Assembly: GCA_017962545.1 (NCBI GenBank)
Contig: JAGCVD010000021.1
Location: 17,379 to 81,378 of the forward strand
Direction: 5' to 3'
Length of the DNA: 64,000 bases
Origin: Bacteroidales bacterium
GTDB taxonomy: Bacteria > Bacteroidota > Bacteroidia > Bacteroidales > P3
In this document: in pieces, positions 1 to 64,000 of the stretch
Numbering within the stretch: the stretch's first letter is position 1
Layout of the letters: the number at the start of each line of letters is the position of its first letter
Position numbers and translations under genes: made by a program
The notes under the pieces: model-generated
Told to the model about the DNA's origin: nothing
The model's input: only the letters and a program-made list of their open reading frames with translations
The model's database searches: none

Positions 1-716
1 AGGGCATCGCCCGCCGCATCGTCGACAGCCTGTCGCCAACAGCACAGCATGTGCTGGAGATAGGTCCCGGCATGGGGGTGCTGACCAAATACCTGATAGG
101 GAAAGAGAATATCGACTTCCACGTGGTGGAGATCGACCGCGAGAGCGTGGTCTGGCTGCATGAGCACTACGAAGGGCTGCATGTCATCGAGGGCGACTTT
201 CTGAAGATGGACCTAAATGCTCTGTTCCATGATACTTGCGCCATCATCGGCAACTTCCCCTACAACATCTCGTCGCAGATACTCTTCAAGGTCTTCGAGC
301 AGCGCAACCGCGTCACCGAGGTGGTGGGGATGTTCCAGAAAGAGGTGGCCGAGCGCGTCGCCGCGGGACCCGGCAGCAAGACTTACGGAATCTTATCTGT
401 CTTGTTGTCAGCGTTCTACAATATCGAGTATCTCTTCACCGTCCCCGAGCACGTCTTCAATCCGCCTCCCAAGGTGAAGTCGGCGGTCATCCGTCTTACG
501 CGCAATGAGGTAACCGCCTTGGAATGTGACGAGAAGCTGTTCGTGCAGACCGTCAAGGCGGGCTTCAACCAACGCCGCAAAACGCTGCGCAACGCCCTGC
601 GTCAGCTGGGCTTGCCGCTCGACGCGGTGCCCGACGTGTTGCTCGCCAAACGGGCCGAGCAGCTGTCGGTCGAGGAGTTTGTAACCATCACAAAAGCCAT
701 AGAATCATGTCAATAG
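1..716 (+). CDS. rsmA: 16S rRNA dimethyladenosine transferase RsmA (KsgA), 5' end cut by window edge
   Basis: It dimethylates two adjacent adenines near the 3' end of 16S rRNA during small-subunit maturation, using S-adenosylmethionine. The frame is open from base 3, so the true start lies to the left; the first visible residues GIARRIVDSL already match the family. Visible motifs are the SAM-binding VLEIGPGMGVLTKYL, an acidic HVVEIDRE, and the adenine-pocket motif NFPYNIS (the NxPY motif with Phe). The C-terminal part has the usual PPPKVKSAVIRL and NQRRKTLRNAL stretches and ends normally. The stop overlaps the start of the next gene by 10 bp, so the two are probably translationally coupled. 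Identification is secure; only the first 30 or so residues are missing. Confidence 0.95.
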   Translation, partial: GIARRIVDSLSPTAQHVLEIGPGMGVLTKYLIGKENIDFHVVEIDRESVVWLHEHYEGLHVIEGDFLKMDLNALFHDTCAIIGNFPYNISSQILFKVFEQRNRVTEVVGMFQKEVAERVAAGPGSKTYGILSVLLSAFYNIEYLFTVPEHVFNPPPKVKSAVIRLTRNEVTALECDEKLFVQTVKAGFNQRRKTLRNALRQLGLPLDAVPDVLLAKRAEQLSVEEFVTITKAIESCQ

Positions 717-1282
717 TATCGTATATCGTCATCGCTCTGGCGATGGGAATAGTCAATATGCTGCTCTTCCGCCGCTGCGGTGAGGCGACGCCGGTGCGTC
801 TCTCGGCGGGTCTGTTGATAGTGTTGGCAGTATCGGCAATCCATGTAGTCTTGTATTACCTGGGAAGCAGGGTGGGGAGCCTGTTGTCGCTCCACTCGCC
901 CGACGACCCGTATATGTATGCCGACGTCAACGCCTATATCTTTCTGGGATTGACCCTCATGGTCATCATCAAGATGTTCGCGCCCTATCTGCGCAAAGTG
1001 CCCCGTTTGCCGCTCTTCAATCTAGGCGACCGCCGCTCGGTGGTGGCTATGGCTGTGGCCACAGGCATCAATGTGCTGCTGGTGGGCATCGGCACGGGCT
1101 TCGTCGAGCAGGGCCATGCGCTGCACAAGATTGTCTGGCCGTTGCTGACAGCCAGCCTGCTGCTCGGCTACCTCGGCCTGATGTTCGGCCGCCAGAAGGT
1201 GCAGCTGCGTCCCCGCCGCTGGATGGTGGTGGCCTGTGTGCTGTTGCTCGGCACAGCCATCGCCGCCTGCGTGAATGCATAA
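707..1282 (+). CDS. Six-TM membrane protein resembling a divergent MntP/LysE-type exporter
   Basis: The 191-residue protein has six hydrophobic segments (roughly 3-22, 32-52, 76-94, 108-130, 141-160, 169-189), the size and topology of MntP manganese exporters. From memory, MntP has two internal repeats with conserved Asp in helix 1 (MDAFA) and helix 4 (SLDAMAVG). Here the corresponding stretches read IVNMLLF and GINVLLVGIG, so both Asp positions appear as Asn. The helix 5 segment LLGYLGLMFGRQ also looks MntP-like. The gene overlaps rsmA by 10 bp. The match is weak pattern matching; it could be another small six-TM family, and substrate and activity are unknown. Confidence 0.55.
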   Translation: MSIVSYIVIALAMGIVNMLLFRRCGEATPVRLSAGLLIVLAVSAIHVVLYYLGSRVGSLLSLHSPDDPYMYADVNAYIFLGLTLMVIIKMFAPYLRKVPRLPLFNLGDRRSVVAMAVATGINVLLVGIGTGFVEQGHALHKIVWPLLTASLLLGYLGLMFGRQKVQLRPRRWMVVACVLLLGTAIAACVNA

Positions 1283-1311
1283 TTTTTTTGTGGTAATTCA
1301 AAATTATTGTG

Positions 1312-1319
1312 TATTTTTG
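1312..1319 (+). promoter_or_regulatory. Promoter -7 box TATTTTTG before the 1346 gene
   Basis: TATTTTTG matches the Bacteroidota consensus TAnnTTTG and is followed by CA. A TTTG -33 box lies at 1287-1290, 21 bp upstream. It would drive the acidic protein gene at 1346 and wbqC. Confidence 0.75.
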
Positions 1320-1345
1320 CAGTCCGAAACAAATAGGAAGAAATT

Positions 1346-1759
1346 ATGGACTTGACGATTAAAATCAAACAGGGGCTGGGCGACATACGTTTCAGTATGC
1401 CTGTCGAGGAGGTCGTGGCCCTGATGGGTACCGCCGACGAGGTGGAGAACATCGACAACGCTGCCGACGAGCCCACCACGGTATTGCATTACAATGACTT
1501 GGGGCTGACGCTCTTTTTCGAGGGCGAGAATCCCGTGCTGGCCTGCATCGACACCTGCAACGAAGAGAGCGTGCTGCTGGGCGAGGAGGTCTTCGCGATG
1601 GACGAGAAATCACTCGTGCAGCTGATGGTGAAGAACGGCTACGCCGAACAGGATGTCGACGAGGAAGACTGGGGCGAACGCCGTGTGAGCTTCCCCGAAG
1701 GCAATATCGATTTCTATTTCGACGAGGGAGAACTGGTGTCCATCATACTGGGAGCATGA
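1346..1759 (+). CDS. Acidic hypothetical protein
   Basis: 137 residues, very acidic, no signal peptide and no membrane segment, so probably cytosolic. I do not recognise the family. The pattern is a repeated short alpha/beta unit: GLGDIRFSM near the N terminus, then LHYNDLGLTLFFEGE, and a similar FPEGNIDFYFDEGELVSI at the end, suggesting two related halves. It has its own promoter and its stop overlaps the wbqC start by 4 bp (ATGA), which couples the two. This hints at a role linked to WbqC, but no function can be assigned. Confidence 0.75.
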   Translation: MDLTIKIKQGLGDIRFSMPVEEVVALMGTADEVENIDNAADEPTTVLHYNDLGLTLFFEGENPVLACIDTCNEESVLLGEEVFAMDEKSLVQLMVKNGYAEQDVDEEDWGERRVSFPEGNIDFYFDEGELVSIILGA

Positions 1760-2373
1760 GTGTTGCGCTGTTCAGCACGGCTTATTTCCCTCCGGTGGCG
1801 TATGTCGCGGCCTTGTTGCGACAGCCCGAGGTGCTCATCGAGGCCAAGGAGACGTTCCCCAAGCAGACCTACCGTAACAGGGCGGTGATAATGACCGCCG
1901 AAGGGGTGCGTACCTTGACGGTGCCGACAGTGCGCAGCAACCACAGTCGTACCGACGAGGTGGGCATCGACTACAAAGAGCGATGGAACGTAGTGCATCT
2001 CCGCACACTCACCGCCGCCTATGCCGCCTCGCCATACTGGCTTTACTATCAGGATGATATAGAGGAATTACTGATGACCCGTTACAAGCGGCTGCTGGAC
2101 CTCAACGGCGCCATACTGGCGTGGCTGCTGCGGAAGCTGAAGGCGGACTGTCGGGTGTCGCTGACCGAGGATTACTGTCCCGCCACAGGCGATGCGTCGG
2201 ATTACCGCAACCGGTTCTCTCCCAAGGTTCCCTTGTCGGCGCAGGCCTTCCCGCTCTACTATCAGGTCTTTGCCGACCGACAGCCCTTCGTCCCCAACCT
2301 CAGCGTCCTCGACCTCCTGATGAATCTGGGCTCCGAAGCCAAAGAGTATCTCCCATCTGCGCTCCTTCCTTAA
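1756..2373 (+). CDS. WbqC-like family protein
   Basis: 205 residues matching the WbqC family, often found in O-antigen or polysaccharide loci but also as a stand-alone gene in Bacteroidota. Visible family features are the N-terminal STAYFPPVAYVAALL, KQTYRNRAVIMTAEG followed by LTVPTVR, the WNVVHLRTLTAAYAASPYW block and the C-terminal LSVLDLLMNLG. The biochemical activity of the family is not established; a role in transferring or modifying an amino sugar has been suggested. The start overlaps the upstream stop by 4 bp. No polysaccharide genes are adjacent, so the context does not refine function. Confidence 0.85.
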   Translation: MSVALFSTAYFPPVAYVAALLRQPEVLIEAKETFPKQTYRNRAVIMTAEGVRTLTVPTVRSNHSRTDEVGIDYKERWNVVHLRTLTAAYAASPYWLYYQDDIEELLMTRYKRLLDLNGAILAWLLRKLKADCRVSLTEDYCPATGDASDYRNRFSPKVPLSAQAFPLYYQVFADRQPFVPNLSVLDLLMNLGSEAKEYLPSALLP

Positions 2374-2450
2374 TCTATTTCCCTGATTTATTTCCCCTGT
2401 AAAGGCAATAAACAGAGCCTTCGGGCGTTAATATTGGTAGCAGTAATTTA

Positions 2451-2933
2451 ATGGATGAGGTTATGCTTAAGACGTTAAATATCAATTACGAGGAGTATAA
2501 TGGTGTTGACGAGCTGACGGCGGCCGACCGCGAGTTGATGGAGCAGGCTGCAAAGGCGGCTGCCGGAGCCTATGCCCCGTATTCCCGCTTCCATGTGGGA
2601 GCGGCGCTGCGGCTGGCCGACGGCACGGTGGTGTGTGGCAGCAATCAGGAGAATGCGGCCTATCCTTCGGGGCTCTGCGCCGAGCGTACCGCCATCTTCG
2701 CGGCGTCGGCTCAGTATCCGGAGAGGCGTGATTATGAGTCGCTTGCCATCGTGGGAATCAATGAGAACGGCGTGCGCTGCGAGGCGTCGCCCTGCGGCGC
2801 CTGCCGTCAGGTGCTGGCAGAATACGAGCAGCAGCAGGGCCATCCGCTGAGGGTGGTGTGCTATGTCAACGAGGGCTGCGTGCGGGTGTTCAAGAGTGTG
2901 GCCGACCTATTGCCGTTTTCGTTCCAATTTTAA
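2451..2933 (+). CDS. cdd: Cytidine deaminase
   Basis: It converts cytidine and deoxycytidine to uridine and deoxyuridine in pyrimidine salvage. The sequence has the zinc-site motifs of the short homotetrameric type: GLCAERTAIF (Cys and catalytic Glu) and SPCGACRQVL (two Cys), preceded by AYAPYSRFHVGAAL. About 160 residues is right for the family. Start choice is uncertain: ATG at 2451 gives MDEVMLK, ATG at 2463 gives MLKTLNI. The downstream terminator at 3044 suggests the transcript ends after this gene. Confidence 0.93.
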   Translation: MDEVMLKTLNINYEEYNGVDELTAADRELMEQAAKAAAGAYAPYSRFHVGAALRLADGTVVCGSNQENAAYPSGLCAERTAIFAASAQYPERRDYESLAIVGINENGVRCEASPCGACRQVLAEYEQQQGHPLRVVCYVNEGCVRVFKSVADLLPFSFQF

Positions 2934-3043
2934 CATTTAAGGTGCAAGATGGGCTCGGTTTAACGCGAGGGGACAGATGCTGGAACGGCAAAAACATTGC
3001 TGTCTAGTGTTTGATTCCATGATGTTTACAACGTATGGGAGAG

Positions 3044-3079
3044 GGGAGTGGTAAAAAAAATTTTACCACTCCCTTTTTT
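3044..3079 (+). terminator. Strong intrinsic terminator after cdd
   Basis: A perfect 13-bp stem (GGGAGTGGTAAAA with its complement) closes a 4-nt loop and is followed by six T. It separates cdd from the foldase gene. Confidence 0.9.
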
Positions 3080-3084
3080 CTTTG

Positions 3085-3092
3085 TATTTTTG
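3085..3092 (+). promoter_or_regulatory. Promoter -7 box for the PpiD-like gene
   Basis: TATTTTTG followed by CAC lies 55 bp before the start at 3148, right after the terminator. No clear -33 TTTG is visible because that position is in the hairpin. An A-rich leader follows, typical of highly expressed Bacteroidota genes. Confidence 0.7.
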
Positions 3093-3147
3093 CACGCTTA
3101 AATAATGAATAAATAATAACATAAAAATAAAATTAAACAACAACAAA

Positions 3148-5274
3148 ATGGCAATTATTGGAACTATCAGAAAGCATTCGTGGATAGCTGTCGTCCTGGT
3201 GGGCGGTGCCATCCTGGCCTTCATTTTTCAGGATTTGAGCAAGAACCGTGGAGGCATCCCCGATGTGGGTAAGGTCGACGGTGCCACCATGACCTCGCAG
3301 CGTTTCAACGAGCTTGTGACCGAGGCCGAGGACAACTACAAGATGCAGTATCAGGTGACGCAGGTGCCCTCCGAGGTGGAGATCCAGCTGCGCGACCAGG
3401 TGTGGCAGCAGTTTGTCGAGGAGACTCTGCTCGAGGAGCAGACCGCCAAACTGGGTCTCACCGTGACGCCGGCAGAGATGAACGATATGTATGTCGGCCA
3501 GTTCATCCATCCCTACATCCGTCAGTCGTTCACCGACCCCAAGACCGGTGTGTATGACATCCAGCAGGTGAACTATTGGATTGAGAACTTCAACAATATC
3601 GACACCATGCGCCGCCGTCAGTGGGTGGAGCTGGAGAAGGCCGTGAAGACCGACCGCGAACAGCAGAAGTATGTGACGCTGCTCACCGCGGGTTTCTATA
3701 TGCCCAAGGCTATCAACGAGAAGGTGTCGTCCTATGCCCAGGAAGCCTCAAACGTGCGTGTGGTGGCCCTGCCCTACATGAATGTCAGTGACGAGGAAGC
3801 CGTTGTCAACGATGCCGACTACAAAGCCTATTACGACGAGCACAAGGCCGAGTTCCGTATCCGTGAGGAGATGCGTGAGGTGGAGTTCATCACCTATCCC
3901 GTGAATCCCACTCCCGAGGACCTCGCCGAGATAGAGCAGGATATGCAGAAGGTGTGGAACGAGTTCCAGGAAGTCCCTGAGGACGAGCTGGCATTCTTTG
4001 TCAACGCCGAGTCCGACCGCAGCTATGATTCTTCCTATGTCAAGGCCAACAGCCTCCGCGCTCCTCTTGACGAGTGGGTTGCCACCGCTTCGACAGGCTC
4101 GATGATGGCTCCTCAGATGGTGGGCAACGAGTGGGTGATGGCCAAGGTGATGGGTAGCGCCGTGCGCCCCGACAGCCTGCGTGCCAGCGTGGTGTACATC
4201 CTTAACGAGAACGCCGGTGGCGGCATCACGCGCAGCAACGACCAGGCCAAGCACCTGGCCGACAGCGTGCTGGCATTGGTGAACGGTAAGAAGATGACCT
4301 TCGAGCAGGCTGTCAGCCAGTTCAGCGACGACCCGCAGAAGGAAGAGACCAAAGGCGACATGAACTGGCAGCTTGATGGCGGCTATGGCTTCCTCAACGA
4401 GCAGATTGTCAACACTCCCGTGGGTACCAGCTTCCTCTTCGAGCATCCGCAAGGTGTCGGATACTTCGTCGTGAAGGTCACCGACAAGACCCCCGCCATC
4501 AAGAAGTACCGTGTGGCTATGATTACCCGTGAGATTGTTCCCTCGAACAATACCAACCGTGCCATCTACAACGAGGCCAACCGTTTTGCCGGTCAGAACA
4601 GAACCATCGACGCCATGGATGCCGCTGCCCGCGAGCAGAACATGCAGGTGCGCAATGCGCAGGTGCGTATGATGGACGACCGTTTGGCTGGTGTGGCCAA
4701 CGCCCGCAGCATCGTCCAGTGGGCTTACAACGAGGACACCAGGGTGGGCGATGTGGCCGACCAGGTCTACGAGTGCGACGGTATGTTTATCGTCGTGGCC
4801 CTGAAGGATGTCTACAAGAAAGGCTACGCCACCTTGGAGCAGGTGCGTCCGATGATAGAGCAGCAGGTGCGTGTCGAGAAGAAAGCCCAGGTGTTGATGG
4901 AGCGTGCCAACGCAGCCGTCAAGGCCGGTCAAGACATCCAGTCGGTGGCTGTGGCGCTGAATGCCCCGGTCGACACCCTGGAAGGTGTTGCTTTCGGTGA
5001 CATGAACCTCCAGAAATTCGGCATGGAGCCCAAGGTGATCTCCACCATCGCCGTCACCAAAGGAGGTCTCGTGGGTCCTGTGAAGGGCGCCAACGGTGTC
5101 TATCTGGTGCAGGTCGACAGCAAGGTGCCGCATGAGGCTACCGGCTACGAGATGGCTCGCATGGCCCAGATGTTCCAATACAAGACCATGCGCGACAACC
5201 GTCGTACCTGGCCTGTGGCCCAGGTGCTGCGCGACGCTGCCAAGATTACCGACCAGCGTAACAAGTTCTTCTAA
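3148..5274 (+). CDS. PpiD-like membrane-anchored peptidylprolyl isomerase
   Basis: A 708-residue folding factor. The N terminus has a short cytoplasmic tail and one membrane anchor (about residues 10-28, IAVVLVGGAILAFIF), followed by a SurA/PpiD-type N-terminal chaperone domain (QVWQQFVEETLLEEQT). In the middle, around residues 340-450, a parvulin-type rotamase domain is seen (MTFEQAVSQFSDDP, GDMNW, VNTPVG, GVGYFVVKV). A second, more degenerate repeat follows towards the C terminus (GGLVGPVKGANGVYLVQVDS). The architecture says periplasmic folding of exported proteins. It is transcribed alone from its own promoter and followed by a heptamer-repeat spacer. A full-length 476-codon reading frame on the opposite strand is a shadow. 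Confidence 0.92.
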   Translation: MAIIGTIRKHSWIAVVLVGGAILAFIFQDLSKNRGGIPDVGKVDGATMTSQRFNELVTEAEDNYKMQYQVTQVPSEVEIQLRDQVWQQFVEETLLEEQTAKLGLTVTPAEMNDMYVGQFIHPYIRQSFTDPKTGVYDIQQVNYWIENFNNIDTMRRRQWVELEKAVKTDREQQKYVTLLTAGFYMPKAINEKVSSYAQEASNVRVVALPYMNVSDEEAVVNDADYKAYYDEHKAEFRIREEMREVEFITYPVNPTPEDLAEIEQDMQKVWNEFQEVPEDELAFFVNAESDRSYDSSYVKANSLRAPLDEWVATASTGSMMAPQMVGNEWVMAKVMGSAVRPDSLRASVVYILNENAGGGITRSNDQAKHLADSVLALVNGKKMTFEQAVSQFSDDPQKEETKGDMNWQLDGGYGFLNEQIVNTPVGTSFLFEHPQGVGYFVVKVTDKTPAIKKYRVAMITREIVPSNNTNRAIYNEANRFAGQNRTIDAMDAAAREQNMQVRNAQVRMMDDRLAGVANARSIVQWAYNEDTRVGDVADQVYECDGMFIVVALKDVYKKGYATLEQVRPMIEQQVRVEKKAQVLMERANAAVKAGQDIQSVAVALNAPVDTLEGVAFGDMNLQKFGMEPKVISTIAVTKGGLVGPVKGANGVYLVQVDSKVPHEATGYEMARMAQMFQYKTMRDNRRTWPVAQVLRDAAKITDQRNKFF

Positions 5275-5287
5275 AACGAGGTATTTG

Positions 5288-5362
5288 GTTTAAGGTTTAA
5301 AGTTTGAGGTTTAAGAGGTGCTGTCTAGGCAACTGCTTGACCTTGAATTTTAAACCTTAAAC
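5288..5362. repeat. Heptamer array with inverted counterpart (GTTTAAG type)
   Basis: Four tandem 7-bp units (GTTTAAG, GTTTAAA, GTTTGAG, GTTTAAG) occupy 5288-5315. After a 33-bp core the complement of the first two units recurs at 5349-5362, giving a perfect 14-bp inverted repeat. The downstream arm ends 16 bp before the next start codon, so the transcript between the foldase and LytM genes can form a long hairpin. Confidence 0.85.
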
Positions 5363-5378
5363 TTTAACTCCCAAAGAT

Positions 5379-6284
5379 ATGGGGCTCAAGGACTGGTGGT
5401 TTAAACTCAAAGGTGGCGGGCTTGGCGATGTCATCAAGCACAAGCACCGTTTTGTGGTGATGGACACCGACACCTTCAAGGAGAAGTTCTCCTTCCAGTT
5501 GTCGGGCATCAACCTTTTTGTCGCCATTGGTGTCACCATCATCGTCCTTATCCTGCTTACCACCATCCTTATCGCCTTCACGCCCTTGCGTGAATGGATT
5601 CCCGGATACACCAACACGGCTGCTGTGGAGCAGACTTATGCCAACGCCAAGAAGCTCGACTCGCTGCAAGTACAGCTGGAGAACCAAGAGTGGATGGTGG
5701 CGACGTTGCAGGCTGTGTTGCGCGGCGAGGAACTGGGCGAGACGCCGCAGCAGGACAGCACCGCCTCGCTACAGCAGTTGACGGCCGTCTACCGTCGCTC
5801 GAAAGAGGATAGTTTGTTGCGTCTCGAGGTGGAGCGTGAAGACAACCGCTATCAGGTAAAGAGTGCCACCGTGACGGCACCTTCCGGTACTGTCGCCACC
5901 GCCGACGCTTCGCCGGCCATCACGCATCTGTTCTTTACTCCGCTCAAAGGCAATATTCTTATGCCCTATGGGCGTGACCATCATGGTGTGGACATCGCCG
6001 GTGATGCCGGTCATGCCGTCTGTGCCGCCTACAGCGGGACAGTGGTCTTCTCGGGCTTTACCGCCGATGCCGGCTATATGCTAACCATACAGCATCCGGG
6101 CAATGTCATCACCATTTACCGGAATTGCAGCTCGCCGCTGGTGCGGCAAGGTGACGCGGTACGGGCAGGGGAGCCTGTGGCCTATGTCGGCAGCAGTGGT
6201 CGCCGCGAGCAAGGCCCCTACCTGCACTTCGAGATATGGGTGGGCGGCACCGCCGTCAACCCCGTGGAGTATATTTCTTTTTAG
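5379..6284 (+). CDS. Degenerate LytM (M23-fold) protein, membrane anchored
   Basis: 301 residues: a 42-residue N-terminal region, one membrane helix (about 44-68), a periplasmic helical stretch (about 80-155) and a C-terminal M23/LytM domain (about 185-301). The zinc ligands are there: HHGVD (His201, Asp205) and LHF (His283). The two residues that act as catalytic histidines in LytM are not: the position in YxH is Asn249 (IYRNC) and the first His of HxH is Tyr281 (GPYLHF). Known LytM proteins lacking catalytic residues, such as EnvC and NlpD, activate amidases instead of cutting peptidoglycan. I infer such a regulatory role, perhaps in division. Bacteroides relatives, as I recall them, keep KHNS and GPHLHF, so the loss looks lineage-specific. 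Confidence 0.85.
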   Translation: MGLKDWWFKLKGGGLGDVIKHKHRFVVMDTDTFKEKFSFQLSGINLFVAIGVTIIVLILLTTILIAFTPLREWIPGYTNTAAVEQTYANAKKLDSLQVQLENQEWMVATLQAVLRGEELGETPQQDSTASLQQLTAVYRRSKEDSLLRLEVEREDNRYQVKSATVTAPSGTVATADASPAITHLFFTPLKGNILMPYGRDHHGVDIAGDAGHAVCAAYSGTVVFSGFTADAGYMLTIQHPGNVITIYRNCSSPLVRQGDAVRAGEPVAYVGSSGRREQGPYLHFEIWVGGTAVNPVEYISF

Positions 6285-6334
6285 GAGACAAGAGATAAGG
6301 AGACAGGCGATAAGGAGTTAAGGAGACAGGAGAT
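6283..6334. repeat. Short tandem repeat (GGAGACA/GGAGATAA type)
   Basis: Alternating 7- and 8-bp units (GGAGACA, AGAGATAA, GGCGATAA, GGAGTTAA) follow the LytM stop codon directly, with a composite period near 15 bp. The same units recur at 12256 and 18574. No inverted arm is seen here. Confidence 0.8.
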
Positions 6335-6400
6335 TTGCCCGACCGCAGGGAGCGGCCTTGAGCACCGCTGAAAAAGAGAATAATGTAGCGAAAAAGACAA

Positions 6401-7540
6401 ATGGAGAATCCCACAAAACGTATAGCCATCTTAGGTTCGACAGGGTCGATAGGTACCCAGGCGCTCAATGTCATCCGTCGCCACCGCAACCTTTTCGAGG
6501 TGGAGGTGCTGTGTGCCGGAGGCAATGCCGACTTGCTGATACAGCAGGCCCTTGAATTCCGTCCCAACGCCGTCGTTATCGCCGACAAGAACAAGTACAG
6601 CCAAGTGAGCGATGCTTTGACCGACACGGAGGTGAAGGTCTTTGCCGGCGCGGAGTCGATGGTCGACTTGATGGAGATGGAGAGCGTCGACATGGTGTTG
6701 GCGGCCATCGTGGGTTTCGCCGGCCTCAAGCCCACCTTGCGTGCCATCGAGTGTGGCAAGCCCGTGGCTCTGGCCAACAAAGAGACTATGGTGGTGGCCG
6801 GTGCCATTGTCACCGCCGCCGCTGCCCGTCACCGCGTCCCCATCCTGCCTGTCGACAGCGAGCATTCCGCCATATTCCAGTGCCTGATGGGCGAGGGGAG
6901 TGCTGTCGACAAGATACTCCTCACCGCCAGCGGCGGACCGTTCCGCGGCATGACGCGCGACCAGTTGGCTTCCGTCACCTTGGAGCAAGCCCTGAAGCAT
7001 CCCAACTGGAGCATGGGCCGCAAGGTGACCATCGACAGCGCCTCGCTGATGAACAAAGGCCTTGAAGTCATCGAGGCCAAGTGGCTCTTCGGTGTCGAGG
7101 CGAATGACATCGAGGTGCTGGTGCACCCCCAGTCAGTGGTGCATTCCATGGTGCAGTTCCGTGACGGCAGCATCAAGGCCCAGCTCGGCATACCCACCAT
7201 GGAGACACCTATCCAGTATGCCTTCTCTTTCCCTGAGCGCATAGAGAGCCATCTTCCGCGGCTCGACTTTTCACAATACCCGACACTCACTTTCGAGCGT
7301 CCCGACCGTGATACTTTCCGCTGCCTTGACTTGGCCTACCAAGCCATCAACCGCGGCGGCAACATACCTTGTGTGATGAATGCAGCCAACGAGGTGGCTG
7401 TACAGCAGTTCATCGACGGAAAGATAGGCTTCCTCGACATCGCCGACCATGTAGAGCGAGCCATGCAGGAGGCCGCGTTTATCGCCAACCCCACCCTCGA
7501 CGACCTTTTACTAACCGATAAAACCATTCACAACAAATGA
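6401..7540 (+). CDS. dxr: 1-deoxy-D-xylulose 5-phosphate reductoisomerase
   Basis: It catalyses the first committed step of the MEP isoprenoid pathway, converting DXP to MEP with NADPH and a divalent metal. 379 residues is about normal. Motifs in order: the Rossmann GSTGSIG near residue 11, LANKETMVVAG, PVDSEHSAIFQCL (metal ligands Asp and Glu), the flexible loop ASGGPFRGM followed by HPNWSMG, and LMNKGLEVIEAKWLF (metal/substrate). ATG at 6401 gives MENPTKRIAILGSTG, the expected start. It overlaps rseP by 4 bp, a common Bacteroidota pairing with the envelope protease. Confidence 0.97.
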   Translation: MENPTKRIAILGSTGSIGTQALNVIRRHRNLFEVEVLCAGGNADLLIQQALEFRPNAVVIADKNKYSQVSDALTDTEVKVFAGAESMVDLMEMESVDMVLAAIVGFAGLKPTLRAIECGKPVALANKETMVVAGAIVTAAAARHRVPILPVDSEHSAIFQCLMGEGSAVDKILLTASGGPFRGMTRDQLASVTLEQALKHPNWSMGRKVTIDSASLMNKGLEVIEAKWLFGVEANDIEVLVHPQSVVHSMVQFRDGSIKAQLGIPTMETPIQYAFSFPERIESHLPRLDFSQYPTLTFERPDRDTFRCLDLAYQAINRGGNIPCVMNAANEVAVQQFIDGKIGFLDIADHVERAMQEAAFIANPTLDDLLLTDKTIHNK

Positions 7541-8937
7541 AGTGGCTAGCACTCATTCTCAGTCTTTCGCTGCTCGTGTTGACTCACGAGCTCGGCCATC
7601 TAGGCTTTGCCAAACTGTTCCACACGCGCGTGCGCAGGTTCTATATCTTCTTCAACTGGAAGTTCTCCATCCTTAAAGCCAAGAAATTCGGTGGCAAATG
7701 GCATTTCCTGTTCTTCAACGCCAAGACTCCCGACAGCTGGGATGAGAAGAACCTCGCCCCCGAAGACCAGGACAACACCCTCTGGGGCATCGGCTGGGTG
7801 CCGCTGGGCGGCTACTGCGACATCGCGGGCATGATCGACGAGACCAAGGGCGAGAAAGACCTTGCGAGTGAACCCCAACCGTGGGAATACCGCACCAAGC
7901 CCGCCTGGCAGCGCCTTTGCATCGTCAGTGGCGGCGTACTGGTCAATTTCATCTCCGCCCTTATCCTCTTCTCGGCCATCTTTGCCCACTGGGGACAGGA
8001 CGAGCTTCCGCTGCGCAACGCCACGCTGGGTTACGACTACCATCAGGTGATGCTTGACGAAGGTTTCCGTAACGGCGATATCATCTATGCCCTCGACGGC
8101 CGCGAGATGTACGACTATACCGAGACATCCAAGGCCCTGCTGCTCGACAATCCGCAGCAGGTCACCGTCTTGCGCGGCGACTCGCTTGTCGACCTCACTC
8201 TGAGCGGCAGCCTCGTCGAACAGATCAACCGCCAGCACGTCAAACATCTTTTCACGCCCCGCATGCCCTTCGTTGTCAAAGATTTCGTGGCAGGCTCGGT
8301 GGCACAGCGGGCAGGTATGCTGGCCGGCGACAGCGTGGTAGGCATGGGAGGTGTGCCCATGGCGGCATACACAGACATCGCCGAGGCGCTCAGGCAACAT
8401 GCCGGCGACAGTGTGACGGTGAACTTCTACCGTCAAGGCGCTCTCGACAGCGTCACCGTCCAGATAGGCTCCGACGGCAAGCTGGGGGTACAGCTTGTCA
8501 CCGACCTCGCATGTCTCTTCTCGGTGAAGCACATTGACTATAATATCTGGCAGGCCATTCCCGCAGGCATCAGCCACGGCTGGAAGACCCTTATGGAATA
8601 TGTCTCCTCGCTCAAGATGCTCTTCTCGCCGGGAGGCATGCAGAACCTTGGCGGATTCGGCACCATGAGTAGCATCTTCCCCGACCACTGGGAGTGGCAG
8701 GCTTTCTGGACCATCACAGCTCTGCTGGCGCTCGTGTTGGCTTTCATGAACATCATCCCCATCCCGGGTCTCGATGGCGGTCACCTCGTCTTCACGCTCT
8801 GGGAGATGGTCACAGGCCGCAAGCCTTCCGACAAGTTCCTCTCGGTGGCGCAGAATATCGGCATAATATTCTTGTTGGCGCTGATGGTGCTGGCCAACGG
8901 TAACGACCTTTGGCGCTGGCTCTCGGGGAAATTTTAA
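7537..8937 (+). CDS. rseP: Site-2 intramembrane zinc metalloprotease RseP
   Basis: 466 residues. The first helix carries the zinc motif HELGH (residues 17-21), and the last part has the second active-site motif IPIPGLDGGH. Between them lie two PDZ-like regions, the clearer one around 250-300 (VKDFVAGSVAQRAGMLAGDSV). The family cleaves membrane-embedded anti-sigma factors or signal-peptide remnants. The length and an extra soluble stretch after helix 1 (YIFFNWKFSILKAKKFG and following) are typical of the Bacteroidota version. It is translationally coupled to dxr. No anti-sigma gene is nearby, so the substrate is unknown. Confidence 0.95.
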   Translation: MKWLALILSLSLLVLTHELGHLGFAKLFHTRVRRFYIFFNWKFSILKAKKFGGKWHFLFFNAKTPDSWDEKNLAPEDQDNTLWGIGWVPLGGYCDIAGMIDETKGEKDLASEPQPWEYRTKPAWQRLCIVSGGVLVNFISALILFSAIFAHWGQDELPLRNATLGYDYHQVMLDEGFRNGDIIYALDGREMYDYTETSKALLLDNPQQVTVLRGDSLVDLTLSGSLVEQINRQHVKHLFTPRMPFVVKDFVAGSVAQRAGMLAGDSVVGMGGVPMAAYTDIAEALRQHAGDSVTVNFYRQGALDSVTVQIGSDGKLGVQLVTDLACLFSVKHIDYNIWQAIPAGISHGWKTLMEYVSSLKMLFSPGGMQNLGGFGTMSSIFPDHWEWQAFWTITALLALVLAFMNIIPIPGLDGGHLVFTLWEMVTGRKPSDKFLSVAQNIGIIFLLALMVLANGNDLWRWLSGKF

Positions 8938-8953
8938 CCGCCCATAGGCAAAC

Positions 8954-10339
8954 ATGAAAAAACTCGACCGTCTGATACTCCGCTCGTTCATAGGCCCGCT
9001 GGTGCTCACCTTCGCCATCGCGGTCTTCGTGCTGCTCATGCAGTTCGTGTGGAAATATGTGGACGATCTTGTGGGCAAGGGTTTGGAGTTCAGCGTTATC
9101 GCCGAACTGCTGACCTATGCTTCCGCCACCTTTGTCCCTATGGCGTTGCCTATTGCCGTCTTGTTTGCCTCCATCATGACCATGGGTAACTTTGGTGAGA
9201 AGTACGAGCTGGTGGCCATGAAGGCTGGCGGCGTGTCTCTCACCCGGGTCATGATGCCTATGGCCATTGTCGTGCTGCTGCTCACAGGCATGGCTTTCTA
9301 CTTTGCCAACAACGTTATGCCCACGGCCATGCTCAAATACCGCATGACCCTCTACGACATCACCCGTAAAAAGCCTGCCGTCAACATACGTCCGGGCGAA
9401 TACTATAAGGACATTGAGGGCTATGTCATCCGTGTGGGCAGCAAGGACTCCGATGGCAGCACCATGCACGATGTCGTCATCTACGACCATACGCACGGCA
9501 TGAACGAAATCACTGTCACGGTGGCGCAAAGCGGTATCATGACGGCCTCGGCCGACAACCGTTATCTTCGTTTCACCCTTCGTGACGGCTACTCCTATTC
9601 CGAGTCCTCCTCAGGCGAGATGTACACACGACGTCCCTTCACTACCATTGGCTTCGATGAACAAACCATCACCTTTGATATCTCTTCTTTCTCCTTCAAC
9701 CGCAGCAACGAAGACCTCTTCAAAGGGAGTTATCAGATGATGAACATTGCCCAGCTTGACACCACGGTGCGCCGTCTCGACAGCTCGCTGGCGGTACGTC
9801 GCGCACAGGGACGTCAGCAACTGGTGGGAGGCCTTCATGCCTGGCAGCATCGGGTTGATATAGAAACTACAGGCAACCGTCAAATAGTCACCGACAGCAA
9901 GTTCATGCCCTCATCCTCGACAGCGGTCAATTATGCTCTGAATACCGCACGGTCTGCTGCCAATGATGCCAAGACACAGGCCGAGCTGCAGCAGGCCGAC
10001 CAGGAGTATATCAACCGTCATCTTATTGAGTGGCAGCGCAAATACACCCTCTCCGTGGCCTGTCTTCTGCTTTTCCTCATCGGCGCCCCCTTCGGCAGCA
10101 TCGTCCGCAAGGGCGGCCTAGGGTTGCCGCTCGTGGCCTCGGTGCTCTTCTTCGTCATCTACTATGTCATAGGGATGATAGCCGAGAAGGCTGTCCGCGA
10201 GAGCGCCATCGGACCTATCGGTATGTGGATTAGCACATTCGCGCTGCTGCCCATAGGCATCATCCTAACCATAGAAGCCACCACCGACAGCTCTCTCTTC
10301 GACGCCGCTTTCTGGCGTCGCCTTTTCCGCCGTCGATAG
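8954..10339 (+). CDS. LptF/LptG-family permease
   Basis: 461 residues of the YjgP/YjgQ family, the membrane subunits of the LPS export ABC transporter. Three helices lie near the N terminus (LDRLILRSFIGPLVLTF, then ASATFVPMALPIAVLFASI, then the 95-120 region), followed by a periplasmic beta-jellyroll-like domain of about 230 residues and three C-terminal helices (YTLSVACLLLFLIGAPFG, LGLPLVASVLFFVIYYVIG, WISTFALLPIGIIL). The motif FIGAPFG-like LIGAPFGSIVRKGGLG is characteristic. F and G types cannot be told apart by eye. It follows rseP by 16 bp, so it is probably in the same transcript. Confidence 0.93.
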   Translation: MKKLDRLILRSFIGPLVLTFAIAVFVLLMQFVWKYVDDLVGKGLEFSVIAELLTYASATFVPMALPIAVLFASIMTMGNFGEKYELVAMKAGGVSLTRVMMPMAIVVLLLTGMAFYFANNVMPTAMLKYRMTLYDITRKKPAVNIRPGEYYKDIEGYVIRVGSKDSDGSTMHDVVIYDHTHGMNEITVTVAQSGIMTASADNRYLRFTLRDGYSYSESSSGEMYTRRPFTTIGFDEQTITFDISSFSFNRSNEDLFKGSYQMMNIAQLDTTVRRLDSSLAVRRAQGRQQLVGGLHAWQHRVDIETTGNRQIVTDSKFMPSSSTAVNYALNTARSAANDAKTQAELQQADQEYINRHLIEWQRKYTLSVACLLLFLIGAPFGSIVRKGGLGLPLVASVLFFVIYYVIGMIAEKAVRESAIGPIGMWISTFALLPIGIILTIEATTDSSLFDAAFWRRLFRRR

Positions 10340-10366
10340 AGAGTCGGCTATATTCAAAAAAAGACG

Positions 10367-10374
10367 TATCTTTG
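10367..10374 (+). promoter_or_regulatory. Promoter -7 box for pyrK
   Basis: TATCTTTG followed by CA lies 25 bp before the pyrK start and gives a very short leader. Confidence 0.7.
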
Positions 10375-10399
10375 CAAAATCAAATAGAGCACTATTGAT

Positions 10400-11182
10400 A
10401 TGAAAGAAATAAGCGATTTCACCATCATTGAGCGGCGGCAGCATGGCCCACACTATTTCACGCTGGTGTTGCGGCACAGCCACCTCACTCCGCTGTTGCC
10501 GACAATGCCGGGACAGTTTGTCGAGGTCCGTGTCGACGGACAGCCGGGTGTTATGTTGCGGCGTCCCATTTCGGTGCACGATGTCGACCCCGAGGCTGGC
10601 ACCCTCTCTCTGCTCGTCCAAGTGGTGGGTCAGGGCACTCGCCGTCTGAGTCAACTGGCTGTTGGAGAAAAGATTAACCTTGTATACCCTCTGGGTCACG
10701 GCTTTACCTCCGACCTCCGATCTCCGACCTCCGCACTATTAGTGGGTGGCGGTGCCGGCATAGCGCCTTTGCTGTATCTTGCCAAGGTGCTGAAAGCAAG
10801 AGGTGTAAGATGTACTATATTACTCGGTGGCCGTACGGCGGAGCTTATCCCCGTGCGCGATGAGTTCCGCCCCTACGGCGAGGTGTGCATCGCCACCGAC
10901 GACGGCTCGCTGGGGCATAAAGGTCTTGTTGTCAGCCACCCTGCTTTCGCGGAGCAGTATGATATCATCTACACCTGCGGTCCCACGCCAATGATGAAAG
11001 CAGTGGCACGCTCAGCAGCGGAGCGCGGCATACGCTGCGAGGTGAGCCTGGAGAACATGATGGCCTGCGGCGTGGGCGCATGCCTCTGCTGCGTCACCGA
11101 CACCGACCAAGGGCACCGCTGCGTCTGCAAGGACGGCCCCGTGTTTGATATCACGAACATGAAGAAATGGTATGCTAATTAG
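10400..11182 (+). CDS. pyrK: Dihydroorotate dehydrogenase B electron-transfer subunit PyrK
   Basis: It passes electrons from dihydroorotate oxidation in PyrD to NAD through FAD and a 2Fe-2S cluster. Motifs: an FAD site (PGQFVEVRV, RRPISVHDVD), the NAD-side glycine loop LLVGGGAGIAPLLYLAK, and a C-terminal cysteine cluster (MACGVGACLCC and HRCVC). It sits before pyrD as in other Bacteroidota. Oddity: between GHGF and LLVGGG the loop is encoded by four tandem copies of the heptamer CTCCGAN (10708-10735), giving TSDLRSPTS. The loop is normally short and variable, so the enzyme probably tolerates it. Confidence 0.95.
   Translation: MKEISDFTIIERRQHGPHYFTLVLRHSHLTPLLPTMPGQFVEVRVDGQPGVMLRRPISVHDVDPEAGTLSLLVQVVGQGTRRLSQLAVGEKINLVYPLGHGFTSDLRSPTSALLVGGGAGIAPLLYLAKVLKARGVRCTILLGGRTAELIPVRDEFRPYGEVCIATDDGSLGHKGLVVSHPAFAEQYDIIYTCGPTPMMKAVARSAAERGIRCEVSLENMMACGVGACLCCVTDTDQGHRCVCKDGPVFDITNMKKWYAN
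10708..10735. repeat. In-frame CTCCGAN heptamer array inside pyrK
   Basis: Units CTCCGAC, CTCCGAT, CTCCGAC, CTCCGCA sit in tandem inside the coding sequence. The same heptamer is found in the 12379 kinase, in tsaC on the opposite strand, and in the spacer at 22776-22826. Confidence 0.9.
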
Positions 11183-11258
11183 TAGTTAAGTAGACAGTAG
11201 TTTTTCACTAGATTAAATTTATTTCAAAGGAGTTCAAAGCCTGCAAGCAGGCAGAAGT

Positions 11259-11322
11259 AGATAAGACAATACAATTTCTAGCAATAAACAAGGCAGCGAC
11301 AAGTGCATTTGTCTTATCTCCT
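11259..11322. repeat. 64-bp hairpin element, copy A
   Basis: It is bounded by a perfect 11-bp inverted repeat (AGATAAGACAA at 11259-11269 and its complement at 11309-11319). It is 60/64 identical to 12278-12341. A pyrimidine-rich repeat arm continues to about 11340, just before the pyrD start. Confidence 0.9.
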
Positions 11323-11353
11323 TTCCTCCTTATCTCCCTCAAAGAATAAGAAT

Positions 11354-12253
11354 ATGCTAGCAGTTAAAGTACATAATCTCAGTTTAAAGAACCCGGTGAT
11401 GACCGCCAGCGGCACCTTCGGCTATGGCGAGGAGTTCGCCGACTTCGTCGACCTCGAGCGTCTGGGCGGCTTCATTGTGAAAGGCACCACCGGCAGCCAC
11501 CGTGAGGGCAATCCCTACCCCCGCATGGCCGAGACCCCCTCGGGCATGCTCAACGCCGTGGGTCTCCAGAACGGTGGTGTGGAGAAGTTCTGCTCCGAGG
11601 TGTATCATAGAATCAAGCACTTAGACACCAATATTGTCGTCAACGTCAGCGGTTCCTCCATCGAGGAGTACTGCGACGTGGCGTCGCAGATTGACGCTCT
11701 GGAGAAGATTCCTGCCATCGAGCTGAACATCAGCTGCCCCAACGTGAAAAAAGGTGGTATGGGCTTCGGCACCAATCCCGACATGGCGGCACAAGTGGTC
11801 GCTGCGGTGCGTAAGGTGTACCATAAGACGCTGATAGTAAAGCTGACACCCAATGTCACTAGCATCGTCGACATCGCCAAGGCGGTGGAGAGCGCCGGTG
11901 CCGACAGTGTGAGTCTCATCAACACCATGCTGGGTATGGCCATCGACGTGGAGAAGCGTCGTCCCTACCTCAGCACCATCACCGGTGGTTTGAGTGGCCC
12001 CTGCGTGAAGCCCGTGGCGGTACGTATGGTGTGGCAAGTGGCTCATGCCGTGCAGATTCCCGTTATCGGTTTGGGTGGCATCGCTTCGGCGGCCGACGCG
12101 CTGGAGTTCCTGATGGCTGGCGCCAAAGCCATCCAGGTGGGCACAGCCAACTTCATCGACCCCGCCGTCACCATGAAGATTGTCGACGGCCTCGAGGACT
12201 ACTGCAATCGTCATGGTATCAAGGATATCAATGAGATAATTGGGATAATATAG
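11354..12253 (+). CDS. pyrD: Dihydroorotate dehydrogenase B catalytic subunit PyrD
   Basis: It oxidises dihydroorotate to orotate with FMN, in complex with PyrK. I choose ATG at 11354 ([20 protein letters not shown]), the normal family start; an upstream in-frame ATG at 11303 would translate the repeat element. About 299 residues. Motifs: [33 protein letters not shown] (the catalytic Cys of class 1B), [30 protein letters not shown], and the FMN phosphate site [19 protein letters not shown]. The gene lies between the two copies of the 64-bp element. In many bacteria pyrK-pyrD form one operon; here the hairpin spacer might modulate that. Confidence 0.96.
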
Positions 12254-12255
12254 AA

Positions 12256-12367
12256 GGGAAGGAGACAGGAGGGAAGGAGATAAGACAATACAGTTTCTAG
12301 CAGTAAACATGGCAGCGACAAGTGCATTTGTCTTACCTCCTCATCTTCTTACCTCCTTATCTTCTCA
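12256..12367. repeat. 64-bp hairpin element, copy B, with flanking repeat arms
   Basis: The core 12278-12341 is 94% identical to 11259-11322. The left flank carries purine units of the GGAGACA/GGAGATAA type and the right flank the pyrimidine complement (ACCTCC, TTATCT), ending 11 bp before the kinase start. Confidence 0.9.
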
Positions 12368-12378
12368 AAGAAAAAGAT

Positions 12379-13221
12379 ATGATTCTCATTGCTGACAGCG
12401 GCAGCACAAAGACCACGTGGATGGAGATAGACTCTGGTAACAAGGTGGTTACCGAGGGCCTGAATCCTCATTTTACCACCGACGAGGCCTTCCTCGCCGC
12501 CTGCTCCGCTGTGCGCCAGCAGCTCCGACTTCCGACTTCCGACCTCCGACTTTACTTTTACGGTTCCGGCTGCGGTGATGCTTTGCAACGTGAGCGCGTG
12601 TTGCGGCAGCTCCAGCATGGCTTCGGCACAGAAGATGTGCATGTTGAGACCGATATGTTGGGCGCCTGTCGCGCTATCTGGGGTCGTCACAATGGTCTGG
12701 TGGGCATCCTCGGCACGGGGAGTAACGCCTGCTACTACGACGGTGAACGCATTGTTTATCAAGCCCCAAGCCTGGGTTATATTATTGGCGACCACGGGTC
12801 GGCCAACCACGTAGGTCGTCTCTTGCTGCTGGACTACCTCACGGGCAAGATGTCCGACGAGCTAAGTGGCATGTTCCAAGAACGTTATCCTAGGACGCAC
12901 GAGGAATGGGTAGAGGCATTGTATCACCGACCCAACCCCAACAGGATGCTGGCGGCGCTGGCGCCGTTTGCCGTGGACCATCTGGACGACGACTACTGCC
13001 GTAATACGATATACTATGCCCTCGACGACTGGTACAGCTACCAGTTGTCCGACATAGTGTTGAAGTCGGATTGTCGGCGCCTCTGTGTCGTCGGTGGCTT
13101 CGCCGCTGCGGTGGCCGGCGTGCTTGACGACTACTGTGACGACAACGGGATAACCTTGGGCACCGTAGCGGCCAACCCCATAGAGGGCTTGCTAAATTAT
13201 CACGCCCAATACAATATATAA
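12379..13221 (+). CDS. BadF/BadG-type ATPase, probable N-acetylglucosamine kinase
   Basis: About 280 residues of the ASKHA-fold BadF/BcrA family; in Bacteroidota these are usually annotated as N-acetylglucosamine kinases. Start chosen at ATG 12379 because MILIADSGSTKTTW is the phosphate-1 motif that opens the family. Further motifs: YFYGSGC, VGILGTGSNACYYDG (phosphate 2) and GYIIGDHGSANHVGR. Oddity: four tandem heptamers of the YTCCGAC type (12523-12550) encode LRLPTSDLRL directly before the conserved YFYGSG strand. The substrate is inferred from family, not shown by the sequence. Confidence 0.85.
   Translation: MILIADSGSTKTTWMEIDSGNKVVTEGLNPHFTTDEAFLAACSAVRQQLRLPTSDLRLYFYGSGCGDALQRERVLRQLQHGFGTEDVHVETDMLGACRAIWGRHNGLVGILGTGSNACYYDGERIVYQAPSLGYIIGDHGSANHVGRLLLLDYLTGKMSDELSGMFQERYPRTHEEWVEALYHRPNPNRMLAALAPFAVDHLDDDYCRNTIYYALDDWYSYQLSDIVLKSDCRRLCVVGGFAAAVAGVLDDYCDDNGITLGTVAANPIEGLLNYHAQYNI
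12523..12550. repeat. In-frame YTCCGAC heptamer array in the kinase gene
   Basis: Four tandem units (CTCCGAC, TTCCGAC, TTCCGAC, CTCCGAC). Same unit and strand as in pyrK, about 1.8 kb away. Confidence 0.9.
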
Positions 13222-13272
13222 TAACTTTCTGCCGTTATTATCATTCATTAAACTAAAAACAGATACTGAAAC

Positions 13273-13698
13273 ATGGATTTATCAAACATTCTGGTGATTG
13301 CCGGTAAGCCGGACCTGAGTGAGCTGGTGTCGCAGACCAAAGGCGGCGCCGTAGTGAAGAACTTAGTGACAGGACAGAAATACCCTGTCTTCAAGAACGA
13401 TAGAATCAGCTCGCTGGGCGAGATACGTCTCTTCACAGAGACCGATGAATGCCCGTTGGAGGAGGTGATGCAAGGCATCTTCAAGAAACTGGAGGGCAAG
13501 GCCACCGACTTCGACCCCAAGAAGGCGGAGAGCAAGGCGATGTTCGACCTGCTGGGCGAGGTGTTGCCCGACTATGACCGTGAGCGTGTACACGCCTCTG
13601 ACGTGAAGAAGCTCTTCTCGTGGTACAACGTGCTGCTGTCGGCCGACAAGATTACCCTCGACGAGGAGAAGAATGAGGACGAAAAAGAAAATCAATAA
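13273..13698 (+). CDS. DUF5606 family protein
   Basis: 141 residues, soluble and acidic at the C terminus. It fits DUF5606, a Bacteroidota family of unknown function: an N-terminal small beta domain (ILVIAGKPDLSELVSQTKGG, KYPVFKNDRISSLGEI), then LEEVMQGIFKK, and a helical part with VLPDYDRERVHASDVKKLFS and WYNVL. It stands between the kinase and a lipoprotein gene, with no strong promoter seen. No function can be inferred from position. Confidence 0.85.
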   Translation: MDLSNILVIAGKPDLSELVSQTKGGAVVKNLVTGQKYPVFKNDRISSLGEIRLFTETDECPLEEVMQGIFKKLEGKATDFDPKKAESKAMFDLLGEVLPDYDRERVHASDVKKLFSWYNVLLSADKITLDEEKNEDEKENQ

Positions 13699-13725
13699 TA
13701 TCAGTAATCATTTAATGTTAAAGCT

Positions 13726-14787
13726 ATGAAGAAAATATTGTATGCGCTTTGCGCCATGATGATGCTGGCCATGACTGCATGCCACCGCGACGACAACAAT
13801 CCTCAAGGTCCTGCCAATGGCGGTGGAACACCGCAGCCCGACCCCATACCTACCGGCGAGGGCATCTTCAATCCTGACCAGAAGATTGAGACCATCGCTA
13901 TCGACGGTCAGACAAGCGAGCAGTGGGTTTGGACGAACGGGAAGTTGATGATGGTCGAGAACGCCGATGGCGCCACCTCGTTTGAGTACAACGGTTGGCG
14001 TGTCAGCGAGATGACGACGATATTGGAAGGCACGCCTGTCGATGTGGAATATGCCTATGACGATAACAACAAGTTGGCCACGGTGGACGCCTACAGCGGC
14101 AATATGCATGCTATCGGCATCGTGTTCAACCACAACAACGCTGCGGGCAAGATAAGCGATATGTCGCTCAATATCAACAGCACCCTTCTCGGCCTGCTGT
14201 CGGAACTCATAGGCAATGGCGGCATCCCTGGCTTCACCAAGGGAATGTCGAAGTTCAGTATTGAAAATACCGATTTCAATGCCCACCTCACCTGGGAGGG
14301 CGACAATGTGAAGCGCATGATACTCGACGGCACAGTCTCTATCAATACAACCATCGACGAGGCCTCAAATCTCCTCTCGATGATGAACATTGATTCGTTG
14401 GGCTCTTTCAATCTGGATTCAATAATTAGCACCTTTAGCTTCTTATTGACCGACTCCAATCTGCTGGTGACGGTTCAGTTGGCCGACACCACCGACTACA
14501 CCTACGACAGCCAGAACAATCCATTCTATGGCTATCTGGGTGCGCTCGACGTGACCACCTTCTCGGCAAACAACGCGAAGACCATGCGTTCGTCAGGTAC
14601 CGCCAACATTAGCATCACGGCACATACATGGCTCGGCAATCAAGCGATTCCCCTGCCGGCCTATTCCATCGGCTCGCGTAGCGAGACCTACACCTATACT
14701 TATAACAACGCCAACTTCCCGCTGACCGTCACCGTGACCGACAGTGACAATGCAAGCAGCGTGAAGCAATATACCTATAAACAATAA
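13726..14787 (+). CDS. Secreted lipoprotein, DUF4595-like
   Basis: 353 residues. It starts with a lipoprotein signal ([19 protein letters not shown], lipobox ending at Cys19), followed by a Pro/Gly-rich linker. The rest is beta-rich with repeated strand-turn units such as [22 protein letters not shown] and a final [17 protein letters not shown], reminiscent of DUF4595/YD-type surface lipoproteins common in Bacteroidales. It is probably anchored in the outer membrane. It ends 1 bp before metG, so it may share its transcript. The family call is tentative; the lipoprotein call is firm. Confidence 0.8.
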
Positions 14788-14788
14788 T

Positions 14789-16852
14789 ATGATTTATACC
14801 GAGAAAGACAAACAATATAAGCGCTATACCGTCACCTCGGCACTGCCCTACGCCAACGGTCCCGTGCATATCGGCCACCTGGCCGGCGTCTATGTCCCCG
14901 CCGATGTCTATGTGCGCTACCTCCGCGCCCAGGGCGAGCAGGTGATGTTCATCGGCGGCAGCGACGAGCACGGCGTGCCCATCACCATCAAAGCCCGCAA
15001 GGAGGGTTGCACACCGCAGGACATCGTCGACCGCTACCACAAGATTATCAAGGACAGCTTCGCCGAGCTGGGCATCAGTTTCGATATCTACAGCCGCACC
15101 TCCAGCAAAGAGCACCACGAGACCGCGGCGGCCTACTTCAAGAAGCTCTACGACGAGGGCAAGTTTGTCGAGAAAGTGTCCATGCAGTACTACGACGAGG
15201 AGGCCGGCTGCTTCCTGGCCGACCGCTACATCACCGGCACCTGCCCCCATTGCGGCAACGAGCGCGCCTACGGCGACCAGTGCGAAGCCTGCGGCACCAG
15301 CCTCAACGCCACCGACCTCATCAACCCCAAGAGCGCCCTCAGCGGCAGCAAGCCCGTCCTCAAGGAGACCAAGCACTGGTTCCTCCCGCTCGACCAGGAC
15401 GAGCCCTGGCTGCGCGAGTGGATTCTCGAAGGCCACAAGGGCGACTGGAAGACCAATGTCTATGGCCAGTGCAAGTCATGGATCGACGCCGGCCTGCAGC
15501 CTCGCGCTGTCACACGCGACCTCGACTGGGGCGTGAAGGTGCCCATCGAGGGTGCCGACGGCAAGGTGCTCTACGTCTGGTTCGACGCCCCCATCGGATA
15601 CATCTCTTTCACCAAGCAGCTCAAAGGCGACGACTGGGAGAAATGGTGGAAAGACCAGGACACCAAGCTGGTGCACTTCATAGGTAAGGACAACATCGTC
15701 TTCCACTGCATCATCTTCCCCTCGATGCTCCATGCCGACGGCAGCTACATACTGCCCGCCAACGTGCCCGCCAACGAGTTCCTCAACCTCGAGGGCGACA
15801 AAATCTCGACCTCGCGCAACTGGGCCGTCTGGCTGCACGAGTACCTGCAGGAGTTCCCCGGCAAGCAGGACGTTCTGCGCTACACCCTCTGCAGCAACGC
15901 CCCCGAGACCAAGGACAACGACTTTACATGGAAGGACTTCCAGCTGAAGAACAACAGCGAGTTGGTGGCCATCCTCGGCAACTTCGTCAACAGAACATTA
16001 GTTCTCACTCATAAGTTTTACGGCGGCAAAGTACCTGGGAGTACAGGCGGCACGCCTGTGGATCAAGAGGTGGTCAAGGAACTTGCCACCTTCCCCGAGC
16101 GCATCGGCCGCAGCATCGAGACCTACCGCTTCCGCGAGGCCCTCGCCGAGATGATGAACCTCGCCCGCCTTGGTAACAAATACCTCACCGACACCGAGCC
16201 TTGGAAGCTTATCAAGACCGACCCCGAGCGCACTGCCACGGTGATGAACCTCTCGCTGCAGATATGTGCCAACCTGGCCATCCTCTGCGCCCCCTTCCTG
16301 CCATTCACGGCCGACAAGATGCACCGTATCATGAACCTGCAGGCCCTGGGTTGGAAAGACGCCGGCCGCGCCGACATCCTCATGGAAGGCCATCAGATCG
16401 ACCAGCCCGAGCTGCTTTTCGAGCAGATCAGCGACGAGACCATCCAGGCCCAGGTCGACAAGCTGCAGGCCACCAAGGCTCAGAACGAACTCAACGCCTG
16501 GAAGCCCGCCGACGTCAAGGCTCCGGTCACCATCGACGATTTCGGCCGTATGGATATCCGTGTTGCTACCATCCTCGAATGCTGCAAGGTGCCCAAGGCC
16601 GACAAGCTGCTGCAGTTCAAGCTCGACGACGGCACCGGCACCCCGCGCACCATCGTCAGCGGTATCGCCAAGTATTACACCGAGCCCGAGAAACTCGTCG
16701 GCCGTCAGGTATGCTTCATTGCTAACTTCCCTCCGCGCAAACTCAAGGGTGTCGAGAGCCAGGGCATGATCCTCAGCGCCGAAGACAAAGACGGCCGTCT
16801 GGTGCTCCTCACCCCCAGCGACTTCGTCACCCCCGGCTGCAACGTGGGTTGA
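14789..16852 (+). CDS. metG: Methionyl-tRNA synthetase with C-terminal tRNA-binding domain
   Basis: It charges tRNA-Met. 687 residues: the catalytic Rossmann domain has HIGH (in PVHIGHLAG), a zinc knuckle with four Cys (TCPHCGNE and QCEACGTS), and KISTS in place of KMSKS. The anticodon-binding helical domain follows, then a C-terminal EMAP/OB-fold domain ([15 protein letters not shown] to [10 protein letters not shown]). Oddity: at the junction after THKFYGGKV the segment [11 protein letters not shown] is encoded by a palindromic stretch (16043-16059), possibly a small inserted repeat. A terminator follows the stop. Confidence 0.97.
16043..16059. repeat. Palindromic insert candidate inside metG
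   Basis: ACAGGCG and its complement CGCCTGT are separated by 3 bp, within coding sequence at a domain junction. It resembles REP-type palindromes, but only one copy was found here. Confidence 0.45.
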
Positions 16853-16873
16853 TAATCACATAACATTGCTAGA

Positions 16874-16911
16874 AACAAAGGCATCCCCATAGTTTGAGGA
16901 TGCCTTTGTTG
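16874..16911 (+). terminator. Intrinsic terminator after metG
   Basis: A 12-bp stem AACAAAGGCATCC with its complement, 11-nt loop, then a modest T-rich tail. Confidence 0.8.
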
Positions 16912-17007
16912 TACATTCTTGTTAATGCTATTTGTTAATGGGGTGATAGTGTGAAGCAGCGATACTAAAACATGGTTATCCCCTCAAATCAGTTGTGTGA
17001 CAGGTGC

Positions 17008-17028
17008 CCCTGTCACCATTGTAAACAT
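17008..17028. other. Small hairpin upstream of the toxin-antitoxin promoter
   Basis: GTGACAGG and its complement CCTGTCAC are separated by 4 nt. It lies in the otherwise empty spacer between metG and higB; function unknown. Confidence 0.45.
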
Positions 17029-17074
17029 AAGCGGTCACCTGATCACCTGAAAAAGGTACCCACAAATAAAAAAA

Positions 17075-17088
17075 TCGCAAATTTGCGA
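17075..17088. promoter_or_regulatory. 14-bp palindrome, candidate HigA operator
   Basis: TCGCAAATTTGCGA is a perfect palindrome that overlaps the expected -33 position of the higB promoter (-7 box at 17108). Antitoxins with an HTH usually repress their own operon by binding such a site. Confidence 0.65.
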
Positions 17089-17107
17089 ATTATTTGAAAA
17101 TTATATG

Positions 17108-17115
17108 TATCTTTG
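17108..17115 (+). promoter_or_regulatory. Promoter -7 box of higBA
   Basis: TATCTTTG ends 9 nt before the ATG at 17125, so the mRNA leader must be about 5 nt or absent. This favours ATG 17125 over the in-frame TTG inside the promoter. Confidence 0.75.
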
Positions 17116-17124
17116 CAGCGTATT

Positions 17125-17442
17125 ATGGTAGTGACTTTTGATCAAAAATATCTCCAGGAGTTGTATGTCAACGGACAGACAACCAGCAAGAAACACCGCT
17201 TTCAACCCGATGTGATAGCGCGATATGTCAAGGTGATAAACATGATGAAAAACATGAACAACGTACTTGACCTTACACGTTTTAACGGATTGCACTACGA
17301 ACACCTCTCTGGAGACAAGGATGGATATTCTTCCGTAAGAGTGAACAACAAATACCGCATAGAATTCACGGAAGAGACCATCGGTGACCAAAAAATTGCC
17401 ACCATCTGCAATATCACGGAATTGTCAAACCATTATCAGTAA
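17125..17442 (+). CDS. higB: HigB-like RelE-fold toxin
   Basis: About 105 residues, in the size range of HigB/RelE mRNA interferases that cut mRNA on the ribosome. Features: basic N-terminal helices, then the hairpin and core strands with LTRFNGLHYEHLSGDKDGYSSVRVNNKYRIEF and the C-terminal NITELSNHY, typical of the plasmid-maintenance killer family (the VNNKYRI motif is the strand with the conserved Arg). The antitoxin gene follows after 5 bp, the toxin-first order that defines HigBA. The start is set at ATG 17125 because the upstream TTG lies in the promoter box. The leader is almost absent. Confidence 0.88.
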   Translation: MVVTFDQKYLQELYVNGQTTSKKHRFQPDVIARYVKVINMMKNMNNVLDLTRFNGLHYEHLSGDKDGYSSVRVNNKYRIEFTEETIGDQKIATICNITELSNHYQ

Positions 17443-17447
17443 AGAAT

Positions 17448-17792
17448 ATGATACACATCGCAGGAGTAAAGGACAACATGATAGCCAACAACCTCACACC
17501 ATTTATCTCCACACATCCGGGTGAGGTAATCAAAGATGAGCTTGAGGCACGCGGCATTACACAACGCCAACTATCCGAGGTGACGGGCATCTCCTATTCG
17601 GTAGTCAACGAGGTGTTGAATGGCAAACGTCCTGTCACCATCGAATATGCTCTGTTGATAGGCAAAGCGCTCGATATCGATCCTATTCCCCTTGTCAACA
17701 TGCAATCAGATTACGACATGCAGATGGTTCGTCGAAATAAGACATTGACAGCACGTCTAAACAATATGCGAAAGATAGCTGCTGTACTTTAG
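17448..17792 (+). CDS. higA: HigA-like XRE-family antitoxin
   Basis: 114 residues with a helix-turn-helix (HPGEVIKDELEARGITQRQL, then SYSVVNEVLNGKRPVT) typical of HigA antitoxins, and a C-terminal extension of about 35 residues that would contact the toxin. Start may be at 17448 (MIHIAG) or 17478 (MIANNL). It neutralises HigB and probably binds the palindrome at 17075-17088 to repress the operon. A hairpin at 17821 follows the stop. Confidence 0.9.
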   Translation: MIHIAGVKDNMIANNLTPFISTHPGEVIKDELEARGITQRQLSEVTGISYSVVNEVLNGKRPVTIEYALLIGKALDIDPIPLVNMQSDYDMQMVRRNKTLTARLNNMRKIAAVL

Positions 17793-17820
17793 TTTACACA
17801 TTCACTTGCGAATATACAGG

Positions 17821-17842
17821 AGCCGTCCGTGATGGGCGGCTC
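17821..17842 (+). terminator. Hairpin after higA, probable weak terminator
   Basis: An 8-bp stem with one G-T pair (AGCCGTCC with GGGCGGCT), 5-6 nt loop, weak T tail. Confidence 0.55.
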
Positions 17843-17919
17843 TGTTGCTTGTCACTAAGTAAAAACGCCATTTCTTTGAAACACATAATATGCCGCTTTA
17901 CCGATGAAAATGATGACAA

Positions 17920-17964
17920 GGGCGGCTAACTCGTGGCCGCCCCGCTTCACGACAGCGGGCTTTT
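17920..17964 (+). other. Two overlapping perfect hairpins, the second terminator-like
   Basis: Stem 1 pairs GGGCGGC (17920-17926) with 17936-17942. Stem 2 pairs CCCGCT (17941-17946) with 17954-17959 and is followed by CTTTT. They share two bases, so full formation of one disfavours the other, as in attenuators. No gene is recognised on either side. Confidence 0.5.
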
Positions 17965-18180
17965 ATTGCCTCGCAGAGGACAAGGAGATGCTATACTGCA
18001 GGCTCGCTGTTGCCATACTCCACCTTCGCTCTATCCAAGCACAAACACCTCACTTGAGCGAGGAAAGGTCATGGGAACAGCGAGGCAACTCCGAGAGACC
18101 CCCTTGGGTGGGGCGAGCCTGCCCCGTGGCTTGGTCTTAGGTACCCCTTAGGAACATCAAAGGTACCCCTAAGGCTCCAT

Positions 18181-18235
18181 AGAGTTGGTATAGAGTTGGT
18201 ATAGGGTTCCTATAGGGTTCGTATTGAGTTTGTAA
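18181..18235. repeat. 11-bp tandem array (five units)
   Basis: Units AGAGTTGGTAT (twice), AGGGTTCCTAT, AGGGTTCGTAT and TGAGTTTGTAA follow without gaps. Similar 11-bp periodic arrays occur at 24901 and 57245. Confidence 0.85.
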
Positions 18236-18255
18236 AACGGGTAACTGACTGAAAG

Positions 18256-18281
18256 ATATATTCTTCTATAGAAGAATATAT
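18256..18281. repeat. 26-bp perfect palindrome
   Basis: Each half is ATATATTCTTCTA; there is no loop and no T tail beyond it. It lies 390 bp before the Ser-rich gene and may be a dimer-binding operator or a cruciform. Confidence 0.75.
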
Positions 18282-18544
18282 ATAGTATATCCGAGGTCAA
18301 AATGACATACGGCTGTCATATTATCTGTATCATCATCCATAGATCAAGATGCAGGATGATGATTAGACGTTTCGTGGGAAGCCATGTTTTTATTGGTGGG
18401 AAGCACCACTTTTTTCTGTCTACGACAATTTACATCTTTTTTATTGGGATGTATATAGTGGATATATGTCGTTCATATATAATGGATTATGAATAGGCCG
18501 GAAAAATAGGTGAAGGTTTCGGAAATTCCCTCAGGGAAAGATTG

Positions 18545-18552
18545 TACTTTTG
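18545..18552 (+). promoter_or_regulatory. Promoter -7 box for the Ser-rich protein gene
   Basis: TACTTTTG followed by CAG, 95 bp before the start. The 5' leader contains a 15-bp repeat pair. Confidence 0.7.
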
Positions 18553-18573
18553 CAGCAGAAAAAGGATAAAACA

Positions 18574-18603
18574 GGAGACAGGAGATAAGGAGACAGGAGA
18601 TAA
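18574..18603. repeat. 15-bp repeat pair in a 5' leader
   Basis: GGAGACAGGAGATAA occurs twice in tandem, the same units as at 6283 and 12256. It lies between promoter and start codon, so it is transcribed. Confidence 0.85.
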
Positions 18604-18647
18604 GTAGAGAAGATAATAAAAACAAATAATAAGAAAGGAGTAACATT

Positions 18648-19760
18648 ATGAAAACTTCGAAAGTAATCGCACTCGCAATGATGGCCCTGGCGCTGAGCGC
18701 CACGCCGGCATTGGCACAACGTAGCGGCGGCAGCCGTGGCGGCGGTGGCGGCAGCCACAGCAGCTCTGTCAGCAGCAGCCGCTCCTCCAGCAGTCATAGC
18801 AGCTCCGTGAGTTCCAGCCGCTCGTCGAGCAGCAGCTCGAGCCGCAGTTCGTTCAGCAGCAGTTCCAGCCGTTCCTCGAGTCCCAGCAGCTCCAGCCGTA
18901 GCTCGTTCAGCAGTTCCAGCCGTTCGTCGAGCCCCAGCAGCTCGAGCCGCAGTTCGTTCAGCAGCTCCAGTCGCAGCAGCTCGGTGAGTGCTCCCAGCCG
19001 TTCCAGCGTCGGCAGCCATAGTGAAGGTGTCCGCTCGGAGCGTCCTTCGGTGCGCGGCGGTGTCGAGGCCCGCGGCAGCCACGCCGGTGTGCGTGGCCGT
19101 GAGGCAGGCCGTACGGCTCCCACGGTGCGTGGCGAAGGTGCGTCGCGTGGCGCTGGCGCAGTCAACGAGAGAAGCCATGGCGCGGTGCGTGAAGGCGGTC
19201 CGGCCCCCAAAGCGCCTGCCGGCACCATCTCGGCCTCCGGCCGTCCTGCATCGTCAGGCCCTGCCAACTATGCACGCCCGGGTCACCCCGGCGGCGTGAT
19301 GCCTCCCAGCCATCGCCCCATCCACCCTGCACCCTACTTCTACCACCCCTGGCACCACCACATGGTACACTGCCACCCCGTCTACTGGGATCCCTTCCCC
19401 CCGCGTCCCTGGTACTGGCCCGGATTCTGGCTCTACTGCAACAGCTACTGGTATGACTACCACGTGACCGACGTCGTCGTAGTGCGCCGCTACGTGCAGG
19501 ACACCTACCACGTCGACATGGTCACCTACGGCATCAGCGGCGACATCATGTACGCCATCGTCCGCGACGGCGGTAGCACCTACCTCCAAGTCTATGACAA
19601 GGACGACCACCTGCTGGCCGAGCAGAAGATCAACAAGAAATACTGCAACATGGTCATCGACGCCGACAACGGAGGCTGCTGGATCAGCAAGAAGCACGAG
19701 AAAGATCCCTTGCTCTTCATCTGGGCCGACGGACAACTCCTCATCTACGAGGCCGACTAA
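18648..19760 (+). CDS. Secreted Ser/Arg-rich repeat protein with conserved C-terminal domain
   Basis: 370 residues. A signal peptide (MKTSKVIALAMMALALSATPALA) is followed by about 90 residues made almost only of Ser with regular Arg, in repeats such as SSSSRSSFSSS, then a Gly/Arg/His-rich part. The C-terminal 150 residues are different: a Trp/Pro/Tyr-rich segment (WYWPGFWLY) and an ordered beta-rich domain (VVVVRRYVQDTYHVDMV to WADGQLLIYEAD). I do not recognise the family. The low-complexity part may be a cell-wall- or surface-exposed spacer, and its codon repeats favour length variation. The gene has its own promoter and a repeat-bearing leader. Confidence 0.8.
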   Translation: MKTSKVIALAMMALALSATPALAQRSGGSRGGGGGSHSSSVSSSRSSSSHSSSVSSSRSSSSSSSRSSFSSSSSRSSSPSSSSRSSFSSSSRSSSPSSSSRSSFSSSSRSSSVSAPSRSSVGSHSEGVRSERPSVRGGVEARGSHAGVRGREAGRTAPTVRGEGASRGAGAVNERSHGAVREGGPAPKAPAGTISASGRPASSGPANYARPGHPGGVMPPSHRPIHPAPYFYHPWHHHMVHCHPVYWDPFPPRPWYWPGFWLYCNSYWYDYHVTDVVVVRRYVQDTYHVDMVTYGISGDIMYAIVRDGGSTYLQVYDKDDHLLAEQKINKKYCNMVIDADNGGCWISKKHEKDPLLFIWADGQLLIYEAD

Positions 19761-19767
19761 AGATAAA

Positions 19768-19821
19768 AGGTTATAGGTTAAAGGTTATAGGTGATAGAAA
19801 AGCCTATAATCTTTAACTTTT
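19768..19821. repeat. Heptamer array AGGTTAT with inverted arm
   Basis: Four 7-bp units (AGGTTAT, AGGTTAA, AGGTTAT, AGGTGAT) cover 19768-19795, and related complementary units (CCTATAA, TTTAACT) follow at 19804-19820. This has the same array-core-inverted design as at 5288. Confidence 0.75.
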
Positions 19822-19850
19822 CCCCCTAAACAGTAAACCTAAAATTATTC

Positions 19851-20627
19851 ATGAAGAAACACATCCTCATCTCTGCGGTCCTTCTCGCCGCCTTCGCAGG
19901 CCTCTTCGCCTCCTGCTCCAAGTACTATGGCGAACCCACCACCGAGCACTACACCATCGACGGCTCCTATACCAAACTCGATGTCAGCCATGCCTTCAAT
20001 GTCACCGTCAGCGACGCCGTCAGCGACGCTGTCGTCACCGTGCCTGAGGACTTGCACAAGAAAGTGAAAGTAAAGGTAAAAGACGGCACGCTCTATATCG
20101 GCTTCACCTCCAGTTGGATTGCCACCTCTGGCGAATGCGCCGTGGTGCTGCCCCGCAACGCGCAACTTAAAGACCTGGATCTCAGCGGCGCCTCCTCCTT
20201 CCGTGGCGACCTGCAGGGCCTTTCCTCCGACATTGAGATTTCCGGCGCCAGCCAGTTCTACGGCAGTGTCTTGGCTGCCGATGTCGATTTTGAGATTTCT
20301 GGTGCCTCCAAGGCCGATTGCATGGTCTCGGCCGATGAGGTGGATGCTGACATCAGCGGCGCCTCCAATGTCACCCTCCAGGGTGCCTGCACAGGCACGA
20401 TGGATATCGATGTCAGCGGTGCCAGCGACCTCAATGCCCGCCTGTTCGACACCGATGTCGTCAAGGGCGAGCTGAGTGGTTCCAGCGACGCCGACGTCAC
20501 CGTCTGTAGCCGTATCGCTGTCGCCGTCAGCGGCTCCAGCCGCCTCACCTACGGTGCCGCGTCGTCCGACTGCCATCCCACCTTTGCCTGCACCATGTCG
20601 GGTTCCTCCACCGTCACCCCTCGCTAG
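19851..20627 (+). CDS. Lipoprotein with DUF2807 (head-GIN) beta-helix domain
   Basis: 258 residues. Lipoprotein signal with lipobox ending FASC. The body is a DUF2807 domain: FNVTVSD, VPEDLHKKVKVKVKDGTLYIG, then repeated right-handed beta-helix rungs with SGAS (LDLSGASSF, EISGASQF, DISGASNV, DVSGASDL). Such proteins sit on the outer face of the envelope in Bacteroidota; the function is not known, adhesion or polysaccharide contact has been suggested. A terminator follows directly. Confidence 0.9.
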   Translation: MKKHILISAVLLAAFAGLFASCSKYYGEPTTEHYTIDGSYTKLDVSHAFNVTVSDAVSDAVVTVPEDLHKKVKVKVKDGTLYIGFTSSWIATSGECAVVLPRNAQLKDLDLSGASSFRGDLQGLSSDIEISGASQFYGSVLAADVDFEISGASKADCMVSADEVDADISGASNVTLQGACTGTMDIDVSGASDLNARLFDTDVVKGELSGSSDADVTVCSRIAVAVSGSSRLTYGAASSDCHPTFACTMSGSSTVTPR

Positions 20628-20648
20628 ACAGGACGACAAGACAAAGAG

Positions 20649-20677
20649 AAAAGCCGCTCAGTAGAGCGGCTTTTTTG
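20649..20677 (+). terminator. Intrinsic terminator, convergent end
   Basis: AAGCCGCTC, 4-nt loop, GAGCGGCTT and six T. The stem starts with AAAA, so it may also stop transcription from the aminotransferase on the other strand. Confidence 0.9.
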
Positions 20678-20700
20678 TTTGATATTGTCAAGACAAGTGT

Positions 20701-21903
20701 TTACTGCAGCTTGGCCAAAGCCTCTTTGATGCGGCGGAGGGCTTCGCGCAGCAGGTCCTCGCTGGTGGCGTAGCTGAGGCGGATGCAGCTGTCGTCGCCA
20801 AAGGCGCTGCCCATCACCGTGGCCACGTTGGCCTCGTTGAGCAGGTAGAAGGCCATATCGGTCGAGTTCTCAATCTTCTTGCCGTTGAACGACTTGCCGT
20901 AGTACGAGCTGCAGTCGGGGAAGAAGTAGAAGGCGCCCTGCGGCAGACGCACCTTGAGACCGGGGATGTCGCACAGCAGCTTGTAGACCATGTCGCGGCG
21001 CTGCTGGAAGATGTTGCGCATGTCGATGATGTCCTTGCTGGTCTTGGGATCCATCAGCATGGCGCAGACGGTGGCCTTCTGGGCGATGGAGCAGGTGGCG
21101 CTGGTCACCTGGCCCTGCAGCTTGTTGGCGGCCTTGGCGATGACCGTGGGAGCGGCGATGAAGCCGATACGCCAGCCGGTCATTGCGAAGCCCTTGGCGA
21201 CGCCGTTGACGGTGATGACGCGCTCCTTCACCTCGGGGAACTGGGCGATGCTCTCGTGCTTGCCCACGAAGTTGATGTGCTCGTAGATTTCGTCGGCCAT
21301 GACGAAGAGGTTCTCATGACGGGCCACGACCTCGGCGATACCCTTCAGCTCCTCTTTGGTGTAGAGCATGCCGGTGGGGTTCGAGGGCGAGGAGAACATG
21401 ATGAGCTTGGTGCGCGGCGTGATGGCGGCCTCGAGCTGCTCGGGAGTCACCTTGAAGTCGTTCTCCAGCTTGGTCTTCACGAAGACGCACTTGCCCTCGG
21501 CCAGACGGACGAACTCCTTGTAGCTCACCCAGAAAGGCGTGGGAATAATGACCTCGTCGCCGGGGTTGATGAGGCATTGAACCACCTGGAACAGGCTCTG
21601 CTTGGCGCCGGTGCTGACGACAATCTGCTCGGGCTTGTACTCGAGGCCGTTGTCGCGCATCAGCTTGGTGCAGATGGCTTCCTTCAGGTCGGGATAGCCC
21701 GGCACAGGAGGATAGTGGGTGAAATTGTCGTCGATGGCCTTCTTGGCGGCCTCCTTCACTACCTCGGGGGTGTTGAAGTCGGGTTCGCCGATGCTGAGGC
21801 TGATGACGTCTTTGCCCTGGGCTTTGAGCTCACGGGCTTTGGCGGTCATGGCGAGAGTCTCGCTCTCGGCCATATTGAGGATTCTATTGGACAGGATTTC
21901 CAT
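20701..21903 (-). CDS. aspC: Aspartate aminotransferase, class I PLP enzyme
   Basis: 400 residues. It transfers the amino group between aspartate and 2-oxoglutarate with pyridoxal phosphate. Motifs: ISLSIGEPDFNTPE, VVSTGAKQSLFQ, the Asn/Pro motif SSPSNPTGMLYTKEEL, VMADEIYEHI, and the PLP-lysine segment GVAKGFAMTGWRIGF. It belongs to the Ib subgroup, which may also accept other amino acids, so substrate scope is open. The upstream spacer is a GGTTTAA repeat array. Confidence 0.92.
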   Translation of the reverse strand: MEILSNRILNMAESETLAMTAKARELKAQGKDVISLSIGEPDFNTPEVVKEAAKKAIDDNFTHYPPVPGYPDLKEAICTKLMRDNGLEYKPEQIVVSTGAKQSLFQVVQCLINPGDEVIIPTPFWVSYKEFVRLAEGKCVFVKTKLENDFKVTPEQLEAAITPRTKLIMFSSPSNPTGMLYTKEELKGIAEVVARHENLFVMADEIYEHINFVGKHESIAQFPEVKERVITVNGVAKGFAMTGWRIGFIAAPTVIAKAANKLQGQVTSATCSIAQKATVCAMLMDPKTSKDIIDMRNIFQQRRDMVYKLLCDIPGLKVRLPQGAFYFFPDCSSYYGKSFNGKKIENSTDMAFYLLNEANVATVMGSAFGDDSCIRLSYATSEDLLREALRRIKEALAKLQ

Positions 21904-21911
21904 GATGTATA

Positions 21912-21962
21912 GAGGTTTAAGGTTTTAAGAGGTTTAAAAGGTTTAAGAGGTTTTAAGGTTTT
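21912..21962. repeat. GGTTTAA-type tandem array
   Basis: Six 8-9-bp units built on AGGTTTAA lie upstream of aspC and run into the 3' end of the four-helix-bundle gene, whose last codons (QNLKTS) derive from it. Confidence 0.8.
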
Positions 21963-22311
21963 GTGTGATTTCTTTTAGGTATAAGATGTGATTATTTATT
22001 GCGGAGGAGATTATTTTACATTTGCTGAGGAGTTGTTGGAATTGGTCTTCGGTACAATAATTCAATTCTTTGCATAGGTACACCATACTTCGTACTTCTG
22101 CACAGCTTCCTTTTGCTATATATAGGTACTTAATGAACGATTGAGGTGTGTTATATTCGCTTCCTTCAGCGATATTATTCATTATTGAAACAGTTGCTCG
22201 TTGTAGTTGATCCTTGAATCCATAATCTCTATTCTCTCGCATTAATTTGTATATCAAAAGGGTTAATTCCTTGGCATATATCCATGTTTCCAGTTCTTCA
22301 AAATAAGCCAT
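21943..22311 (-). CDS. Four-helix-bundle protein (S23/23S rRNA IVS type)
   Basis: 122 residues with the family pattern: an N-terminal LETWIYAKELTLLIYKLM, then DYGFKDQLQRATVSIMNNIAEGSE, FIKYLYIAKGSCAEVRSMVYLCKEL, and a final helix. The family was first seen in insertions within 23S rRNA genes and also in the Avd protein of diversity-generating retroelements, but stand-alone copies are common in Bacteroidota. No rRNA gene or reverse transcriptase is nearby. Function unknown. The C terminus lies in the repeat array, suggesting recent reshaping. Confidence 0.9.
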   Translation of the reverse strand: MAYFEELETWIYAKELTLLIYKLMRENRDYGFKDQLQRATVSIMNNIAEGSEYNTPQSFIKYLYIAKGSCAEVRSMVYLCKELNYCTEDQFQQLLSKCKIISSAINNHILYLKEITQNLKTS

Positions 22312-22323
22312 ACTAAACCTCGT

Positions 22324-22773
22324 TTACTTTTCAACTCCTTCATCCTTTCCAACCTCTCCAACCTCTCCAGCCTTCCGGAAAGTGAACAACATGTTGCCGA
22401 AGAAGTTCCACAGGGTGGTGACGCCCACGGCGAAGACCCAGAGGATATAGAAGCGCCAGTCGTCGTTCCAGGCAGGCAGCAGCCGTCCTGTGAGCCAGAG
22501 GGTGCCATTGTTGATGCCCAGGCCTATGATGCTGACAAGGATGAACTTGAGATACTCCACGCCCACCTGCTTCTCTTTGCTCTTGAAGGTCCAGATGCGG
22601 TTGAGGATGTAGTTGGTGGTGGCGGCGGTGATGAAGCCGATAGTATTGGCTATGAAAGGGTTGAGCCCGAAGACCTCCTTGCATAAATATAGCACGCCGA
22701 AGTGCACCACCATGCCGCTGGCACCCACGACACCGAACTTCAAGAATTTTGTAATGAGGGCCTTAATATCCAT
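22324..22773 (-). CDS. GtrA-family membrane protein
   Basis: 149 residues with four membrane helices (FLKFGVVGASGMVVHFGVLYL, FIANTIGFITAATTNYILN, VEYLKFILVSIIGLGIN, FYILWVFAVGVTTLWNFFG). GtrA proteins are thought to flip undecaprenyl-phosphate-linked sugars or take part in envelope polysaccharide assembly. The C-terminal tail, after FTFRKAG, is EVGEVGKDEGVEK, encoded by a 9-bp tandem repeat (GGAGAGGTT twice) that probably extended the gene by repeat acquisition. The next gene starts 12 bp downstream. Confidence 0.9.
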   Translation of the reverse strand: MDIKALITKFLKFGVVGASGMVVHFGVLYLCKEVFGLNPFIANTIGFITAATTNYILNRIWTFKSKEKQVGVEYLKFILVSIIGLGINNGTLWLTGRLLPAWNDDWRFYILWVFAVGVTTLWNFFGNMLFTFRKAGEVGEVGKDEGVEK

Positions 22774-22775
22774 AA

Positions 22776-22826
22776 CTTCGAACTCCGATTCCGTGGTGTG
22801 CCGTCGGCTCAGCCGACAACTCCGAA
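22776..22826. repeat. CTCCGAN heptamers interrupted by a REP-like palindrome
   Basis: Units CTTCGAA, CTCCGAT and a partial unit precede a 28-bp palindromic element (22792-22819, core GTCGGCTCAGCCGAC); a further CTCCGAA follows. The whole gap between gtrA and the next gene is made of repeats. A near-identical 28-mer lies at 24748-24775 (26/28). Confidence 0.85.
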
Positions 22827-23462
22827 CTAATTAAAGACTTTCTCCTCGGGCGAGTGTATGATACCGGTCTTGCGGACTTTCTGTTTCTTGAGGCCTTTGG
22901 GCTTGCTGATGCGCGGCTGCAGTTTGACCACACGCGGCAGGTAGTGGATGTCGCCGTCGCCGTTCACCTCGAGACCGTAGACCTTCTTGGTATTCAGATT
23001 ACATTTCAAGTGCCAGAAGTGACCGCAGCCGCCGGTGGTCAGCAGCACGTCGCTGGCCAGCCGTTCGTCGGTCAGGTTCTCATCCCACAGGAAGTTGACC
23101 CATATCACATGGTCGCCGCGGTCGTTGGTGAAGCCCACATACTGACGGCGGTACATACGCATATGCTCGTCGATGATGGGGCACATGCCGCCCTGGTTGT
23201 AGTGGTCGCGGTTGACATAGGAGATACGCTTCTGAATGATACGCTCCGCCTCGGCAATCTCGGCATCGGTGGGCGTGAAACGGCCGTCCTGGTTCTCCAC
23301 CGTGAAATCCACCTCCCAATCCTGATGGAACGACCAGCCGTGGTAGTTGATACCCCACACCTCGGCGACTTTCCATTTCTCCACGGGTTCCATATACTCC
23401 TGCGCTGCCGCCAGAGAGGCGAAAAACATCACTATGACGGCAAAAATCAGCGTCTTTTTCAT
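22827..23462 (-). CDS. Exported hypothetical protein
   Basis: 211 residues with a signal peptide (MKKTLIFAVIVMFFASLAAA, cut before QEYM). The mature part is basic at the end (ISKPKGLKKQKVRKTG) and has a Trp-rich N-terminal segment (WKVAEVWGINYHGWSFHQDW) and GHFWHLKCNLNTKKVYGLEVNG. I do not recognise the family; periplasmic or surface location is inferred from the signal. It has a promoter on the minus strand at 23488-23495. Confidence 0.75.
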   Translation of the reverse strand: MKKTLIFAVIVMFFASLAAAQEYMEPVEKWKVAEVWGINYHGWSFHQDWEVDFTVENQDGRFTPTDAEIAEAERIIQKRISYVNRDHYNQGGMCPIIDEHMRMYRRQYVGFTNDRGDHVIWVNFLWDENLTDERLASDVLLTTGGCGHFWHLKCNLNTKKVYGLEVNGDGDIHYLPRVVKLQPRISKPKGLKKQKVRKTGIIHSPEEKVFN

Positions 23463-23487
23463 TCTTTTACATCTTAATTTTCAGGTG

Positions 23488-23495
23488 CAAAAATA
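23488..23495 (-). promoter_or_regulatory. Promoter -7 box (minus strand)
   Basis: On the minus strand this reads TATTTTTG followed by CAC, with a TTTG -33 box (CAAA on plus, 23516-23519) 20 bp upstream. Divergent from the atoD promoter. Confidence 0.8.
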
Positions 23496-23547
23496 CTCAT
23501 ATTTCGGCACCTGGGCAAATTTTTTTTTCAATATGCAAAAAATATAG

Positions 23548-23555
23548 TATTTTTG
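23548..23555 (+). promoter_or_regulatory. Promoter -7 box for atoD-kal
   Basis: TATTTTTG followed by CAG, 46 bp before the atoD start. Back to back with the minus-strand promoter, it starts a two-gene transcript. Confidence 0.75.
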
Positions 23556-23601
23556 CAGTCTGAAACAAATAACGTAACAAACAATAAAATAGTATATCAA
23601 T

Positions 23602-24249
23602 ATGAAGAAATTTGTCACCGTCAAAGAGGCCGCCGACATGATTCACGACGGCATGACCGTCATGGTCGGAGGTTTTCTCGGTGTGGGCAACCCCATCGCC
23701 CTCATCGACGAACTCGTGGCCCGCAACGTGAAGGACCTCACCATCATCTGCAACGACACCGCCTATCCCGAGGTCGGCGTCGGCAAGCTCATCACCAACC
23801 ACCAGGTGAAGGCCCTCATCGCCACCCACATCGGCACTAACAACAATACCATCGACCAGATGAACGCCGGTGAGTTGAAAGTCACGCTGCAGCCCCAGGG
23901 CACCCTGGCCGAGCAGATCCGCGCCGCCGGCGCAGGCCTCGGCGGAGTCCTCACCCAGACGGGCCTCGGCACCGTCGTCGAGAACGGCAAGCAGAAAATC
24001 ACCGTCGACGGCAAGGAGTACCTCCTCGAGAAGCCCGTGCGTGCCGACGTCGCCATCATCGGCGCCAACATCGCCGACGAGGCCGGCAACCTAGTGTATA
24101 AAGGCACCAGCCAGAACTTCAGCCCCATGATGGCCACCGCCGCCGACACCGTCATCGTCGAGCCGCAGGAAATCGTCCCTACTGGCAGCATCGCCCCCGA
24201 GACTGTCAAGACTCCCGGCATCTTTGTCGATTACGTAATCAAAAAATAG
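23602..24249 (+). CDS. atoD: Acetoacetate/butyrate CoA-transferase subunit A, AtoD-like
   Basis: 215 residues of the family I CoA-transferase alpha subunit: [18 protein letters not shown], the GGFxxxG region, [28 protein letters not shown] and a C-terminal [12 protein letters not shown]. The closest recalled relatives are the alpha subunits of lysine-fermentation CoA-transferases, working with AtoA on 3-keto-5-aminohexanoate-derived acetoacetyl/butyryl CoA. The catalytic Glu sits in the beta subunit, which is not next to it: the next gene 7 bp downstream is kal. An atoA must be elsewhere, or the enzyme is inactive. Confidence 0.88.
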
Positions 24250-24256
24250 ACAGAAT

Positions 24257-24649
24257 ATGGCAGTTAAATCTATGCTCCGCGTCCGCATGAGCGCTAAGGA
24301 CGCCCACTACGGTGGAAACCTCGTCGACGGCGCCCACATGCTCCACCTCTTTGGCGATGTCGCCACCGAGCTCCTCATCATCCAGGACGGCGATGAAGGT
24401 CTCTTCTGCGCCTACGACATGGTCGAATTCAAGGCCCCCGTCTATGCCGGCGACTACATCGAAGCTTACGGCGAGATCACCCATGTCGGCAACACCAGCC
24501 GCAAGATGAGCTTCGAGGCCTACAAGGTCATCAAGACCCGCCCCGACATCAGCGACAGCGCCGCCGACGTCCTCGAGGAGAAAATCCTCGTCTGCCGCGC
24601 CTCCGGCACCTGTGTCACCCCGAAGAATTGCCAGCGCAAGAACAACTAG
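24257..24649 (+). CDS. kal: 3-aminobutyryl-CoA ammonia-lyase Kal
   Basis: 131 residues of the hotdog fold; conserved features are [54 protein letters not shown] and [10 protein letters not shown]. It removes ammonia from 3-aminobutyryl-CoA in the anaerobic lysine-to-butyrate/acetate pathway. In known clusters kal sits with kamA, kamDE, kdd, kce and atoDA; here only atoD is adjacent. A terminator follows, so this two-gene unit looks complete as a transcript. Other functions of the fold cannot be excluded, but the motif match to Kal is strong. Confidence 0.87.
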
Positions 24650-24680
24650 CGCCCCGCAACGACACAAAACGACAACAAGA

Positions 24681-24709
24681 AAAGGCTCTCATCGGAGAGC
24701 CTTTCTTTG
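24681..24709 (+). terminator. Intrinsic terminator after kal
   Basis: AAAGGCTCTC, 4-nt loop and its complement, followed by CTTTG. Confidence 0.85.
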
Positions 24710-24711
24710 TT

Positions 24712-24810
24712 GTCGCTGAGTCTCTAAGTCCATAAGTCTTGACGTCTCGTGGTATGTCGTCGGCTCAGCCGACAAGTCTCGTCGACTCAGCCATTCAGTC
24801 GCTTTTAACA
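24712..24810. repeat. GTC-octamer tract carrying a REP-like 28-mer
   Basis: Octamers such as GTCTCTAA, GTCCATAA and GTCTTGAC follow each other, then the 28-bp palindromic element at 24748-24775, then more related octamers. Two mismatches separate the 28-mer from that at 22792-22819. Confidence 0.75.
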
Positions 24811-24900
24811 TATCTTAACTCTAGCTGGGTGCTACCCTCGCCCTAAAAAGTCTCTGTTTTGTCTCTGTATAACATACTGTAGATGAGGTGATTTATGGGG

Positions 24901-24944
24901 GAGGGTAGAGGGAGGGTAGAGGGAGGGTAGATAGGTAGTGTTGG
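24901..24944. repeat. 11-bp tandem array (GAGGGTAGAGG)
   Basis: Two exact units, a third with changes and a decayed fourth. The same period and G-rich character are seen at 57245. Confidence 0.8.
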
Positions 24945-25085
24945 TTCTCAGGTAATTACGGTGTCCTTAATACTACGGTTATGTTAAATAGAGCAAAATC
25001 CAGTTTAACAAAAATTAAGGCTTGTTTTTCCAAGAACAGAGGTAGGGCGGACAGTACGTCTGGCGATACTTTTTCGGAAGTTTAA

Positions 25086-25117
25086 TTTGGCTGATTCGGA
25101 AAAAAGTTGTAATTTTG
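25086..25117 (+). promoter_or_regulatory. Promoter of xerC, touching the start codon
   Basis: TTTG at 25086-25089 and TAATTTTG at 25110-25117 are 20 bp apart. The ATG begins 6 nt after the -7 box, so the transcript should be leaderless or nearly so. Confidence 0.8.
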
Positions 25118-25123
25118 CAGCCG

Positions 25124-26032
25124 ATGAAACTGGAGGAGTCCATAGCACGGTTCCGCGACTATATCGCCACCGAACGCCGCATGGCGGCGGGAACGGTGCG
25201 CAATTATATTGACGACCTGGAGGACTTGGCAGCCTATGTGAAGGCGCTGGGCGTAGAGGAACTGGACCAACTCGAGGCCAACGACCTGCGGGCATGGGAG
25301 ATGGAACACCTGAACCGCGGCGAGGCGGCAGGCACGGTGAAACGGCGGCTGGCATCGGTGGGCAGCTGGCTGCGCTTCCTCAGACGTCACGGCTTCTTCG
25401 AACGCGACCTGATGGCCAAGGTGTCGGCACCACGGGTGCCCAACCGGCTGCCGGTGTTTTTCCGCGAGAAGGAGACGGAGCATCTGTACGACGAGGGTCT
25501 GTTCGGCGACGATTTCATCGGCCAGCGCGACAGGCTGCTGCTGCGCATGCTCTACGAGACGGGGATGCGCCGCGCGGAGCTGGTGGGCCTGAAGGAGAGC
25601 TCGGTGGACCTCGGCGCGCTGACGCTGAAGGTACTAGGCAAGCGCAACAAGGAGCGCGTGATACCTATAGAAAATGAGCTGGCACACAATATTTCGGATT
25701 ATCTTGCGTTAAAGCATCAGGAGTGGGGTGAGACGGAGTGGCTGTTTGTGAACGACAAGGGAGGCCAGATGGACGGCAACGGGGTGTATTACGTGGTAAG
25801 GAAGTACATGAGACTGCTGAGTACGGCCGACAGGGTGTCGCCGCATGTGTTCCGCCACAGTTTCGCGACACATATCCTCGACGAGGGCGGCAGCATGAGG
25901 GCCATCCAGGAGTTGCTGGGGCATGAGAGCCTGGCGACGACGGAGCAGTACACCCACGTGACCCGCGAGCACCTGAAGGAGGTGTACAAACATGCGCACC
26001 CGAGGAGCAGGGGAGGGAGTGACAAGGAGTGA
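25124..26032 (+). CDS. Tyrosine site-specific recombinase, XerC/XerD type
   Basis: About 302 residues: an N-terminal SAM-like DNA-binding domain (LEESIARFRDYIATERRMAAG) and a C-terminal catalytic domain with the tyrosine-recombinase signature (YETGMRRAELVGL with Arg, GKRNKERVIPI, HVFRHSFATHIL with His-x-x-Arg, LLGHESLATTEQYTHV with His and the nucleophile Tyr). It resolves chromosome dimers at dif together with a partner recombinase. In Bacteroidota it typically sits next to hpf, as here. ATG 25124 is chosen because the in-frame TTG is inside the promoter. The last residues (SRGGSDKE) and the following spacer are formed by a GGAGTGA repeat. Confidence 0.92.
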   Translation: MKLEESIARFRDYIATERRMAAGTVRNYIDDLEDLAAYVKALGVEELDQLEANDLRAWEMEHLNRGEAAGTVKRRLASVGSWLRFLRRHGFFERDLMAKVSAPRVPNRLPVFFREKETEHLYDEGLFGDDFIGQRDRLLLRMLYETGMRRAELVGLKESSVDLGALTLKVLGKRNKERVIPIENELAHNISDYLALKHQEWGETEWLFVNDKGGQMDGNGVYYVVRKYMRLLSTADRVSPHVFRHSFATHILDEGGSMRAIQELLGHESLATTEQYTHVTREHLKEVYKHAHPRSRGGSDKE

Positions 26033-26047
26033 AGGGGAGTGAGAGGA
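26014..26047. repeat. GGAGTGA tandem repeat at the xerC 3' end
   Basis: Units of 9-10 bp built on GGGAGTGA run across the stop codon of the recombinase, so the repeat encodes the last few residues. Confidence 0.65.
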
Positions 26048-26086
26048 CGATACATTAGAGATACAACCCTTTTAAATTTTTAGCAT

Positions 26087-26374
26087 ATGAACACAATCAT
26101 CAACACTGCCAAATTCAAGGCCGACGAGAAGTTGGAGAAGTACATCAATGAAAAGGTTGGCAAACTGGACCGTATGACTGACCGCGCTACCAAGTGTGAG
26201 GTGTTCCTCAAGATAGACAAACCCGAGGCTGACAATAATAAGATTGCCGAGCTGCAGTTGGCCCTGCCGGGTCAGACGCTGTTCATCGGCAAGCAAGCCG
26301 ACACCTTCGAGCAGGCCGTCAGTGAGGCCGTCGATGCCATGAAGGTGCAGATCGAGAAGTATAAGAATGCCTAG
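26087..26374 (+). CDS. hpf: Short ribosome hibernation promoting factor HPF (YfiA/RaiA type)
   Basis: 95 residues of the short HPF/RaiA family: alpha/beta fold with MNTIINTAKFKADEKLEKYINEK and CEVFLKIDKPEAD, then LQLALPGQTLFI and TFEQAVSEAVDAMKVQIEKYK. It binds the 30S decoding region in stationary phase. In Bacteroides this gene is followed by tRNA genes and tuf; here it converges on ssb with a 4-bp overlap, so the ancestral order is broken. Confidence 0.9.
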   Translation: MNTIINTAKFKADEKLEKYINEKVGKLDRMTDRATKCEVFLKIDKPEADNNKIAELQLALPGQTLFIGKQADTFEQAVSEAVDAMKVQIEKYKNA

Positions 26375-26790
26375 AACGGCAGGTCGCCCAGGGGCTCGGT
26401 CTCGGGGGTGAGGATGTCCATCAGCGGGTTGGGACGATTTTCCTCTTGCTGACGCTTTGAGAGCAGCAGCAGGTTTTCGGCCACCACCTCGGTGACATGA
26501 CGCTTGTTGCCCTCCTTGTCTTCCCAGGAGCGGCTCTGCAGACGTCCTTCGATATATATTTGTGCGCCTTTGGTGAGGATGCGCTCGGCGACGTCGGCCA
26601 GGCCTCGCCAGCAGACGACGTTATGCCATTCGGTGACTTCGACGCGCTCGTTGTCGCGGCGGCGTGCTTCGGTGGTGGCTAAGGGGAAGGAAGCCTTCTT
26701 GACGGGCATGGCGCCGTCGGAAGGGAATGTCACTACATCGGGATTCTTTCCTACATTACCTACTAAGATTACTTTGTTGACTCCAATCAT
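26371..26790 (-). CDS. ssb: Single-stranded DNA-binding protein
   Basis: 139 residues: the OB-fold (NKVILVGNVGKNPDV, ASFPLATTEA, TEWHNVVCWRGLADVAERILTKGAQIYIEGRLQSRSW) and a C-terminal acidic tail ending PLGDLPF, the motif that recruits replication and repair enzymes. It protects ssDNA during replication and repair. It lies downstream of mutY, also on the minus strand, and its 3' end overlaps hpf by 4 bp. Confidence 0.95.
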   Translation of the reverse strand: MIGVNKVILVGNVGKNPDVVTFPSDGAMPVKKASFPLATTEARRRDNERVEVTEWHNVVCWRGLADVAERILTKGAQIYIEGRLQSRSWEDKEGNKRHVTEVVAENLLLLSKRQQEENRPNPLMDILTPETEPLGDLPF

Positions 26791-26875
26791 GATGTGATAA
26801 TAAGTTGTTGGTTTCGCAAATATGAATTAGACCGCGAAAATACGATAAAAAAATGAATTGGGGAAATAAAGATAT

Positions 26876-27934
26876 TCACAATGTCTGCAAGTATCTATCA
26901 ATCAGCCTTGGCACCGGCACGGATTTCATCTGCGACCTTGTCACGGCAGCGCCAAAGGTGGGAAGGACGACGGGCTCGGCGGGCAATTCGGCCTGTATGA
27001 AACGGGCATGGATGGTGCGGTGCGTGAGCTGGTGGGTGTAGGGTGGGGAGAGTTGAAAGTTGAAAACTGAAAACTGAAAGTTTTTTTCAATAAACGCTAT
27101 GGCGGCGGCGTGTAGCTCTTCGTGGTTCAATTCGTGGTCGGTTTCCAGCAGCGGGAATTCCCAGAGGCCGCGCCAGATGTCGTTGCCTGTGCGGCGTTGC
27201 ATGAGGGTGTACTGGTCGCCCTCTTTGTGCCAGCGCAGGTTGAAGTAGTAGAACCAGCGGTCTTTCGGTTTGGCTTTGGGTATTTTGACGGGCAGTAGGT
27301 CAACGCGACTGGTGCGCAGGGCCTCGCATTCGTCGGCGAAGGGGCAGGCGGCGCAGTCAGGTTGCGGGCGGCACTGCAGGGAGCCGAAGTCCATCAGGGC
27401 GGCGTTGAAGCGGTCGGGCCGTCGGCGGTCGATGAGTTGCAGCAGCAGTGCCTCGAATTCACGGTAGGCCGCGTCGGTGGCGATGGGGGTGCTGATGCCG
27501 CGCAGGCGGCTGATGAAGCGGTATACGTTGCCGTCGATGACGGGGTGGGGCAGGCGGTAGGCGAAGGAGGCGATGGCGGCGGCGGTGTAGCGCCCCACGC
27601 CCTTGAGGCGCAGGATGCCCTCGTAGGTGTCGGGGAACCGTCCGCCACATTCATCCATAATATATTGCGCGGCTGCGTGCAGGTTGCGCGCGCGCGAGTA
27701 GTAGCCCAGTCCCTGCCAGAGGCGCAGCACCTGCTCCTCGGTGGCGGCGGCGAGGTCGGTGACGGTGGGGAAAGTTTCGACGAAGCGCAGCCAGTAGTCG
27801 CGCCCCTGTTCGATGCGGGTTTGTTGCAGTATGATTTCCGACAGCCAGATGCGGTAGGGGTCGTCGATGCCGCGCCACGGAAGTGTGCGTCCGTAGTCGT
27901 TGTACCAAGCCTCCAATTTATCCGAAAAAGCCAT
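26876..27934 (-). CDS. mutY: A/G-specific adenine DNA glycosylase MutY
   Basis: About 352 residues. It removes adenine mispaired with 8-oxoguanine. Motifs: LSEIILQQTRIEQG, the helix-hairpin-helix LKGVGRYTAAAI with the catalytic Asp in VIDGNVYRF, an iron-sulphur cluster signature (CRPQPDCAACPFADEC) and a C-terminal NUDIX-like domain (WFYYFNLRW, IWRGLWEFPL). The first Cys spacing is C-x5-C, one shorter than the usual C-x6-C. Start at ATG 27934. The segment FQFSVFNFQLS near the C terminus is encoded by four tandem heptamers (27052-27079), an in-frame repeat in a loop before the last strand. Confidence 0.93.
   Translation of the reverse strand: MAFSDKLEAWYNDYGRTLPWRGIDDPYRIWLSEIILQQTRIEQGRDYWLRFVETFPTVTDLAAATEEQVLRLWQGLGYYSRARNLHAAAQYIMDECGGRFPDTYEGILRLKGVGRYTAAAIASFAYRLPHPVIDGNVYRFISRLRGISTPIATDAAYREFEALLLQLIDRRRPDRFNAALMDFGSLQCRPQPDCAACPFADECEALRTSRVDLLPVKIPKAKPKDRWFYYFNLRWHKEGDQYTLMQRRTGNDIWRGLWEFPLLETDHELNHEELHAAAIAFIEKNFQFSVFNFQLSPPYTHQLTHRTIHARFIQAELPAEPVVLPTFGAAVTRSQMKSVPVPRLIDRYLQTL
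27052..27079. repeat. In-frame heptamer array inside mutY
   Basis: Plus strand units are GTTGAAA (twice) and ACTGAAA (twice). They give the protein segment FQFSVFNFQLS. Another 7-bp unit family, distinct in sequence from CTCCGAN. Confidence 0.9.
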
Positions 27935-28116
27935 CGTTTTTGTTAATAATTGCAATGAAAACGGCTATTAACTATCTGAAAAAAGAGTGTTAAAATTCAG
28001 TTTTCTGTTTTTGTTATGCTGTTGGTTTATAATAAGTTATATTTAAGTAAATGTTAAAAAAAATTAAAATCAGACTTATCAACCTTGAAACATTTTGCCA
28101 GTTTGAAAAAAGGTGG

Positions 28117-28124
28117 TACTTTTG
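28117..28124 (+). promoter_or_regulatory. Promoter -7 box for rpmB-rpsU
   Basis: TACTTTTG followed by CAG, with a TTTTG about 19 bp upstream (28093-28097), 66 bp before rpmB. The 256-bp spacer before it (27935-28190) otherwise holds nothing seen. Confidence 0.75.
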
Positions 28125-28190
28125 CAGCCGTTTTCGCCGAAAAAGCGAGACGATAAAGTAACGCAATAAAACAATAAAAAGTATACTACA

Positions 28191-28430
28191 ATGTCGAAGA
28201 AATGTGAAATTACCGGAAAGAAAGTGATCGTGGGCAACAATGTGTCGCATTCGCGTATCCACACCAAACGTACCTTCAGCCCCAACCTGCAGACGAAGAA
28301 GTTCTACATTCCCGAGGAGGATATGTGGATTACTTTGAAGGTTTCGGCCAAGGGTATGCGCATCATCAACAAGAAGGGCATCATCGCCGCTCTGAATGAC
28401 GCCGCCGCCCAGGGACACCTGATGTTCTAA
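28191..28430 (+). CDS. rpmB: 50S ribosomal protein L28
   Basis: 79 residues with the family sequence MSKKCEITGKKVIVGNNVSH, then KRTFSPNLQ and TLKVSAKGMRIINKKG. Structural component of the large subunit. In many Bacteroidota rpmG follows; here rpsU comes next after 62 bp, which differs. Confidence 0.96.
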   Translation: MSKKCEITGKKVIVGNNVSHSRIHTKRTFSPNLQTKKFYIPEEDMWITLKVSAKGMRIINKKGIIAALNDAAAQGHLMF

Positions 28431-28492
28431 GTGAAGACAACAAGTCTTAAATAAACAAATTATTAATCCTTAACAAGAAAGAGGTATTAGCA

Positions 28493-28690
28493 ATGATCGT
28501 AGTTCCCATTAAAGAAGGTGAAAACCTTGAGAGAGCTCTGAAGAAGCTGAAACGCAAATTTGACAAGACCGGTGTGGTGAAGGAGATGCGTCGCCGTCAA
28601 CAGTTCACCAAGCCCAGCGTCATCAATCGCGAGAAGCACCTGAAGGCCATCTACGTCCAGCATCTGCGCCAGCAGGAGCTCGACAAGTAA
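28493..28690 (+). CDS. rpsU: 30S ribosomal protein S21
   Basis: 65 residues, basic: MIVVPIKEGENLERALKKLK, VVKEMRRRQQFTKPSV. In Bacteroidota S21 is thought to help in initiation on mRNAs lacking Shine-Dalgarno pairing. Ends the rpmB transcript before a terminator. Confidence 0.95.
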   Translation: MIVVPIKEGENLERALKKLKRKFDKTGVVKEMRRRQQFTKPSVINREKHLKAIYVQHLRQQELDK

Positions 28691-28738
28691 GCCCGAGCCG
28701 AGAGCTCCCCAGTTAGGAGCAACGCCATTGAAAGAGCA

Positions 28739-28771
28739 AGCCCCTGCAACCAATCGGTTGCAGGGGCTTTT
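28739..28771 (+). terminator. Intrinsic terminator after rpsU
   Basis: A 13-bp stem (AGCCCCTGCAACC and complement) with a 4-nt loop and a short T run. It may serve the convergent gene as well. Confidence 0.88.
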
Positions 28772-28792
28772 CCGTATATGGGGGTTAAGTCA

Positions 28793-29395
28793 TCAGTCTT
28801 CCAAGTCAGCCAGGGCGCTGAGGTTGAAGGTGACACCGCCATAGATGGCCTGTTTGGTGTAGACGCCGTAGATGCTGACCCATTTGATGGGCGAGATGAC
28901 GAGGCCGCCACCGAAGTTGAAGTAGGTCCAGGTGTTTTCTCTGTTGTAGTCGTGGTAGAGTTCGACGGATACGTAATCGCCGTCGCTGGAGGTCTGTGCG
29001 TTATGGGTGGCCATATCGGTGTGGCCGCTTGTGTTGACGTTGAAGCCGATGAGCGGCATGACGCGGAGCCAGGGAAGCACGGGAATCTGGTAGCCGAGGT
29101 TGATAGCGGTAGTTGTGGAGTCGGGGAAGAAACGCTGGTTGTAAGGGTCGTTCATGCTGGCCACGCGGTTGTCGTACTTGTACATAGGACCTGCGCCGAT
29201 GAAGTCGAGGTAGACACCCCAGGCGCTGACGCTGGCACCGAAGCCGAAGGAGGTGAATTGAGCGTTTGTTCCAACCATACCGAGGTTAATACCAATCTCG
29301 TAGCGGTGCACGTTGTTCTTGAAATCGAACCATTGTGCGTTGGCACTCATCGAGAGCAGAGCTCCCATTGCAAAGATTAATAATGCTTTTTTCAT
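28793..29395 (-). CDS. Outer-membrane beta-barrel-like protein
   Basis: 200 residues with a signal peptide (MKKALLIFAMGALLSMSANA). The mature part shows alternating amphipathic strands (YEIGINLGMVG, FTSFGFGASVSAWGVYLDFIG, TAINLGYQIPVLPWLRVMPLIGFNVN, WTYFNFGGGLVISPIKWVSIYGVYTKQ), as in small OmpX/W-type barrels. I cannot name a family. It lies next to the dipeptidase gene, 21 bp apart, and may share its transcript. Confidence 0.7.
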   Translation of the reverse strand: MKKALLIFAMGALLSMSANAQWFDFKNNVHRYEIGINLGMVGTNAQFTSFGFGASVSAWGVYLDFIGAGPMYKYDNRVASMNDPYNQRFFPDSTTTAINLGYQIPVLPWLRVMPLIGFNVNTSGHTDMATHNAQTSSDGDYVSVELYHDYNRENTWTYFNFGGGLVISPIKWVSIYGVYTKQAIYGGVTFNLSALADLED

Positions 29396-29416
29396 AATGG
29401 TAGTGGTATTAAGTTG

Positions 29417-30178
29417 TTATTTGTTAAGTTGTTGCACTGGGAATGTGAAATAGGTGTCGGGGTAGGGCTCGTTGCGGAGGGTGAAGTGCCACCATTCGCT
29501 GTCGAGGGGCTTGAAGCCGTGACGCAGCATAGCCTCGCGGAGTATCATACGGTTGGCGAACTGCTCGGCGGTGATGCTGCGGCCGGCGGGGCTGGCGCTG
29601 TTGTCGCCGTTATATTCTCCCGTCTCGGGATTGCCGCAGAAGTCGGGGTGGCTCTCGGGACCGAACCAGTCGAAAGTGCCGCCCATGTCGACCTCTTTCT
29701 CGGTGGTCATGTCGAAGAGCGTGAGGTCGACCGTCGAGCCGCGGGTGTGGCCGCTCTTGGCCATGATATATTCCTGGTCGAAGAGCACACTCTTGTCGAG
29801 GTCGGGGTAGAAATAGGGCTTCATCATGGTGTCAGCAATGTCGGCAGCCCAGCGGACGAAGTGGTCGACACCCCTTTGGGGACGGTAGGCGTCGTAGATT
29901 TTGAGGCGGTAGCCTTGTGCCATCACGTCGTCGCTGACGGCGTGGAGGCTGTCGGCGGCGCGGCGTGTGAGCAGTGCTGTGGGCTGCAGGTAGCCGTCGA
30001 TGCGGGTACCGACGAAGTTGTAGGTGCCGTAGTAGCGGATTTCCAGTATTGCGTCGGGCACTGCGTCGGTGAGGGTGATGAAGTCGTCGGAATTCTCCTC
30101 GGGTGCAGGCACGGTGTTTGTCTCGCAGGAGACCAGCAGCAGTGTTGCGCAGGCGATGGCGAAGATAATCTGTTTCAT
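29417..30178 (-). CDS. VanX/DdpX-like D-alanyl-D-alanine dipeptidase (M15D)
   Basis: 253 residues. A lipoprotein signal (MKQIIFAIACATLLLVSC) is followed by the M15D zinc-peptidase domain: GHTRGSTVDL (His and Asp ligands) and WWHFTL (Glu-Trp-Trp-His catalytic/ligand). The family hydrolyses D-Ala-D-Ala; in Bacteroidota it is common and usually unrelated to vancomycin resistance, probably peptidoglycan turnover. No vanHA or vanRS genes are near, and it is followed by a POT peptide transporter gene on the same strand, which fits salvage of peptidoglycan peptides. Confidence 0.9.
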   Translation of the reverse strand: MKQIIFAIACATLLLVSCETNTVPAPEENSDDFITLTDAVPDAILEIRYYGTYNFVGTRIDGYLQPTALLTRRAADSLHAVSDDVMAQGYRLKIYDAYRPQRGVDHFVRWAADIADTMMKPYFYPDLDKSVLFDQEYIMAKSGHTRGSTVDLTLFDMTTEKEVDMGGTFDWFGPESHPDFCGNPETGEYNGDNSASPAGRSITAEQFANRMILREAMLRHGFKPLDSEWWHFTLRNEPYPDTYFTFPVQQLNK

Positions 30179-30263
30179 GATGCCGAACTATCTATATTGT
30201 TTATAATTCCTGCGGCTCAACTGATATTGCGCCGCAGGAATAACAGGTTGTAGTCGGGGGGTA

Positions 30264-31928
30264 TTACTGCTGTTGGGCGGTGATCTTCTCCAGCCACTTG
30301 AGCATGCCGAACATCACGGTCATGGCGATGACGCAGATGACGGCGAATATCAGCCAGCACATCCACAGCTTGGGCATACCGTTGTAGAGGTACGGTCCGA
30401 GGAGGATGAGCAGGTTGCCGATGGCGGTGGCGCCGAGCCACAGACCCTGGCAGATACCCTGCAGGTGCTTGGGAGCAATCTTCGACACGAAACTCAAGCC
30501 CAGCGGGCTGATGAAGAGCTCGGCGACGGTGAGGAAGAAGTAGGTGACAATCATGGCCCACGGACCGACTTTCATACCTTCGGCCGCTTCGACGGGCATG
30601 CCGAGGAACTCCTTGGGCGAGGGATAGCCGATATTGGCGCAGAGCACCATGAGGAAGATGTAGGCGCAGGCGGCGATCCCCATACCGAAGGCGATTTTCT
30701 TCGGGGTGGAGACCTCTTTACCTTTGCGTGCCAAGGTGGCGAAGAGCCACATAATGATGGGCGTCAGGATGATGACGAAGAAGGGGTTGATGCACTGCCA
30801 AATCTCGACGGGGATGGCGCTGCTGTTGACGAAGTCGCGGGCGAAGAAGGAGAGCGACTCGGCGTTTTGGTGGAACGAGAACCAGAAGAAGACGCAGACG
30901 CCGAGCACGGCATAGAGGCCGGCCATGCGCTGCTTGATTTCCTTGGCCATGGCGGCTTTCTCTTCGGGAGTGTAAGAGACGGCTTCGGCTTTGCTCTTCT
31001 TAGAAGGATTGGGCATACCCTTCTTGGTGCAGAGGAAGATGGTGAGGGAGATGAGCATGGCCAGCACAGAGGCGATGAAGGCAAAGTGGACGCCAGTGTT
31101 ATAGACGGTCAGGTAGTTGTCGCAGAAAGCGCTGAGGTCGTTGGTGGCCTCGGGGAAGCGGGAGGTGATGGTGGTGAGGTTGTCAAGGTCATTGCCCTGC
31201 ATGGAGTTGGTCACATAGCCATGACAGAGCTTGGGCAGCTGGGCGTTGTAGACCATATCGTGAGCCTTCAGCCACCAGTTGCGGATGATGGGGGCGATGA
31301 AAGGGGCGATAACGCCGCCGATGTTGATGAAGACGTAGAAAATCTGGAAGCCTGAGTCGCGTTTCTCTTTGGCTTTGGCCAGTGCCTCGGGGCCTTGCTT
31401 GGCGGCTTCGGCCTCGAAGTCGTCGTACATCTGGCCTACCACAGCCTGCAGGTTGCCTTTGAACAGACCGTTACCGCAGGCGATGATGACAAGAGCCACC
31501 ATGGTGAGCACCATAACCCACGAGAAGCCGTGGCCGCTGAACACCGGGATGGCGAGGATGGCATAGCCGATGGCCATCACGATGATACCCCAGATGATGG
31601 TGCGCTTGTAGTTCTGCGTGCGGTCGGCAATGATACCGCCAGGCAGCGAAAGCACATAGATGAGGAAATAGAAGACGGCGAACATGATGGCTGCCGTGCC
31701 GTCGGGCACACCGAACTTGGAGCAGATGAAGAGCGTCAGCACGGCGTTCATGATGTAGTAGCCGAAACGCTCGCCCATGTTGCTCAATGCGGCGGGGATA
31801 AGTCCCTTGGGATGCTCCTTTAGTGCTTTACGCACATAGAAGATGATGAAGGGAATGACAACAATCAAACCTGCCACAAGCATAAAGAGCGGCGTATTGG
31901 CATTCCACAGATTTGTAATGAAATCCAT
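30264..31928 (-). CDS. POT/PTR2-family proton-coupled peptide transporter
   Basis: 554 residues, about 12-14 membrane helices, of the POT family: GERFGYYIMNAVLTLFI near the start with the ExxERFxYY-like motif, GIIADRTQNYKRTIIWG, NIGGVIAPFIAPI and the C-terminal AELFISPLGLSFV. It imports di- and tripeptides with protons. It is next to the dipeptidase gene, same strand, 85 bp upstream. Promoter on the minus strand at 31999. Confidence 0.92.
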   Translation of the reverse strand: MDFITNLWNANTPLFMLVAGLIVVIPFIIFYVRKALKEHPKGLIPAALSNMGERFGYYIMNAVLTLFICSKFGVPDGTAAIMFAVFYFLIYVLSLPGGIIADRTQNYKRTIIWGIIVMAIGYAILAIPVFSGHGFSWVMVLTMVALVIIACGNGLFKGNLQAVVGQMYDDFEAEAAKQGPEALAKAKEKRDSGFQIFYVFINIGGVIAPFIAPIIRNWWLKAHDMVYNAQLPKLCHGYVTNSMQGNDLDNLTTITSRFPEATNDLSAFCDNYLTVYNTGVHFAFIASVLAMLISLTIFLCTKKGMPNPSKKSKAEAVSYTPEEKAAMAKEIKQRMAGLYAVLGVCVFFWFSFHQNAESLSFFARDFVNSSAIPVEIWQCINPFFVIILTPIIMWLFATLARKGKEVSTPKKIAFGMGIAACAYIFLMVLCANIGYPSPKEFLGMPVEAAEGMKVGPWAMIVTYFFLTVAELFISPLGLSFVSKIAPKHLQGICQGLWLGATAIGNLLILLGPYLYNGMPKLWMCWLIFAVICVIAMTVMFGMLKWLEKITAQQQ

Positions 31929-31998
31929 AATGTGTAATGTTTTGGTTTATAATTAATTTAACTATTTTTAATACACAAGGAGCTGTATAATCAATGTG

Positions 31999-32006
31999 CA
32001 AAGTTA
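31999..32006 (-). promoter_or_regulatory. Promoter -7 box of the transporter gene (minus strand)
   Basis: Minus strand TAACTTTG followed by CAC, 71 bp before the transporter start. Divergent from tsaC. Confidence 0.65.
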
Positions 32007-32049
32007 CGAAAAAAAGTTGATACTTGGGCAGTATATGTGTTTTTTTTTG

Positions 32050-32057
32050 TATTTTTG
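32050..32057 (+). promoter_or_regulatory. Promoter -7 box of tsaC, very close to the start
   Basis: TATTTTTG ends 9 nt before ATG 32067. The leader is about 4-5 nt or absent, as for higB. Confidence 0.72.
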
Positions 32058-32066
32058 CCGCTCGAA

Positions 32067-32624
32067 ATGAAGATGGAAGAGATTATACGGCAGACGGTGG
32101 AAGTGCTGCAGCAGGGCGGCACCATCCTTTATCCTACCGACACAATCTGGGGTATTGGATGCGATGCGCGCAATGCCGCAGCGGTAGAGAAACTGTATGC
32201 CATCAAGGAGCGCGACCGAAGCAAGAGTATGCTGGTGCTGGTGAGTTCGGAGTTCGGAGATTGGAGTTCGGAGATTGGGGACAGGCCGACGACTTATATA
32301 TTGCCACGGTCGATATGGCATGACGAGATGCATTTCGAGGTGGCCTCCAACCTGCCTGCCGCCGACGGCTCACTGGGTCTGCGAGAGCCGAAGCATGCCT
32401 TCTGCCAAGAGGTGCTCCGTCGCCTGGGGGCCCCCTTGGTCAGCACGTCGGCCAATCTGTCGGGACGTCCGTCGCCGTATATATATAATGATATAGAGGA
32501 ATCGCTGAAATCGAGGGTCGATTTCTGTGTGCCGCCACTACCGGTATTTCTCTCGGGAGAGACATGCGGCAGCCGTATTGTGAAAGTGAAAGAAGACGGT
32601 TCGCAAGAGATTATCCGGCCGTAG
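32067..32624 (+). CDS. tsaC: Threonylcarbamoyl-AMP synthase TsaC/Sua5 (YrdC)
   Basis: About 185 residues, the YrdC-domain enzyme that makes threonylcarbamoyl-AMP from threonine, bicarbonate and ATP for the tRNA t6A modification. Motifs: LQQGGTILYPTDTIWGIGCDA with the KR(S)xxxRxK nucleotide site later (IKERDRSKSMLVLV), and the C-terminal LGAPLVSTSANLSGRPSP. Start at ATG 32067 or 32073. Oddity: after the LVLV strand, five heptamers (GAGTTCG/GAGATTG, 32243-32277) encode SSEFGDWSSEIGD, in frame. Its 3' end overlaps the PPTase gene by 14 bp. Confidence 0.93.
   Translation: MKMEEIIRQTVEVLQQGGTILYPTDTIWGIGCDARNAAAVEKLYAIKERDRSKSMLVLVSSEFGDWSSEIGDRPTTYILPRSIWHDEMHFEVASNLPAADGSLGLREPKHAFCQEVLRRLGAPLVSTSANLSGRPSPYIYNDIEESLKSRVDFCVPPLPVFLSGETCGSRIVKVKEDGSQEIIRP
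32243..32277. repeat. In-frame heptamer array inside tsaC (CTCCGAN on the opposite strand)
   Basis: Five tandem units GAGTTCG, GAGTTCG, GAGATTG, GAGTTCG, GAGATTG. Read on the minus strand the unit is CTCCGAA/CTCCAAT, the same family as in pyrK and the kinase. Confidence 0.9.
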
Positions 32625-33114
32625 CAAAAGCCAACGCTGCCACGGTGTCGGGCAAGTCGCACGCTATCTCGTTTACTTCACAGTCTTTTGCTGACAAGGC
32701 ATCGACCATGCTGCCAAAGCCACGGATGCCTGTACCTTGGCATTTGAGGACGGCTTCTTTGCGTGTCCATAACCGAAGGAAAGCCATCTCGGGGTCTTCG
32801 CTATGTTGTATGGTGTCGACTTCAGCAGGCGTGCATACTCGTTTGATCAGCGAGGGATTGGTGTGCCGTCGGCTTTCGATGTCGATGCCTACAGGCCCAT
32901 GGTCGCTGAAAGCCGCAGCCACAGCGGTGCGACAGTGGCTGATGCTGATATATAGATTGGGATATTGGGGCAGGTAGGGTGCTCCGTGGCTGTCGTGCTC
33001 CACGAGGACCTCGTGCCCTATGAGTTGACCGAGTAGACGAACCGCCGCCGCACTCTGTTCAGCGTGAGTCTGCCACTGGCCACCGATTACCGACCATTGA
33101 CCGCCAAAGGTCAT
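32611..33114 (-). CDS. 4'-phosphopantetheinyl transferase
   Basis: 167 residues. It transfers phosphopantetheine from CoA to acyl-carrier proteins. Motifs: HDSHGAPYLPQYPNLYISIS, GPVGIDIESRRHTNPS (Mg-binding Asp-x-Glu), and FLRLWTRKEAVLKCQGTGI (WxxKEA). The size is shorter than Sfp but typical for the Bacteroidota HetI/Sfp-like type. It is translationally coupled to the DUF3467 gene (4-bp overlap) and converges on tsaC. Confidence 0.9.
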   Translation of the reverse strand: MTFGGQWSVIGGQWQTHAEQSAAAVRLLGQLIGHEVLVEHDSHGAPYLPQYPNLYISISHCRTAVAAAFSDHGPVGIDIESRRHTNPSLIKRVCTPAEVDTIQHSEDPEMAFLRLWTRKEAVLKCQGTGIRGFGSMVDALSAKDCEVNEIACDLPDTVAALAFATAG

Positions 33115-33425
33115 GCTTTGCCCAGGATGTCGTAGGGTACGGTGTCGCCCATGGTGGTATGTGGCTCCTCGATGGTGCCGAACTGCTGCTCGTATTTACG
33201 GATGTTGTCGTTCAGCGCCGCTAAGGTGCGTTTGGCATGGATGGGGTTCATGATGATGCGCTGCCGGATGGTGGCGCCTTCAGCGCCGGGAAGCATCTGG
33301 GCAAAATCCATCACCACCTCGGCGGGGGTGTGGCTGATGACCACGAGGTTTGAGTAGGTTCCTTCCGCTACCTCGGGTGTGATATTCAGTTTCAGGTTCT
33401 GCTGTTGCTCTTTCGGATTTGCCAT
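33111..33425 (-). CDS. DUF3467 family protein
   Basis: 104 residues. Typical DUF3467: LKLNITPEVAEGTYSNLVVISHTPAEVVMDFAQMLPG, AKRTLAALNDNIRKYEQQFG. Function unknown; family members are small soluble proteins of Bacteroidota and others. Encoded immediately upstream of the PPTase with overlapping codons. Confidence 0.88.
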   Translation of the reverse strand: MANPKEQQQNLKLNITPEVAEGTYSNLVVISHTPAEVVMDFAQMLPGAEGATIRQRIIMNPIHAKRTLAALNDNIRKYEQQFGTIEEPHTTMGDTVPYDILGKA

Positions 33426-33559
33426 AATTATGAATGTTTTGGAATGATAACGTAGGAGAACAAGAAATATTGTGCCGACAACGAGGAGTATAAGGGCTTG
33501 GAAAATAGTGTGTTTGTGATGGCACTATAAATTATTCTTTCCATATAAAAATATTTTAC

Positions 33560-33567
33560 TATTTTTG
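33560..33567 (+). promoter_or_regulatory. Promoter -7 box for the small membrane protein and efp
   Basis: TATTTTTG followed by CAC, 23 bp before the start at 33591. Confidence 0.72.
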
Positions 33568-33590
33568 CACCCTCAAAATCAATATACAAG

Positions 33591-33851
33591 ATGAGTCACA
33601 AGACCGCGATAAAGATATATGAGATAGCCTCCTACATCCTCATTTTGGGAGCCACGGCTATCTATTTCTGGCAGAAACAGCAAGGTCTCTCTCTCACCAT
33701 GCTGGTGTTGGCTTTGGCCATCTTCTGCCGCTGGATGATGGACCGTCACCGCTATCGCTCTTGCGACGAAGAGAATGACCAACTGCGTGACGACCTGCGC
33801 CGTCTCACCCAATTGCTGGCAGAAGAAAAGAAAAAGAACAATAACAAATAA
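33591..33851 (+). CDS. Small membrane protein with C-terminal coiled coil
   Basis: 86 residues: two hydrophobic segments (about 9-26 and 33-50), then a charged helical tail (SCDEENDQLRDDLRRLTQLLAEEKKK). Not recognised as a named family. It precedes efp by 15 bp from the same promoter. Function unknown. Confidence 0.75.
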   Translation: MSHKTAIKIYEIASYILILGATAIYFWQKQQGLSLTMLVLALAIFCRWMMDRHRYRSCDEENDQLRDDLRRLTQLLAEEKKKNNNK

Positions 33852-33866
33852 AACACACATCATTTT

Positions 33867-34430
33867 ATGGCAACAACCACCGACATTAAGAACGGACTTT
33901 GCATCAATTTCAACAACGATATCTATACCATCGTTGAGTTCCTTCACGTCAAGCCTGGCAAGGGCGCTGCTTTTGTGCGTACCAAGATGCGCAATGTTAA
34001 GACCGGCCGTATGCTGGAGAACACTTTCCCCAGCGGTGCCAAGATTGACATCGTGCGCGTCGAGCGTCGTCCCTACACCTACCTCTACAAGGAGGGCGAC
34101 ATGCATGTCTTCATGCACACCGAGACCTACGAGCAGATTTACATCCCCGAGCAGATTATCAACGCCCCGCAGTTCCTGAAAGACGGCCAGTACGTTGAGA
34201 TCACCGTTGAGGCCGACACCGAGACTCCGCTGACCTGCGAGTTGCCTCCGTTCATCGAGACCGTCGTTACCTATACCGAGCCTGGCTTCGCCGGCAATAC
34301 CGCCACCAACGCCATGAAGGACGCCACCGTGGAACCCGGTGTTCAGGTTCGCGTGCCTCTCTTCATCAAAGAGGGCGAGCGTATCAAGGTCGACACCCGC
34401 ACCTGCGAGTATGCAGAGCGCCTGAAATAG
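33867..34430 (+). CDS. efp: Elongation factor P
   Basis: 187 residues with the three beta-barrel domains of EF-P, which rescues ribosomes stalled at polyproline. Motifs: the KOW-like domain with [17 protein letters not shown] (the modified Lys lies in this loop), [12 protein letters not shown], and a C-terminal domain with [22 protein letters not shown]. The stop lies in a repeat array that extends into the start of the next gene. Confidence 0.95.
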
Positions 34431-34463
34431 TTTAGGGTTAAAATTAAGAGTTTAGAGTTGAAA
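34429..34463. repeat. AGTTTAG-type heptamer array across the efp stop and next start
   Basis: Units AGTTTAG, GGTTAAA, ATTAAG, AGTTTAG, AGTTGAA. It covers the efp stop codon and the TTG start codon of the M28 gene. Confidence 0.7.
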
Positions 34464-35450
34464 AGACTTGTGATTATAGCAGCCTGCCTGCTTCTGCTGG
34501 CAGGCTGCAAACATAAGCAGGCGCAGCCTCCCGAGGTCGCCGCTGTCGACTACACTCAGGTCGCAGTACCTGATTTCTGCGCCGATTCGGCCTACCGCTA
34601 TACTGCCGACCAGTTGGCATTCGGCAACCGTATTCCCGGCAGCAAGGCCTGGCAGCGGTGTGCCGATTATCTCGTCGCGCAGATGCGGCGGTGGTGTGAC
34701 ACAGTCATCGTGCAGGATTTCCGTGCCATCCTCTGGGACAATAGCACTGTGCCAGGCAAGAATATCATTGCCTCGTTTAACCCACAGGCTCCTAGGCGTA
34801 TCCTGTTGGCAGCCCACTGGGACAGCCGCCGTTGGGCCGACCATGACGCTGATGTCAACCTTCAGCATAGCCCTGTTCCCGGTGCCAATGACGGCGCCGC
34901 CGGTGTGGCCACCCTCATGGAGATGGCTCGCGTCATGAGTGCTATGCCCCCCTCGGTGGGTGTCGACTTCATCTTCTTCGATGTTGAGGATCAAGGTGTC
35001 GCCGATTGGAGCGAGGTCTATGATGAGCATTCTTGGTGCAAAGGATCACAGTATTGGGCAGACAACAGGCACATACCCTACTACACCGCCGTCTATGGGG
35101 TTCTCTTTGATATGATAGGCACCCCGGAGCCACGCTTTACCAAGGAATATATAAGTCGCCAATATGCCCCGGGCCTCACGGAGAAACTTTGGCAGTGTGC
35201 AGCAGCCCTCGGGTACGGGAATATCTTTGTCAGCCAAAACACTGACCCCATCCTCGACGACCACCTTTATGTTAATCAGATGGCTGGCATACCGATGGTG
35301 GATATTGTGCAGAACAGCCCGACGACCAGTTTCTTTACCCACTGGCATACCACCACCGACGACCTCCAGTCGGTTAATGCTGAAGCGCTTCGTATTGTCG
35401 CTACCGTCACCATGAAGACACTCTATGGTGATTATCCTGCTGTGCAATGA
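34458..35450 (+). CDS. M28-family zinc lipoprotein, glutaminyl cyclase-like
   Basis: About 330 residues. Signal peptide with lipobox (IIAACLLLLAGC). The M28 domain has zinc-site segments LLAAHWDSRRWADHD, GANDGAAGVATLMEMAR and FIFFDVEDQG, and DMIGTP. In Bacteroidota this form resembles glutaminyl-peptide cyclotransferases. The only supportable start is TTG at 34458 (MKRLVIIAA), which lies inside the repeat array. It overlaps the next gene by 4 bp. Confidence 0.85.
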   Translation: MKRLVIIAACLLLLAGCKHKQAQPPEVAAVDYTQVAVPDFCADSAYRYTADQLAFGNRIPGSKAWQRCADYLVAQMRRWCDTVIVQDFRAILWDNSTVPGKNIIASFNPQAPRRILLAAHWDSRRWADHDADVNLQHSPVPGANDGAAGVATLMEMARVMSAMPPSVGVDFIFFDVEDQGVADWSEVYDEHSWCKGSQYWADNRHIPYYTAVYGVLFDMIGTPEPRFTKEYISRQYAPGLTEKLWQCAAALGYGNIFVSQNTDPILDDHLYVNQMAGIPMVDIVQNSPTTSFFTHWHTTTDDLQSVNAEALRIVATVTMKTLYGDYPAVQ

Positions 35451-35860
35451 GGAAGGTGTTGTATATCATCTCTGTCATGCTAATCTTCGCCGCCTGTGCC
35501 GGCGACCGTTGCCGCACACCTTTCGGAGAGGGCTGCTCGATAGACCTTTCCGAGCCGGAGTTTATTAATCTTTACAACAATCCGGGAGAGACGCTGGTTA
35601 TCTTCAACCGTGGTTACAGAGGTATCCTGGTGCACTGCATCAACTTCTCTGAATATGTGGCGTTTGAATGCGCCTGTCCTTATTGCCGAGAAACTGCTAT
35701 GGAGCCCGACGATTCCCGTCGCGCTTCGATGCTTATATGTCCCGAATGCGGCTCACGCTTTGAGGTTATCTTCGGCAACCCTCTTGAAGGAGCGCTTACC
35801 AACTGTATGCTTTACCAATACAATACCCATTATGATGGGCATTATTTGAGCATATACTAG
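35447..35860 (+). CDS. Lipoprotein with Rieske-like fold and four cysteines
   Basis: 137 residues, lipobox around residue 17 (LIFAAC). The mature part looks Rieske-like: hydrophobic strands, then FECACPYC and ICPECGS, finally GNPLEGALT...Y. In a Rieske domain the metal is held by CxH and CxxH; here it is CxxC and CxxC, which would fit zinc or a rubredoxin-type iron instead of 2Fe-2S. I am not sure of the family. The gene is coupled to the M28 gene by a 4-bp overlap and converges on the next gene. Confidence 0.65.
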   Translation: MRKVLYIISVMLIFAACAGDRCRTPFGEGCSIDLSEPEFINLYNNPGETLVIFNRGYRGILVHCINFSEYVAFECACPYCRETAMEPDDSRRASMLICPECGSRFEVIFGNPLEGALTNCMLYQYNTHYDGHYLSIY

Positions 35861-36360
35861 TTCCGTTTCCAGACAGTATACAGCAGATATACAATCAAGG
35901 CGGTGATTCCCAGCAGGAACAGCCGTGGAACGAACATGCTCACCAGAAGCGTTGCTGCCAGAATCCATACCACGCGCAATGCCATGCGTTTGTCGGGTGG
36001 TAGTGTCTGTAGCCGCTGTCTCATCTGCTGTCCCCATTGCTTTGCATTGTTCATGTTGTGACCTTTGTCGTCAACAGTCTCGGCATGCGTTGTGGGGATT
36101 TCCTTAACTCTTACTTTCAGTGTCTTAGAGCCATGCTTGCCATCTTTCCACGCCGTGATGGTCAAGGCGGTGCGCCCCTTCGAGCGGTGCAGGCGAAAGC
36201 GTTTGCTTCCCGTGATGTCGAGGGGCAACACGGTGGCCTTGAAGCCGTTGTCAATCTTCAGCTCCACGCGGTCGGCTCCTGTGCAATCCCATTTTATCTC
36301 TACGATGTCGCCTTCGGTCACCGAGGTGCGGTCCACGTCGAATGTCATTCTTTTCTCCAT
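35857..36360 (-). CDS. Membrane protein with N-terminal Ig-like domain
   Basis: 167 residues. The N-terminal half (MTFDVDRTSVTEGDIVEIKWDCTG, FRLHRSKGRTALTITAWKDG) looks like a soluble beta-sandwich of Ig type. The C-terminal half has a two-helix membrane hairpin (VVWILAATLLVSMFVPRLFLL and LIVYLLYTVW). Not a recognised family. It lies 10 bp downstream of pgi on the same strand, so it may be in its operon. It overlaps the convergent lipoprotein gene by 4 bp. Confidence 0.7.
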   Translation of the reverse strand: MEKRMTFDVDRTSVTEGDIVEIKWDCTGADRVELKIDNGFKATVLPLDITGSKRFRLHRSKGRTALTITAWKDGKHGSKTLKVRVKEIPTTHAETVDDKGHNMNNAKQWGQQMRQRLQTLPPDKRMALRVVWILAATLLVSMFVPRLFLLGITALIVYLLYTVWKRN

Positions 36361-36369
36361 ACTGGTGGC

Positions 36370-37677
36370 TTAGAAGCCGGGCTTGCCGAGAAGGTGGAAC
36401 ATGTTGCGTTTGTAGGCCTCAACGCCGGGTTGGTCGAAGGGGTTAACGCCGAGAGTATATCCGCTGACGCCACAGGCGAACTCAAAGAAATAGATTAGTT
36501 GGCCAAGGGTGTATTCATCTATCTTGTCTACAGTTATTTCCACGACAGGTATGCCTCCGTCCACATGGGCTTGGAGGGTTCCTTCGGCGGCGCAGTCGTT
36601 AATCTCAGTTAATGTTTTGCAAGTAAGATAGTTAATGCCATCAAGGTTGCGCTCATCGGTGGGCACTGGTACGGTGGCATTGGGTCGGCGTACACGGAGC
36701 ATGGTCTCCATCATCAAGCGCTCACCCTCCTGGACATACTGCCCCATGGAGTGCAGGTCGGTGGTGATGCTCAGGCTGTGAGGCAGCAAGCCTTTGTGTT
36801 CCTTGCCTTCGCTCTCGCCATAGAGTTGTTTCCACCATTCGGCCAGGTAGCGCAGGTTGGGTTGGCAGCTGACAAGCATCTCCACTTTGATACCACGACG
36901 GTAAAGGGCGTTGCGTACGGCGGCGTACAACAAAGCGGGGTTTCCGTCCAGGGTGTCGTCCTTATGGCAGATGACGCGCATATCGCTGGCACCTTGCAGC
37001 AGATGGTCGACATTATAGCCTGCCATGGCGATGGGAAGCAGTCCGACGGGTGTCAGGACCGAATAGCGGCCTCCGACGTTGTCGGGGATGACGTAGGCGG
37101 GGTAACCCTCCTGCTGTGCGATGTCGTGCAGGGCGCCGCGGCGGGCGTCGGTGATGGCAATGATGCGCCGCGAGGCTTCCTCCTTGCCGTATTTCTGCTC
37201 CAAATGGGCTTTGACAATACGGAATGCTACGGCAGGTTCGGTGGTGGTGCCGCTTTTAGAGATAACGCAGATGCTGTAGTCTTCATGGTCGAGAAGTTGA
37301 AGCAACTGGCTATAATAGTCCTCACCTAGTGTGTGTCCAGCGTAGACAACATAAGGCTTTTCGCCGCGTACCATAGAGGCGTATTCCGACTGAAGGGCTT
37401 CGATGACCATTCGGGCTCCCAAATAGGAGCCTCCGATGCCGATGACGACTAGTAGGCGGCTCTTTTCCGACAGGCGTTTCACGTCGGCTTTGAGGCTTGC
37501 GAGCATCTCGCTATTAATATCTTCCGGGAGATTCACCCAGCCGAGGAAATCGTTGCCGACAGCATCGCCTTTCAACAGATGTTCCTTTGCTTTTTTTACT
37601 TCGGGTAGCAGTGCCTCGATTTCATGTCTTGAAACAGAGTTGAATACATGCTCAACATTTACTTTTAAAGCGTCCAT
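36370..37677 (-). CDS. pgi: Glucose-6-phosphate isomerase
   Basis: 435 residues, the short type as in Bacillus. It interconverts glucose 6-phosphate and fructose 6-phosphate. Motifs: VIGIGGSYLGARM, ICVISKSGTTTEPAVAFRI, GGRYSVLTPVGLLPIAMAG and a C-terminal QPGVEAYKRNM. The His and Lys residues of the active site are in these stretches. A small membrane protein gene follows on the same strand. Confidence 0.95.
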   Translation of the reverse strand: MDALKVNVEHVFNSVSRHEIEALLPEVKKAKEHLLKGDAVGNDFLGWVNLPEDINSEMLASLKADVKRLSEKSRLLVVIGIGGSYLGARMVIEALQSEYASMVRGEKPYVVYAGHTLGEDYYSQLLQLLDHEDYSICVISKSGTTTEPAVAFRIVKAHLEQKYGKEEASRRIIAITDARRGALHDIAQQEGYPAYVIPDNVGGRYSVLTPVGLLPIAMAGYNVDHLLQGASDMRVICHKDDTLDGNPALLYAAVRNALYRRGIKVEMLVSCQPNLRYLAEWWKQLYGESEGKEHKGLLPHSLSITTDLHSMGQYVQEGERLMMETMLRVRRPNATVPVPTDERNLDGINYLTCKTLTEINDCAAEGTLQAHVDGGIPVVEITVDKIDEYTLGQLIYFFEFACGVSGYTLGVNPFDQPGVEAYKRNMFHLLGKPGF

Positions 37678-37820
37678 TTTGTTATATTTGTTGATAATTT
37701 GTTCGTATTTTGTATTGAAAATATGGTGTTTCGAGATTTTTTTTCATTCGTAACTTCAACATTTTCGCATAATTAACGAAATAAATAAAAAAATATTTTT
37801 CACAATTGAAAAAATATTTG

Positions 37821-37828
37821 TATTTTTG
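37821..37828 (+). promoter_or_regulatory. Promoter -7 box for the major OmpA-family gene
   Basis: TATTTTTG followed by CAC, 72 bp before the start, with an AT-rich upstream region and A-rich leader as expected for an abundant outer-membrane protein. Confidence 0.75.
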
Positions 37829-37899
37829 CACCGAATTATGAGATAATAAAGTAGTTAAGATATATTTTAGAATATTAACATTTAAAAATCATTAATGAT

Positions 37900-39168
37900 A
37901 TGCTGAAAAAACTAATCAAGATGGGCGTTGTGATGTCGCTTCTCGTGACTTCTGTTAGCGCCTTTGCACAAAAGAACGAGTATCCTCGTTACAGTTTCGG
38001 TAGCAACTGGTCGCTCGGCGGTGCTATCGATTACACTTGGGAGGCCCAGCAGCATGGTATGAGCCATCCTGATGGTGCTTGGAGAAGGTCGACCAACGTT
38101 GGTTTCGATCTCTTCGGTATGAAGAAATTCCACCACGCTTTCGATCTCCGTCTCCGTGCCCACGTCCCCACGCTGTGGAAAGGTCTGCAGGACAATTCCG
38201 GTTACTACATGGCCCGCTACACCACCCTTACCGGTGAGTTGATGTGGTCCCTCAGCAATGCCATCCACGGCTACGATCCCGATCGTAAATGGAGCGCCCC
38301 CTACTTCTTCGTCGGTGCTGGTGCTGCTATCGCCAACTGGGTCATTGACAAAGACCAGTTCGACGGCACCCATTATGCTGAGAAGAACCTTGGCCACGTG
38401 ACGCCCGTGCTGACCGCCGGTATCGGTGCCAGCTGGCAGTTCACCGAGAAGAGTTCCCTCTTCCTTGAGCTCGAGCTCAACGGAAACGACATTCCCGACA
38501 TCTTCCACCAGAAGTGGGCTGACCTCGGCATGGTTCACGCCGATGCTCGACTGGGTTACTTCTACAGCTTCGGTCTGACCGAGGCCGACCAGGCCATCGC
38601 TTCGCAGAAGAGCATGCTCACTCAGGACAACTTCGGCGCTCTCAACAGCCAGGTTGCCGCCCTCGAGCAGCAGGTTGCCAACAACCGCAACGAGGAGAAG
38701 AAACTCCAGAACCGTATCGCCGAGCTCGAGAAGCAGCTTGCTGACGCTCTCGCCGATCAGAACAACAAGGTCAACAGCGCCGCCGTTGATAGCCTGCAGG
38801 GCATCATCGACCAGATCAAGGCCGACCAGCTCAACTACTACGCTATGCCCTTCTCGGTGCTCTATGGTGTCGACGAGTGGCAGGTCACCGACGAGGAGAT
38901 GGACAAAGTTAAAGCCGTCGCTCGCGTGATGAAGGACAACTCGAACATCAAGATCATGGTTGTTGGTTTCGCCGACTACACTGGCAGCGATGCTTACAAC
39001 ATGAAGCTCTCCGAGCGTCGTGCCAATGAGGTCAAGCGCCTCCTCACCAAGAAGTATGGTATCGATGCCGATCGTATCGAGGTCGACTACAAGGGTAAGA
39101 GCGCTCCCTTCGGCGATGTGCAGTATGCCATCAACCGTCGCGTCAGCTTCTACCGCGTGATTGAATAG
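37900..39168 (+). CDS. OmpA-family porin with coiled coil and peptidoglycan-binding domain
   Basis: 422 residues. Signal peptide (MLKKLIKMGVVMSLLVTSVSAFA), N-terminal eight-strand-like barrel of about 210 residues (LGGAIDYTWEAQ to DARLGYFYSFGL), a helical coiled-coil region of about 75 residues (QVAALEQQVANNRNEEKKLQ), and a C-terminal OmpA domain (IMVVGFADYTGSDAYNMKLSERRANEVK) with the Asp and Arg that bind meso-DAP. It anchors the outer membrane to peptidoglycan. A terminator follows. Confidence 0.92.
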   Translation: MLKKLIKMGVVMSLLVTSVSAFAQKNEYPRYSFGSNWSLGGAIDYTWEAQQHGMSHPDGAWRRSTNVGFDLFGMKKFHHAFDLRLRAHVPTLWKGLQDNSGYYMARYTTLTGELMWSLSNAIHGYDPDRKWSAPYFFVGAGAAIANWVIDKDQFDGTHYAEKNLGHVTPVLTAGIGASWQFTEKSSLFLELELNGNDIPDIFHQKWADLGMVHADARLGYFYSFGLTEADQAIASQKSMLTQDNFGALNSQVAALEQQVANNRNEEKKLQNRIAELEKQLADALADQNNKVNSAAVDSLQGIIDQIKADQLNYYAMPFSVLYGVDEWQVTDEEMDKVKAVARVMKDNSNIKIMVVGFADYTGSDAYNMKLSERRANEVKRLLTKKYGIDADRIEVDYKGKSAPFGDVQYAINRRVSFYRVIE

Positions 39169-39189
39169 TCCTTGTGACTAAAGAATAGA

Positions 39190-39219
39190 AGAGGGTCTCT
39201 CTGCAGAGAGGCCCTCTTT
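39190..39219 (+). terminator. Intrinsic terminator after the OmpA gene
   Basis: A 13-bp near-perfect stem around CTCTCTGCAGAGAG, then TTT. Convergent with the next gene. Confidence 0.85.
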
Positions 39220-39248
39220 ATTTATATATTGTATATACAAATACTCAA

Positions 39249-40385
39249 TTACTCCGAGAGTATCTTGTATTCCACACGCCGGTTATTCTGACGTCCTTCC
39301 GGAGTGTCGTTGGTGTCGGTGGGCAGGTTCTTGCCAAAACCTCGCCAAGTGAGTCGGCTGCGGTCGATGCCATGAGCGACCAGGTAGTCGGCCACAGCCT
39401 TGGCTCTGTTTTCGGAAAGAATACGGTTGCGCTCCACGGTGCCTTGGTTGTCGGTATGACCACGCAGTTCGATGCGCATGGTGGGATGCTCGTTGAGGAG
39501 GGTGATGAGGGTGAGTAGGTCGTGATAGGATTGTGGAAGAATATCGCTTTTGTCGGTATCAAACAGTACGTTGCGAAGAGTGACGATATCACCTTTGCGG
39601 AGTGGCGTCACAGCAACGGTGTCTTTGCTTTCCTCGATGCAGTCGAGACACCGTACATTCACGTCATCGATATAGTAATAGGCGCCAGAGAGCACAGCGC
39701 TAGGATTGTCGGTCGGAACGACGTGCGAATGATTGAACGAGTTGAAATTGCCGATGGTAAGGTAACGCTCGCCGCCTTGTGCTACGAACTCGCCCGAGAC
39801 CTGATGCCAGTGCTGGCCGTCGTCAATCACTTCGTCGTTGACGACCTGCGGTTTATAGTAGGTGGCTATCATCTGTTTCTGTCCGCCGCCTAGGTCGGAT
39901 ATTTCATTCCGCATCAATATATTCCACGTCGTGTCGGAGATGCGTTCGGATGTGAACAAGGCCCCCAGCGTGGCTATGGCATAGGGCGACTTGTCGGCCA
40001 GGCTTGCCCAAAAGCTGACGTGGTAGCGGTGGCCGGCTTTTAATGGCTCGCGTAGTTCGGTCTGAAGATACTCGCGGTAGTTCTCTTTTGAGCAATAGAT
40101 ACCACAATATGCCGCGCCAGTGTGAGGTTCTTGCTGCCCCATTTTGTTACGTGGGGTCTGACATTCACGTCCTCCACACGAATTGAAGTAGTCGCTGCTG
40201 CCCTTGGTGGGTTGCCACCAAGCATCGACGCCACTCATGATTCCTAGCGCATCGATTCGTTGCGGACATTGGTTATATTCTTCAAACGAGGGGTTATATA
40301 CCATGTTATCAGCTGACTGTGCGTTTGCATGGCCCCAGTTGAGTAGGGCTAGTAGACTGACGAGTGGTAACCAGAGCTTCTTCAT
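39249..40385 (-). CDS. OmpA-family protein with N-terminal carbohydrate-binding-like domain
   Basis: 378 residues from ATG 40385 (MKKLWLPLVSLLALLNWGHANA signal). The N-terminal part is a beta-sandwich as seen in Bacteroidota OmpA proteins with NLVYNPSFEEY-like openings (NMVYNPSFEEYNQCP), the C-terminal part an OmpA peptidoglycan-binding domain (IELRGHTDNQG, SENRAKAVADYLVAHGI, GRQNNRRVE). It is the last gene of a minus-strand unit purN-GT4-ompA; 4 bp separate it from the GT4 gene. A longer frame upstream lacks a sensible signal. Confidence 0.88.
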   Translation of the reverse strand: MKKLWLPLVSLLALLNWGHANAQSADNMVYNPSFEEYNQCPQRIDALGIMSGVDAWWQPTKGSSDYFNSCGGRECQTPRNKMGQQEPHTGAAYCGIYCSKENYREYLQTELREPLKAGHRYHVSFWASLADKSPYAIATLGALFTSERISDTTWNILMRNEISDLGGGQKQMIATYYKPQVVNDEVIDDGQHWHQVSGEFVAQGGERYLTIGNFNSFNHSHVVPTDNPSAVLSGAYYYIDDVNVRCLDCIEESKDTVAVTPLRKGDIVTLRNVLFDTDKSDILPQSYHDLLTLITLLNEHPTMRIELRGHTDNQGTVERNRILSENRAKAVADYLVAHGIDRSRLTWRGFGKNLPTDTNDTPEGRQNNRRVEYKILSE

Positions 40386-40389
40386 ATAA

Positions 40390-41511
40390 TTAACTGATTG
40401 TTTGTAGTATGCTCTGCCAAAGCAGGTCTGCACTTTTTTCCCAACTGAATTTCTCCCGTTGTATGCGTCCTTTGGCGATAAGTTCGTCACGCAATCCGGG
40501 TTCATTCAACCTACTGATAGCATGGGCGATATCGTCGGGGTCGGAGGGGTTGATATAGAGGACAGCATCGCCCCCCACTTCAGGCATCGAGGTGGTTTGA
40601 GAGGTGATAACGGCTGTTTCGGCATACATGGCTTCCAGGATAGGGATGCCAAAGCCCTCAAAGTAAGAGGGATAAACGAGAGCCTCGGCCCCAGATAGCA
40701 GTGCCGCAAGTTCGTTAGGCTCTATGTGGCCAGGCATGATGACATCCTCTTTATGATTCATGGTATCATAGGCTTTCGCCAGTTCGTCCTGCCACCACAC
40801 TCGGTTTCCTACCACAATCAGTTTCAGACCAGATGTGTCCGTGCGTTTTACCTGTTCAAAAGCCAACAGGAGGTTGGCGAGATTCTTCCGTTTAAGGATG
40901 GTGCTGATGAAAATAAGGTAAGGCTTACCGTCGGTAAAGCGCTGACGGATGGCTGTCTTTTCCTCTTCCGTATGGGAACGATAGCCATCGTGGGCACCGT
41001 CGTATACTACATCAATCTTTTTGAAATCAATATTATATGTCGAAGCAATATCTTGCTTGGAGTATTCGGATACGGTGGCGATACGAGAGGCGCTTGAAGC
41101 AAAACGAGGGAAGAAATGTGTCATGTAGTGCTGGTGAGAGGGTCGCAGGTTTCCGTTGGCATGCTCAAAGTTGATGTCATGGATGACCGCCAGCGATGGC
41201 ACTTTGGAGTGTAAAGGGATGAAACCATCGGGAGATAGGAAGAGATCTATTTTGTGTCGTTTAAGAAACAAGGAAACAGACAGTTCGAAGAACATCCACC
41301 ATAGAACAGGATGCCGGGCTGGAGGCATCAGCACCACAGGAACAGCATTGTCGGAGAAGATGAACTCGGGTGAGGGTTGTCGGTCGAAGAGTAGATAGAA
41401 CGTATGCTCGGGATGGGCCTTCACAATACGGCGTGCAGTTTCATAAGTGAACCAGCCGATGCCGTCCATCTTGCCGTGCACCAGCAAGCGTGTGTTGATG
41501 GCAATACGCAT
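40390..41511 (-). CDS. GT4-family glycosyltransferase
   Basis: 373 residues, GT-B fold. N-terminal acceptor domain (MRIAINTRLLVHGKMDGIGWFTYETARRI), then DIFLSPDGF-like LFLSPDG, and the C-terminal nucleotide-sugar domain with LIFISTILKRKNLANLLLAF, LKLIVVGNR, and the EX7E motif PSYFEGFGIPILEAMYAE. It transfers a sugar from an activated donor, probably in envelope polysaccharide or glycoprotein synthesis; donor and acceptor are unknown. It starts 1 bp after the purN stop, so it is co-transcribed. Confidence 0.9.
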   Translation of the reverse strand: MRIAINTRLLVHGKMDGIGWFTYETARRIVKAHPEHTFYLLFDRQPSPEFIFSDNAVPVVLMPPARHPVLWWMFFELSVSLFLKRHKIDLFLSPDGFIPLHSKVPSLAVIHDINFEHANGNLRPSHQHYMTHFFPRFASSASRIATVSEYSKQDIASTYNIDFKKIDVVYDGAHDGYRSHTEEEKTAIRQRFTDGKPYLIFISTILKRKNLANLLLAFEQVKRTDTSGLKLIVVGNRVWWQDELAKAYDTMNHKEDVIMPGHIEPNELAALLSGAEALVYPSYFEGFGIPILEAMYAETAVITSQTTSMPEVGGDAVLYINPSDPDDIAHAISRLNEPGLRDELIAKGRIQREKFSWEKSADLLWQSILQTIS

Positions 41512-41512
41512 G

Positions 41513-42091
41513 TTACGAATGCTTTATAGTCTCGTCAATCACCCTTGGGAAGTATTCTTTTTCCAGCAGATGTATTTTTGCTGCCAAAGTGTCGGCGGTA
41601 TCATTTGGGGTGACGGTGCAACGTGCTTGGAACAAAGTGGTTCCACGGTCGTAATGGTTGTCTACGACGTGGATGGTGATGCCGCTCTCATGCTCTCCGG
41701 CGGCGACGACGGCTTCATGGACATGATGGCCGTACATACCTTTGCCGCCATATTTGGGCAGCAGGGCGGGGTGGATGTTGATGATGCGGTTGGGATAGGC
41801 TTCCAGCATCTCTTCGGGAACCAGCCAGAGGAATCCGGCCAAGATAACCCAATCGACTTCTTTCTCCTGAAGGTATTTCATCACTGCGCCGTTCTCATAG
41901 AAATCGGCACGGCCGAAATAGTGAGACTCTATTCCCAGGTTTTTGGCACGCTCGGCGATATAGGCATTGCGCTTATTATAAATGATACACGCGACCTGTA
42001 CATCGCTGCGGTTGGCGAAGTATTCGCTGATTTGCTGTGCGTTGGTTCCGTTACCAGAGCCAAGTATAGCCATACGGATGGGCTTGTTCAT
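41513..42091 (-). CDS. purN: Phosphoribosylglycinamide formyltransferase PurN
   Basis: 192 residues. It formylates GAR with 10-formyl-THF in purine synthesis. Motifs: ILGSGNGTNAQQISEYF, VDWVILAGFLWLVPEEML, RIINIHPALLPKYGGKGMYG (Asn-x-His), and HVVDNHYDRGTTLFQ (catalytic Asp). A minus-strand promoter box lies at 42121-42128. The association with a glycosyltransferase and an OmpA gene in the same unit is unusual. Confidence 0.94.
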   Translation of the reverse strand: MNKPIRMAILGSGNGTNAQQISEYFANRSDVQVACIIYNKRNAYIAERAKNLGIESHYFGRADFYENGAVMKYLQEKEVDWVILAGFLWLVPEEMLEAYPNRIINIHPALLPKYGGKGMYGHHVHEAVVAAGEHESGITIHVVDNHYDRGTTLFQARCTVTPNDTADTLAAKIHLLEKEYFPRVIDETIKHS

Positions 42092-42120
42092 GAGTTGTTT
42101 TGTTGTCGATTTTCAGTGTG

Positions 42121-42128
42121 CAAAGATA
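42121..42128 (-). promoter_or_regulatory. Promoter -7 box of the purN unit (minus strand)
   Basis: Minus strand TATCTTTG followed by CACAC, 30 bp before purN. Confidence 0.72.
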
Positions 42129-42341
42129 CACAAAAAAATCAATTATGGCGAAAAATAGGTCTTTGGGGATGAAAAAAACATCCAAAAAGGACCGTGTTTC
42201 GTTAAAAAAGTTTAAAATTTATAATCTTTTATATCAACGGCTTAACGGAGGGGAGGGTGTTGAGAAATGTTAAAAGGTGTTGTTGTATCAGAATTTTTTC
42301 GTTTCTTTGCACCCAGTTTTAACATCAAAAAAGAGAAGAAA

Positions 42342-42578
42342 ATGTCAGAAATTGCTACTAAAGTTGTCAGTATTATCACCGACAAACTGGGTGTTGAAGA
42401 AAGCCAGGTGGTCCCCGAGGCCAGTTTTACCAATGACCTTGGTGCCGATTCGCTGGACACTGTCGAGCTGATTATGGAGCTTGAAAAAGAGTTTGATATC
42501 TCCATCCCCGACGAGGAAGCTGAGAAGATCGTCACTGTTGGCGATGCTATCGCTTTCATTGAGAACAACAAGAAGTAA
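42342..42578 (+). CDS. acpP: Acyl carrier protein
   Basis: 78 residues: [19 protein letters not shown], the phosphopantetheine Ser in [20 protein letters not shown], and [16 protein letters not shown]. It carries acyl groups in fatty-acid synthesis. Start at ATG 42342; an upstream in-frame extension (from 42267) would run through the promoter. A box TTTCTTTG lies near 42303. fabF and rnc follow; a terminator-like hairpin separates acpP from fabF. Confidence 0.96.
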
Positions 42579-42589
42579 GACTTCTGTTT

Positions 42590-42641
42590 AGAAACGTTGA
42601 GATGCCAGCCATAGCTGCGTTTCAACGTTTCTTCTTTTTTT
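42590..42641 (+). terminator. Terminator/attenuator between acpP and fabF
   Basis: An 11-bp stem (AGAAACGTTGA with its complement TCAACGTTTCT), 21-nt loop, and a T-rich tail. It would lower fabF transcription relative to acpP. Confidence 0.8.
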
Positions 42642-42666
42642 AAGAATCACAACATCACAACCCATC

Positions 42667-43911
42667 ATGGAGTTGAAAAGAGTTGTCGTTACCGGTTTGG
42701 GTGCACTGACCCCGATTGGCAACGGCGTTCCTACACTCTGGGAGTCGTTGACCAAAGGAGTGAGCGGCGGTGGCCCGATAACACGTTTTGATGCCTCCAA
42801 GTTCAGGACCAGAATAGCTGCTGAGCTGAAAGGTTTCGACCCGTCAAATTATTTCGACCGCAAGGAGATGCGTTTGCTGGACGGCTACACTATCTATGGC
42901 CTTGTGGCTGTGGACGAAGCTGTGCGCGACGCTGGTCTGCTTGACGAAAATATTGACAAAGCGCGTGTTGGCGTGGTATGGGGTTCCGGCATGGGTGGCG
43001 TCACCAGTCTCCAAGATGAGATTATCGAATATGCCACCCACGACCGCATTCCGCGGTTCAGTCCCTACTTGGTGCCGAAGGTTATTATCGACATCTGTGC
43101 TGGGCAAATAGCCATCCGTTATGGCCTGCGAGGCCCCAACTATTGTACCGCGGCGGCCTGCGCTTCGAGTGCGGCGGCCATCAACGATGCATTCAATCTC
43201 ATCCGTCTTGGCAAGGCTGATGTGATGATTGCCGGCGGCAGCGAATGTGCTGTCATGGAGGCCGGTATCGGCGGTTTCGCCAACATGCATGCCCTCTCTA
43301 CCCGCAACGACGACCCGCAGACAGCCTCGCGTCCGTTCGACAAGGATCGCGATGGCTTCGTTCTCGGCGAAGGTGCTGGCACGCTGGTTCTTGAGGAGTT
43401 GGAGCATGCCGTGGCGCGTGGCGCCAAAATCTATGCCGAAGTGACGGGAGCAGGCCTCTCGGCCGACGCCTACCACATCACCGCCTCTCACCCTGACGGC
43501 TTGGGTGTCATCGCAGCCATGCGTCAAGCCATCGAAGAGTCGGGTATGCAGTTGACCGATGTGGATCATATTAATACCCACGGCACCTCGACGCCTATCG
43601 GCGACATCTCTGAGCCCAAGGCCATCGTGGGCCTTTTCGGCGACCATGCCTACAAGATATCCCTCAACTCCACAAAGTCGATGACAGGACACCTCCTCGG
43701 TGCCGCTGGCGCCGTGGAGTCTATCGCCACCATCCTCGCCATCAAGAACGGTGTCGTCCCGCCGACCATCAATCACTTCACCGACGACCCCGACATTCCG
43801 GCGCTCGACTTCACCTTCAACCACGCCCGTCAGCGTGAGGTGCGCTTCGCCCTCAGCAACGCCTTCGGCTTCGGCGGCCACAACGTGTGTCTGGCTTTCA
43901 GAAAGTTTTGA
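42667..43911 (+). CDS. fabF: 3-oxoacyl-[ACP] synthase II
   Basis: 414 residues. It elongates acyl-ACP with malonyl-ACP. Motifs: VVVTGLGALTPIGNGV, the active-site Cys in TAAACASSAAAI, GGSECAVMEAGI, the His residues in DHINTHGTSTPIGD and TKSMTGHLLGAAG, and NAFGFGGHN at the end. rnc follows after 2 bp. Classic acpP-fabF-rnc order of Bacteroidota. Confidence 0.97.
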   Translation: MELKRVVVTGLGALTPIGNGVPTLWESLTKGVSGGGPITRFDASKFRTRIAAELKGFDPSNYFDRKEMRLLDGYTIYGLVAVDEAVRDAGLLDENIDKARVGVVWGSGMGGVTSLQDEIIEYATHDRIPRFSPYLVPKVIIDICAGQIAIRYGLRGPNYCTAAACASSAAAINDAFNLIRLGKADVMIAGGSECAVMEAGIGGFANMHALSTRNDDPQTASRPFDKDRDGFVLGEGAGTLVLEELEHAVARGAKIYAEVTGAGLSADAYHITASHPDGLGVIAAMRQAIEESGMQLTDVDHINTHGTSTPIGDISEPKAIVGLFGDHAYKISLNSTKSMTGHLLGAAGAVESIATILAIKNGVVPPTINHFTDDPDIPALDFTFNHARQREVRFALSNAFGFGGHNVCLAFRKF

Positions 43912-43913
43912 CC

Positions 43914-44651
43914 ATGCCATTGTTCGCCCGACGGAAGGAGAGTCCTGAGTTTTACCGTTTCTTTAGAAATGTGCTCGGCTTTACGCCCAAACGCACGGAG
44001 TTGTATCATATCGCTTTGACTCACAGCTCCTTGTCGTCTGTCGAGCACGGCCACCGTATCAACAACGAGCGTCTCGAGTACCTTGGTGACGCTGTGCTGG
44101 GAGCCATTGTGGCGGAGTATCTATACCGAAAATATCCCATGAAAGGCGAAGGTTTCCTCACTGAGATGCGCTCCAAGATAGTCAGCCGTAAGAGTCTCGG
44201 CAATCTGGCGCGCAAGATGGGCCTCCCAGAACTCGTCGAGCACCAGCGGGGACAGGAGGGCGCCTTCAAGAGCATGGGCGGCGACGCCTTCGAGGCCCTT
44301 ATCGGCGCCGTCTATCTGGAAAAGGGATTTCGCTTCACACGCCGTTTCATTATTGACAAACTCCTCTGCACCTATCTTGACATTGACCAGATAGCCCAGA
44401 CTGACTGGAACTTCAAAGGCAAGCTTATCGACTGGGGACAGAAGAACCGTCAGAAGGTTAGTTTCGAGGTGGTGCGCACACTTGTGCGTGACCATGACGG
44501 GCATCGTGAGTATGAGTGCCGCGTCAATATCGATGGGAAGCCCCAGCAGTCGGCCATCGGCTATACCATCAAGAGTGCCGAGCAGCTCGCCGCCGAGAAG
44601 ACTTACAAAGCCCTTATGGCTGCTGCCGACAAGCCGCAGGAGGAAAAATAA
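43914..44651 (+). CDS. rnc: Ribonuclease III
   Basis: 245 residues from ATG 43914 (MPLFARRKESPEFYRF). It cuts double-stranded RNA, e.g. rRNA precursors. RNase III domain with NNERLEYLGDAVLGAIVAEYLY (catalytic Glu, Asp), DAFEALIGAVYLEKGF (Asp, Glu), then a dsRNA-binding domain with GKLIDWGQKNRQ. 2 bp after the fabF stop. Confidence 0.94.
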   Translation: MPLFARRKESPEFYRFFRNVLGFTPKRTELYHIALTHSSLSSVEHGHRINNERLEYLGDAVLGAIVAEYLYRKYPMKGEGFLTEMRSKIVSRKSLGNLARKMGLPELVEHQRGQEGAFKSMGGDAFEALIGAVYLEKGFRFTRRFIIDKLLCTYLDIDQIAQTDWNFKGKLIDWGQKNRQKVSFEVVRTLVRDHDGHREYECRVNIDGKPQQSAIGYTIKSAEQLAAEKTYKALMAAADKPQEEK

Positions 44652-44657
44652 AACCTA

Positions 44658-44679
44658 GCCCTCTTCCTGAAGAGAGGGC
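44658..44679 (+). terminator. Hairpin after rnc, weak terminator candidate
   Basis: GCCCTCT with AGAGGGC, 8-nt loop, poor T tail. Confidence 0.45.
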
Positions 44680-44764
44680 GTCTATTACATTTTGTGTTAA
44701 TATTCTTTGGTGGCGCAATAATTACCGCCGGTTTACGTTATATGATTTAATAAATACTTTCACT

Positions 44765-46516
44765 ATGGATATCAACGCATTGAACATCGATGAGAGCGCC
44801 AAGTTGAATGCTACCGCTTGGCTTAACGGAGAATACGACGAGGCCACTAAGCAGGCCATCCGCGACATGGCAGAGAACAATCCCTCGGAACTCAACGAGA
44901 GTTTCTACCGCCATCTGGAGTTTGGTACCGGCGGTCTGCGCGGCATCATGGGCGTAGGCACCAACCGCATGAACAAATACACAGTAGCTATGGCCACCCA
45001 AGGCTTAGCCAATTATGTGAAAAAAATTAATGCCGGCGAGAGTGAGTTGCGCGCCGCCGTCAGCCACGACAGCCGCAATCACAGCCGCGAGTTCGCCGAG
45101 ATTACCGCCAAGGTGCTGGCTTCCAACGGTTACAAGGTGTATCTCTTCGACGGCATGCGTCCTACGCCGGAGCTCAGTTTCGCTGTGCGTCATTTCCACT
45201 GCCACACTGGTGTGATGGTCACTGCCTCGCACAACCCCAAAGAGTACAATGGCTATAAGGCCTACTGGAGCGACGGCTGCCAGCTGACGGCTCCTCATGA
45301 TGAGGCCGTCATCGACGAGGTTCTGAAAATCAAGAGTGTCGGTGATGTGAAGATGAAAGGTGGCGAGGAGAACATCACTATCATCGGCGAAGAGGTGGAT
45401 CAAGTCTATCTCCGCAGAGTTGAAGCCAACTCTCTCAATCCCGAGATTATCAAGAAGCACCACGATGTGAAGATTGTCTATACGCCGCTGCATGGCACAG
45501 GCATCACCCTCATCCCGCGGATGCTGAAGCAGTTAGGCTTTACCAATGTCAATATTGTCGAGGCTCAGGCTGTGCCTGACGGCAACTTCCCCACCACGCC
45601 CAGTCCCAACCCCGAGGAGAAGGCTGCCATGAAGATGGCTGTCGACTTGGCCAAGGATATTGATGCCGACATCGTCTTCGCCTCCGATCCCGACGCCGAC
45701 CGCGTGGGTGTGGCTGTGAAACGTCCCGACGGCGAGTGGATGCTGCTCAACGGCAACCAGACGATGAGTGTACTGTTCTACTATATCGTCAAACAGTGGC
45801 AGGAGAAGCAGATGCTCACGGGCAACGAGTTCATGGTGAAGACCATTGTCACCAGCGAGCTGCCTGCCGACATCGCCACCCGTGCCGGCATCAAGATTTA
45901 CGACGTGCTGACGGGCTTCAAGTTCATCGGTGCCAAGATACTCGAGTTGGAGGGCGTGGAGCAGTTCATCGCCGGTGGCGAGGAGAGCTACGGCTACATG
46001 ATTGGCGACTTTGTGCGCGACAAGGACGCCGTGGCGGCCTGCTCGATGATTGCCGAGATTGCAGCCTGGGCTGTGGAGCAGGGCAAGACCTTCTTCGACG
46101 TGCTGGTGGATATCTACAAGCAGTACGGCTTCTATAAAGAAGGCCTCGTCAGCGTCGTGCGCAAGGGCAAGAGTGGCGCTGAGGAGATACAACAGATGAT
46201 GCGCGACTACCGCAGCAACCCGCCCGCCGAAATCGACGGCGAGAAGGTGGTCTGCATCAAGGACTACAAGCTTCATGAGAGCAAGGACCTTGTGACAGGG
46301 AAGGTCACTCCTATCGACCTGCCGACCAGCAACGTGCTGCAGTTCTTTACCGACAAAGGCAACAAAGTCACGGTGCGTCCCAGCGGCACCGAGCCCAAGA
46401 TTAAGTTCTACTTTGGCGTCAAAGGCGAGCTCTGTTGCAAGGGCAGCTTTGACAAGACCAACGAAGCCCTTGACCAAAAGATTGAAAGTATCAAACATAG
46501 CATGAATCTGGTATGA
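44765..46516 (+). CDS. Phospho-sugar mutase (phosphoglucomutase/phosphomannomutase type)
   Basis: 583 residues from ATG 44765 (MDINALNIDESAKLN). It moves phosphate between C1 and C6 of hexoses. Motifs: the phosphoserine in VTASHNPKEYNGYKAYW, the metal site DPDADRVGV, sugar-binding GGEESYGYM, and the phosphate-binding RPSGTEPKIKFYF. The length and domain pattern fit the PgcA-like long form. An open frame running in from rnc (from 44516) is an artefact. It overlaps the next gene by 4 bp. Confidence 0.92.
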   Translation: MDINALNIDESAKLNATAWLNGEYDEATKQAIRDMAENNPSELNESFYRHLEFGTGGLRGIMGVGTNRMNKYTVAMATQGLANYVKKINAGESELRAAVSHDSRNHSREFAEITAKVLASNGYKVYLFDGMRPTPELSFAVRHFHCHTGVMVTASHNPKEYNGYKAYWSDGCQLTAPHDEAVIDEVLKIKSVGDVKMKGGEENITIIGEEVDQVYLRRVEANSLNPEIIKKHHDVKIVYTPLHGTGITLIPRMLKQLGFTNVNIVEAQAVPDGNFPTTPSPNPEEKAAMKMAVDLAKDIDADIVFASDPDADRVGVAVKRPDGEWMLLNGNQTMSVLFYYIVKQWQEKQMLTGNEFMVKTIVTSELPADIATRAGIKIYDVLTGFKFIGAKILELEGVEQFIAGGEESYGYMIGDFVRDKDAVAACSMIAEIAAWAVEQGKTFFDVLVDIYKQYGFYKEGLVSVVRKGKSGAEEIQQMMRDYRSNPPAEIDGEKVVCIKDYKLHESKDLVTGKVTPIDLPTSNVLQFFTDKGNKVTVRPSGTEPKIKFYFGVKGELCCKGSFDKTNEALDQKIESIKHSMNLV

Positions 46517-46761
46517 AGAAACTAGGATGGCAAATGTTTTTCGCCTTGTTGCTGGCCGACGTGGTGGCAGTGGTGATGCTCGTGTTGAGTGTGCACATGA
46601 AAGCCGCTCTGATTATCGGGGCACTGGTGTTTGTCATCATCGCACTGGTGATGGCGCTCGGGCACAACTCGCGTGAACGACTCAAGAAGCGTGAGGCCGA
46701 AGCCAACGCCAAGATCGCCGAACTGCAGGAGCAGGTTGACGGTAGCCAGAAGCAAGGATGA
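46513..46761 (+). CDS. Small membrane protein with charged tail
   Basis: 82 residues: two hydrophobic helices (about 7-27 and 31-49), then a charged helix (NSRERLKKREAEANAKIAELQEQ). Overlaps the mutase stop and the recR start by 4 bp each, so it is part of a tightly coupled operon. No family recognised. Confidence 0.75.
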   Translation: MKKLGWQMFFALLLADVVAVVMLVLSVHMKAALIIGALVFVIIALVMALGHNSRERLKKREAEANAKIAELQEQVDGSQKQG

Positions 46762-47372
46762 ACCTGCCGAGCAAGATACTGGAACAAGCCGTAAAGCAGC
46801 TGGCGACGTTGCCGGGTGTCGGCAAGCGGTCAGCGCTGCGGTATGCGTTGCATCTGATGAAAGAGGACGAGCTGGCGGTGCGTGACCTCAGTGAGGCCAT
46901 CCTGCGGCTGAAGACCGACTTGCACCGTTGCCGCCATTGCCACAATGTGAGCGACACCGAGGTGTGCCCTATCTGTTCCAGCGAGAAACGCCAGCGCGGC
47001 ATCGTCTGTGTGGTGGAGAACGTACAGGATGTTATGGCGCTGGAGAACACGCAGCAGTACCGTGGCTTGTACCATGTGCTGGGCGGCGTTATCTCGCCCA
47101 TCGATGGCATCGGTGTACAGGATTTGGAGATAGCCTCGCTTATCCAGCGTGTGGAGACAGGCACCCCCTATCCCGTGGAGGAGGTTGTCCTAGCCTTGCC
47201 TACTACCATGGAGGGCGACACCACAAACTATTACCTAAGCCGTCAGTTGCGCCCTTTTGGGGTGAAAGTCACTACCTTGGCGCGTGGCGTCGCCGTGGGC
47301 GACAGCCTCGAATATGCCGACGAAATTACCCTGGGCCGCAGTATTGCCCACAGAATACCATTTGAAGGATGA
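46758..47372 (+). CDS. recR: Recombination protein RecR
   Basis: 204 residues: helix-hairpin-helix (LATLPGVGKRSALRYAL), a C4 zinc finger (CRHCHNVSDTEVCPIC), a Toprim domain (IVCVVENVQDVMALE, DTTNYYLSRQL) and a Walker-B-like C terminus. It works with RecO and RecF in gap repair. Overlapping ATGA junctions on both sides. Confidence 0.95.
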   Translation: MNLPSKILEQAVKQLATLPGVGKRSALRYALHLMKEDELAVRDLSEAILRLKTDLHRCRHCHNVSDTEVCPICSSEKRQRGIVCVVENVQDVMALENTQQYRGLYHVLGGVISPIDGIGVQDLEIASLIQRVETGTPYPVEEVVLALPTTMEGDTTNYYLSRQLRPFGVKVTTLARGVAVGDSLEYADEITLGRSIAHRIPFEG

Positions 47373-48499
47373 AAATGAAACTGACAATCATTATGTTGGC
47401 GCTGACCCTGATGGGCTGCAAAGGTCCTGCTCTTCAGGAGAATCAGGATACGATGAACGTTCCGGAGACTCCGGAATACACTCTCGACGAGAATATCGGC
47501 ATGATGTTGCTGGTGGGCTTCCGTGGCACGGAGGTGGACAGCACAAAGAATCCCGAGATTATCACCGCTCTGCGCGACTACCATGTGGGTAGTGTGATAC
47601 TTTTCGACTACGACGTACCCACCAAGACGCGTGGCCGCAATATCAATGCTGTCGACCAAGTGGGTATTCTCTGTCACGAACTGCGCCTCATTTCGCCAAA
47701 TTTGCTGATAGGCATCGACCAGGAAGGCGGCAATGTTTCGCGTCTGAGTTCCCGCTATGGATTTCCTTCAATTATGTCGGCCCAGAAGAGTGCCGCCCAG
47801 GGACTTGACACAGTACGGGATTGTGCAGAACTTACGGCCAATCTTCTCAATAGTTGTGGTATTAACCTCAACTTCGCTCCAGTGGCCGATGTGAATATTA
47901 ACCCGTCATGTCCTGTCATCGGTGGTATGGGGCGTGCCTTTTCGTCTGACCCCGAGATGGTGACCCAGTGTTGCAAAATATGGGTTAGTGAGCAGCAGAA
48001 ATATGGGGTGGTCAGTTGCATGAAGCATTTCCCTGGTCACGGCAGTTCCAAAGGCGACACCCACAAGGGCTTAGTTGATGTCACCGACACATGGCAACGC
48101 TGCGAGTTGGAACCTTACCGTAACCTCCCAAGTGCTAATATGATGGTGATGACTGCCCACGTCATCAACCGCAAACTCGACCCGTCGGGCTTGCCTGCCT
48201 CATTATCGCCCAAGATTACTTCTTATCTGCGTGACACACTGGGATATGATGGTGTCATCGTCACTGACGACCTTGCCATGGGCGCCATCGTGCAGCAGTA
48301 TAGTTTCGAGAAAGCTGTCCGCATGGCGGTGCTAGCGGGTGCCGACCTATTGTGCCTGAGCAACAATGGTGGCACCTACGACGTCAATATGGTGCCGCGT
48401 GCTGTCAAGGTCATCATGCAGATGGTTGCTGATGGCGATGTCACAGAGGAACGCATCAGTCAGAGTGCCTCTCGAATCCGCAGCTGCGGTAGGAAATAA
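47369..48499 (+). CDS. GH3 family lipoprotein, NagZ-like beta-N-acetylhexosaminidase
   Basis: 376 residues, lipoprotein signal (MKMKLTIIMLALTLMGC). GH3 domain: GIDQEGGNVSRLSSRYGFPS, MKHFPGHGSSKGDTHKGLV with the acid/base His-Asp dyad, and the nucleophile Asp in VTDDLAMGAI. NagZ removes GlcNAc from muropeptides; being a lipoprotein it would act outside the cytoplasm. It overlaps recR by 4 bp. Confidence 0.88.
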   Translation: MKMKLTIIMLALTLMGCKGPALQENQDTMNVPETPEYTLDENIGMMLLVGFRGTEVDSTKNPEIITALRDYHVGSVILFDYDVPTKTRGRNINAVDQVGILCHELRLISPNLLIGIDQEGGNVSRLSSRYGFPSIMSAQKSAAQGLDTVRDCAELTANLLNSCGINLNFAPVADVNINPSCPVIGGMGRAFSSDPEMVTQCCKIWVSEQQKYGVVSCMKHFPGHGSSKGDTHKGLVDVTDTWQRCELEPYRNLPSANMMVMTAHVINRKLDPSGLPASLSPKITSYLRDTLGYDGVIVTDDLAMGAIVQQYSFEKAVRMAVLAGADLLCLSNNGGTYDVNMVPRAVKVIMQMVADGDVTEERISQSASRIRSCGRK

Positions 48500-48631
48500 A
48501 TCCCCCAATTATATTGTGACGATATATCTATGGCATTTTTGCCATCGGGATACCTCCTCTTGTCCCGAAGAGAGAGGTCTGCTCTAACTGGAGGTGCTTC
48601 GAAAAATCTTCCAAGTATTGGAATTATTTTG

Positions 48632-48639
48632 TATATTTG
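48632..48639 (+). promoter_or_regulatory. Promoter -7 box for recA
   Basis: TATATTTG followed by CAAA, 53 bp before recA. No obvious SOS palindrome noted. Confidence 0.65.
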
Positions 48640-48691
48640 CAAATATCTTCCAACAGGGATAATGATTTAATAATAAATAAAACAATGTATT

Positions 48692-49723
48692 ATGGCAAAA
48701 GAGATTAACGACGTAGATGCCCAGAAGCTGGAGAAACTGAAGATACTGCAGAGCACGCTGGACAAGATTGAGAAGAGTTATGGCAAAGGCTCCATCATGA
48801 AACTGGGCGACCGTCCCGAGGAACAGTTGGATGTTATCTCGACGGGCAGCATCAGCCTCGACAATGCATTGGGTGTCGGAGGTCTGCCGCGTGGCCGTGT
48901 CATCGAGATTTACGGTCCCGAGAGTTCCGGTAAGACCACGCTGGCCATTCATGCCATCGCCGAGTGCCAGAAGAAAGGAGGCATAGCGGCTTTTATCGAT
49001 GCCGAGCATGCTTTCGACAGCTTCTATGCTAAGAAGTTGGGTGTCGACATTGACAACCTTCTGGTGTCGCAGCCCGACAACGGCGAGCAGGCCCTCGAGA
49101 TCGCCGACAACCTGATACGTTCCGGCGCCATTGACATCATCGTTATCGACTCTGTCGCCGCCCTCACCCCCAAGGCCGAGATCGACGGTGACATGGGCGA
49201 CTCGAAGGTGGGACTGCAGGCTCGTCTGATGAGCCAGGCTATGCGCAAACTGACAGCTACCATCAGCAAGACCAACTGCTGCTGCATCTTCATCAACCAG
49301 TTGCGCGAGAAGATTGGCGTCCTCTTCGGCAACCCCGAGACCACAACGGGTGGTAATGCGTTGAAATTCTACGCCTCAGTGCGTATCGACATCCGTCGTA
49401 CGCAGGCCATCAAGGACGGCGACCAAAACATTGGCAACCGTGTGAAGGTGCGCATTGTGAAGAACAAAGTGGCGCCCCCGTTCCGCGTCTGCGAGTTCGA
49501 CTTGATGTTTGGTGAAGGTATCTCCAAGTTGGGCGAGATTATCGACCTTGGCGTGGAGTTGGATATCGTCCACAAGAGCGGCTCGTGGTTCAGCTATGGC
49601 GACAGCAAGCTGGCCCAAGGTCGCGAGGCGCTGAAACAGTTGCTGCGCGATAACCCCGAATTGTGCGAAGAGTTAGAGGGCAAGATACGTACCGCACTGA
49701 AAGAAAAATCGGCTGCAGAATGA
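48692..49723 (+). CDS. recA: Recombinase A
   Basis: 343 residues. Walker [15 protein letters not shown], Walker [14 protein letters not shown]-like [13 protein letters not shown]1/L2 loops with [30 protein letters not shown] and [19 protein letters not shown]. It forms filaments on ssDNA for strand exchange. The next gene begins on its stop codon (ATGA). Confidence 0.98.
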
Positions 49724-50298
49724 TGAAAAGGCTGGTCTTCATAGGTTTGCTGCTATGCTGCAGCACCGTATGGGCTCAGAATAACCGCAACGTGCTGGGC
49801 GCGCCGGTGTATTATGACACGCTGGGCAACGTCATCGGACAGACCTCACTGGCTGACAGTATATACCATCTCCCCAAGCACCATTTCTACAACCGTTTGG
49901 AGAACGACTACAACAGTTTCTTTTTTGAATTCCAGACGATGGTGGGTGGTCATGATTTGGCCATAGGGCTCCAAGGCACCTGGTTGCCCCAACGCTGGGG
50001 TCTGTATATGACTGGTCGCAGTGGCCTCGAGCACTCCTATCTTGCCGTGGGTCCTGCCTTGCGATTGTCCGATTGTGGCAATATCATTGACTGGCAGCTC
50101 TATGGTGGCTTCGTCCTGGAAGGCAACCGATATCCTGGCGCTGAACTGGGTCTGCGTATGGCGGAGACACGAAACCGTTCTGGCTTCGCATGGACATCGA
50201 TTTCTTTGGGCGCAGGCTACGTCAACAGGCAGGGCTATTTCACCTTCGGCCTCAGCCTCTCGCTGATGCCTGAAGTCTTCCTCATAATGGTTTTGTAG
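49720..50298 (+). CDS. Exported hypothetical protein
   Basis: 192 residues from ATG 49720 ([19 protein letters not shown] signal peptide). The mature chain has hydrophobic beta strands ([58 protein letters not shown]), suggesting a small outer-membrane barrel. I cannot name the family. Coupled to recA by 4 bp and followed by relA/spoT after 6 bp. Confidence 0.7.
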
Positions 50299-50304
50299 TG
50301 TAGA

Positions 50305-52494
50305 ATGGCTGACAGCGGGACATACGTTATCGACGAGACGCGTGAAGCATGTGAGATGCAGGCCAAGTACCTGGAACTCATTGCTGCCTGTCGTGCTTTG
50401 AAGCCCTTGACTTCCGACGAGGAGCAGGGCATATTGCGGGCCTATACCATGGCCCGTGAAGCGCATGCCGGCACACGTCGCAAGAGTGGCGAGCCCTACA
50501 TCTTCCATCCCTTGGCGGTGGCGCTCATCGCTGTCAAGGAGGTGGGTCTCGGTCCCACGGCAGTCATGGCGGCTCTACTGCACGATGTGGTGGAGGATAC
50601 GGATATCACACTTGACGAGTTACGTATGGTCTTCGGCGACCGTGTGGCCAAGATAGTCGATGGCGTCACCAAGATAGACGATGTCATGCTCATGCAGCAG
50701 ACCGAGAGCAAGCAGGCCGAAAATTACCGCAAGATACTGCTCTCGATGTGCAACGACGCCTATGTCATCTTCCTCAAACTCTGTGACCGCTTGCACAATA
50801 TGCGCACGTTGGGTTCGATGAAGGATACCAAGAAGCTCATCATCGCCAGCGAGACTTCCTACCTCTACATCCCCCTGGCCCATCGTTTGGGCCTCTATAG
50901 CATCAAGACTGAGCTCGAGGAGCTCGTCATGCGTTATACCAACCCAGAGAAATATGCTGAGATAGAGGCCAAGATAGCCGCTACTGCCGGCACCAGCGAG
51001 CAACTGGAGGAGTGCCTTATTCAGCCTGTGCGACAGATGCTCGACGAGGCAGGGTTCCAATATACCCTCAAGACCCGTACCAAGTCGGTCTATAGTTGCT
51101 ACAAGAAGATGGAGAACAAGCATATAGACTTTGACGAAATCTTTGACCTATATGCCATGCGTATTATCCTGAAGGATGTGCCGCGTGAACATGAGCGTGA
51201 GGAGTGCTTCAGGGTCTTTGCTCTCATCTCGGGCAAGTTTACCACTAACCCCAATCGTTTTCGCGATTGGATATCGCACCCCAAGAACAACGGTTACGAG
51301 AGTCTGCAGACCACCGTCATGACTCCCATCAATCGCTGGGTGGAGATACAGATACGCACCGAGCGCATGGATGTCATCGCCGAGAAAGGTATGGCGGCGC
51401 ATTTCCTCTACAAGGAGGCACACCCCGAAGAACATATAGAAAACAACCCTGTCGAGGAATGGCTGCAACAGATACGTACCTCGTTGGAACAGAGCGATAA
51501 GAGTGCACTCGACCTTGTGGAAGAGTTCAAGGAGAGTCTGTACACCAAGGAGATATACCTTTTTACACCCCACGGTAAGACCATCACCCTGCCTAGCCAC
51601 AGCACGGTGCTCGACTTCGCATATGCCATCCATACCAACCTTGGCAACCATTGTATTGGAGCCAAGGTCAATGCCCGTGTTGTAGGACGTAGCGAGCGGC
51701 TGCACACAGGCGACCAGGTGCAGGTGCTCTCCACGGAGAACACTAAGCCCACCGAGGAATGGCTCAACGAATGCCTAACCCCCCATGCCCGCGAGGCCAT
51801 CAAAGATGCCCTGCGAGCTCGTCGTAAAGAGTTTGTTGCTGAGGGTAAACGGCGTTTGGCGGAATATCTTGCCAAGATGAGGATGCGCAACAATCCTCAG
51901 AACTTCGGGCAGCTCAAGCGCTATCTCAGCCAGCCATCGGACATCGACCTGTACTATGACATTGCCGTCGGCAATATCACTGAGCGCCAAGTGGCCGAGT
52001 GTTTTGGCAAGGTCCGTCCCGCTCCCAGTTTCTTCTTCCACGAGACTCAGACCACTCCTTTTCTCCTGGACCAGGAATACGAGAACTATCCTACCGAGAC
52101 GGCTCCGTGTTGCAAGCCAGTGCAGGGCGACCAAGTGGTGGGTATCGTGCAGGGCGACCGAATCATGGTGCATCGCACTGGTTGTAAGGTAGCTATGGAC
52201 GAGATGGCCAATCACGAGAACCATGTGGTACGTGCCAAGTGGCGTCCGGGTGAGCAGTTGTCGCTGCTCACGGGTATCACACTCACGGCCATCGACCGCA
52301 AAGGGTTGTTGCAGGAAATCACGCGTCATATATCTGATGAACTGGACCTCAATATGCGCGCCATCACCCTCGAGGCATCGGAAGGGGTGGCCCACGGCAT
52401 TATCATGCTCTATGTTAATGATGTAGAGAATCTCAATGGACTAATCAGTAAATTGAAATCAATTGATGGAGTCGAAGACGTGCGCCGCATTTGA
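50305..52494 (+). CDS. Bifunctional (p)ppGpp synthetase/hydrolase RelA/SpoT
   Basis: 729 residues. HD hydrolase domain (HPLAVALIAVKEVGLGPTAV and HDVVEDTDITLDEL, FLKLCDRLHNMRTL), synthetase domain (DIFDLYAMRIILKD, NRFRDWISHPKNNGYESLQT), TGS domain (LFTPHGKTITLPSHSTVLDFA), and an ACT domain at the end (ITLTAIDRKGLLQEITRHIS). The single long RSH type typical of Bacteroidota. The mazG gene overlaps its 3' end by 29 bp. Confidence 0.94.
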   Translation: MADSGTYVIDETREACEMQAKYLELIAACRALKPLTSDEEQGILRAYTMAREAHAGTRRKSGEPYIFHPLAVALIAVKEVGLGPTAVMAALLHDVVEDTDITLDELRMVFGDRVAKIVDGVTKIDDVMLMQQTESKQAENYRKILLSMCNDAYVIFLKLCDRLHNMRTLGSMKDTKKLIIASETSYLYIPLAHRLGLYSIKTELEELVMRYTNPEKYAEIEAKIAATAGTSEQLEECLIQPVRQMLDEAGFQYTLKTRTKSVYSCYKKMENKHIDFDEIFDLYAMRIILKDVPREHEREECFRVFALISGKFTTNPNRFRDWISHPKNNGYESLQTTVMTPINRWVEIQIRTERMDVIAEKGMAAHFLYKEAHPEEHIENNPVEEWLQQIRTSLEQSDKSALDLVEEFKESLYTKEIYLFTPHGKTITLPSHSTVLDFAYAIHTNLGNHCIGAKVNARVVGRSERLHTGDQVQVLSTENTKPTEEWLNECLTPHAREAIKDALRARRKEFVAEGKRRLAEYLAKMRMRNNPQNFGQLKRYLSQPSDIDLYYDIAVGNITERQVAECFGKVRPAPSFFFHETQTTPFLLDQEYENYPTETAPCCKPVQGDQVVGIVQGDRIMVHRTGCKVAMDEMANHENHVVRAKWRPGEQLSLLTGITLTAIDRKGLLQEITRHISDELDLNMRAITLEASEGVAHGIIMLYVNDVENLNGLISKLKSIDGVEDVRRI

Positions 52495-53083
52495 GCGTTT
52501 GAGTGAGATACTGGACACCCTTAGGAAAGAGTGTCCGTGGGATCGTGTACAGACCATGGAGAGCCTGCGCTACCTCACCATCGAGGAGGTTCACGAATTA
52601 TCGGAAGCCATTGTGGCGGCCGAAGGCAACGAAATTAAGAAGGAACTCGGCGATTTGGCCATGCACATCCTGTTCTACTGCAAGATTGCCGAGGACGAAG
52701 GGCGTTTCACCACAGAGGATGTGTACAACACCATTTGTGACAAACTTATAGACCGACATCCGTTTATTTACCACAAGGATGAATACCATGGCGAGAGCTG
52801 GGAGCAGTTGAAGATGAGGGAGAAGGACCGCAAAGGAGTCCTCGACGGCGTCCCCGACTCGCTGCCGTCACTCATCAAGGCAGTGCGTATGCAGGAGAAA
52901 GTAGCTGGGATGAATGAAGGGCTAAGAATTAAGAATGAGGAATTAAGGGAAGATATGACGGAGGCAGAGTTTGGAGACTACCTCTTCGCTCTCGTCGACT
53001 GGGCCCGTCGGCACGGCATCAATGCAGACGACGCTCTCTGCGGCGCCAACCAAAGGTTCCGCAATCAAATCAAGAACAAATAA
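52466..53083 (+). CDS. mazG: Nucleoside triphosphate pyrophosphohydrolase MazG
   Basis: About 205 residues. Motifs of the MazG domain: CPWDRVQTMESLRYLTIEE, EELGDLAMH-like KKELGDLAMHILFY and RHPFIYHKDEY. It removes non-canonical nucleotides and is found with (p)ppGpp metabolism genes. The insert GLRIKNEELREDM is made by heptamers of the AAGAATT type (52924-52951), in frame, between two helices. Starts inside relA/spoT with ATG 52466. Confidence 0.9.
   Translation: MESKTCAAFERLSEILDTLRKECPWDRVQTMESLRYLTIEEVHELSEAIVAAEGNEIKKELGDLAMHILFYCKIAEDEGRFTTEDVYNTICDKLIDRHPFIYHKDEYHGESWEQLKMREKDRKGVLDGVPDSLPSLIKAVRMQEKVAGMNEGLRIKNEELREDMTEAEFGDYLFALVDWARRHGINADDALCGANQRFRNQIKNK
52924..52951. repeat. In-frame heptamer array inside mazG (AAGAATT type)
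   Basis: Units AAGAATT, AAGAATG, AGGAATT and AAGGGAA. Encodes LRIKNEELRE, a sequence that recurs in unrelated Bacteroidota proteins. Confidence 0.8.
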
Positions 53084-53095
53084 TACACAATATAG

Positions 53096-54307
53096 ATGGA
53101 ATTCAAACTCAACACTATAGAAGAGGCTATCGAAGACTTTCGCGAAGGAAAGTTCGTCATAGTCGTCGACGATGAAGACCGCGAGAATGAAGGTGACTTT
53201 ATCATGGCCGCCGAGAAGATTACCCCCGAGCATGTCAACTTCATGCTCAAGAACGGCCGCGGCGTGCTCTGCGCCCCCATCACCGAGCAGCGCTGCCACG
53301 AGCTGAACCTTGACATGCAGGTGCACGACAATACCTCGCTCCTCGGCACTCCTTTCACTGTTACCGTCGACAACCTCAAGGACGGCTGCACTACGGGTGT
53401 CTCTATGCACGATCGCGCCTCCACCATCCGCGCCCTTGCCGACCCTGCCACCAAGGCCGACGACCTGGGTCGTCCGGGTCATATCAACCCCCTGCGTGCC
53501 CGTAACGGCGGTGTCCTTGTCCGTGCCGGCCATACCGAGGCGGCCGTTGACCTGGCTCGTCTGGCAGGTCTCTACCCCGCTGGCGCCCTTATTGAGATTA
53601 TCAACGACGACGGCACCATGGCACGAATGCCGCAACTGCAGGAGGTCGCCCACCGCTATGGGTTGAAAATCATCACTATCAAAGACCTTATCGCCTACCG
53701 TGTGGCCCACGAGACCCTCATCCGTCGCGAGCAGGAGGTCTTCCTGCCCACCCGCTGGGGCAATTTCCAACTTATTGCCTACACGCAGCTCGACAATGGC
53801 ACTACCCATATGGTGCTCCGCAAGGGCGAGTGGGAGGCCGACGAGCCCGTACTGGTGCGTGTGCACAGCAGTTGCGCCACGGGTGACATCTTCGGTTCGT
53901 GCAAATGTGATTGTGGCGACCAACTGCACCACGCCATGGAGATGATTGATGCCGAAGGCAAGGGGTTGGTTGTGTACATGAGTCAGGAAGGACGTGGGAT
54001 AGGATTGGTTAACAAGTTGAAAGCATATCATTTGCAGGAGATGGGACTCGACACCGTCGACGCCAACCTGCAGCTCGGCTTCAAGGCTGACGAGCGCGAC
54101 TACGGCATCGGCGCCCAGATACTCCGCGACCAGCAAGTCACTAAGATGCGCCTCATTACTAATAACCCCGTCAAGCGTACCGGCCTGGAAGGCTATGGCC
54201 TCGAGGTGACAGAGATAATTCCCATCGTCATCGAGCCCAACAAGTACAACGAGCGCTACCTCAAGACCAAGCAGGATCGCATGGGCCACGAACTCCACCT
54301 AAAGTAA
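53096..54307 (+). CDS. ribBA: Bifunctional 3,4-dihydroxy-2-butanone-4-phosphate synthase / GTP cyclohydrolase II
   Basis: 403 residues. RibB half: [19 protein letters not shown] (Glu, acid loop), [26 protein letters not shown]-type motif, [10 protein letters not shown] and [14 protein letters not shown]. RibA half: [23 protein letters not shown] (zinc Cys), [13 protein letters not shown] and the end region [17 protein letters not shown]. Makes both riboflavin precursors from ribulose 5-phosphate and GTP. Followed by a strong terminator. Confidence 0.97.
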
Positions 54308-54344
54308 TTATACAATCAAACCGAAACGGTCTTGTATCAATACC

Positions 54345-54385
54345 TTTCCCTCCGCCTGGATTCCGGGCGGAGGGAAATTATTTTT
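54345..54385 (+). terminator. Intrinsic terminator after ribBA
   Basis: A 12-bp stem (TTTCCCTCCGCC and complement) with 9-nt loop, followed by TTATTTTT. Confidence 0.9.
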
Positions 54386-54406
54386 GGCCAGTTCGACAAT
54401 AATATG

Positions 54407-54414
54407 TATCTTTG
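54407..54414 (+). promoter_or_regulatory. Promoter -7 box of the methyltransferase/DUF262 cassette
   Basis: TATCTTTG followed by CAAA. It gives a leader of about 300 nt. Confidence 0.72.
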
Positions 54415-54422
54415 CAAATTGA

Positions 54423-54663
54423 AAAATAAACAACAAAAACAGCAAAAACAACAGATAACAAGAAACTACAAAGAATAGAGAAACAATAATTTAACAGCGT
54501 TTGCTATTTATTCGGCACTGCCTTAGAACCTAGGAAATTCGAAAGTGTAAAAGTCGCGAATAAGTCTGCGAGCGTCTGCGCAATGCGTAGACAGCGACTT
54601 ATCGACTTTTACGGGCAGTTCCTAGGGCCTTAAGGCGTGGATAAGACAAAGTCTACGCTTTTT
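54423..54663 (+). ncRNA. Candidate structured leader RNA or sRNA before the methyltransferase
   Basis: An unstructured A-rich part is followed by a long stem: GTAAAAGTCG (54547-54556) with CGACTTTTAC (54603-54612), extended by ATAAGTC with GACTTAT, and an inner near-palindrome. Two further pairings, ACTGCC (54517-54522) with GGCAGT (54614-54619) and CTAGGAA (54530-54536) with TTCCTAG (54619-54625), cross each other and would need a pseudoknot or a switch. A terminator-like hairpin (GCGTGGA with TCTACGC) and five T follow at 54634-54663. RNA class unknown. Confidence 0.55.
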
Positions 54664-54694
54664 AGTGCCCTTGCATTGCCCGTAAGCCTGATAG

Positions 54695-54718
54695 GTAGCC
54701 ACGCTCGCAAAAGGCTAC
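54695..54718 (+). promoter_or_regulatory. Hairpin just upstream of the methyltransferase start
   Basis: GTAGCC (54695-54700) pairs with GGCTAC (54713-54718), ending 4 nt before the ATG. It could hide the ribosome landing site. Confidence 0.5.
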
Positions 54719-54722
54719 ATTT

Positions 54723-55799
54723 ATGGCAAACAAAAATCTGAATGCCGCGAAGACGGCTAAAAAGGATGAGTTCTATACTCAACTGACAGATATAGAAAGA
54801 GAGTTGCAGCACTATTGGCCACACTTCCGTGATAAGGTGGTGTTATGCAACTGCGACGACCCCTACGAAAGCAATTTCTTCAAGTATTTCGCTCTGCGTT
54901 TCAACCAATTGGGATTAAAGAAGCTTATTTGCACATGCTACAATGGCTCGCCGGTGCAGGGAAATGAGTTGCAACTTGACTTTGGCGATGAGGACCAGCA
55001 GCCGCGTAAGCCTGCCTACAAAGTGGAGATTACCGAAGTTCGCGATATGAATGGCGATGGAGCGGTTGATCTCAGCGATGTAAGAATACTTTTGCAGAAC
55101 AACAAAAATATTCTTTCCGAACTTAAAACTGGCGACTTTCGAGACCCCGAATGTATCGAATTGTTGAAACAGGCAGATGTCGTGGTAACCAATCCGCCGT
55201 TCTCGTTGTTCAGAGAGTACATAGGTCAACTGATAGAATTTGACAAGAAATTTCTTATAGTGGGGAATCAAGGTGCAATAATATATAAGGAGATTTTCCC
55301 TCATGTCATAGAGAATAAAATATGGTTGGGTTATGGATTTAAAGGAGGAGCCGCTCATTTTGTTTCTCCATACGAAGATATTGCCACAGCCACAGATCAT
55401 AAAGAAGGAATGATTAGAGTGTCTGGCGTTCACTGGTTTACGAATCTTGATATACCAAAGCGAAATGAAGAAATTGATTTAGTGTGTAAGTATTCGCCAG
55501 AAGAATACCCAAAATATGACAATTATAACGCGATCAATGTAAATAAAACGCAGGATATTCCTTACGATTACTCAGGATTAATGGGAGTTCCTATTACTTT
55601 TCTTGATAAATACAACCCAAATCAATTTGAGATTATTTGGCAGGCCAGTGGAAACACAAGGGCATCTGCCCCAAATGAGGTGCTAAAAAAAGTAGGCTAT
55701 ACAATTCACCCAGAAGACCGTGGCGGTTGCGGGGTCGTAAAAGGCAAACGACAATACAGTAGAATTCTTATCCGAAATAAACACCCCCAAACGATATGA
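54723..55799 (+). CDS. EcoRI-family adenine-specific DNA methyltransferase
   Basis: 358 residues of the EcoRI methylase family. Motifs: an N-terminal helical part, LCNCDDPYESNFFKYF (about 41-56), the catalytic motif IV NPPF at 157-160 (VVVTNPPFSLFREYIG), FLIVGNQGAIIYKEIF, and family regions VHWFTNLD and QFEIIWQ. The stretch DMNGDGAVDLSDV at about 108-120 looks like an EF-hand/dockerin loop but is, as I recall, common to this family. The first M.EcoRI methylates GAATTC; the specificity here is unknown. It has a long structured leader and overlaps the nuclease gene by 4 bp. Lower GC than the neighbours suggests transfer. Confidence 0.88.
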   Translation: MANKNLNAAKTAKKDEFYTQLTDIERELQHYWPHFRDKVVLCNCDDPYESNFFKYFALRFNQLGLKKLICTCYNGSPVQGNELQLDFGDEDQQPRKPAYKVEITEVRDMNGDGAVDLSDVRILLQNNKNILSELKTGDFRDPECIELLKQADVVVTNPPFSLFREYIGQLIEFDKKFLIVGNQGAIIYKEIFPHVIENKIWLGYGFKGGAAHFVSPYEDIATATDHKEGMIRVSGVHWFTNLDIPKRNEEIDLVCKYSPEEYPKYDNYNAINVNKTQDIPYDYSGLMGVPITFLDKYNPNQFEIIWQASGNTRASAPNEVLKKVGYTIHPEDRGGCGVVKGKRQYSRILIRNKHPQTI

Positions 55800-56920
55800 T
55801 GACAATAACACCATTAGAGATAACTGTTGGCGAAATCACCAAGGGTTACGTGAACAACGACGAGATGGGCGTCCGTGGATACGGTGGATTGCTCGATATC
55901 CGTCCTCCTTACCAGCGTGAGTTTATCTACGACGAGAAAGAGCAGCAGGCGGTGATACGTACCGTGTTGAACGGCTACCCACTGAATGTGATGTATTGGG
56001 TGAAAAGGTCAGACGATGCCGAATGCCCCTACGAGGTGATGGATGGACAGCAACGCACATTGTCACTCTGCGAATATGTGGACGGGAAGTTTGCCTATTT
56101 CTTCAAGAACTTCTTCAACCAGCCGGATGATATCAAGAAGAAAATTCTCGACTATAAGCTCACCATCTATGTGTGCGAGGGTGAGGCCAGCGAGAAACTG
56201 GAATGGTTCAAGACCATCAATATTGCCGGCAAGCCTCTCAACGAGCAGGAGATAAACAATGCCGTATATGCGGGGCCTTTCGTCAGCGATGCCAAGAAGC
56301 ATTTCTCAAAGACCAACTGCGGAGCTGCACGTTTGGGTAAGGACTTGGTGAATGGTACGCCAATACGTCAGGATTTCTTGAAGAAGGCATTGGAATGGAT
56401 GGCAGAACATGAGACCCGCAACGGGCACATGCAGACGGCGGTTGGGTATATGGCCGAACATCAGCATGACCCCAATGCCAACAACCTATGGTCGTATTTC
56501 CAAACGGTGCTCAACTGGGCAATCACCAACTTCGACATGAAGAAGTTCAAGAAAATCATGAAAGGGTTGGATTGGGCGTGGTTGTACGACAAATACGGTT
56601 CAGAGACGCTTGACACCGAAGCGCTGGGGAAACGCATATCAGCACTGATGCGCGACAGCGAGATACAGAAGCAAACGGGCATTATCCCGTATGTTCTCAC
56701 TGGTGATGAACGATACCTCGATTTGCGGGCTTTCCCCGAGGATATCAAGTTGGCGGTGTGGGAGAAACAGAACCACATCTGTCCTATCTGCAAGCGGGAA
56801 CTGGATATCGAGTTCATGGAGGGCGACCACATTATCCCGTGGAGCAAGGGTGGACGCACGGTGGCAGAGAACTGCCAGATGCTCTGCCGCGAGTGCAACA
56901 GACATAAATCAAGCAATTGA
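55796..56920 (+). CDS. DUF262 and HNH nuclease protein
   Basis: 374 residues. N-terminal DUF262 (ParB-like) domain: LLDIRPPYQREFIYDEKEQ, LNVMYWVKR, DGQQRTLSL at about 83-91, the nucleotide-cleavage or NTP-sensing motif in related proteins. C-terminal HNH endonuclease: CPIC at 329-332, DHIIPWSKGG at 344-353, Asn359, CREC at 364-367, then HK. Together with the upstream EcoRI-family methyltransferase this looks like a restriction-type pair in which the nuclease is controlled by DUF262, as in GmrSD-like systems, but the architecture differs (single HNH). I infer a defence role. Confidence 0.85.
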   Translation: MMTITPLEITVGEITKGYVNNDEMGVRGYGGLLDIRPPYQREFIYDEKEQQAVIRTVLNGYPLNVMYWVKRSDDAECPYEVMDGQQRTLSLCEYVDGKFAYFFKNFFNQPDDIKKKILDYKLTIYVCEGEASEKLEWFKTINIAGKPLNEQEINNAVYAGPFVSDAKKHFSKTNCGAARLGKDLVNGTPIRQDFLKKALEWMAEHETRNGHMQTAVGYMAEHQHDPNANNLWSYFQTVLNWAITNFDMKKFKKIMKGLDWAWLYDKYGSETLDTEALGKRISALMRDSEIQKQTGIIPYVLTGDERYLDLRAFPEDIKLAVWEKQNHICPICKRELDIEFMEGDHIIPWSKGGRTVAENCQMLCRECNRHKSSN

Positions 56921-57052
56921 CACCTATGGTGTTTACCCCAAAAGGTTTTTCATACTACCCGTAGGGAACTGTGGTATGCCTGCCGAACTTGATGAGGCAA
57001 CACCTCTGAATTAAATTAAATGTAGTGAAGAACCCTATTTTTTAATGTGAAG

Positions 57053-57083
57053 CGGGACTGTCACGTGTGGCAGTCCCTTTTTC
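57053..57083 (+). terminator. Intrinsic terminator of the methyltransferase/nuclease cassette
   Basis: GGGACTG with CAGTCCC, 10-nt loop, followed by five T. It gives the cassette its own promoter and terminator. Confidence 0.85.
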
Positions 57084-57244
57084 CATCTCCTTCTCATCAA
57101 TCTCAATCTCAGAAGTGCCACGTCGGAGTTAATCCATCGGGAAAGGTTAGCAAGGGAGATGGGCTGGGGGTGGGCGGCAGATATAATTTAGATTAATTTT
57201 ACTCTCATTAAATGTTAAAATTCTTATCTCCTACTCGAGTAAAT

Positions 57245-57299
57245 GAGGGTAAAGTGGAGGGTATGTGAGGAGTAAGAGGGGAGTAAGAGGGGGTACTGA
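57245..57299. repeat. 11-bp tandem array (five units)
   Basis: Units GAGGGTAAAGT, GGAGGGTATGT, GAGGAGTAAGA, GGGGAGTAAGA and GGGGGTACTGA. G-rich and periodic, like 24901 and 18181. Confidence 0.85.
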
Positions 57300-57562
57300 T
57301 TTACAGGGGGTTAGAGGTAGATAAAACCAATACCATTCACAGATACAGTGCGTTAAGTGTTATTTTATCGCTGTAACTGCTTGATTTCCATTGCGAGCAT
57401 CCATGCCTCAAACCGCCCTTCCGAAATGTTAAAAAACAGATAATATCAGGTGTTATTGATTTGGGCATTCTTCATTTTGAAACAGCTCGGATTGTATGAA
57501 AATATATTTCAGCAGCTTTCAGCGGCGCTATACAATAATCGGGGGCGGTTGGCGTTATTAAG

Positions 57563-58546
57563 ATGATGAAAGTCTTGCTGCTCGGAGCGACGGGGCTGCT
57601 GGGACACAACGTGCTGCAGCGGCTGACGGCCACAGGCCACCAAGTGGTGGCGGTGGTGCGCCGACGCGGTGCGTTGCACATTGAAACGCCTGATACCAAG
57701 GTTATTGAAGGCGATATCACCAATCCTGACACCGTGGTGGCGGCAGCCGAAGGCTGCGATGCCATCGTCAACTGCGCCGGCGTGACCGACATGAGCCTGC
57801 TGCACCAGAAGGACTATGCTGCGGTGAACGTCAATCTGTGCCACACGCTGGTGACGGCGATGAACACACATGGAATCAGACGGTTGGTGCATGCCTCAAC
57901 GGTCAATACGATAGGCTACGGCAGCGCCGACCATCCCGCCGACGAACAGGAAGCCGTCAAGCCACCCTTCGACAGCAGCTACTATGCCATCTCCAAACGT
58001 CAGGGAGAAGAGATACTCCTCAAGGCTGCCGCAGCCAAGCCCGACTGGCACGTGGTGGTGGTCAACCCGGGATATATGATTGGTCCCATGGATGTTAAGC
58101 CGTCGTCGGGCCGCATGCTGCTGTTGGCCTACCGCAAGTCGCTGATGTTCGCCCCGCGGGGCGGCAAGTCCTTTGTTGACGTGCGCGACGTGGCGGCGGC
58201 CATGGTGAACGCCCTCACGATGGGGCAGAATGGACAGCGTTACATAGCGGTGAGCACTCATGGGCATCTTACTATCAAAGAGTTGTACCAGCTGCAGGCA
58301 CGGGTGATGGGCTATCGGCAGCGGGTGGTCACGGTGTCCAATGGGCTACTGTTAGCTGCAGGAAAGGCAGGGGATGTTGTGCGGAGTCTAGGTATTCGCA
58401 CTGAACTTTCATCGTGCAACGTAAGGCAGCTGATGGTACAGGAGTATTACGACAACGGTCACGCTGTTGCCGAACTGGCAATGCCGGAGACCGATATTGA
58501 ACAGTCGATAAGGGACTTCCATTCGTGGAGGGGAGAGAAAAAATAA
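57563..58546 (+). CDS. NAD-dependent epimerase/dehydratase-type SDR
   Basis: 327 residues, extended SDR: the Rossmann GATGLLGHNVLQRL near the start, a Ser/Tyr/Lys catalytic triad with YAISKRQGEE (YxxxK), and NPGYMIGPMDVK. Substrate not given by the sequence; sugar-nucleotide or steroid-like oxidoreductase activity is possible. It is followed after 17 bp by a DUF4837 gene, an arrangement I recall in other Bacteroidota. Confidence 0.85.
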   Translation: MMKVLLLGATGLLGHNVLQRLTATGHQVVAVVRRRGALHIETPDTKVIEGDITNPDTVVAAAEGCDAIVNCAGVTDMSLLHQKDYAAVNVNLCHTLVTAMNTHGIRRLVHASTVNTIGYGSADHPADEQEAVKPPFDSSYYAISKRQGEEILLKAAAAKPDWHVVVVNPGYMIGPMDVKPSSGRMLLLAYRKSLMFAPRGGKSFVDVRDVAAAMVNALTMGQNGQRYIAVSTHGHLTIKELYQLQARVMGYRQRVVTVSNGLLLAAGKAGDVVRSLGIRTELSSCNVRQLMVQEYYDNGHAVAELAMPETDIEQSIRDFHSWRGEKK

Positions 58547-58563
58547 ATGAAAAACATTATAAT

Positions 58564-59568
58564 ATGAAACGTAGTGTAACCATCATGTTTGCAGCATTGT
58601 TGCTGCTCACGGCGTGCCACTCGCGCCAGACCGAGGCCATTATGAAGAAGTCGTCGTCGGGCAAGACCTGCGAGGTACTGCTTGCCGCCGACAAGAATGT
58701 TTACTATGGTGATATCAAGGAGCTTATCGATTCTATTTTGAGGGAGCCGCTACCTGGCTTGCCACAGTCGCAGCCTCGTTTTGATGTGGTGAACATTCCT
58801 GTCAGTTCGCTGCACAATACGCAGATGTTCCAGATGCACCGCAATATCATCCTATGCGATGTGAATCCGGAGAATCCCAATAAGGTGTATATCAGCCACG
58901 ACAAGTGGGCCTCACCGCAGACAATGGTTGACATCGCCGCCACTAGCGACAGTGCCCTGAGAAGTTTGTTGCGCCGCTATGAGAAAGTCATCAAGTCGGA
59001 GATATATAAGGATGAGCATCAGCGCATTATCAATGCTTTCTATAACACCCGCAACGTGGAGTTGATGCAGAGGGTGAACGATAAGTTTGGCTTCAAGATG
59101 ACCTTCAGCGAGGAATTCCGTTGGGCGCAGACCGCCACGGACGACCCCGATTTCGCTTGGATACATAAAGAGACTAAAGACTTCAGTCTGGGTGTGTTGA
59201 TTCATACCATGCCCTATCGCAACGAGAGTCAGTTTGCTGCCGACAAGATACTCAACCGTCTCGACACGATGATGCGTCGCAATGTGCCGGGACCTGCTGA
59301 AGGCAGCTATATGGGTACTGAGCGGAGGCTGGACATTGAACATAACAAGGTTGACTATCAGGGAAGTAAATATTGCATTGAGACACGCGGTCTTTGGCGC
59401 ACCTTTGGCGATTTCATGGGCGGTCCCTTCGTAACCTACACGCTGCTGTCGCCCGACGGCACACAGATTGTCGAGGTGACGGGCTACGTCTATTGCCCCC
59501 GTTTCGACAAACGCGACTACCTGATGCAGGTGGAGGGTATTTGTAATTCAATACGTTGGGACGAGTGA
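58564..59568 (+). CDS. DUF4837 family lipoprotein
   Basis: 334 residues from ATG 58564 (MKRSVTIMFAALLLLTAC). Features of DUF4837: SSSGKTCEVLLAADKNVYYGD, REPLPGLPQSQPRFDVVNIP, DKWASPQTMVDIAA, GLWRTFGDFMGGPFVTYTL. The family is restricted to Bacteroidota and of unknown function; it is an envelope lipoprotein. The next gene starts on its stop (GTGA). Confidence 0.9.
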   Translation: MKRSVTIMFAALLLLTACHSRQTEAIMKKSSSGKTCEVLLAADKNVYYGDIKELIDSILREPLPGLPQSQPRFDVVNIPVSSLHNTQMFQMHRNIILCDVNPENPNKVYISHDKWASPQTMVDIAATSDSALRSLLRRYEKVIKSEIYKDEHQRIINAFYNTRNVELMQRVNDKFGFKMTFSEEFRWAQTATDDPDFAWIHKETKDFSLGVLIHTMPYRNESQFAADKILNRLDTMMRRNVPGPAEGSYMGTERRLDIEHNKVDYQGSKYCIETRGLWRTFGDFMGGPFVTYTLLSPDGTQIVEVTGYVYCPRFDKRDYLMQVEGICNSIRWDE

Positions 59569-60410
59569 AGAGAGGGTTTGCCATAGTATTGCTGCTGTTG
59601 CTGCCGCTGACAGGCGTGGCACAACGCGACGACCTCCTTAGCCGCAGCGAGATGGTGCTGTCGGCTGGCGGGATGAACTACTTGGGAGACCTGAACGACC
59701 AGAGCGTCTTCGGTGAACTTCATGTGGCGGGTGGTGCAGGGGTGCGCTGTCGCCTCGACAACCGCTGGTCGGTGCGCTTCGGCGGGGTCGTGGGTGCCAT
59801 ATCGGCGTTGGAAGACTGCATCGAGCAGCGCAACCTGACTTTCCGTTCCCGCCTCTATGAAGGCTCGCTGGTGGCGGAGTTCAACTTTCGCCCCTATGGT
59901 CCCGGAGCCACAGAGAGCCTCTGGACACCATATATCTTCGGCGGCATGGCAGTGTTCCATTTCAGTCCCGAGACACAATACACAGCTCCCGACGGCACCA
60001 CGTCGTGGATGGCGCTACAGCCGCTATGCACCGAGGGTCAGGGAACCACGGCCTATCCTGACCGTCGTCCTTATCCGTTAACACAGCTCGCCATGCCTTT
60101 CGGCGTGGGTGTGCGCTGTCGGCTGAACAAGAACTTCTCTCTGTCGGCAGAATACGGTTTCCGCAAGACCTGGACCGACTATCTTGACGACGTGAGCACC
60201 ACTTATGTGGGCTCCGACCTGTTGATGGCTGAGGTGGAGAACGGCACGGTGGCGGCGGCATTGGCCGACCGCAGCAGTACGCCTAACGCCGTGGGTATCA
60301 AGCGTGGCGACGACTCGCTGGACGATTGGTACAGTTACTTCAACGTCTCGCTGGGCATGAACCTCAATATGCTCTTCGGATGGATGCGCTCGAAGCGCTG
60401 CAGGAACTAG
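59565..60410 (+). CDS. DUF6089-like outer-membrane barrel protein
   Basis: 281 residues, starting at GTG 59565 coupled to the DUF4837 stop. A signal peptide (FAIVLLLLLPLTGVA) and beta-strand repeats (MVLSAGGMNYLGDLND, WTPYIFGGMAVFHFSP, PFGVGVRCRLNKNFSLSAEYGFR) fit the Bacteroidota DUF6089-type proteins related to peptidoglycan-linked barrels. The family call is tentative, the outer-membrane location likely. Confidence 0.72.
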   Translation: MKRGFAIVLLLLLPLTGVAQRDDLLSRSEMVLSAGGMNYLGDLNDQSVFGELHVAGGAGVRCRLDNRWSVRFGGVVGAISALEDCIEQRNLTFRSRLYEGSLVAEFNFRPYGPGATESLWTPYIFGGMAVFHFSPETQYTAPDGTTSWMALQPLCTEGQGTTAYPDRRPYPLTQLAMPFGVGVRCRLNKNFSLSAEYGFRKTWTDYLDDVSTTYVGSDLLMAEVENGTVAAALADRSSTPNAVGIKRGDDSLDDWYSYFNVSLGMNLNMLFGWMRSKRCRN

Positions 60411-60423
60411 AAATACATCGCTT

Positions 60424-60816
60424 ATGTACAGCAGAGAGTATGCACCTGAAAGAATTACCGAACTGAAGGACAACGAGATAGTTGTCTTTGGAAGCAATCT
60501 GGCGGGGTCGCACGGCGGCGGAGCCGCGTGGTTGGCCTATGAGCGCTTCGGCGCAGTGTGGGGTCAGGGCGTCGGCCTGCAGGGTCGCAGCTACGGCATC
60601 CCCACTATGCAGGGCGGCGTGGAGACGATACGGCCGTACGTGGACGAGTTCATCGCCTTCGCCAAAGAACACCAAGAATACAAGTTCCTCGTCACCCGCA
60701 TCGGTTGCGGCATCGCGGGCTTCACCACCCACGAGATGGCGCCGCTGTTCGCCAAAGCCATCGACCTCGACAACGTCCTCCTGCCCAAGGCCTTCGTGGA
60801 TATCATCCAGAAATAA
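60424..60816 (+). CDS. Macro-domain-like hypothetical protein (phage-related family)
   Basis: 130 residues: VVFGSNLAGSHGGGAAWLAYERFGA and GQGVGLQGRSYGIPTM, TRIGCGIAGFTTHEMAPLF. This resembles a family of small macro-like nucleotide-binding proteins widespread in phages and bacteria (A1S_2505-type). Possibly ADP-ribose or related ligand binding; no catalysis shown. It lies 13 bp after the barrel gene. Confidence 0.8.
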   Translation: MYSREYAPERITELKDNEIVVFGSNLAGSHGGGAAWLAYERFGAVWGQGVGLQGRSYGIPTMQGGVETIRPYVDEFIAFAKEHQEYKFLVTRIGCGIAGFTTHEMAPLFAKAIDLDNVLLPKAFVDIIQK

Positions 60817-60822
60817 CATGGT

Positions 60823-61308
60823 ATGGCAGACAAGAGTATTAAGAAGACCAATGCAGCGCGGCTGCTCGACCAGCTAAAGATACAGTACGAGCTCATTCCC
60901 TACGAGGTGGACGAGGAACATCTGGGTGCCGAACATACCGCCGAGGTGCTGGGAGAACCTATTGAGCGTATCTTCAAGACGCTGGTGCTGCGTGGCGACA
61001 AGACAGGATTGTTCGTCTGCGTCATCCCTGGCGCCGAGGTGGTAGACCTCAAGAAGGCCGCCAAGGTGACGGGCAACAAGAAGGTGGAGATGATTCACGT
61101 CAAGGAGCTGCTGCCGCTAACGGGCTACATCCGTGGCGGCTGCTCGCCCATCGGCATGAAGAAGCCATTGCCCACCTGGTTACACCAGACGCTCACCGAC
61201 TACGACACCGTCTTTTGCAGCGCAGGACAGCGCGGCCTGCAGTTCCGTCTCGCGCCACAAGACTTATTGCGTGCTGTCAAGGGCACCCTCGCCGACCTTA
61301 TCGTCTGA
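60823..61308 (+). CDS. ybaK: YbaK/EbsC Cys-tRNA(Pro) deacylase
   Basis: 161 residues: KSIKKTNAARLLDQLKIQYEL, TLVLRGDKTGLFVCVIPG, LKKAAKVTGNKKVEMI and GGCSPIGMKKPLPTWL. It hydrolyses Cys-tRNA(Pro) made in error by ProRS. 6 bp after the macro-like gene. Confidence 0.93.
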   Translation: MADKSIKKTNAARLLDQLKIQYELIPYEVDEEHLGAEHTAEVLGEPIERIFKTLVLRGDKTGLFVCVIPGAEVVDLKKAAKVTGNKKVEMIHVKELLPLTGYIRGGCSPIGMKKPLPTWLHQTLTDYDTVFCSAGQRGLQFRLAPQDLLRAVKGTLADLIV

Positions 61309-61310
61309 AT

Positions 61311-61916
61311 ATGGTAGAGATAGAATATCATCCACTACAGCCTTTCTTGCCACCTAACGCCCGGTTGCTGATTCTCGGTAGCTTCCCGCCGCCGAAGCGT
61401 CGCTGGAGTTTCAATTTTTTTTATCCCAATCGTTCCAATCAAATGTGGAATATCTTTGGTCTCGTCTTTTGTGGCGATGCCGAACGGCTGGTGGATGCAG
61501 CGCATAAGACATTCTTTTTAGAGGACATTCAATCCTTGCTCGAAGAGCATGGTATCGCCATCTACGATACCGCCAGTGCTGTTCGCCGATTGAGCGGTAA
61601 CGCTTCCGACAAAGATCTTCAAATCGTCGAGAAGACGGATATCCCAGCGTTGTTGGCACAGATACCCCTCTGCCACGATATCGTCTGCACCGGTCAGAAG
61701 AGTTTTTCTGTGCTTACCGACGACTATGGTGTCCCTGTGCCACAGATGGGCACCTACCATGAGTTTACTATTGCCAGCAGGAAGATGCGCCTCTGGCGCA
61801 TGCCTTCTTCCTCACGTGCCTATCCCATGTCTCTTGCCAAAAAGGCAGAATACTACCGCCACATGATGCAAGCAATAGGGATTGGGTGTGTGCTGGAATC
61901 GAGCGACAATTCTTAA
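61311..61916 (+). CDS. Uracil-DNA glycosylase-like protein
   Basis: 201 residues from ATG 61311 (MVEIEYHPLQPFLPPNARLL). UDG-superfamily features of the Bacteroidota clade: LLILGSFPPPKRRWSFNFFYPNRSNQMWNIFGL, the DTASAVRRLSGNASD region and the C-terminal PSSSRAYPMSLAKK. The exact repair specificity is unknown. Its stop overlaps the CobW-fragment pseudogene by 4 bp. Confidence 0.85.
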   Translation: MVEIEYHPLQPFLPPNARLLILGSFPPPKRRWSFNFFYPNRSNQMWNIFGLVFCGDAERLVDAAHKTFFLEDIQSLLEEHGIAIYDTASAVRRLSGNASDKDLQIVEKTDIPALLAQIPLCHDIVCTGQKSFSVLTDDYGVPVPQMGTYHEFTIASRKMRLWRMPSSSRAYPMSLAKKAEYYRHMMQAIGIGCVLESSDNS

Positions 61917-62018
61917 TATGTCTTCGACAGGCATTCGTCGAGGGCGTCGGTGATGGCATCGCGGTCGAGATGCTGGCCGATGAATACGAGCTTCTGCATG
62001 CGGTCGCCGTAGGTGTCG
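61913..62018 (-). pseudogene. 3' fragment of a CobW-type GTPase gene
   Basis: On the minus strand it encodes DDTYGDRMQKLVFIGQHLDR and the remainder of the last 34-35 codons up to a stop, the same C terminus as the CobW gene at 63268 (about 91% nucleotide identity over 106 bp). No upstream part exists. It looks like a duplicated end left by an insertion or a deletion. Confidence 0.85.
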
Positions 62019-62296
62019 TCCACTTTCTTTGGTTTTATCCGTCAAGTTATACTACAAAGTCATCTAATACTGGCTTATTTCATGTTTTTTTCTTTTATCT
62101 ACATATTATTTTTGTTGTTTTTTTATTCAAACGCTGAAAAAATATCATATTGATAATTAGTTTTATATAAAATATATTTCACTAATATTTGGTTTATATT
62201 ATAAACTTGTTTATCTTTGCATCGTAAATTTGAGACAAAAAGTGCACTTGGTATCAAAAAAGACAGCAACATTAAAACCGTAAAAATGTAACAACA
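62019..62296. other. AT-rich spacer before the membrane protein/regulator cassette
   Basis: 278 bp, markedly AT-rich, with a promoter at 62188-62219 and no other signal that I recognise. Confidence 0.6.
62188..62219 (+). promoter_or_regulatory. Promoter of the membrane-protein/regulator pair
   Basis: TTTG at 62188-62191 and TATCTTTG at 62212-62219, 20 bp apart, followed by CA. Confidence 0.8.
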
Positions 62297-62977
62297 ATGG
62301 AAGAAAATGCAAATCTCACTGTAGAACGCAGTTTGGAAATTATCACTGAACAAATAGAGCGCAGCCGGAATGTCGTAGCAAAGGACACTGGGCAATTGCT
62401 CTACATGTCGGGGCTCGCCGCTATGGGAACAGCCCTCTTGGTAGCCCTCGTCAATTGCTTGTCAGCCTTTCCTTTGGGAGGGCTGCTATGGCTTCTACTC
62501 CCCATCATCATTTGGTGGATTATGCGCATCCACGACAGAAAGCAGGTGCAGGTGCCAGTTTCACTAGTAGGCACACTTGTACGCAAGACCTGGTTGACTT
62601 TCGGCAGTATCGTTATCGGTTTCTACCTCTTTGCACTTATTTGGAATTACCTAATCTTGAGATTATTTGACAATCTTGCCACTGCAGCCTCTGCAATGGT
62701 GACAATCACGCCTGTCATCATTCTACTGATGGGTATGGCGGTGGCCATTACCGGACATATTTTGAAAAGACGTTGGCTGGTGCTGTTCGGTATCATCGGC
62801 GGCCTGCTGGTGGCCTTTTGTGATTATTCGGGAGTCATCAGAGCAATGGTTGTCAGTGGTGCATCGGTCAAGGCAATAATTGTTTTTAATTTAATCGAGC
62901 CTTGTTTGTATGTATTTCTCTTCTCACTCATTGGCCTTGTGATTCCTGGCTTGATGCTTAAAAAGCAGAACCCATGA
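62297..62977 (+). CDS. Six-helix membrane protein
   Basis: 226 residues: a charged N terminus (MEENANLTVERSLEIITEQIERSRN), then about six membrane helices (near 35-56, 58-75, 99-120, 131-150, 155-172, 200-222). Not a recognised transporter family. It overlaps the next gene by 4 bp, so a transcription regulator is co-produced. Such pairs of a membrane protein and a winged-helix regulator occur in Bacteroidota. Confidence 0.75.
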   Translation: MEENANLTVERSLEIITEQIERSRNVVAKDTGQLLYMSGLAAMGTALLVALVNCLSAFPLGGLLWLLLPIIIWWIMRIHDRKQVQVPVSLVGTLVRKTWLTFGSIVIGFYLFALIWNYLILRLFDNLATAASAMVTITPVIILLMGMAVAITGHILKRRWLVLFGIIGGLLVAFCDYSGVIRAMVVSGASVKAIIVFNLIEPCLYVFLFSLIGLVIPGLMLKKQNP

Positions 62978-63267
62978 TGTTCCCTGCATTAGACCCATTG
63001 CTACATTCCGAGTTGCGACTTGCCGTCGTCTCCTTGCTCATGAGTGTCGACGAAGCCGACTTCACCTACATTAAGGAACAGACAGGTGCCACCTCGGGCA
63101 ACCTCAGTGTGCAGATTGACAAACTCACAGCCGCAGGCTATATCACGGTTGAAAAGGGCTTCAAAGGCAAGATGCCCCGCACTACCTGTCGCATCACACC
63201 CTCGGGTATGGAGGCCTTCAAAGGCTATGTCAAAGCTCTAAAAAAGTATATCGCTGTCGGGAAATAA
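62974..63267 (+). CDS. Winged-helix transcriptional regulator
   Basis: 97 residues: LLHSELRLAVVSLLMSVDEADFTYIKEQTGATSGNLSVQIDKLTAAGYI, the winged-helix core of the HTH_34/ArsR-like type, then a wing (KGFKGKMPRTTCRITPSG) and a short C-terminal helix. It is likely to repress its own operon. Stop lies next to the CobW stop at 63268. Confidence 0.88.
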   Translation: MMFPALDPLLHSELRLAVVSLLMSVDEADFTYIKEQTGATSGNLSVQIDKLTAAGYITVEKGFKGKMPRTTCRITPSGMEAFKGYVKALKKYIAVGK

Positions 63268-64000
63268 TCAATAGGTTTTCGACAGGCACTCGTCAAGGGC
63301 GGCAGTTATGGCCTCGCGGTCGAGATGCTGGCCGATGAAGACGAGCTTCTGCATGCGGTCGCCGTAGGTGTCGTCCCAGTCGCGCTGCAGGTCGGGGTTG
63401 CGCCGCATGAAGTCGAGCAACTCGTCGTCGGGCATGGCGGCGTACCACTGGCCGGCGTCTTTCAGCGACACCTGCGAGCCGGCCTGCTCGAAGAGGTAGC
63501 ATGTGTCGGGCTCCGAGAGAAACCAACATATTCCCTTGGCACGGATGATATTGTTCGGCCAATGACGGGCAACGAACTCATCGAAACGCCCGATGTTCAT
63601 CGGCTCGCGGCGGTAGTAGACAAAGGTGCCGATGCCGTATTCCTCTGTCTCGCCCTCGTCGTGGTCATGATGATGATGGTGCTCATGGTGATGGTGCTCC
63701 TCATGGCCGTCTTCGTCATCATCGTCCTCCTCATGGTGCCCCTCAATCTCATTTATCCATGCCGCCGAGGTCGCCACCTTGTCGAAGTCGAACATGCCGG
63801 TGTAGAGTATCTTGCGGAAGTCGATGTCGCAGTAGTCGCACTCGATGATTTCGGCCTTGGGCTGGATGGCGCGGATAATCTCGCGGATGCGGCCCAGCTC
63901 GTCGGGCGTCACCATCGAGGCCTTGTTGAGCAGGATGATGTTGCAGAACTCAATCTGCTGGATGACGAGGTTCTCGATGTCGTCCTCGGCCAATCCCGGA
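63268..64000 (-). CDS. CobW/COG0523 GTPase metallochaperone with His-rich loop, N terminus cut by window edge
   Basis: About 244 visible residues, N-terminal GTPase motifs outside the window; the frame is open to the right edge. The visible end of the G domain carries IILLNKASMV (NKxD-type motif) and EIIECDYCDIDF. A loop of about 40 residues is extremely rich in His, Asp and Glu (HHHEHHHHHDHDEGE), a probable zinc-binding reservoir. The C-terminal domain ends GDRMQKLVFIGQHLDRE and DECLSKTY. COG0523 proteins insert zinc or cobalt into targets. A copy of its last 35 codons is at 61913-62018. Confidence 0.9.
   Translation of the reverse strand, partial: PGLAEDDIENLVIQQIEFCNIILLNKASMVTPDELGRIREIIRAIQPKAEIIECDYCDIDFRKILYTGMFDFDKVATSAAWINEIEGHHEEDDDDEDGHEEHHHHEHHHHHDHDEGETEEYGIGTFVYYRREPMNIGRFDEFVARHWPNNIIRAKGICWFLSEPDTCYLFEQAGSQVSLKDAGQWYAAMPDDELLDFMRRNPDLQRDWDDTYGDRMQKLVFIGQHLDREAITAALDECLSKTY

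Follow-up and report, generated by a model that had tools for sequence, protein, structure and literature searches.

The window studied here, the whole 64-kb stretch of DNA that was analysed, belongs to an uncultured Bacteroidales close to rumen assemblies, and pyrK and a nearby kinase gene in it carry tandem copies of one heptamer inside their coding sequence. A sequence-only reading had noticed these arrays and proposed that the repeat is mobile or arises by a common mechanism. This raises the question of how a repeat whose unit is not a multiple of three can come to lie within two genes, and whether it is an insertion, a conserved piece of protein or something else.

Heptamer arrays in the window

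The pyrK gene, for the electron-transfer subunit of dihydroorotate dehydrogenase, lies at 10400..11182 on the plus strand and is identified by its phmmer match to PyrK 1ep3 (E 1.8e-42) and by its Pfam domains. At 10708..10735 on the same strand it reads CTCCGAC CTCCGAT CTCCGAC CTCCGCA, that is three perfect CTCCGAN units and a fourth with one mismatch, not the four full units first described. These codons (residues 103-112) fall between the FAD-binding (17-100) and NAD-binding (114-203) domains of Pfam. The kinase gene (12379..13221, plus strand) does hold four YTCCGAC units, at 12523..12550 on the plus strand (CTCCGAC TTCCGAC TTCCGAC CTCCGAC). It had been named a BadF-type kinase, but the BadF/BadG match is weak (27.2 bits against Pfam BadF, cut-off 31.5), and its structural relatives make it a sugar kinase related to MurNAc/GlcNAc kinases. 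The nearest solved ones are a 'putative novel MurNAc kinase' (8ow9), an 'ATPase' (8oqw), 1zbs, 1zxo and the GlcNAc kinases 8oqk and 8ow7, with E from 1.8e-46 to 1.6e-39 and nearly full-length alignments. Both arrays had been called in frame, which is right in that the reading frames are open, but 28 nucleotides are not a multiple of three and the units pass through all three frames, with a peptide period of seven residues. The encoded loops do adjoin the protein core as proposed, since the arrays directly precede a core motif in both genes, ALLVGGGAGIAP in PyrK and YFYGSGC in the kinase.

Between the two arrays lies an open frame at 11354..12253 (plus strand), which from position and context we take to be pyrD. 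A short element with inverted ends (GATAAGACAA ... TTGTCTTA) is present in two copies, at 11260-11318 and 12279-12337, in the spacers upstream of this gene and of the kinase, and both copies are flanked by purine- and pyrimidine-rich repeats.

The same unit had also been reported from tsaC and from a spacer. The first is real: a tsaC-like gene at 32037..32624 (plus strand; 106.7 bits against TIGR00057, below the cut-off of 123.2) contains CTCCGAA and CTCCAAT units in antisense, on the minus strand at 32243..32278, where the sense reading of the gene is SSEFGDWSSEIG. The spacer at 22776-22826 has the unit in a weak form, as about two imperfect copies (22776..22788, plus strand) and one separate copy. 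With at most one mismatch allowed, the two-unit pattern matches nine times in the window against 0.29 expected, a number reached in none of 100 shuffles. The window also has arrays of other heptamers, an AGTTGAA type at 27051..27082 in a minus-strand gene (peptide NFQFSVFNFQL) and, in spacers, an AGGTTAT type at 19766..19797 and a GGTTTAA type at 5287..5315. Longer, imperfect repeats with periods from 12 to 51 occur at 18724-18976, within the frame 18648-19760.

The repeat population of the genome

The whole-genome search for CTCCGAN proposed along with the first observation gave 115 matches (YTCCGANYTCCGANYTCCGA, at most two mismatches; 36 forward and 79 reverse, overlapping triples each counted separately), and the reversed pattern gave none on either strand. 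CTCCGAN is one heptamer of many. In a sample of 462,490 bases of the same genome, a looser rule found 58 arrays, 27 of them in predicted genes, with 34 distinct units, which rules out a single heptamer common to the whole genome. A stricter count in this sample, in which arrays of shorter periods are excluded, gave for period 7 15 arrays in genes, 13 in spacers and 4 at edges; the corresponding numbers in genes and spacers were 0 and 12 for period 11, 3 and 6 for period 8, 3 and 2 for period 9, and 5 and 0 for period 12. Seven is thus the commonest tandem period in predicted genes, followed by periods with 5 arrays each, and it is unusual for a period that is not a multiple of three to be the most frequent there. 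The reason is in part that a heptamer without stop codons gives one and the same peptide cycle in every frame. Arrays are nevertheless denser in spacers, 19.9 per 100 kb against 3.8 in genes, by home-made gene calls that missed the tsaC-like gene and so undercount arrays in genes there. Some spacer arrays stop a few bases from a predicted start codon. An array of a TCTCCTTA-type 8-mer, about 100 bp long, was also found in this sample.

The units are related to each other. The word [AC]A[CT]T is present in 39 of 66 distinct units against 20.3 after shuffling, which disfavours random units, although the excess of the shorter word A[CT]T is small (42 against 37.0). The genome is 81% complete, and the genomes used here are drafts, from uncultured organisms or metagenome-assembled where titles were shown. 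An assembly artefact is unlikely all the same, as the arrays are only about 28-36 nucleotides long and the same site recurs in assemblies of several projects.

One site in the kinase, many heptamers

The kinase loop was compared between genomes by taking sites from 70 of the 168 genomes with a match, 30 of them automatic loci and the other 40 those that came next in score. G117 was passed over as its site is near a contig end, and exclusion of G026, in which the site had been cut short and whose twin locus L092 has no array, left 69 sites. With an array defined by at least 17 of 21 matches at lag 7, 28 of the 69 genomes have a period-7 array at the same ten codons. No site passes at any other lag from 4 to 13, 22 pass at lag 14, and in the rest of these kinase genes none of 51,963 windows passes. 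All 28 array-bearing loops are equal in length and the edges of the array are constant, while the unit differs between species: there are 14 different consensus units, among them TTCTCAA, TTTTCAA, TTGTCAA, TTCACAA, TTCAAAA, TTTTCAC, TTTCCAC, TTTCAAC, TTCCAAC and TTCCGAC, and on the tree, which is a quick one, the unit has changed at least 17 times. Units are more alike within one array (0.886) than between genomes at the same place (0.632). Very different units are found in some pairs of kinases whose DNA outside the site is 86.7-88.0% identical (for example G094/G105, G044/G099 and G048/G072), and other pairs, such as L090 and L096 at 93.0% identity, have kept the same or a near unit. The units are joined by 13 one-step links where chance would give 7.9, a number reached in 19 of 2000 shuffles, and several sites (G048, G113, G020) show mixed arrays or 14-nucleotide blocks, as block duplication in place would give. 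Over all pairs, unit distance does not rise with tree distance (rho 0.06, p 0.27). Presence of an array switches 17 times on the tree, at least 10 of them on well-supported branches, and clusters on it compared with shuffled labels (6 of 500 as low).

Where relatives lack an array, their loops either match the others in length or are a few residues off in one direction or the other. Fourteen units at one length, with divergent units at 87-88% identity, fit neither conserved sequence nor simple insertion. A conserved motif is rejected because the loops of array-free relatives are unrelated and the residues follow the DNA unit. Distant relatives with the same residues at the same place, which would have spoken for conservation, were not seen; the residues differ and the distant loops are non-repetitive. 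By eye, hydrophobic residues recur at loop positions 1, 3, 8 and 10 of the array-bearing kinases, so some bases of the heptamer appear to be constrained and the rest free.

In G018 (L041/L257) the kinase loop is occupied by an in-frame palindromic element of about 90 bp (CCCCTCTCC ... GGAGAGGGG), which is also found in frame in the loop of an OppD-like gene of G042 (L313). In other species it is heptamers that fill these same loops.

Other coding sites

Among the window and 43 relatives listed, PyrK has an array in four (window, L047, L049 and L073). The three relatives have other heptamers and three more residues, and many array-free PyrK loops match the window's in length. Since many array-free relatives are equally long in both proteins, simple insertion of CTCCGAN in pyrK and the kinase is rejected. 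The OppD-like gene has heptamer arrays in 4 of 29 rows and mutL in 3 of 31 (G000, G043 and G073), and in three further mutL genes (G014, G074 and G084) an eight-base repeat is seen by eye at the place of the heptamers. One array in this mismatch-repair gene, at L153:16012-16052, lies in the C-terminal domain. The phosphoglucomutase gene is 27 bases longer at one spot in G000, G075 and G097; the added stretch was flagged as an array in G000 and G075, where the units differ, and was not flagged in G097. G099 has 15 extra bases and 24 of 28 rows have none. Compared with many empty sites, nothing is added in the kinase and the window's pyrK and a net 27 nucleotides in phosphoglucomutase; some arrays thus come with a net insertion and others do not.

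For the sequence-only reading this means that the arrays it observed are confirmed and its interpretation is partly supported. CTCCGAN does recur through the genome, as one repeat class, but no length has been added in PyrK or the kinase relative to many array-free relatives, and other species have other heptamers at the same codons. A fixed mobile element was not demonstrated.

Spread across genomes

The best 80 relatives of PyrK are labelled as uncultured Bacteroidales or Bacteroidetes, many of them rumen-derived. In the family, 29 of 190 genomes, from 2 of 12 genera, contain triples of CTCCGAN, and within the genus G115 has the most matches (122). Triples of TCAATTN are more widespread (112 of 190 genomes, 7 of 12 genera) and reach 342 matches in the own genus (G101) and 399 in one genome of another genus (G132). 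In five to seven sister genera no genome has more than one match, and across the phylum the triples occur in 84 of 296 genomes, with at most 35 matches each. Reversal does not give a usable control for TTTCAAC, a unit that is nearly the same read backwards, and in some genomes the reversed forms of TTTCCAC and TCAATTN exist as repeats in their own right.

In the own genome and 12 sampled ones, period 7 prevails where arrays are abundant, and the strict density is 6.9 arrays per 100 kb in the own genome and at most 26 (G043); four further samples gave 9 to 31. No strict period-7 array was found in the 100-kb samples of G120, G080, G058 and two genomes of other genera. Samples of G120 and G100 (L206-L210 and L166-L170) contain arrays of 11-mers, one of which is present in G120 as four identical copies.

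Origin and turnover of the arrays

We think it likely that the arrays belong to a fast-turning, genome-wide population of dispersed heptanucleotide repeats, which are turned over by slippage or template switching under selection for frame and loop length. The arrays lie in spacers as well as in loops of housekeeping genes. New copies would come from slipped-strand or template-switch events in steps of seven nucleotides, sometimes two units at once, and the same events would carry changes along an array. As seven is not a multiple of three, a stop-free heptamer supplies one seven-residue cycle in all three frames. Selection would favour those events after which the frame, the loop length and a few hydrophobic positions are back in place. 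The loops would be permissive places and not carriers of a repeat function. The molecular step is deduced from the pattern of units, and a step of seven fits the published prevalence of heptanucleotides and the proposed cause. In one survey, heptamers came first among the longer repeat classes in most bacterial genomes, little detailed work has followed, and a 7-nt polymerase footprint that favours slippage has been proposed, as far as the portions of PMC4679880 and PMC4692102 available to us go. Several observations count against slippage. A 7-nt event shifts the frame, and constant length therefore requires paired events. The arrays are denser in spacers than in genes, unit distance is flat against tree distance, and G058 has a perfect kinase array in spite of its sample being empty of strict arrays. 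Units common to the arrays of one genome are not expected from purely local slippage either.

Such sharing exists. In 10 genomes with 272 arrays, two arrays of the same genome share their unit with probability 0.073, against a mean of 0.024 and a maximum of 0.056 in 2000 shuffles, none of which reached the observed value, and the excess survives when each unit is allowed only one array in 5 kb (1 of 2000) or in 20 kb (29 of 2000). In samples of 10 genomes, neighbouring arrays of the same unit were found within 300 bp of each other, noted in G094, G088, G043 and G000; 9 are in direct and 5 in inverted orientation, and hairpins could form from the latter. One explanation of the sharing is that dispersed sites receive short arrays from each other by transfer or conversion (gene conversion, template switching or small insertions), so that loops take up the units common in the genome at that time. 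The unit at the kinase site does track how often four tested units, taken together, occur in the genome (summed rho 1.10, permutation p 0.0013), G105 has TTTCCAC in both pyrK and the kinase and the highest count of this unit among 119 genomes (272), and the phosphoglucomutase gain puts different units at one spot. Against this, no unit alone is significant in rank correlation with the kinase site (p 0.05 to 0.54), only 6 of 9 pairs that respect relatedness agree (sign p 0.25, Wilcoxon 0.037), a stricter pair test is not significant, and the same-genome excess over five genes together is borderline (p 0.05). G115 has TTCTCAA at the kinase site despite its many CTCCGAN copies, and the kinase array does not vary in length or edges. 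Copying from the genome pool into loops is thus suggested and possible, and we regard it as rather unlikely that genome-wide copying in 7-nt steps keeps the arrays of a genome alike and rewrites housekeeping loops at constant length. If true, it would be concerted evolution of coding microsatellites across unrelated genes.

The other explanations are much less probable. A 7-nt unit shifts the frame, and if gain and loss of units switched genes off and on again, such cycles would homogenise the arrays and leave a constant length in the open state with uniform units. This phase variation is possible, but we hold it to be highly improbable: it is unsupported in this analysis, the arrays are short (about four units) and sit in housekeeping genes such as mutL, and among the kinase matches listed, all consensus assemblies, no frame is broken at the array except in G018, where the loop is taken up by another element. 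That a reverse transcriptase or another templated enzyme writes the arrays would agree with the family likeness of the units around [AC]A[CT]T; however, 74 of 119 genomes in the genus lack an RVT_1 match, including the own genome with its 81% completeness and the array-rich G088, G091, G099, G072 and G082, which disfavours an RVT_1 enzyme as the writer. We give this idea slightly less credit still. Selection for the repeat peptide itself is what the recurrent hydrophobic residues at four loop positions could indicate. We consider it the least plausible, as a change of DNA unit alters the residues in between, relatives without arrays show unrelated loops that are often equally long, and heptamers fill spacers as well.

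The genus shows a route by which repeats that are not triplets supply and replace loop sequence in proteins. It also provides 28 natural replicates at one codon-exact site, which makes it testable why the unit is seven and how it changes. Repeat peptides such as SDLRPPT and SQFSILN should not be taken as conserved motifs in these genomes.

Relation to known repeat systems

Phase-variable simple-sequence contingency loci have short tandem repeats in genes, where a change in unit number could change the frame. The arrays described here differ from them in having few units, in lying in housekeeping genes and in showing no off-frame case among the kinase matches listed. They agree with dispersed heptanucleotide simple-sequence repeats in having about three or more tandem units, many dispersed arrays per genome in excess of chance and over-representation outside genes, though still 15 arrays in genes. 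As far as the accessible text of PMC4679880 describes them, the TAACTGA direct repeats of Beggiatoaceae, Cyanobacteria and some Bacteroidetes are likewise dispersed heptamers in short arrays, some near start codons and patchy among species, but they have one unit and are mostly intergenic, whereas here there are many units and many arrays in genes. The GGGAATC and GGGGA(C/T)T heptamers of Xanthomonas and Nostoc, judged by the sections of PMC4692102 at hand, are also dispersed, often with about four units, and variable between close relatives; in contrast to the present units, which by eye are mostly not G-quadruplex-like and are common in genes, they are G-rich and under-represented there. The tandem repeats of archaeal Borgs are likewise fast-evolving and found in spacers and genes, but in the available part of PMC9879509 all unit lengths in open reading frames are divisible by three, and in our genes the commonest period is 7.

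Among the matches listed in open PubMed Central text, no title or abstract opening concerned turnover of coding heptamers in Bacteroidales. The repeat class is known, and its coding, length-keeping form looks new. What is new, as far as searched, is how many arrays lie in genes, that a codon-exact site carries 14 units without a change in length, and that natural replicates are many.
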